This document shows positions 1 through 18,870 of a DNA stretch of 18,870 nt, in pieces (the first letter of the stretch is position 1; each line of letters opens with the position of its first letter). Where the stretch lies: NCBI GenBank assembly GCA_900553815.1, contig USEY01000063.1, positions 1-18,870 on the forward strand. The letters run 5' to 3'. Source of the DNA: an uncultured Bacteroides sp. (GTDB taxonomy: Bacteria > Bacteroidota > Bacteroidia > Bacteroidales > Bacteroidaceae). A model generated the notes under the pieces. The model was not told the DNA's origin, did no database searches, and worked only from the letters and a program-made list of their open reading frames with translations. Made by a program: the position numbers and the translations under genes.

Positions 1-2437
1 AGAACTCGAACAACGGAGTAGCGAACTGAGAGTTCTTCACGTTGGCCTTGATGTCTACCAGGTGTTGTTTGCTCTTCACGTTTTCTACGCAGTAAGTCCA
101 GTTGGCAGCTTCGCCCAGCTGGCCTTCCAAGTGAACCATTGACAATGCTTTGCCACCCTTCTTCGGGTTACCCGGACATACGTCAACACAGTTACCGCAA
201 CCCAGACAGTCGAGTACGTCAACCTGCATACGGAATGTCATGCCATCGAATACTTTGCCGACAGCCTTCAGCTGAGTGAAGTTTGCACCCTTCTGCTCTT
301 CGGCATCGAGGATGAACGGACGGATAGCAGCGTGAGGACATACGTAAGCACACTTGTTGCACTGGATACAGTTTTCAGCATTCCATTCGGGTACGAATGC
401 AGCAACACCACGTTTCTCATACTTGGCAGTACCTTGTTCCCAAGTACCGTCTTCGATACCCTTGAAGGCAGATACCGGCAGCAGGTCACCGTCCTGAGCG
501 TTGATAGGACGAACTACTTCGTTGATGAATGCAGGATCGTTGTTGGCAGCCTTTTCGTCATCAGGCAGGTTAGCCCATGCCGGGTCGATAGTCAGTTGCT
601 TGTATTCACCACCACGGTCAACGGCAGCATAGTTCTTGTTAACAACATCTTCACCCTTCTTGCCATAAGACTTCACGATGAATTTCTTCATCTGTTCTAC
701 AGCCAGGTCAACAGGAATTACACCTGTGATGCGGAAGAATGCAGACTGAAGGATGGTGTTGGTACGGTTGCCCAATCCGATTTCCTGTGCAATCTGAGTA
801 GCGTTGATGTAGTAAACAGTGATATTATTCTGTGCAAAATACTTCTTAACCTTGTTAGGCAGGTTCTTAGCCAGTTCTTCGCCTTCCCAGATGGTGTTGA
901 GCAGGAACGAACCGTTCTTGCGCAGACCGCGAGTTACGTCGTACATGTGCAGATAAGCCTGTACGTGGCAAGCTACGAAGTTAGGTGTATTAACCAGGTA
1001 AGTAGAGCGGATAGGAGTGTCACCGAAACGCAGGTGAGAGCAAGTGAAACCGCCTGACTTCTTAGAGTCGTAAGAGAAGTATGCCTGACAGTGCTTGTCG
1101 GTATTGTCACCGATAATCTTCACAGAGTTCTTGTTGGCACCTACCGTACCGTCAGCACCCAAACCGTAGAACTTGGCTTCGAACATACCTTCGCCACCTA
1201 CAGCGATTTCAGCTTCCTGAGGCAGTGAAGTGAAGGTAACGTCGTCTACGATACCGATAGTGAAGTGGTTCTTCGGAGTCGGCAATGCCAAGTTGTCGTA
1301 TACGGCGAAGATTTGTGCCGGAGTGGTATCTTTCGAACCCAGACCGTAGCGTCCGCCAACGATGAGCGGGGCATTCTCCTGTCCGTAGAAGCAGTCTTTA
1401 ACATCCATGTAAAGAGGTTCGCCGTTGGCACCCGGTTCTTTCGTACGGTCGAGTACGGCAATGCGTTTGGCTGTCTTGGGCACAGCTGCCAGGAAATGCT
1501 TGGCAGAGAACGGACGGTAGAGGTGAACTGCCACCAAACCAACCTTCTCACCCTTGGCGCGCAGGTAGTCAATAACTTCGCGGATAGCCTCTGTTACAGA
1601 ACCCATAGCGATGATAACGCGTTCTGCTTCGGGGTCACCGTAGTAATCGAACAGACCATAGTTGCGGCCAGTGATTTCGCTGATTTTCTTCATGTAATCT
1701 TCTACGATGGCAGGAACTGCTTCATAGAAGTTGTTGCAAGATTCACGGTGTTGGAAGAAGTGGTCGGGGTTTTCTGCCATACCACGTGCAACCGGATTCA
1801 TGGGGTTCATGGCGCGGTTGCGGAATTCAGCCAGAGCTTCCTGGTCGATAAGCGGAGCGAGGTCTTCGTTGTCCAGCTTTTCAATCTTCTGGATTTCGTG
1901 AGAAGTACGGAAACCGTCAAAGAAGTTGATGAACGGAACACGTGCCTTCAGTGTAGACAGGTGGGCAACACCTGCAAGATCCATCACTTCCTGTACAGAA
2001 CCTTCAGCCAGCATGGCAAAACCAGTCTGACGGCAAGACATTACGTCCTGGTGGTCACCGAAGATACACAGAGCGTGGCTGGCCAGTGTACGTGCAGAAA
2101 CATGGAATACGCAAGGCAAGTTTTCGCCGGCAATCTTATACATATTGGGGATCATCAGCAACAGACCCTGAGAAGCGGTGTAAGTAGTAGTCAGTGCACC
2201 AGCCTGCAGTGAACCGTGAACGGCACCGGCAGCACCTGCTTCCGACTGCATTTCCTGTACCAATACTGTTTCGCCGAAGATGTTTTTACGACCTGCGGCG
2301 GCCCATTCGTCTACGTGTTCTGCCATCGTTGACGACGGGGTGATGGGGTAGATGGCTGCCACCTCGGAAAACATGTACGAGATGTGTGCAGCAGCTTCAT
2401 TACCATCACAAGTGATGAATTTTTTCTGTTTAGTCAT
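1..2437 (-). CDS. nifJ: Pyruvate:ferredoxin (flavodoxin) oxidoreductase, partial (3' end outside window)
   Basis: Single-chain PFOR, which oxidatively decarboxylates pyruvate with CoA to acetyl-CoA and CO2 and passes electrons to ferredoxin or flavodoxin in the cytoplasm. The frame is open from ATG 2437-2435 to the window edge, about 812 codons; the family is usually near 1,180 residues, so roughly the last third is missing. Seen: an N-terminal thiamine-diphosphate domain I with YPITPSSTMAEHVDEWAA, then the central domains, then a ferredoxin-like domain with two 4Fe-4S motifs, CIQCNKCAYVCP near residue 686 and CLGCGNCVDVCPGNP near residue 740. The edge falls in SQFATPLFEF, just before the expected C-terminal TPP-binding domain. 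The ATG is chosen because MTKQKKFITCDGNEAAA is the usual family N-terminus. No clear consensus promoter or Shine-Dalgarno is visible in 2438-2557, which is A+T-rich. Central anaerobic metabolism gene. Family assignment is very secure. Confidence 0.97.
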   Translation of the reverse strand, partial: MTKQKKFITCDGNEAAAHISYMFSEVAAIYPITPSSTMAEHVDEWAAAGRKNIFGETVLVQEMQSEAGAAGAVHGSLQAGALTTTYTASQGLLLMIPNMYKIAGENLPCVFHVSARTLASHALCIFGDHQDVMSCRQTGFAMLAEGSVQEVMDLAGVAHLSTLKARVPFINFFDGFRTSHEIQKIEKLDNEDLAPLIDQEALAEFRNRAMNPMNPVARGMAENPDHFFQHRESCNNFYEAVPAIVEDYMKKISEITGRNYGLFDYYGDPEAERVIIAMGSVTEAIREVIDYLRAKGEKVGLVAVHLYRPFSAKHFLAAVPKTAKRIAVLDRTKEPGANGEPLYMDVKDCFYGQENAPLIVGGRYGLGSKDTTPAQIFAVYDNLALPTPKNHFTIGIVDDVTFTSLPQEAEIAVGGEGMFEAKFYGLGADGTVGANKNSVKIIGDNTDKHCQAYFSYDSKKSGGFTCSHLRFGDTPIRSTYLVNTPNFVACHVQAYLHMYDVTRGLRKNGSFLLNTIWEGEELAKNLPNKVKKYFAQNNITVYYINATQIAQEIGLGNRTNTILQSAFFRITGVIPVDLAVEQMKKFIVKSYGKKGEDVVNKNYAAVDRGGEYKQLTIDPAWANLPDDEKAANNDPAFINEVVRPINAQDGDLLPVSAFKGIEDGTWEQGTAKYEKRGVAAFVPEWNAENCIQCNKCAYVCPHAAIRPFILDAEEQKGANFTQLKAVGKVFDGMTFRMQVDVLDCLGCGNCVDVCPGNPKKGGKALSMVHLEGQLGEAANWTYCVENVKSKQHLVDIKANVKNSQFATPLFEF

Positions 2438-2557
2438 AACTAAATGAATTTATTAGTAAATAAAACTTTTAAGTTCCTTTTTCTTTTTATTCTATATGAA
2501 CTAACGGACTTATATTTATAGGGAAAACAGATATAAGTAGGTAGGTTCTGTATCGTG

Positions 2558-3736
2558 TCAATATAGGAAACCAAATAGCCACAGCGGAATTTGATTGCCT
2601 CTTCCTATTTCAGCCTTATGCATGGCATAAGTTACTCCCGGGTTATTCTTTATCTTCATGCCGCTACTGCATATCTTGAACGGCATTACTTCGTCTACCA
2701 TGAACGAGATGTTCTTGTCGCCTTTGTTCACTTTGTGGTCTTTCCACATGGTGTTCACGAAGAACGTATCCAATATATCCTGTTCCTCAACTTTTACCGG
2801 GTAGATGGAATACATCAGGTTGGGGTTGTGCATCATAATTTTAGATGGTTTTTTGGGAAATTCCTCTCCCTTTGGGTAGACCATGTTGATTAGTCTTGCA
2901 TCTGCCAGATACTTGATGTAGTTCATGACGGTGGCCCTTGACGTCTGAATGTCGTTAGCCAGTTGGCTTACATTGGGTGCTTTGGGACCGTCAACCGCCA
3001 GCAAATATAATAATTTCTTTATTTTTGAAAGATATTTCAGCTCTATTTGTTTGATTAAAAGTATGTCAACCTCTACCATCATGTTCATGGTTTTGAGCAG
3101 GTTTTCCGAAAAATTCCGTTTTTCCAGAAAGAAAGGGTAGAAGCCGTGGTGCATGTAGTCTTGGAAATGGTCAAGCGGGCGTACCTTGGAGAGGATTCCT
3201 TTGGCTATTTGCTCATGACTGCTTAGTATTTCTTCCAAAGTGTAGGAATGGAATTTCATGCCGGTTTGCAGGTTCAGATATTCCCTGAAGGAAAATCCGC
3301 GCAGGTTGTAGCTTTTCACAATGTCGTGCAGCTCCAGATTCTCTTCTTTAAGCCGCATGACGGATGAACCGGTGAAGACTATTTTCAGATTTGGAAAACG
3401 GTCGTAACATAAACGGAGCTCTTTGCTCCATTCAGGATGCTTGAATACCTGGTCTATCAGCAGAACCTTTCCGCCACGGCGCTGGAATTCATAAGCAAAG
3501 TCTACAATGCTGTGACCGGAAAAATAGAAGTTGTTCATGTTAATGAACAAGCAGGAACGGTCAGTCCCGAATTTTTCCTTGGCATATTGTAACAGAAAGG
3601 TGGTTTTGCCCACACCACGCGTTCCCTTGATGCCTATGAGTCGGTCGTTCCAGTCTATCTCGTCCATAAGGTCACGGCGGACGGGGGCATTGGTATGCTC
3701 TACGAGATAGGCGTGTGTGCGGTAGAATGCTTCCAT
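2558..3736 (-). CDS. AAA_14/DUF4143-type P-loop ATPase
   Basis: A 392-residue cytoplasmic ATPase of the broad AAA_14 + C-terminal DUF4143 type, common in several copies in Bacteroides and without a settled function. Seen: Walker A GTRGVGKTT (residues 38-46), Walker B-like VLLIDQVFKHPEW (91-103) and a sensor-1-like VFTGSS (120-125). A helical C-terminal half follows, with a winged-helix-like stretch (VSQLANDIQTSRATVMNYIKYL) that could bind DNA or a partner. The Walker B acidic pair reads DQ, not the usual DE: residue 96 is Gln (codon CAG), where the catalytic glutamate is expected. ATG 3736 sits about 20 nt downstream of the predicted transcription start. The gene is single, with its own promoter, divergent from the gene at 3987, and followed after 120 bp by the PFOR gene on the same strand. 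Family call is firm; biological role unknown. Confidence 0.88.
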   Translation of the reverse strand: MEAFYRTHAYLVEHTNAPVRRDLMDEIDWNDRLIGIKGTRGVGKTTFLLQYAKEKFGTDRSCLFINMNNFYFSGHSIVDFAYEFQRRGGKVLLIDQVFKHPEWSKELRLCYDRFPNLKIVFTGSSVMRLKEENLELHDIVKSYNLRGFSFREYLNLQTGMKFHSYTLEEILSSHEQIAKGILSKVRPLDHFQDYMHHGFYPFFLEKRNFSENLLKTMNMMVEVDILLIKQIELKYLSKIKKLLYLLAVDGPKAPNVSQLANDIQTSRATVMNYIKYLADARLINMVYPKGEEFPKKPSKIMMHNPNLMYSIYPVKVEEQDILDTFFVNTMWKDHKVNKGDKNISFMVDEVMPFKICSSGMKIKNNPGVTYAMHKAEIGRGNQIPLWLFGFLY

Positions 3737-3760
3737 GTCTTACATTTGGTTTATTGGCGG

Positions 3761-3791
3761 CAAAGATATAGCTTTTTTATAGAATTGCAAA
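3761..3791 (-). promoter_or_regulatory. Bacteroides-type promoter for the AAA_14 ATPase gene
   Basis: On the minus strand, TTTG (3791-3788), a 19-nt spacer and TATCTTTG (3768-3761) match the Bacteroidales primary-sigma consensus TTTG/TAnnTTTG exactly. Transcription would begin near 3757, leaving a leader of about 20 nt before ATG 3736. Confidence 0.8.
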
Positions 3792-3873
3792 GTAGAGATA
3801 GCAAAATATCTTTTTTCTTTGTATAAAGTTTGTTGACTGATGAAAAGAAATGGTGAGATTCCTTTTTGATAAA

Positions 3874-3905
3874 TTTGCTTCCTATGCCTTTTCTGTGTAT
3901 GTTTG
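3874..3905 (+). promoter_or_regulatory. Bacteroides-type promoter for the ATP-grasp-like gene
   Basis: TTTG (3874-3877), a 20-nt spacer and TATGTTTG (3898-3905) match the Bacteroidales promoter consensus exactly. The predicted start near 3911 gives a leader of about 75 nt before ATG 3987. Another -7-like TAAATTTG at 3870-3877 has no -33 partner; its TTTG serves as the -33 of this promoter. Confidence 0.72.
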
Positions 3906-3986
3906 CCTGAGAAGCTAACTGAAATATTTATTTTTTACAGTTGTATGGATTGTACATCTGTAATGCACGGTAAAAAGAATTAGGTT

Positions 3987-5195
3987 ATGAAACTCTATAT
4001 ATTCAATCCTGATACCGACATGGCTCTTGCCTCCCGGGAAGAGAACTACATGGCACCGGCACTTATCAGGTGTATGGCCGAGGATATGGCCGTATTTCCT
4101 GTCTGGTATGCCACTGATTCGTCTTTGGTTTTGGCTCCTTCGGCCTATAACATTGATTTCCTGAAGCAGATGCAGACACTGTTCTCTCTGGACGTACAGA
4201 TTGTTACCGAAGTGGAATTACCCGAGTACGCTCATGTGCAGCCTGTACCTTGGGGCTGGAACATGGCCTTGTGTCGGCGTCTGTTCAAGGGAGGAATTTT
4301 TGCCGGACGGCTGCCTGCTGCCGGATGGCTGGAGGCGTATCGCCGGTGGGCTTCCCGTCGCAATGCGGTTGATGTCCTGCAGTCTTTGGTCGGTTCGGAT
4401 GGCATAAAAGATTGCCAAGGCAGTTCTCTGTGGTTGACGGATATCGAGGCTTGCCACAATGCAACCTTGGCAATGAACGGTCATTGTGTGTTCAAAGCTC
4501 CCTGGTCGGGCAGTGGGAAAGGCTTGCTTTGGTGTCGCGACGGGTTTGCATTCAGTGCAAGGAAGTGGTGCGAGCGAGTCTTAAGAGAACAGCAGGGCAT
4601 TGTGGCAGAACCTATATATAATAAGGTATTGGATTTTGCCATGGAGTTTTATTCATCAGGACAGGGTGAAGTGGCGTTCAGGGGATATTCTCTGTTCGAA
4701 ACCAACAGCAGGGGAGCCTATCAGCGTAATCTGCTCTTGCCGGCATCTGCCATCGAGGACAGAATCGCCGGTTTTGTCTCCTTGCTTACATTGATACGTG
4801 TGCGCGAGCGTTTGCAGGAAAAACTTTGCCAGCTATATGGCTCTGTCTATGAAGGTTTCCTGGGAGTGGATATGATGGTCTGTCGCGACATGCATGGTTC
4901 ATTCTTTGTGCATCCCTGTGTCGAAATCAATTTGCGCATGAACATGGGTGTCGTTTCGCTGATTTTCTTTGAACGTTTCATGCATCCATCCTCTACCGGA
5001 TATTTTTCCGTCAGTTATTATGCTTCCAACGAAGAATTGCAGCGTGAACATGCTTCCGACCAGCGTATGCACCCGCTTGTTGTTAGCAATGGCCGCTTGG
5101 TGTCCGGCTATTTGCCACTGGTACCGGTCACTCCCCGGAGCCGTTACCGGGCTTATGTAGTAGCGGCTACTCCGTCGTCTGCTCCAGTTGAATAG
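3987..5195 (+). CDS. ATP-grasp-like protein of unknown substrate
   Basis: A 402-residue soluble protein with no signal peptide. I do not recognise a named family, but the layout resembles an ATP-grasp ligase. There is an N-terminal domain starting KLYIFNPDTDMALAS. A glycine-rich loop with a lysine, FKAPWSGSGKGL, lies at residues 169-180, with an acidic hinge-like AEP at 207-209. GFLGVDMMV (290-298) precedes EINLRMNMG (313-321), where E313, N315 and R317 match the E-x-N-x-R metal/phosphate motif of ATP-grasp enzymes. Such enzymes join a carboxylate to an amine or thiol through an acyl-phosphate; the substrate cannot be read from the sequence. The gene has its own promoter and no co-directional neighbour. 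Its last 29 bases overlap the 3' end of the opposing glycosidase gene. Coding status is firm; the ATP-grasp call is an inference from motifs. Confidence 0.82.
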   Translation: MKLYIFNPDTDMALASREENYMAPALIRCMAEDMAVFPVWYATDSSLVLAPSAYNIDFLKQMQTLFSLDVQIVTEVELPEYAHVQPVPWGWNMALCRRLFKGGIFAGRLPAAGWLEAYRRWASRRNAVDVLQSLVGSDGIKDCQGSSLWLTDIEACHNATLAMNGHCVFKAPWSGSGKGLLWCRDGFAFSARKWCERVLREQQGIVAEPIYNKVLDFAMEFYSSGQGEVAFRGYSLFETNSRGAYQRNLLLPASAIEDRIAGFVSLLTLIRVRERLQEKLCQLYGSVYEGFLGVDMMVCRDMHGSFFVHPCVEINLRMNMGVVSLIFFERFMHPSSTGYFSVSYYASNEELQREHASDQRMHPLVVSNGRLVSGYLPLVPVTPRSRYRAYVVAATPSSAPVE

Positions 5196-6660
5196 CCTGG
5201 CTTTCGTTGCCACACCGGTCTATGGCGCTGACGGCAAAATACCTGTAGTCCAGCCAGGGCATCATCGGTATGTAAGTATAGGTGTTGCCTTCAACACGCT
5301 GGGCCACGATGTTTTCCGGGTTATTGGTATCCACCGGATAAGTGTCCGAAGCATAGACAACATAGGTAGGAGCGTTGCGCTTGTCATTGTCTGTAGCCGG
5401 TTCCCAGCTCAGAGTGGTAAATCCGTCTCTGTTGTCTTTGCTTAACTTCAGTTGCCGGGGGCGGGTAGGGGCTATGCTGTCTATCCATGTCATGGGCGGT
5501 TGCAGGGCCGGAGCGGTGTAGTACTTTTCTTCCAGCAGGTCACAGAGGTTTTGTGTATTGTCTATCAGGTATTTTACCCGGTAGTGTGCCTGTCCGTCCA
5601 GTCCGTGTGCCCGGGTGAAGTTCAGCTGGCGTTCCACCTCATCCGTATCCCAGTTGCCTTCGTCAGGGTGCAGAAAGTAAATGCCTATGCCGGGAATCAC
5701 CTGTCTACCGTTGCTTTGTTCCTTCCAGTCCAGTGCAAAAGGATAGAAGCTGTTTCCCCTGAAGTACATCATCGGATATATCTGGTCTTGTATGCCTTCA
5801 CCCAACCATCCCTGTACATCCTGGAATACGACATCGAAAGCATTCCATCCGCGTGACGAGTAGCGCGAGGTGTCTTTGTATTTTCCTACCGGGCAGGTGC
5901 TCACCTTGACCCAAGGTTTTAAAGCCTTTACACCTTTATATATATAGCGGACAATTTCCGTCAGATTGTCGCGTCGCCACTGTTCCAGGCTGCGACCTTT
6001 GCGATACTTCTTGAAGTAGTAGCTGTCCGGAAACTTATAGGCACGTTCCGGATAGCGCAGGTAGTCAAAATGTACCCCGTCCACGTCATAGCGTTCCACC
6101 ACTTCTTTCACCAGCTCCATCAGGTATTCCTTGGTATGTGGATTTCCCGGATTCAGGAAATATTCCCGTTTGTAAGGAACACAGATGTCCGGGTGGCGTT
6201 TGGTCACCGATTTATTTCCCAGTGCAGCCACGTGTTTTCTGTTACCCAGTGGTATGGTGACCATCCAGGCATGGCATTCCATGTCCCGCTTATGGCATTC
6301 TTCGATGGCAAAGGCCAGCGGGTCATATCCCGGGTCTTTACCGGTGGTCCCGGTCAGGATGGAGTTGAAGGGTTCTATGTCCGACCGGTAGAGCACATCT
6401 CCTCTGGTACGTGTCTGAAACAGGACCGTATTGAAATTGGCCGCTTTCAGTCGGTCCAGTATTTCCACCAGTTCGGCCTTTTGCTTCTTGATGCCCTCTT
6501 GGGTCGTAGCCCTGGTGCGAGGCCAGTCCAGTCCGTACACAGCGGTCACCCATGCCGCTCTCACTTCATATTTTGGGGGGTGTGCCATGCTGCCAAGTGT
6601 GCAGAGCAGCAACAACACCATGCACATCCCTGTCCTTATATTGCTCAGCTTATTTCTCAT
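5167..6660 (-). CDS. Secreted DUF187/GHL10 family glycoside hydrolase (DigH-like), paralogue 1
   Basis: A 497-residue exported hydrolase of the glycosyl hydrolase-like 10 family (PF02638). The characterised E. coli member DigH cleaves peptidoglycan glycan strands stripped of stem peptides, so a cell-envelope role is likely but not proven here. Seen: signal peptide (RNKLSNIRTG, then the hydrophobic MCMVLLLLCTLGSMA, cleavage near SMA-HP); a TIM-barrel domain beginning YEVRAAWVTAVYGLDWP; IEECHKRDMECHAW; the strand motif DVDGVHFDYLRYP (residues 192-204); and a fibronectin-III-like C-terminal domain from about DSIAPTRPRQLKL. The frame opens further up at a TTG (6690), but ATG 6660 gives a canonical signal peptide and is preferred. 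It has HAWMVTIPLGN where paralogue 2 has HAWINPYRV, so substrate details may differ. The stop lies inside the opposing gene. Confidence 0.92.
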   Translation of the reverse strand: MRNKLSNIRTGMCMVLLLLCTLGSMAHPPKYEVRAAWVTAVYGLDWPRTRATTQEGIKKQKAELVEILDRLKAANFNTVLFQTRTRGDVLYRSDIEPFNSILTGTTGKDPGYDPLAFAIEECHKRDMECHAWMVTIPLGNRKHVAALGNKSVTKRHPDICVPYKREYFLNPGNPHTKEYLMELVKEVVERYDVDGVHFDYLRYPERAYKFPDSYYFKKYRKGRSLEQWRRDNLTEIVRYIYKGVKALKPWVKVSTCPVGKYKDTSRYSSRGWNAFDVVFQDVQGWLGEGIQDQIYPMMYFRGNSFYPFALDWKEQSNGRQVIPGIGIYFLHPDEGNWDTDEVERQLNFTRAHGLDGQAHYRVKYLIDNTQNLCDLLEEKYYTAPALQPPMTWIDSIAPTRPRQLKLSKDNRDGFTTLSWEPATDNDKRNAPTYVVYASDTYPVDTNNPENIVAQRVEGNTYTYIPMMPWLDYRYFAVSAIDRCGNESQAIQLEQTTE

Positions 6661-6700
6661 CCTATTGTTTTCCAAGTTGCATGATTTCAAAAAACAGAGG

Positions 6701-6732
6701 CGAAGTTAGGCAATAAATTCAAGTCTCGCAAC
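6701..6732 (-). promoter_or_regulatory. Possible promoter for the DUF187 glycosidase gene
   Basis: Minus-strand GTTG (6732-6729), a 20-nt spacer and TAACTTCG (6708-6701) match the Bacteroides consensus with one mismatch in each box. The predicted start near 6697 would leave about 37 nt before ATG 6660 and almost none before the TTG at 6690, which favours the ATG start. Weak on sequence alone. Confidence 0.3.
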
Positions 6733-6916
6733 CTAAATTTTCGCTATCTTCACCACAGAGGACACAGAGTTACACGGATAATAAGTTTAGGTCCAACTTT
6801 GTTGATTTAAATCTACACCTGAAAAACTTGTCCCCAAACTCACAAACTCCCCCGTGTGATTGGCGGATTGGATTATCATGACTAAAATGCTCATGGTTCT
6901 TTCATTGAAGAATAAA

Positions 6917-7010
6917 GTTTCAGATTAGTTTCAAGGCATGAAACCATTAGTTTCAGCGTATGAAACCGTTAGTTTTAACGGATGAAACCAACAGTTTCAA
7001 GGCATGAAAC
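6917..7010. repeat. Tandem array of four 22-bp palindromic units
   Basis: Four consecutive units at 6928-6949, 6950-6971, 6972-6993 and 6994-7010 (last one truncated) each begin with the hyphenated palindrome GTTTCA-N5-TGAAAC; unit 3 has one mismatch (GTTTTA). Units 1 and 4 share the same centre, AGGCA. A half unit (GTTTCAGATTA) precedes at 6917-6927. Exact 22-bp spacing puts every palindrome centre on nearly the same helical face, as in an operator array. The array lies about 180 bp upstream of cstA. It could bind a regulator, fold in RNA, or be a dispersed Bacteroides repeat. The rest of the 6661-7192 gap holds a CACAGAGGACACAGAG-like low-complexity stretch near 6756-6771 and no gene. Confidence 0.85.
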
Positions 7011-7155
7011 TAAATTGCTCTGGCGGAGTTGTCTGATGAAACATTCCTGTCTGTTTGTTATTTCATCCTGATGGCTAATGGCAGGATACTATATTTAAAA
7101 CGAAAGAGCCGTGTAAAATGATGGAAAAAATAGTAACTTTTATATTAGAAACTAT

Positions 7156-7163
7156 TACATTTG
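7156..7163 (+). promoter_or_regulatory. Possible -7 box upstream of cstA
   Basis: TACATTTG matches the TAnnTTTG -7 consensus 30 nt before the cstA ATG, but no TTTG lies 19-21 nt upstream, so the -33 half is missing. A GAAAGG just before the ATG (7185-7190) could serve as a weak ribosome-binding site. Confidence 0.3.
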
Positions 7164-7192
7164 CAATCAGTAAAATTTTTATTTGAAAGGAA

Positions 7193-8626
7193 ATGGTGAC
7201 ATTTACAATTTGCCTGCTGGCCTTGATAGCGGGTTATTTTATTTACGGACGTTTTGTTGAACGTCTTTTCGGACCGGATGACCGCAAGACACCGGCACTG
7301 ACCAAGACCGACGGGGTGGATTATATGCCCTTGCCCACTTGGAAGGTGTTCATGATACAGTTTCTCAATATAGCGGGTGTAGGCCCCATTTTCGGTGCTA
7401 TCATGGGAGCCATGTTCGGTACGGCCTCTTATCTGTGGATTGTGCTGGGTTCCATTTTTGCCGGTGCCGTACACGATTATCTGTCGGGCATGCTGTCGTT
7501 GCGCAACAACGGCGAGAGCCTTCCCGAACTTATCGGCCGCTATCTGGGACTGACAACCAAGCAGGTGATGCGTGTCTTTACCGTTATACTCATGATGCTG
7601 GTCGGTGCGGTTTTTGTCGCCTCCCCGGCAGGTCTGCTTGCCAAGCTTACTCCCGACTATCTGGACATGACGTTCTGGATTGCAGTTATCTTTATATATT
7701 ACATCCTGGCCACACTGCTTCCTGTCGATAAGATTATAGGAAAGATATATCCCTTGTTTGCCGCTGCACTGATTTTCATGGCTGTCGGCATTCTGGTGAT
7801 GCTGTATGTCAACCATCCGGCTTTGCCCGAAATCTGGGAGGGGCTTGACAATACACATCCCAAAGCTGCTACCACTCCCATCTTTCCCATGATGTTCATC
7901 ACTATTGCCTGTGGTGCCATCTCCGGCTTTCATGCCACGCAGAGTCCGCTCATGGCCCGCTGTATGACGAGTGAGCGTCGTGGCCGTTCCGTTTTCTACG
8001 GTGCCATGATAACCGAGGGTATAGTAGCACTGATATGGGCCACCGTAGCTACCTATTTCTTTCATGAAAACGGTATGGGCATCACCGATGCTTCCTCTGT
8101 CGTGTTCGACATCAGCAAGGGCTGGTTGGGTACCTTGGGTGGAGTGCTGGCCATCTTGGGTGTCGTAGCCGCTCCCATCACCAGCGGTGACACGGCTTTC
8201 CGTTCTGCCCGCCTCATTGTGGCCGATTTCCTGGGACTGGAACAAAAGAGCATCAGCAAACGTCTATACATATGTATTCCCATGTTCATCGTAGCTTTTG
8301 GCCTGTTGCTCTACAGCCTGCGCGACGCTGACGGCTTTCAGGTCATCTGGCGCTATTTTGCCTGGGCCAACCAGACGCTTTCCGTCTTCACCCTTTGGGC
8401 CATTACGGTATGGCTGGTGCGCACCCGCAAGGGAAAAGCCTATTTGGTAACTTTCATTCCGGCCTTGTTCATGACGGCGGTTTGCACTTCTTATATTTGT
8501 GTGGCACCCGAAGGTTTCGGCATGGGCACCGGCTATGTATGGCCGGTTGCAATAGGCGTAGCTGTCGTTGCATGTGCATGGTTCGCAAGGTGGTATTTCA
8601 AGGCAACTAAAAAAATATACGGATGA
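7193..8626 (+). CDS. cstA: CstA-family carbon-starvation protein / transporter
   Basis: A 477-residue polytopic inner-membrane protein of the CstA family. E. coli members (CstA, BtsT) take up pyruvate and have also been linked to peptide uptake; the substrate here is not known. Seen: N-terminal hydrophobic helix TFTICLLALIAGYFIYG; the family signature QFLNIAGVGPIFGAIMGAMFG near residues 56-76; the conserved VHDYLSGMLSLRNNGESLPELIGRYLG; ISGFHATQSPLMARCM; and AAPITSGDTAFRSARL; roughly a dozen hydrophobic segments are visible. It is much shorter than the ~700-residue E. coli proteins, as usual for the compact Bacteroidetes form. ATG 7193 is preceded by GAAAGG. The stop overlaps the next start as ATGA, so the two genes should be translated together. 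Confidence 0.93.
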   Translation: MVTFTICLLALIAGYFIYGRFVERLFGPDDRKTPALTKTDGVDYMPLPTWKVFMIQFLNIAGVGPIFGAIMGAMFGTASYLWIVLGSIFAGAVHDYLSGMLSLRNNGESLPELIGRYLGLTTKQVMRVFTVILMMLVGAVFVASPAGLLAKLTPDYLDMTFWIAVIFIYYILATLLPVDKIIGKIYPLFAAALIFMAVGILVMLYVNHPALPEIWEGLDNTHPKAATTPIFPMMFITIACGAISGFHATQSPLMARCMTSERRGRSVFYGAMITEGIVALIWATVATYFFHENGMGITDASSVVFDISKGWLGTLGGVLAILGVVAAPITSGDTAFRSARLIVADFLGLEQKSISKRLYICIPMFIVAFGLLLYSLRDADGFQVIWRYFAWANQTLSVFTLWAITVWLVRTRKGKAYLVTFIPALFMTAVCTSYICVAPEGFGMGTGYVWPVAIGVAVVACAWFARWYFKATKKIYG

Positions 8627-8868
8627 GGAAACTGAAGAAATCAACCGGATTGACCCTGGCTCTGCTGATTTATGTATCAGCCACGGCTGCCTACTTCCTT
8701 CCCCGCAATACTGAAATCAGTAGTACGGAGAAATACATCACCGTGGCGGCTTCCTATCTCATCGTGCTGGCTTTGTGGCTCGTTCTGCGCAAGAAAGAGG
8801 AATATCGGCGCAGGCAGCTTGAGGAAAATCGCAGATACCAGGCCCCAAAGCAGGAAAAGAAGGGATGA
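8623..8868 (+). CDS. Small two-helix membrane protein coupled to cstA
   Basis: An 81-residue protein, not a family I can name. A short basic start (MRKLKKSTG) is followed by a hydrophobic helix (LTLALLIYVSATAAYFL), a polar loop around PRNTEISSTEK, a second helix (YITVAASYLIVLALWLVL) and a highly charged cytoplasmic-type tail of about 30 residues (RKKEEYRRRQLEENRRY...). Its ATG overlaps the cstA stop codon by four bases (ATGA), which strongly indicates translational coupling and a functional link. Enterobacterial cstA and btsT are also followed by a small gene (ybdD, yjiX), but those encode soluble proteins and I see no similarity. It may be an accessory subunit or stabiliser of the transporter. 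Confidence 0.8.
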   Translation: MRKLKKSTGLTLALLIYVSATAAYFLPRNTEISSTEKYITVAASYLIVLALWLVLRKKEEYRRRQLEENRRYQAPKQEKKG

Positions 8869-8942
8869 ACGCCTGTTTGGGAGCTTAAATTCCGGATTAA
8901 TTTATCACACAGGAAGTTATAGAAGTTATCACTTTGCTTCGT

Positions 8943-8960
8943 TATAGGTTAAAACCTATA
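8943..8960. promoter_or_regulatory. 18-bp palindrome, possible operator
   Basis: TATAGGTT-AA-AACCTATA is a perfect 8-bp inverted repeat with a 2-bp centre, too tight for a good RNA hairpin and more like a dimer-binding site. It lies between a TTTG (8933-8936) and an imperfect -7-like sequence ending GTTTG (8961-8965). It would therefore overlap a promoter reading towards the beta-barrel gene, about 160 bp downstream. The promoter itself is not a good consensus match. Confidence 0.4.
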
Positions 8961-9121
8961 GTTTGGGATGTATGGCCGGCATACTTTTCACAAAGGTATT
9001 GGCTTCACTCCTTAACTACAATCAGTTAATAAACGTACGGATTGAAGGTCAACGAAGTTAAACTTAAGATGTTAAACAAGATTGCAATTTGAAGAAGTCG
9101 AACTTAACTATACTAAATTCA

Positions 9122-9616
9122 ATGAATATGAAAAAATTTGCTTTGTTAGTTTGCCTGCTTGTTGCCACAGTAACGGCTCAGGCACAGTTTGAGAAAGGAA
9201 AATGGATAGTCAATCCCTCTATCACAGGGCTGGAATTCAGTCACGATACGGGTACTGACAGAACGAGCTTCGGATTTGAGGCACATGGCGGTGCTTTCCT
9301 GCTCGACAATGTAGCTTTGTTGATTCATGCCGGTGCCGGTTGGAATCAGGGTGGTTCCGATGTCGACCTTTATTCTCTCGGTGTTGGCGGTCGTTACTAT
9401 ATTAACAGCGTGGGTGTCTATCTGGGTGCCAATGTGAATGTCGACCGTTGGGATTGGGGAAAAGACCTGGATGACACCAAATTCTCGTTTGGCCTCGAAG
9501 CCGGCTATGCTTTCTTCCTGTCCAAGACCGTAACCCTTGAGCCGGCTGTATATTGGAATATCAACAACGACCGTTCCAAGTTCGGTCTGAAGGTAGGTTT
9601 TGGCTTCTACTTCTGA
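9122..9616 (+). CDS. Small outer-membrane beta-barrel protein
   Basis: A 164-residue exported protein, likely an OmpA/OmpX-like 8-stranded barrel of the outer membrane, function unknown. Seen: signal peptide MNMKKFALLVCLLVATVTAQAQ with cleavage after AQA; then alternating hydrophobic/polar strands rich in Gly and aromatic residues (SFGFEAHGGAFLL, VALLIHAGAGW, YSLGVGGRYYI, GVYLGANVNV, FSFGLEAGYAFFL). It ends in FGLKVGFGFYF, a terminal aromatic as in barrel proteins recognised by the BAM machinery. The frame extends to a TTG at 9089, but ATG 9122 (or ATG 9128, two codons on) gives a normal signal peptide. Transcribed alone, convergent with uvrA. Confidence 0.88.
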   Translation: MNMKKFALLVCLLVATVTAQAQFEKGKWIVNPSITGLEFSHDTGTDRTSFGFEAHGGAFLLDNVALLIHAGAGWNQGGSDVDLYSLGVGGRYYINSVGVYLGANVNVDRWDWGKDLDDTKFSFGLEAGYAFFLSKTVTLEPAVYWNINNDRSKFGLKVGFGFYF

Positions 9617-9720
9617 TTGGCGTAGGTTAGTGGTGAGTAGATTCTTTAGGCACGGATTAATATTTTGCTGCTGACTGTATAAATACTCACCACTAACTGC
9701 ACTATCGGCTTAACTCCTTA

Positions 9721-9739
9721 GACGGGGCACGCCCCCGTC
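9721..9739. terminator. GC-rich hairpin between convergent genes
   Basis: GACGGGG (9721-9727) and CCCCGTC (9733-9739) form a 7-bp stem with a CACGC loop, in the gap between the beta-barrel gene and the convergent uvrA. It belongs to the same repeat family as the hairpins near 14646 and 14723, so it may be a dispersed repeat used as a bidirectional terminator; no U-tract follows. The rest of the 9617-9922 gap is degenerate repeat text: a phrase like TTAACTCCTTA occurs twice, and ATTAATATTTTGCTGCTGAC occurs twice (near 9658 and 9855). Confidence 0.4.
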
Positions 9740-9922
9740 TCTACTAAGATTACCATTTATCCGCGGTCATCTGTCTCATCTGTGGTTCCTCATTGATTCG
9801 TCCTGTATCGGCTTAACTCCTTAACTTCTGAATTCTTAAGTACGGATTGTGCATTAATATTTTGCTGCTGACAGGATAATACTCACCACTAACCACTCAT
9901 CACTCACCACTGACCGTTATTA

Positions 9923-12739
9923 TTAGACTTCCAACTTCTCCTTCAAAAACTGTCCCGTATAGCTTGCGCCACATGCGGCCACTTCCTCTGGCGTTCCTCT
10001 TGCCACGATATATCCACCCTTGTCACCACCTTCCGGACCCAAGTCTATTACATAATCCGCACACTTCACCACATCCAGGTTATGTTCAATAATCACGATG
10101 CTATGTCCTCGCAATATCAGTGCGTCAAATGCCTCCAGCAGTTTCTTGATGTCGTGGAAGTGCAGACCGGTGGTCGGCTCATCAAAGATGAACAGGGTAG
10201 GGTCGGCCTTCTCTATGCTCAGGTAGTAGGCCAGCTTCACACGTTGGTTCTCACCGCCCGACAGTGTCGACGACGACTGTCCCAGCTTGATGTATCCCAG
10301 TCCCACATCCTGCAGCGGCTGCAGCTTCTTCACAATCTTCTTCTGCTTGTGTTCCGTAAAGAACTCGACGGCCTGGTTCACGGTCATCTCCAGCACGTCA
10401 TAGATGTTCTTGTCCTGAAACTTCACCTCCAGCGTGTCGGCCTTGAAGCGTTTGCCATGACACGATTCACACTCCAGCACCAGGTCGGCCATAAACTGCA
10501 TTTCCACCGTCACCGTACCTTCGCCCTTGCATTCCTCGCACCGGCCACCTTCGCTGTTGAAGCTGAAGTAGCCCGCCGTATATCCCATTTGTTTGGCCAG
10601 CGGCTGTTCGGCATAGAGCTTGCGTATTTCGTCATACGCCTTGATGTAAGTCACCGGATTGCTTCTCGACGATTTGCCTATCGGGTTCTGGTCCACAAAC
10701 TCCACGTTCCGCAGGTTGCGCAGGTCACCACCTATCGTCGCAAATTCTCCCGGCCGCTCGCTGCATTCGTCCAGCTCCCGTTTCAGTGCCCGGTAGAATA
10801 CATCTCTTACCAGCGTACTCTTTCCCGAGCCGCTTACACCCGTCACTACCGTCATCACGTTCAGCGGAAACTTTACGTCCACCCCTTTCAGGTTATTTTC
10901 CCGTGCGCCGGTGATTTCTATGTACTGGTTCCACGGCCTTCTGCTCTCCGGCACAGGTATGGTCTCCTCACCGCGCAGGTAGCGCACCGTGTAGCTCTTT
11001 TCAGTTGACTGTCCATCAGCCTGGCGTTGTGTCGAAGCATTCCTGTCACCCAGTATGTCCTTCATATCGCCCTGATAGACCACTTCGCCTCCCAGTCGGC
11101 CCGCTTTCGGACCAATGTCTATAATGTAGTCGGCTGCCCGTATGATTTCCTCGTCGTGCTCCACCACCACCACCGTGTTTCCCAGCTGTTGCAGCTGTCT
11201 CAGCACATGTATCAGTCTGTCCGTGTCGCGGCTGTGCAGTCCTATGCTTGGCTCGTCCAGTATGTACAGGCTTCCCACCAGGCTGCTGCCCAGCGATGTG
11301 GCCAGGTTGATGCGTTGGCTCTCACCGCCCGACAGCGAATTGCTCAGTCGGTTCAGGGTCAGGTAACTCAGCCCCACGTCGATAAGGAACTGCAGGCGGT
11401 TGTTTATTTCCGTCAGTATGCGTCTGGCCACCTCGGCGTCATGCTTGTTCAGCTTCAGGCCATCGAAGAATCTTTTCAGTTCGCTGATGGGCAGGTTCAC
11501 CAAATCCGAGATGTTCTTTCCACCTACACGCACGTAGTTTGCTTCCGGTTTCAGTCGTGTGCCGTGGCATTTCGGACACACCGTCTTGCCTCTGTACCTC
11601 GCCAGCATCACCCGGTACTGTATCTTGTATTGGTTCTCCTGCACCATCTTGAAGAAAGCGTTGATACCTTCAAAGTAGCGTGTTCCTTCCCACAGCATCC
11701 GGCGTTGCTCTTCCGTCAGCTCGTAGTAGGGGGTAAAGATAGGAAATCCGGCCTTCTCCGCGCCACGTATCACCATGTCGCGCCATTCACCCATCTTCTC
11801 GCCCCGCCAGCACACCACAGCACCGTCATATACCGACAGCGAGCGGTTGGGCACCACCAGGTGTTCATCAATGCCTATCACATTGCCAAATCCCTCACAC
11901 TCCGGGCATGCGCCCAGTGGCGAGTTGAACGAAAACATCTGGTCGTTGGGCTCCTCAAATACAATGCCGTCAGCCTCAAACTTCGTACTGAAGCGATACA
12001 GCTGTGTCCCTCCGTCCGCCGGATAGAAGCGCAGCAGGCAGGCGCCGTCTCCCTCATACATGGCCGTCTCTGCCGAGTCCACCAGTCGGCTGATGTTGTC
12101 CTTCTCGCGCGATACCGTCATGCGGTCCACCAGCAGAAACACCGTATCCTTCTCCTTCGGTTCGTAGTCTTCTATCTTTACCGTCTCTCCGTTCACCTCC
12201 AGTCGGTTGAATCCTTCTTTCCGGTCCACCTCCAGTTGTTCCGCCACGCTGCGTCCCTCACGCGGCACGATGGGCGTCAGCACCACGAAGCGTGTGCCGT
12301 CAGGATATTCCAGCATGCAGTTCACGATGTCCTCCGTCGAGTGCTTCTTCACTTCCTGTCCGCTTACCGGACTGAATGTCTTTCCCACCCGGGCAAACAG
12401 CAGCCTCATATATTCATAGATTTCGGTCGAAGTACCTACTGTCGACCGCGGATTCCGGCTGCTCACCTTCTGCTCTATGGCTATGGCAGGTGGAATGCCC
12501 TTAATATAGTCACATTCCGGCTTGCTCATGCGTCCCAGAAACTGGCGCGCATAGCTGCTCAGGCTCTCCACGTAGCGGCGTTGCCCTTCGGCATATAGCG
12601 TATCAAAGGCCAGCGATGATTTTCCCGAACCCGACAGGCCGGTAATCACCACCAGTTTGTTACGTGGAATCTCCACATCAATGTTCTTCAGGTTATTCAC
12701 CCGTGCACCTTTTATGAATATCGATTTGTTTTCTGACAT
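9923..12739 (-). CDS. uvrA: Excinuclease ABC subunit A
   Basis: A 938-residue UvrA, the damage-sensing ATPase of nucleotide excision repair that loads UvrB onto distorted DNA; E. coli UvrA has 940. Seen: first P-loop GLSGSGKS (34-41), Q-loop region with the UvrB-binding segment after [23 protein letters not shown] signature LSGGESQR (469-476) and Walker B LYILDEPS (491-498). The second half has P-loop GVSGSGKST (634-642), the C-terminal zinc finger CEEC (734-737)...CESC (757-760), signature LSGGENQR (826-833) and [11 protein letters not shown] (850-860). The first zinc module has only CPEC (278-281); the upstream CxxC of E. coli UvrA is replaced by FSTKFEADG, so that finger is probably not a four-cysteine site. 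No promoter is visible in the 182 bp upstream, so read-through from the glycosidase gene is likely. Confidence 0.97.
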
Positions 12740-12921
12740 GGGATGATAGTTAATGGTAAATGGTTAGTGATTAATGGTGAATGGCGTTTATCAGTGATAA
12801 GTGGTTAGTGGTAAGTGATGAGTAGTGAGTTGTAAGTCGTTCGCCTTGTATCGGCTTTAACTTCTGGTTCGCTTCTGCGAACGCTAACTTCTCTAACTTC
12901 TTTAACTTCTTACTAAAAAAC
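12740..12921. repeat. Low-complexity repeat spacer with a small hairpin
   Basis: The gap between uvrA and the upstream glycosidase gene holds degenerate tandem words (TTAATGGTAAATGGTTAGTG-like, 12748-12835) and then TTAACTTCT-like words (12858-12912). A hairpin GTTCGC-TTCT-GCGAAC lies at 12867-12882. No gene and no consensus promoter for uvrA were found in it. Confidence 0.6.
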
Positions 12922-14433
12922 TCACAATTTCACCTTCTTGCTCACCGACTTCGACTCATTATGCAGTCTGTCCAGTGCCGTTATCACGTAGCGATACTTC
13001 GTCTTACCGTCCTCGTATGGCAGTTTATAGAATGTATTGCGGGTGATGGCTACAATGTGTGTGGCGTCGTCAATGTCTACCTCCTCCTTGTTCTCAAACC
13101 GGTAGACTACATACTGTACGGCCCTGTCCATTTCCTCCTTGTATTTCGGTGCCGTCCAGAACAGGATATATCCGTCTTCCGTCCATATCGGTTTCACCTT
13201 GCGCACCTTGCCAGGTGCCTTGTCGTCTATGAAGTCAAATACAGGCGGTATGGCCGGATACTTATGATATTCCTGCATCAGCGCATCCTTATACTTTCCC
13301 TTGTTCTCCACCACTGCGCTGGCCGGCCATTGGCAACTGCCCTCTATCGTCTGGTAGGCCCGTTGCAGTGCCATCTTGCGCGGCAGCTGGTTCATGTTCG
13401 GATTCTTCGGGTCAGCATTCTCCACTGTGTTCATCACCGACTGGCCTATGAACAGCGGCCTGTTCTCCGTATTCTTGGCCCACCAGTGAATCAGCGTCTC
13501 ATAGTCGGCCACCCGGTGACCAATCTGCCAGTACAGCTGCGGAATGTTGTAGTCGATCCACCCTTCGCGTGCCCACAGCAGCACGTCGGCATACAGGTCG
13601 TCGTAGTTCTCCAGTCCGTTCGTTTTGCTTCCCAGCGGATAGCTGCTCTCGTTGCGGTAGATGCCGAAGGGCGACACGCCAAACTTCACCCACGGCTTGA
13701 TTTTTCTCACCGTCTCGTGTATCTCCCTTATCAGCGTGTTCACGTTGCTGCGTCGCCAGTCACCCCGGTTGTCAAACCCGCCGCCATAGCGCGCAAAGCT
13801 CTCGTCATCCGGAAACTCCTGTCCTTTGACAGGATAGGGGTAGAAGTAGTCGTCCATGTGTATGGCGTCCACGTCATAGTGCATCACGATGTCGCTCACC
13901 ACCATCCGTATGTGTCGGCGGCTTTCCGGCAGGGCAGGGTCAAAGAACAGCTGGTTGCCATACTGTATAAACCATTCCGGGTGGGTGTTATATACATGTT
14001 CAGGTGCCAGCTCATTCTTCAGGTTCGTCTTCACCCTGTACGGGTTTATCCACGCATGAAACTCCATGCCCCTCTTGTGGCATTCCTCTATCATGAACGC
14101 CATCGGGTCCCAGAACGGTTCGGGTGCCTTGCCCTGCACGCCGGTCAGGAATCGGCTCCATGGTTCTATCTGCGAAGCATACAGTGCGTCAGCTTCCGGT
14201 CTTACCTGAAAGATGATGGCATTGATGCCCGCTTCCTGCAAGGCATTCAGCTGGTCTATTAAGTTTTTCTTCATCTTCTCCGTAGGCATCCCTTTGAACT
14301 GTCCGTTCACCGTCTGTATCCATGCCCCTCTGAATTCACGTTTCGGGTAGCGTTTGGCTGTTTCCTGTTGCGCCCACAGCAGGCAAGGCAGCAGGCACGC
14401 CAATATCCCCAGTAACATTTTTCTTGATGTCAT
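12922..14433 (-). CDS. Secreted DUF187/GHL10 family glycoside hydrolase (DigH-like), paralogue 2
   Basis: A 503-residue exported hydrolase of the GHL10/DUF187 family, paralogous to the one at 5167-6660. The family's known role (E. coli DigH) is cleavage of denuded peptidoglycan glycans; the substrate here is inferred only. Seen: signal peptide MTSRKMLLGILACLLPCLLWAQ; barrel start FRGAWIQTVNGQF (34-46); INAIIFQVRPEADALY (70-85); IEECHKRGMEFHAWINPYRV (115-134); the strand motif DVDAIHMDDYFYPYP (187-201) with its acidic pair; WVKFGVSPFGIYRN; and a fibronectin-III-like C-terminal domain from about FIDDKAPGKVRKV. It keeps the usual HAWINPYR motif. ATG 14433 is about 19 nt downstream of the predicted transcription start. 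uvrA follows on the same strand. Confidence 0.93.
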   Translation of the reverse strand: MTSRKMLLGILACLLPCLLWAQQETAKRYPKREFRGAWIQTVNGQFKGMPTEKMKKNLIDQLNALQEAGINAIIFQVRPEADALYASQIEPWSRFLTGVQGKAPEPFWDPMAFMIEECHKRGMEFHAWINPYRVKTNLKNELAPEHVYNTHPEWFIQYGNQLFFDPALPESRRHIRMVVSDIVMHYDVDAIHMDDYFYPYPVKGQEFPDDESFARYGGGFDNRGDWRRSNVNTLIREIHETVRKIKPWVKFGVSPFGIYRNESSYPLGSKTNGLENYDDLYADVLLWAREGWIDYNIPQLYWQIGHRVADYETLIHWWAKNTENRPLFIGQSVMNTVENADPKNPNMNQLPRKMALQRAYQTIEGSCQWPASAVVENKGKYKDALMQEYHKYPAIPPVFDFIDDKAPGKVRKVKPIWTEDGYILFWTAPKYKEEMDRAVQYVVYRFENKEEVDIDDATHIVAITRNTFYKLPYEDGKTKYRYVITALDRLHNESKSVSKKVKL

Positions 14434-14458
14434 ATCTTCAGTCTTTAAAATAATGTGG

Positions 14459-14490
14459 CAAAGATAGTGAAAGGTGAGCGCAGAGGCAAA
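14459..14490 (-). promoter_or_regulatory. Bacteroides-type promoter for DUF187 paralogue 2 (and perhaps uvrA)
   Basis: Minus-strand TTTG (14490-14487), a 20-nt spacer and TATCTTTG (14466-14459) match the consensus exactly. The predicted start near 14455 gives a leader of about 22 nt. The -7 box is identical to that of the ATPase gene at 3736. Confidence 0.78.
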
Positions 14491-14579
14491 CGGAAAACAA
14501 AGTTTTCAGCGTTTGACTATGCCGAACCGCCTCCTAGCTTATTTAAAGATAGTGCAAACTGAGTGAAGTACAAAGATGA

Positions 14580-15400
14580 AAAGATTTTTTGGACGCGGAT
14601 TGCGCGGATTAACGCGGATTCTGAAAATTCATGCAAGCTTAGTAGAGACGTGGCGTGCCGCGTCTAGAAATATCCAGTACGAAACAGTTGATAGCCAGCA
14701 TATTCAATACAGACCATATACGGAGACGGAGCACGCCCCGTCTCTACTAGGTTTACCATTTATCGCAGGCGTCGTAGTCATTAACCAGAATACACATTAC
14801 TGACCACTGAATTACATCCGTCCCATCTGCGTCATCCGCGTGCCATCATTGATTCACCTTTTAACTCCTTAGACGGAGCACGTCCCGTTTAGTTCCCGCA
14901 TCAAGTGCGGGATGACGGTCTAATGACCGTCGGCTGCGCAGTGGATGTCCTTCAAGCTGCCCCCATAGTCTAAACTCAAAAACTCATCAACTCAAAAACT
15001 CAAATTCACTTTCCTCGTCCACTTGTCAACTGAAATAATCCGTGTTATCCGCGCAATCCGCGCCTAAAAAAACATCTGTCACTCATCCCATTATACGTAT
15101 CCCTCCGGATGGTCATCCCGGCCTTGAGCCGGGAACTAAAAACACGATAGTGGGATGAACTTAAGTTCCCGCATCAAGTGCAGGATGACTATGCAGACGA
15201 TAGAAAAATTGCAATCAATCCGCGTTCATCCACCCCATCTGTGTCATCAGTGTGCAGTTAAATCTGAAATCTAAAAAATCCGCGTCATCTGCGTCTAAAA
15301 AAACAATAACCACTCACCACTTATCACTCACCACTAATCACTCTCAACCCTCCACCCTCAGTTTTTCACTCTCATCACTCACCACTAAATAGCGTCTTCT
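14580..15400. repeat. Gene-free cluster of dispersed palindromes and low-complexity repeats
   Basis: No convincing gene. Hairpins seen: AGACGTGGC-GT-GCCGCGTCT (14646-14665, one G-T pair); GAGACGG...CCGTCTC (14723-14744); CCCGCA-TCAAG-TGCGGG (14895-14911); GACGGTC-TAAT-GACCGTC (14914-14931); TCCCGGC-CTTGA-GCCGGGA (15116-15134); and CCCGCA...TGCAGG (15168-15184). Between them are ACGCGGATTGCGCGGATT-like words (14593-14621, 15037-15064, 15280-15300) and ACTCACCACTAATCACTC-like text (15310-15390). The hairpins could stop transcription entering from either side. Confidence 0.75.
15037..15061 (-). repeat. Left copy of a 25-bp inverted repeat flanking the promoter region
   Basis: On the minus strand this reads GCGGATTGCGCGGATAACAC followed by GGATT; the copy at 16012-16036 on the plus strand differs at one base. 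Similarity continues imperfectly for another ~25 bp (ATTTCAG, TTGAC, GACGAG words) in both copies. Confidence 0.75.
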
Positions 15401-15482
15401 GACTTGCAAATCATGTTCTAAAATGTAATGAATAACGAAAGTGATTGCATGTGTGTATGTTGCTTGGAATGTGCTGATATAT

Positions 15483-15502
15483 TGTCTTTTAAACGTTCAT
15501 TT
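15483..15502 (+). repeat. Left inverted repeat (IRL) of the invertible promoter segment
   Basis: TGTCTTTTAAACGTTCATTT. Its inverted partner at 15690-15709 reads TGTTTTTTAAACGTTCGTTT on the minus strand: 18 of 20 positions agree. The core AAACGTTCAT is one base off the ARACGTWCGT motif I recall for the Mpi-inverted capsule promoters of B. fragilis. Confidence 0.82.
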
Positions 15503-15650
15503 TAAAATTATTCAACTTTTAAAATATAAATGTTTTTCGTTTTTATTTTCGCCTTTTTTATCGTCTGTATTTACACTCAAAAACATTCCATTCAGCAACA
15601 AGATATTAAAGAGAACCCTTGCATTAAAAATATTTTATTTCGCCTTTTAT

Positions 15651-15681
15651 TTTGTTATGTCATTTCTTAATCGTAAATTTG
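15651..15681 (+). promoter_or_regulatory. Capsule locus promoter inside the invertible segment
   Basis: TTTG (15651-15654), a 19-nt spacer and TAAATTTG (15674-15681) match the Bacteroides consensus exactly. Transcription would start near 15685-15690, at the inner edge of the right inverted repeat, and run towards upxY. I saw no equally good promoter facing the other way inside the segment. Confidence 0.85.
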
Positions 15682-15689
15682 TGCCCATT

Positions 15690-15709
15690 AAACGAACGTT
15701 TAAAAAACA
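15690..15709 (-). repeat. Right inverted repeat (IRR) of the invertible promoter segment
   Basis: On the minus strand this reads TGTTTTTTAAACGTTCGTTT and contains AAACGTTCGT, an exact match to the recalled ARACGTWCGT core. It sits directly downstream of the promoter -7 box. Confidence 0.82.
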
Positions 15710-15814
15710 CTTTTGTGTATTCTATGCGCTCGTAATCAGCCTGTTAGGCCGCCTAAAACAAAATAACTGTTTCATTGCTCTTTTTCTGGGATAGTAGGGA
15801 GTCATTGAGATAAT

Positions 15815-15910
15815 ATGAATGCATATAAATTGTTGAAAACAATAGCATTACATGAATTGACCGGAAGTAATATCACTACTACGGTGTCCCCAAAAAACAT
15901 CCTTTTCTGA
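15815..15910 (+). CDS. Possible 31-residue leader ORF
   Basis: ATG AAT GCA TAT ... TGA encodes a 31-residue peptide (MNAYKLLKTIALHELTGS at its start) in the capsule leader. It is not similar to anything I know. It could be a leader peptide, a remnant, or chance; the support is only an open frame in transcribed DNA. Confidence 0.15.
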   Translation: MNAYKLLKTIALHELTGSNITTTVSPKNILF

Positions 15911-16011
15911 AGGCAAATTTTAGAGTTCAGATTCTAGATTTCAGATTTTAGAGTTCAGGGTTCAGAGTCTGGGGTTGATACTTGATATCGGTCTTTTCTG
16001 ATTCAGTAGAC

Positions 16012-16036
16012 GCGGATTGCGCGGATAACACAGATT
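16012..16036 (+). repeat. Right copy of the 25-bp inverted repeat flanking the promoter region
   Basis: GCGGATTGCGCGGATAACAC followed by AGATT; inverted relative to 15037-15061, 24 of 25 bases identical. The two copies bracket about 950 bp that include the invertible promoter. Confidence 0.75.
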
Positions 16037-16102
16037 TATTTCAGGTTGACGAGTTGACAAGAGACGAGTTGACAAGGAACGGGATTTTAATTTTAGATAA
16101 AT

Positions 16103-16224
16103 CTCTCCACTCTCAACTCAAATATAACTCTCAATTCTCCCCTCTCCACTCTCAACTCAGAAAGCTCTCCACTCTCAATTCTCAACTTAGGAAACTCTCA
16201 ATTCTCCCCTCTCAACTCTCAACT
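16103..16224 (+). repeat. CT-rich CTCTCAACTC-like array before upxY
   Basis: About 120 bp of degenerate tandem CTCTCAACTC / CTCTCCACT / CTCAATTCTCC words, almost free of G on the plus strand, end 9 bp before the upxY ATG. A shorter array of the same words precedes upxZ. Confidence 0.8.
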
Positions 16225-16232
16225 ATTATTAT

Positions 16233-16778
16233 ATGCTCCACTGGTATGCCCTTCGCGTCACCTATAGCCGCGAACTGGCCTTAAAAGAATATTTGGATAC
16301 TCAGCACATCGAGAGTTTCATCCCGATGCACTACGAATATATGGAGAAAGACGGCCGTCGCCTGCGCAAGCTTGTTCCAGCCGTCCACAACCTGGTCTTC
16401 GTCCATTCCACCCGTGCCCGCATCGATGCCCTCAAAGACGAGGCCGGCATGCGCATCCCCATCCGCTACATCATGGACCGTGCCAACCACGCCCCCATCA
16501 TTATCCCCGATGCCCAGATGCGCAGCTTCATCCTTGTGGCCGGTTCCTACGAAGAAGCCATTCTCTACGTTGAGCCGGCCGAGCTTCAACTTGTCAAAGG
16601 TCAGCGTGTACGCATCACCGGCGGCATCTTCGAAGGTGTTGTCGGCGAGTTCGTCCGCATCCGTCGCGACCGTCGGGTAGTGGTCAACATCGAAGGCGTC
16701 ATGGCTGTCGCCACCACCTTCATCCATTCCTCGCTGGTCCAACCGCTCGAAGAAGAAAATAATAGTAATGGTAAATGA
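16233..16778 (+). CDS. upxY: UpxY-family transcription antiterminator (NusG-like)
   Basis: A 181-residue NusG paralogue of the UpxY family, first gene of Bacteroides capsular polysaccharide operons. UpxY proteins ride with RNA polymerase and prevent early termination in the leader of their own operon. Seen: N-terminal NGN domain starting HWYALRVTYSRELALKEYL (residues 3-21), IESFIPMHYEYM, and the conserved LVPAVHNLVFVHST (47-60); then a C-terminal KOW domain, VKGQRVRITGGIFEGVVGEF (121-140), ending VATTFIHSSLVQPLEE. ATG 16233 lies where family N-termini begin. No Shine-Dalgarno; a CT-rich array sits just upstream. The unusually long 378-bp repeat-filled gap to upxZ follows. Confidence 0.95.
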   Translation: MLHWYALRVTYSRELALKEYLDTQHIESFIPMHYEYMEKDGRRLRKLVPAVHNLVFVHSTRARIDALKDEAGMRIPIRYIMDRANHAPIIIPDAQMRSFILVAGSYEEAILYVEPAELQLVKGQRVRITGGIFEGVVGEFVRIRRDRRVVVNIEGVMAVATTFIHSSLVQPLEEENNSNGK

Positions 16779-16921
16779 TAAATGATTAATGATAAACGGT
16801 GAATGATAAATGATAAATGATTGATGGTGAATGATTCAATGATAAATGGTGAATGATATGCATATTAACCATTGACTACTGACCATTAATCATTAGCTAC
16901 TGACCATTATTTACCACTCAC
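16767..16921 (+). repeat. Self-complementary ATGATAAATG/CCATTAATCATT repeat region
   Basis: From the end of upxY to about 16859 run degenerate words like GGTGAATGATAAATGATAAA; from 16866 to 16920 run near-complements such as TGACCATTAATCATTAGCTA. The transcript could fold back on itself as an imperfect long stem. Similar words in the other orientation occur at 12748-12835. Confidence 0.6.
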
Positions 16922-16932
16922 GTCAACTCATC

Positions 16933-17028
16933 AACTCCCCTCCTTCTGGAAGGTTGTTAGGCGTTCTAGTAGGCACTCTCTCGTGGTGGTAAGCATCCCC
17001 AAAACTCCCCTCCTTCTGGAAGGTTGTT
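16933..17028 (+). repeat. 26-bp direct repeat, 70-bp period
   Basis: The 26-bp word AACTCCCCTCC...GGAAGGTTGTT occurs exactly at 16933-16958 and 17003-17028; each copy contains CCTTC-TG-GAAGG. The second is followed by a hairpin CTCCCC-TGATAAC-GGGGGAG (17029-17048) and a G-rich stretch with GTGGG-TG-CCCAC. Then a short CT-rich array (17095-17124) leads into upxZ. Confidence 0.75.
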
Positions 17029-17094
17029 CTCCCCTGATAACGGGGGAGGTAAGAGGGGGTGGGTGCCCACCGGGCGGGGTGGTAGGTAATTGAA

Positions 17095-17124
17095 ACTCTC
17101 AACTCTCCACCCTCAACTCTCCAC
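17095..17124 (+). repeat. Short CTCTCAACTC-like array before upxZ
   Basis: ACTCTCAACTCTCCACCCTC and following words repeat the motif seen before upxY (both begin GAAACTCTCAA, at 16191 and 17092). They end about 30 bp before the upxZ ATG, separated by an A+T-rich stretch. Confidence 0.7.
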
Positions 17125-17156
17125 ACAAATAAAATTTTCAATTTTCAACTTATTAA

Positions 17157-17618
17157 ATGAACAACCTATATTCCATTTCCCACCAGTTGCTCACGTTGGG
17201 CTCCGATGGAAGCCCCGTTTATCTCGACCAGCTCTCCCGTCTCAATCGCGACGTTTACGAGCAGGCCCTACAACTTTACAACACCCACGGCGACACCCCC
17301 GAAGCGGAAGGCGAGCTATGTCTCGGCTTGTTGCTCGCTTTCATAGCCACTGTCTACGACAATGGCCGTAAGCGTCAGTACATCCAGCAGGTTCTCCATC
17401 GCAGCTTGGCTGTCCTTCCCCAGCTGCCTCCTTCCTTGCTTAAGGTTCGCCTGCTTACTTATTGCTACAGCGAGGTCTACGATGAGGCCCTGCTCGCCGA
17501 AGCGCGTTCCATTATTGCCTCCTGGGATAAGGCTGCGCTTACTTTGGAGCAGGTAGAGATTCGCGATGAACTGGAGGCGATAGCGCAAAGTCCGTGTATG
17601 TGGGAAACGATGGATTGA
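17157..17618 (+). CDS. upxZ: UpxZ-family inhibitor of heterologous UpxY antiterminators
   Basis: A 153-residue soluble, mostly helical protein of the UpxZ family, the usual second gene of Bacteroides capsule operons. In B. fragilis UpxZ proteins interfere with UpxY proteins of other capsule loci, so one capsule dominates per cell. Seen: the family-like N-terminus NNLYSISHQLLTLGSDGSPVY, the central GELCLGLLLAFIATVYDNG and the C-terminal LLTYCYSEVYDEALLAEARSIIASW. No signal peptide or membrane helix. ATG 17157 follows an A+T-rich stretch (AATTTTCAACTTATTAA) without a Shine-Dalgarno. Position directly after upxY supports the call. A strong hairpin separates it from rmlA. Confidence 0.92.
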   Translation: MNNLYSISHQLLTLGSDGSPVYLDQLSRLNRDVYEQALQLYNTHGDTPEAEGELCLGLLLAFIATVYDNGRKRQYIQQVLHRSLAVLPQLPPSLLKVRLLTYCYSEVYDEALLAEARSIIASWDKAALTLEQVEIRDELEAIAQSPCMWETMD

Positions 17619-17636
17619 GTAAATCTAAAATAGAAC

Positions 17637-17668
17637 AACTCAAGTTTCACACCTGCGAAACTTGAGTT
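17637..17668 (+). terminator. Strong hairpin between upxZ and rmlA (attenuator or processing site)
   Basis: AACTCAAGTTTC (17637-17648) and GAAACTTGAGTT (17657-17668) form a perfect 12-bp stem with an 8-nt loop, 19 bp after the upxZ stop. Only a short weak U-run follows (TTTATAAC), so it may act as a partial terminator, a site for UpxY-dependent read-through, or an RNA-stability element. A second small stem, CCATC-TTG-GATGG, lies at 17697-17709. Confidence 0.6.
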
Positions 17669-17779
17669 TATAACTATCGGCCTTTAACTCCTCAGTCCAT
17701 CTTGGATGGGCGATAACTCCCTTTAACTCCATCTAACCTCTTAAAAAATAACACTTACGAAACTTTAATAAATCCCGAC

Positions 17780-18685
17780 ATGAAAGGCATCGTTTTAGCC
17801 GGTGGCAGTGGTACCCGTCTGTACCCCATCACCAAAGGAATCAGCAAACAGCTCATTCCCATTTTCGATAAACCCATGATTTATTACCCCATTTCGGTGT
17901 TGATGCTGGCCGGCATCCGCGAGATACTGATTATCTCCACCCCTTACGACCTGCCCAGTTTCAAACGCCTGTTGGGTGATGGTTCCGACTTCGGTGTGCG
18001 TTTTGAGTATGCCGAGCAGCCTAGTCCTGACGGACTGGCACAGGCTTTTATCATTGGTGAGCAGTTCATTGGCAATGACTCAGTATGCCTGGTCTTGGGC
18101 GACAATATTTTCTATGGTTCCTATTTCACAACTATGCTGAAGCGTGCTGTTCGCGAGGCCGAGGACAACGGAAATGCCACCGTCTTTGGCTATTGGGTCA
18201 GCGACCCCGAACGTTACGGTGTTGCCGAGTTTGATAAAGAAGGCAACTGCTTGAGCATAGAAGAGAAACCGCAGCATCCCAAGTCCAATTATGCGGTAGT
18301 GGGGCTGTACTTCTATCCGAACAAGGTGGTGGATGTAGCGAAGCATATCAAACCGTCAGCACGTGGGGAACTGGAGATAACTACCGTCAATCAGGAATTC
18401 CTGCAGGCCGGTCAGCTCAAGGTACAGACCTTAGGGCGTGGCTTTGCCTGGCTCGATACCGGTACGCACGACTCATTGAGCGAAGCATCAACCTTTATCG
18501 AAGTCATCGAGAAACGTCAGGGCTTGAAAGTGGCGTGTCTGGAAGGCATTGCTCTTCGTCAGGGCTGGATAACGGCAGAGAAGATGCGTGAACTGGCTCA
18601 ACCTATGCTGAAGAATCAGTATGGGCAGTATTTGTTGCAGGTGATAGATGAGTTGGAAAGGACCGAGAAGTCTAATCTTTGTTAA
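17780..18685 (+). CDS. rfbA: Glucose-1-phosphate thymidylyltransferase
   Basis: A 301-residue RmlA: dTTP + glucose-1-phosphate to dTDP-glucose + PPi, first step of dTDP-sugar (for example dTDP-L-rhamnose) synthesis for the capsule. Family length is about 290. Seen: nucleotide-binding loop [13 protein letters not shown] (6-18), [17 protein letters not shown] (22-38), [12 protein letters not shown] (79-90), metal-binding LGDNIFYG (106-113), [27 protein letters not shown] (160-179), [11 protein letters not shown] (195-205) and [10 protein letters not shown] (224-233). The start is fixed by [14 protein letters not shown], the standard N-terminus. Third gene of the upx operon, 161 bp after upxZ, followed after 145 bp by the rmlB start. 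Confidence 0.96.
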
Positions 18686-18830
18686 GGTTTCAACTATGGT
18701 CGTATGAAGTGAAGCGGAGTAGAGTTGAAGCATTTCCGGGATTCTTCATTTCGTTTAGAATGACAGGGGAGAGTTCCTTCGACTTGCTTACTTAGATAAC
18801 AACCATCATTAGCATTTAATCATTATTGAG

Positions 18831-18870
18831 ATGAATTTCAAACGCAATATCGTAATTACCGGCGGTGCCG
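18831..18870 (+). CDS. rfbB: dTDP-glucose 4,6-dehydratase, partial (5' end only)
   Basis: Only 13 full codons are present: MNFKRNIVITGGA, a hydrophobic strand running into a Gly-rich NAD-binding loop, typical of extended short-chain dehydrogenases. Position directly after rfbA makes dTDP-glucose 4,6-dehydratase (RmlB), the next enzyme in the pathway, most likely; another NAD-dependent epimerase or dehydratase cannot be excluded. The 145-bp gap to rfbA shows no clear promoter. Confidence 0.7.
   Translation, partial: MNFKRNIVITGGA

What the first reader, a model, noticed from the sequence alone, without database searches (positions are those of the whole stretch)
15483..15709. Phase-variable promoter switch in front of an upxY-upxZ capsule locus, in the ON orientation
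Two 20-bp inverted repeats (18/20 match) with an AAACGTTCRT core enclose 187 bp. A perfect promoter (TTTG-N19-TAAATTTG) inside faces upxY and ends 8 bp before the right repeat. Size, core and gene order match the Mpi-controlled capsule promoters of B. fragilis. The switch is not an annotated gene and is easily missed.
Basis: partly seen in the sequence, partly recalled or inferred. Interest (0 to 1): 0.8.

Follow-up and report, generated by a model that had tools for sequence, protein, structure and literature searches.

The report
Flippable promoter switch for capsule genes
This stretch of a gut Bacteroides genome is an on/off DNA switch, a short promoter between two mirror-image repeats that can flip to turn a capsule gene cluster on or off; it is a good new example of a well-known kind, followed by a conserved RNA-hairpin leader.

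Summary
Confirmed. Two 20-nt arms (18/20) at 15483-15502 and 15690-15709 enclose 187 nt; a promoter match (15651-15681) faces upxY, upxZ and rfbA. Sister Bacteroides loci carry the same switch: of 44 loci with this leader, 27 have the repeat pair, 8 with the promoter towards upxY, 13 away, 6 without a strict promoter match. One orthologous locus is flipped between close genomes: segment 97.6% identical inverted, 55.5% direct. An Mpi-family invertase clade occurs in 21 of 119 genomes; 20 of these have paired repeats, against 4 of the other 98. The window's own genome is not held, so its invertase and actual inversion were not tested.

Beyond the finding, the leader (15706-15911) holds two covarying hairpins and a GUCCCC box. 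It has no Rfam match, stands also before upxY genes without the repeat pair, and its class follows UpxY lineage. I read it as the pause and loading site for UpxY, a mechanism recalled from Saba et al. 2024, which I could not read. Verdict: new member of a known kind.

The parts
15483..15502 (+). Left (distal) inverted-repeat arm; site dyad TTAAACG-TT-CATTTTA at 15489-15504, central TT at 15496-15497
   Evidence: inner half departs from consensus
15651..15681 (+). Promoter, TTTG (15651-15654) N19 TAAATTTG (15674-15681), facing upxY (ON)
   Evidence: consensus TAnnTTTG quoted in PMC3090145 passages
15690..15709 (-). Right (proximal) inverted-repeat arm; site dyad at 15688-15703, central dinucleotide at 15695-15696; transcription start expected here by analogy
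   Evidence: start site by analogy with B. intestinalis (PMC8375218 passages)
15496..15696 (.). Segment expected to invert, taken between the central dinucleotides of the two sites
   Evidence: inferred; relatives' segments of the same size are flipped between close genomes
15706..15911 (+). Conserved upxY leader element (class I)
15781..15799 (+). Leader hairpin 1 (CTGYGATAG tip)
   Evidence: RNAalifold on 41 leaders, pair counts
15860..15885 (+). Leader hairpin 2 (ACCGG...CCGGT type)
   Evidence: also in the single-sequence fold
15886..15902 (+). GTCCCC box directly after hairpin 2
   Evidence: conserved columns; related box in class II leaders by eye
15912..16232 (+). Extra leader stretch made of repeat-rich intergenic sequence, not seen in relatives
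   Evidence: box-to-UpxY 341 nt against 23-153 nt in 46 other class I loci; repeat pair
16233..16778 (+). upxY, NusG-like antiterminator
   Evidence: PF02357, NF033644
17157..17618 (+). upxZ, antagonist of non-cognate UpxY
   Evidence: PF06603; function from the family description and PMC7315117 passages
17780..18685 (+). rfbA, glucose-1-phosphate thymidylyltransferase, next gene of the operon
   Evidence: TIGR01207 above its cut-off

Best explanation
An invertible promoter of the Mpi-controlled Bacteroides capsule type, assembled here in the ON orientation. A serine invertase of the Mpi family would act at the two TTAAACG-TT-CGTTTAA-like sites and flip the segment between their central dinucleotides. 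ON: transcription starts at the right arm and runs through the leader into upxY, upxZ, rfbA and the capsule operon beyond. OFF: the promoter points away from upxY. A second gate lies downstream: at the leader hairpins and GUCCCC box UpxY most likely loads on a paused polymerase and lets it pass termination in the leader, while UpxZ of this locus blocks other UpxYs. Shown: sites, promoter match, genes, both orientations in sister loci, invertase-repeat association, covarying hairpins. Inferred: inversion in this strain, the acting enzyme, the start site, and the role of hairpins and box.
For: Arms and core; gene order; 8 ON and 13 OFF among 27 paired-repeat loci; flipped orthologue L042 against L043 and L044; invertase clade at 64% identity or more in 21 of 119 genomes, 20 with paired repeats, against 4 of 98 others; Mpi name from NCBIfam; identical central dinucleotides in both arms of credible site pairs; known 183-186 bp promoters with the same core in B. 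intestinalis (PMC8375218 passages).
Against: No genome held for the window: invertase, further sites and reads untested. The left site has a degenerate inner half, and no held genome has the same locus for comparison (best DNA match in 158 genus genomes 85% over 141 nt). The reversed control pattern hits 9 of 119 genomes, so single pattern hits are not proof. G039 has the invertase clade without a strict repeat pair. A serine recombinase of another clade (L106) also passes the Mpi model, and its association with repeats was not tested. The window's leader alone is not unusually stable (z 0.34, 128 of 200 shuffles fold as well).
Confidence: 0.9

Rival explanations
1. A decayed, locked-ON switch: the degenerate inner half of the left site (CATTTTA for CGTTTAA) has lowered or abolished recombination, leaving a fixed promoter.
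For: Left arm deviates. Six relatives (L056, L074, L075, L076, L078, L080) keep a proximal site and a promoter towards upxY but have no credible distal site, so such locking seems to occur.
Against: Both central dinucleotides are TT and the outer halves are intact. L161 carries a related CGTTCATTTAA form in both arms, and several other paired sites deviate in their inner halves.
Confidence: 0.12
2. The segment is inverted by a tyrosine recombinase and not by an Mpi-type serine invertase.
For: Other Bacteroides capsule promoters are: a 289-bp class with a different repeat stands by a tyrosine-type invertase in B. xylanisolvens (PMC12118408 passages). Upstream regions of many class III loci carry a GTTACTTCTTAGGTAACGGA repeat with mostly 193-256 nt between arms; its recombinase was not looked up here.
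Against: The window's core and size are those of the Mpi class; the repeats track a serine invertase clade; arms share their central dinucleotide.
Confidence: 0.04
3. The conserved leader mainly encodes a short regulatory peptide (15815-15910, 31 codons) and not a pause or loading signal.
For: The frame is open for at least 15 codons from hairpin 2 onward in 41 of 41 aligned leaders, and 30 of 41 have an ATG in frame, in the window despite a 1-nt gap.
Against: Synonymous excess is not specific to that frame: observed/expected 838/581.4 in frame 0 and 677/458.2 in frame 2 for 20 loci. L050 and L051 shift the frame inside the hairpin while keeping it; 11 of 41 lack an ATG in frame. Pairing is kept by compensatory changes.
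Confidence: 0.1
4. The repeat pair is a chance feature of AT-rich intergenic DNA.
For: 2 of 1000 shuffles give an equal pair, and another 18/20 pair lies in the window.
Against: Same sites, spacing, promoter geometry and gene order in sister loci, with inversion seen between genomes.
Confidence: 0.01

Closest known systems
Mpi-controlled invertible capsule promoters of Bacteroides fragilis (Krinos 2001, Coyne 2003: recalled, seen only as references) and PVR7-12 of B. intestinalis (PMC8375218, passages)
   Same: Core (ARACGTTCGTN / GTTCGTTTAA), size (183-186 bp there, 187 nt between arms here), promoter next to the proximal repeat, capsule operon downstream.
   Different: Left arm inner half degenerate; leader longer by a repeat-rich stretch; inversion and invertase not shown in this strain.
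UpxY-UpxZ capsule regulation (Chatzidaki-Livanis 2009, 2010: seen only through citing papers; Saba et al. 2024: recalled, not held)
   Same: UpxY and UpxZ as first genes; a leader in which UpxY is said to prevent termination; hairpins in the leader.
   Different: Leader classes defined here by comparison only; no pausing or binding data.
Tyrosine-recombinase capsule invertons (B. xylanisolvens, PMC12118408 passages)
   Same: Invertible promoter in front of upxY.
   Different: Other repeat, larger segment (289-290 bp), other recombinase family.
LoaP and RfaH leader elements (dfn hairpin, ops; PMC12691694 and PMC7819879 passages)
   Same: NusG paralog acting through a cis element in the 5' leader; hairpin-dependent for LoaP.
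   Different: The window's UpxY scores far below the LoaP and RfaH cut-offs (20.3 against 125; 25.6 against 144.5). No UNCG loop or ops sequence was sought.

Membership tests
Mpi-type invertible capsule promoter | Inverted repeats with ARACGTTCGTN core | tested here: met
   Right arm matches; left arm has one departure (AAACGTTCAT)
Mpi-type invertible capsule promoter | Segment of about 185-190 bp with an outward promoter beside one arm | tested here: met
   187 nt between arms; promoter ends 8 nt before the right arm
Mpi-type invertible capsule promoter | Both orientations observed | tested here: inconclusive
   Shown for sister loci, one orthologous locus flipped; not for this locus
Mpi-type invertible capsule promoter | Mpi-family serine invertase in the same genome | not testable with these tools
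   No genome held; association shown in 119 genus genomes
UpxY-UpxZ capsule locus | upxY then upxZ as first genes, polysaccharide genes after | tested here: met
   the window ends soon after rfbA, so the rest of the locus is unseen
UpxY leader pause/loading element | Conserved hairpins in the leader upstream of upxY | tested here: met
   8 of 16 pairs with changes on both sides, 94.8% of cells paired; 42 of 44 loci followed by UpxY
UpxY leader pause/loading element | Polymerase pausing and UpxY binding at the element | not testable with these tools
   Needs transcription assays

The most novel reading that the evidence does not exclude
The leader is a modular address tag. Each UpxY lineage carries its own hairpin and box (class I ACCGG-hairpin with GUCCCCAAAGAAUAUCC; class II UUGAA-hairpin with a CCCC..GGAACACCC-like box; class IV CGGUUUG-hairpin with CGAAGCGCACCCG), covarying in structure and co-inherited with the UpxY clade. 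Reading the leader would then predict which UpxY, and which UpxZ blockade, governs a Bacteroides capsule locus, whether or not its promoter is invertible.
Probability: 0.45. Interest if true: 0.55.

Novelty: new member of a known kind. Interest (0 to 1): 0.35.

Why it matters
It adds a well-supported capsule phase switch in a Bacteroides lineage with no close genome held here, and shows that the switch sits on top of a conserved leader gate that persists where the promoter is not flanked by repeats. Class-specific leaders would make the rule of one UpxY per operon open to direct test in reporters.

Tried and rejected
Chance repeat: rejected (and sister loci). Leader peptide as main explanation: not favoured but not excluded. 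Known RNA family: none at gathering scores in the window and L001-L008 (weaker thresholds not tried). The window's own species: no close match in the 119-genome draw (best 78% in the GHL10 region) or in the 158 genus genomes held. Text search for the core in papers was useless (231 papers, the 30 listed unrelated). Family-wide search with the structured model R2: 2 of 151 genomes, one being G003 itself (stricter filters, weak relatives may be lost). In 100 other upxY loci R2 gave 5 matches at E up to 1, four of them clear (L162, L159, L218, L203); L162 and L218 are places already matched by R1. Class III 'leader' similarity is partly UpxY N-terminal coding sequence by my reading, so it is not used as evidence. 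The agreement of classes with the UpxY tree (5 changes, least possible 4, shuffled mean 78.7) is also what co-inheritance of linked DNA gives; class models were seeded by eye, the class I branch has support 0, and one locus (L055/L162) is in the set twice. One search reported no UpxY for L079 because of an indexing slip of mine; one search found it.

Full report
Observation. The two arms and the 187-nt interval are present as described; 2 of 1000 dinucleotide shuffles of 15400-15799 held an inverted pair as good at 100-300 nt spacing. The A[AG]ACGTTC[AG]T core occurs only at these two places in the window, in opposite senses. The promoter match at 15651-15681 faces right; three other matches to the loose promoter pattern occur in the window, so its placement counts more than the motif. 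upxY, upxZ and rfbA follow.

Sister loci. A scan of one genome per species with the window's UpxY gave ten loci, eight of them in Bacteroides at 71-74% identity. Upstream of upxY the Bacteroides loci carry the same kind of repeat (only one arm where the contig starts close by), with the promoter towards upxY in L003, L004 and L006 and away in L002, L005 and L007. A sequence-only leader model (R1) gave 46 matches in 20 of 119 genus genomes. I analysed 45 of these rows, that is 44 loci (one locus has two rows; G093:C54 was left out at that step). Of the 44, 27 have the repeat pair: 8 with the promoter towards upxY, 13 away, 6 without a strict promoter match. Of the 17 without a pair, four (L038, L058, L073, L079) end at a contig edge and L077 holds masked bases. 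The strongest single item is an orthologous locus in close genomes: L042 against L043, left flank 96.7%, leader 99.0%, intervening segment 55.5% identical direct and 97.6% inverted; L042 against L044 is alike. So this kind of segment does flip in this group.

Enzyme. Serine recombinases are widespread (PF00239 in 75 of 119), so I followed one clade. A member with 64% identity or more to the G003 protein occurs in 21 of 119 genomes; three more genomes match only at 54-56%. Paired CGTTCGTT...AACGAACG sites occur in 24 of 119: 20 of the 21, and G008, G026, G068 and G112 among the other 98; G039 has the clade without a pair. The reversed control pattern hits 9 of 119. Of four recombinases scanned, three pass NCBIfam's Mpi equivalog: L105 and L104 of this clade and L106 of another, so the name alone does not single out the enzyme. 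Among 120 listed homologues, seven of the eight with an NCBI name are called master DNA invertase Mpi family.

Site anatomy. Read as a dyad, the consensus is TTAAACG-TT-CGTTTAA. A scan for the best site pair at class I, II and IV loci gave 62 rows. I set aside eight whose partner is not credible (L056, L074, L075, L076, L078, L080, L081, L159). In the other 54 the central dinucleotide is the same in both arms: TT in 51, TA in two, AT in one. With all 62 rows: TT/TT 55, TA/TT 3, TA/TA 2, AT/AT 1, AC/TT 1. Matching overlaps are what a serine recombinase with a 2-bp overlap would demand; that link is my inference from general knowledge. The window, too far from its upxY to be in that scan, has TT in both arms and 183 nt between dyads, but a degenerate inner half on the left. 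Six relatives keep a proximal site and a promoter towards upxY but no credible distal site; they look like locked-ON remnants.

Leader. From the right arm to 20 nt past the box, the window and eight sister leaders measure 204-207 nt. Rfam has no match at gathering scores. On 41 aligned leaders (the window, L004, L005 and 38 of the 44 loci; two identical rows and four truncated, masked or weak ones left out) RNAalifold predicts two hairpins. Of 16 pairs 8 show changes on both sides and 94.8% of cells pair; 0 of 500 shuffles reach these values (further pair types: 3 of 500), and slid versions drop to 44-57% paired. The tool warns that related sequences can exceed shuffles without structure. Against: the window's leader alone is not unusually stable (z 0.34). 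42 of the 44 loci have UpxY directly downstream; the misses are L054 and L082. The leader also stands before upxY genes without a repeat pair, so it belongs to UpxY rather than to the inversion.

Leader classes. I fetched 100 further upxY places chosen by me from the matches listed, not at random. With 42 leader loci and the window these make 143 rows (L162 repeats L055): class I 47, II 25, III 41, IV 11, other 19. Classes II and IV have their own hairpins with compensatory changes (3 of 13 and 3 of 11 predicted pairs) and their own boxes by eye. On a quick UpxY tree of 142 rows the classes need 5 changes where 4 is the least possible. Co-inheritance of linked DNA explains this as well as functional matching does.

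What the window adds. Its box-to-UpxY distance is 341 nt, against 23-153 nt in the other 46 class I rows. The extra stretch is repeat-rich; one 30-nt piece (16007-16036) is an inverted copy (93%) of 15037-15066.

Mechanism and prior work. PMC8375218 (passages) describes 183-186 bp invertible promoters with GTTCGTTTAA repeats in B. intestinalis, their overlap with the Mpi repeat, and a start inside the proximal repeat. PMC7819879 and PMC7315117 (passages) state that UpxY prevents premature termination in the leader; PMC7593976 (passages) in 2020 calls the recruitment of operon-encoded NusG paralogs unknown. Saba et al. 2024, cited in PMC12691694 (passages) for UpxY contacts with upstream duplex DNA, is not held. 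From memory, its abstract reports UpxY recognising paused polymerase with help from nascent RNA hairpins, which fits the leader here, so I claim no new mechanism. Searches whose listings showed no paper on class-specific upxY leaders; the library lacks most subscription papers.

Noticed in passing
15815-15910 (+): 31-codon open frame (MNAYKLLKTIALHELTGSNITTTVSPKNILF) inside the conserved leader; the frame is open in relatives too, but frame-specific selection was not shown.
   Followed up: partly
15037-15066 and 16007-16036: A 30-nt dispersed repeat in inverted orientation (93%) on both sides of the switch and leader, 940 nt apart; similar pieces occur elsewhere in the window.
   Followed up: partly
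12922-14433 (-) and 14434-15482: In the OFF orientation the promoter would point at the GHL10-type gene (PF02638) in its sense direction, about 1 kb away; whether OFF transcripts reach it is unknown.
   Followed up: no
5167-6690 (-) and 12922-14433 (-): Two GHL10-type glycosyl-hydrolase-like genes (PF02638) in one window.
   Followed up: no
L056, L074, L075, L076, L078, L080: upxY loci with a proximal Mpi-type site and a promoter towards upxY but no credible distal site: likely locked-ON switches.
   Followed up: partly
L126, L145, L071: Paired sites whose central dinucleotide is TA (L126, L145) or AT (L071) in both arms instead of TT; both are self-complementary, which might loosen the inversion-only rule.
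   Followed up: no
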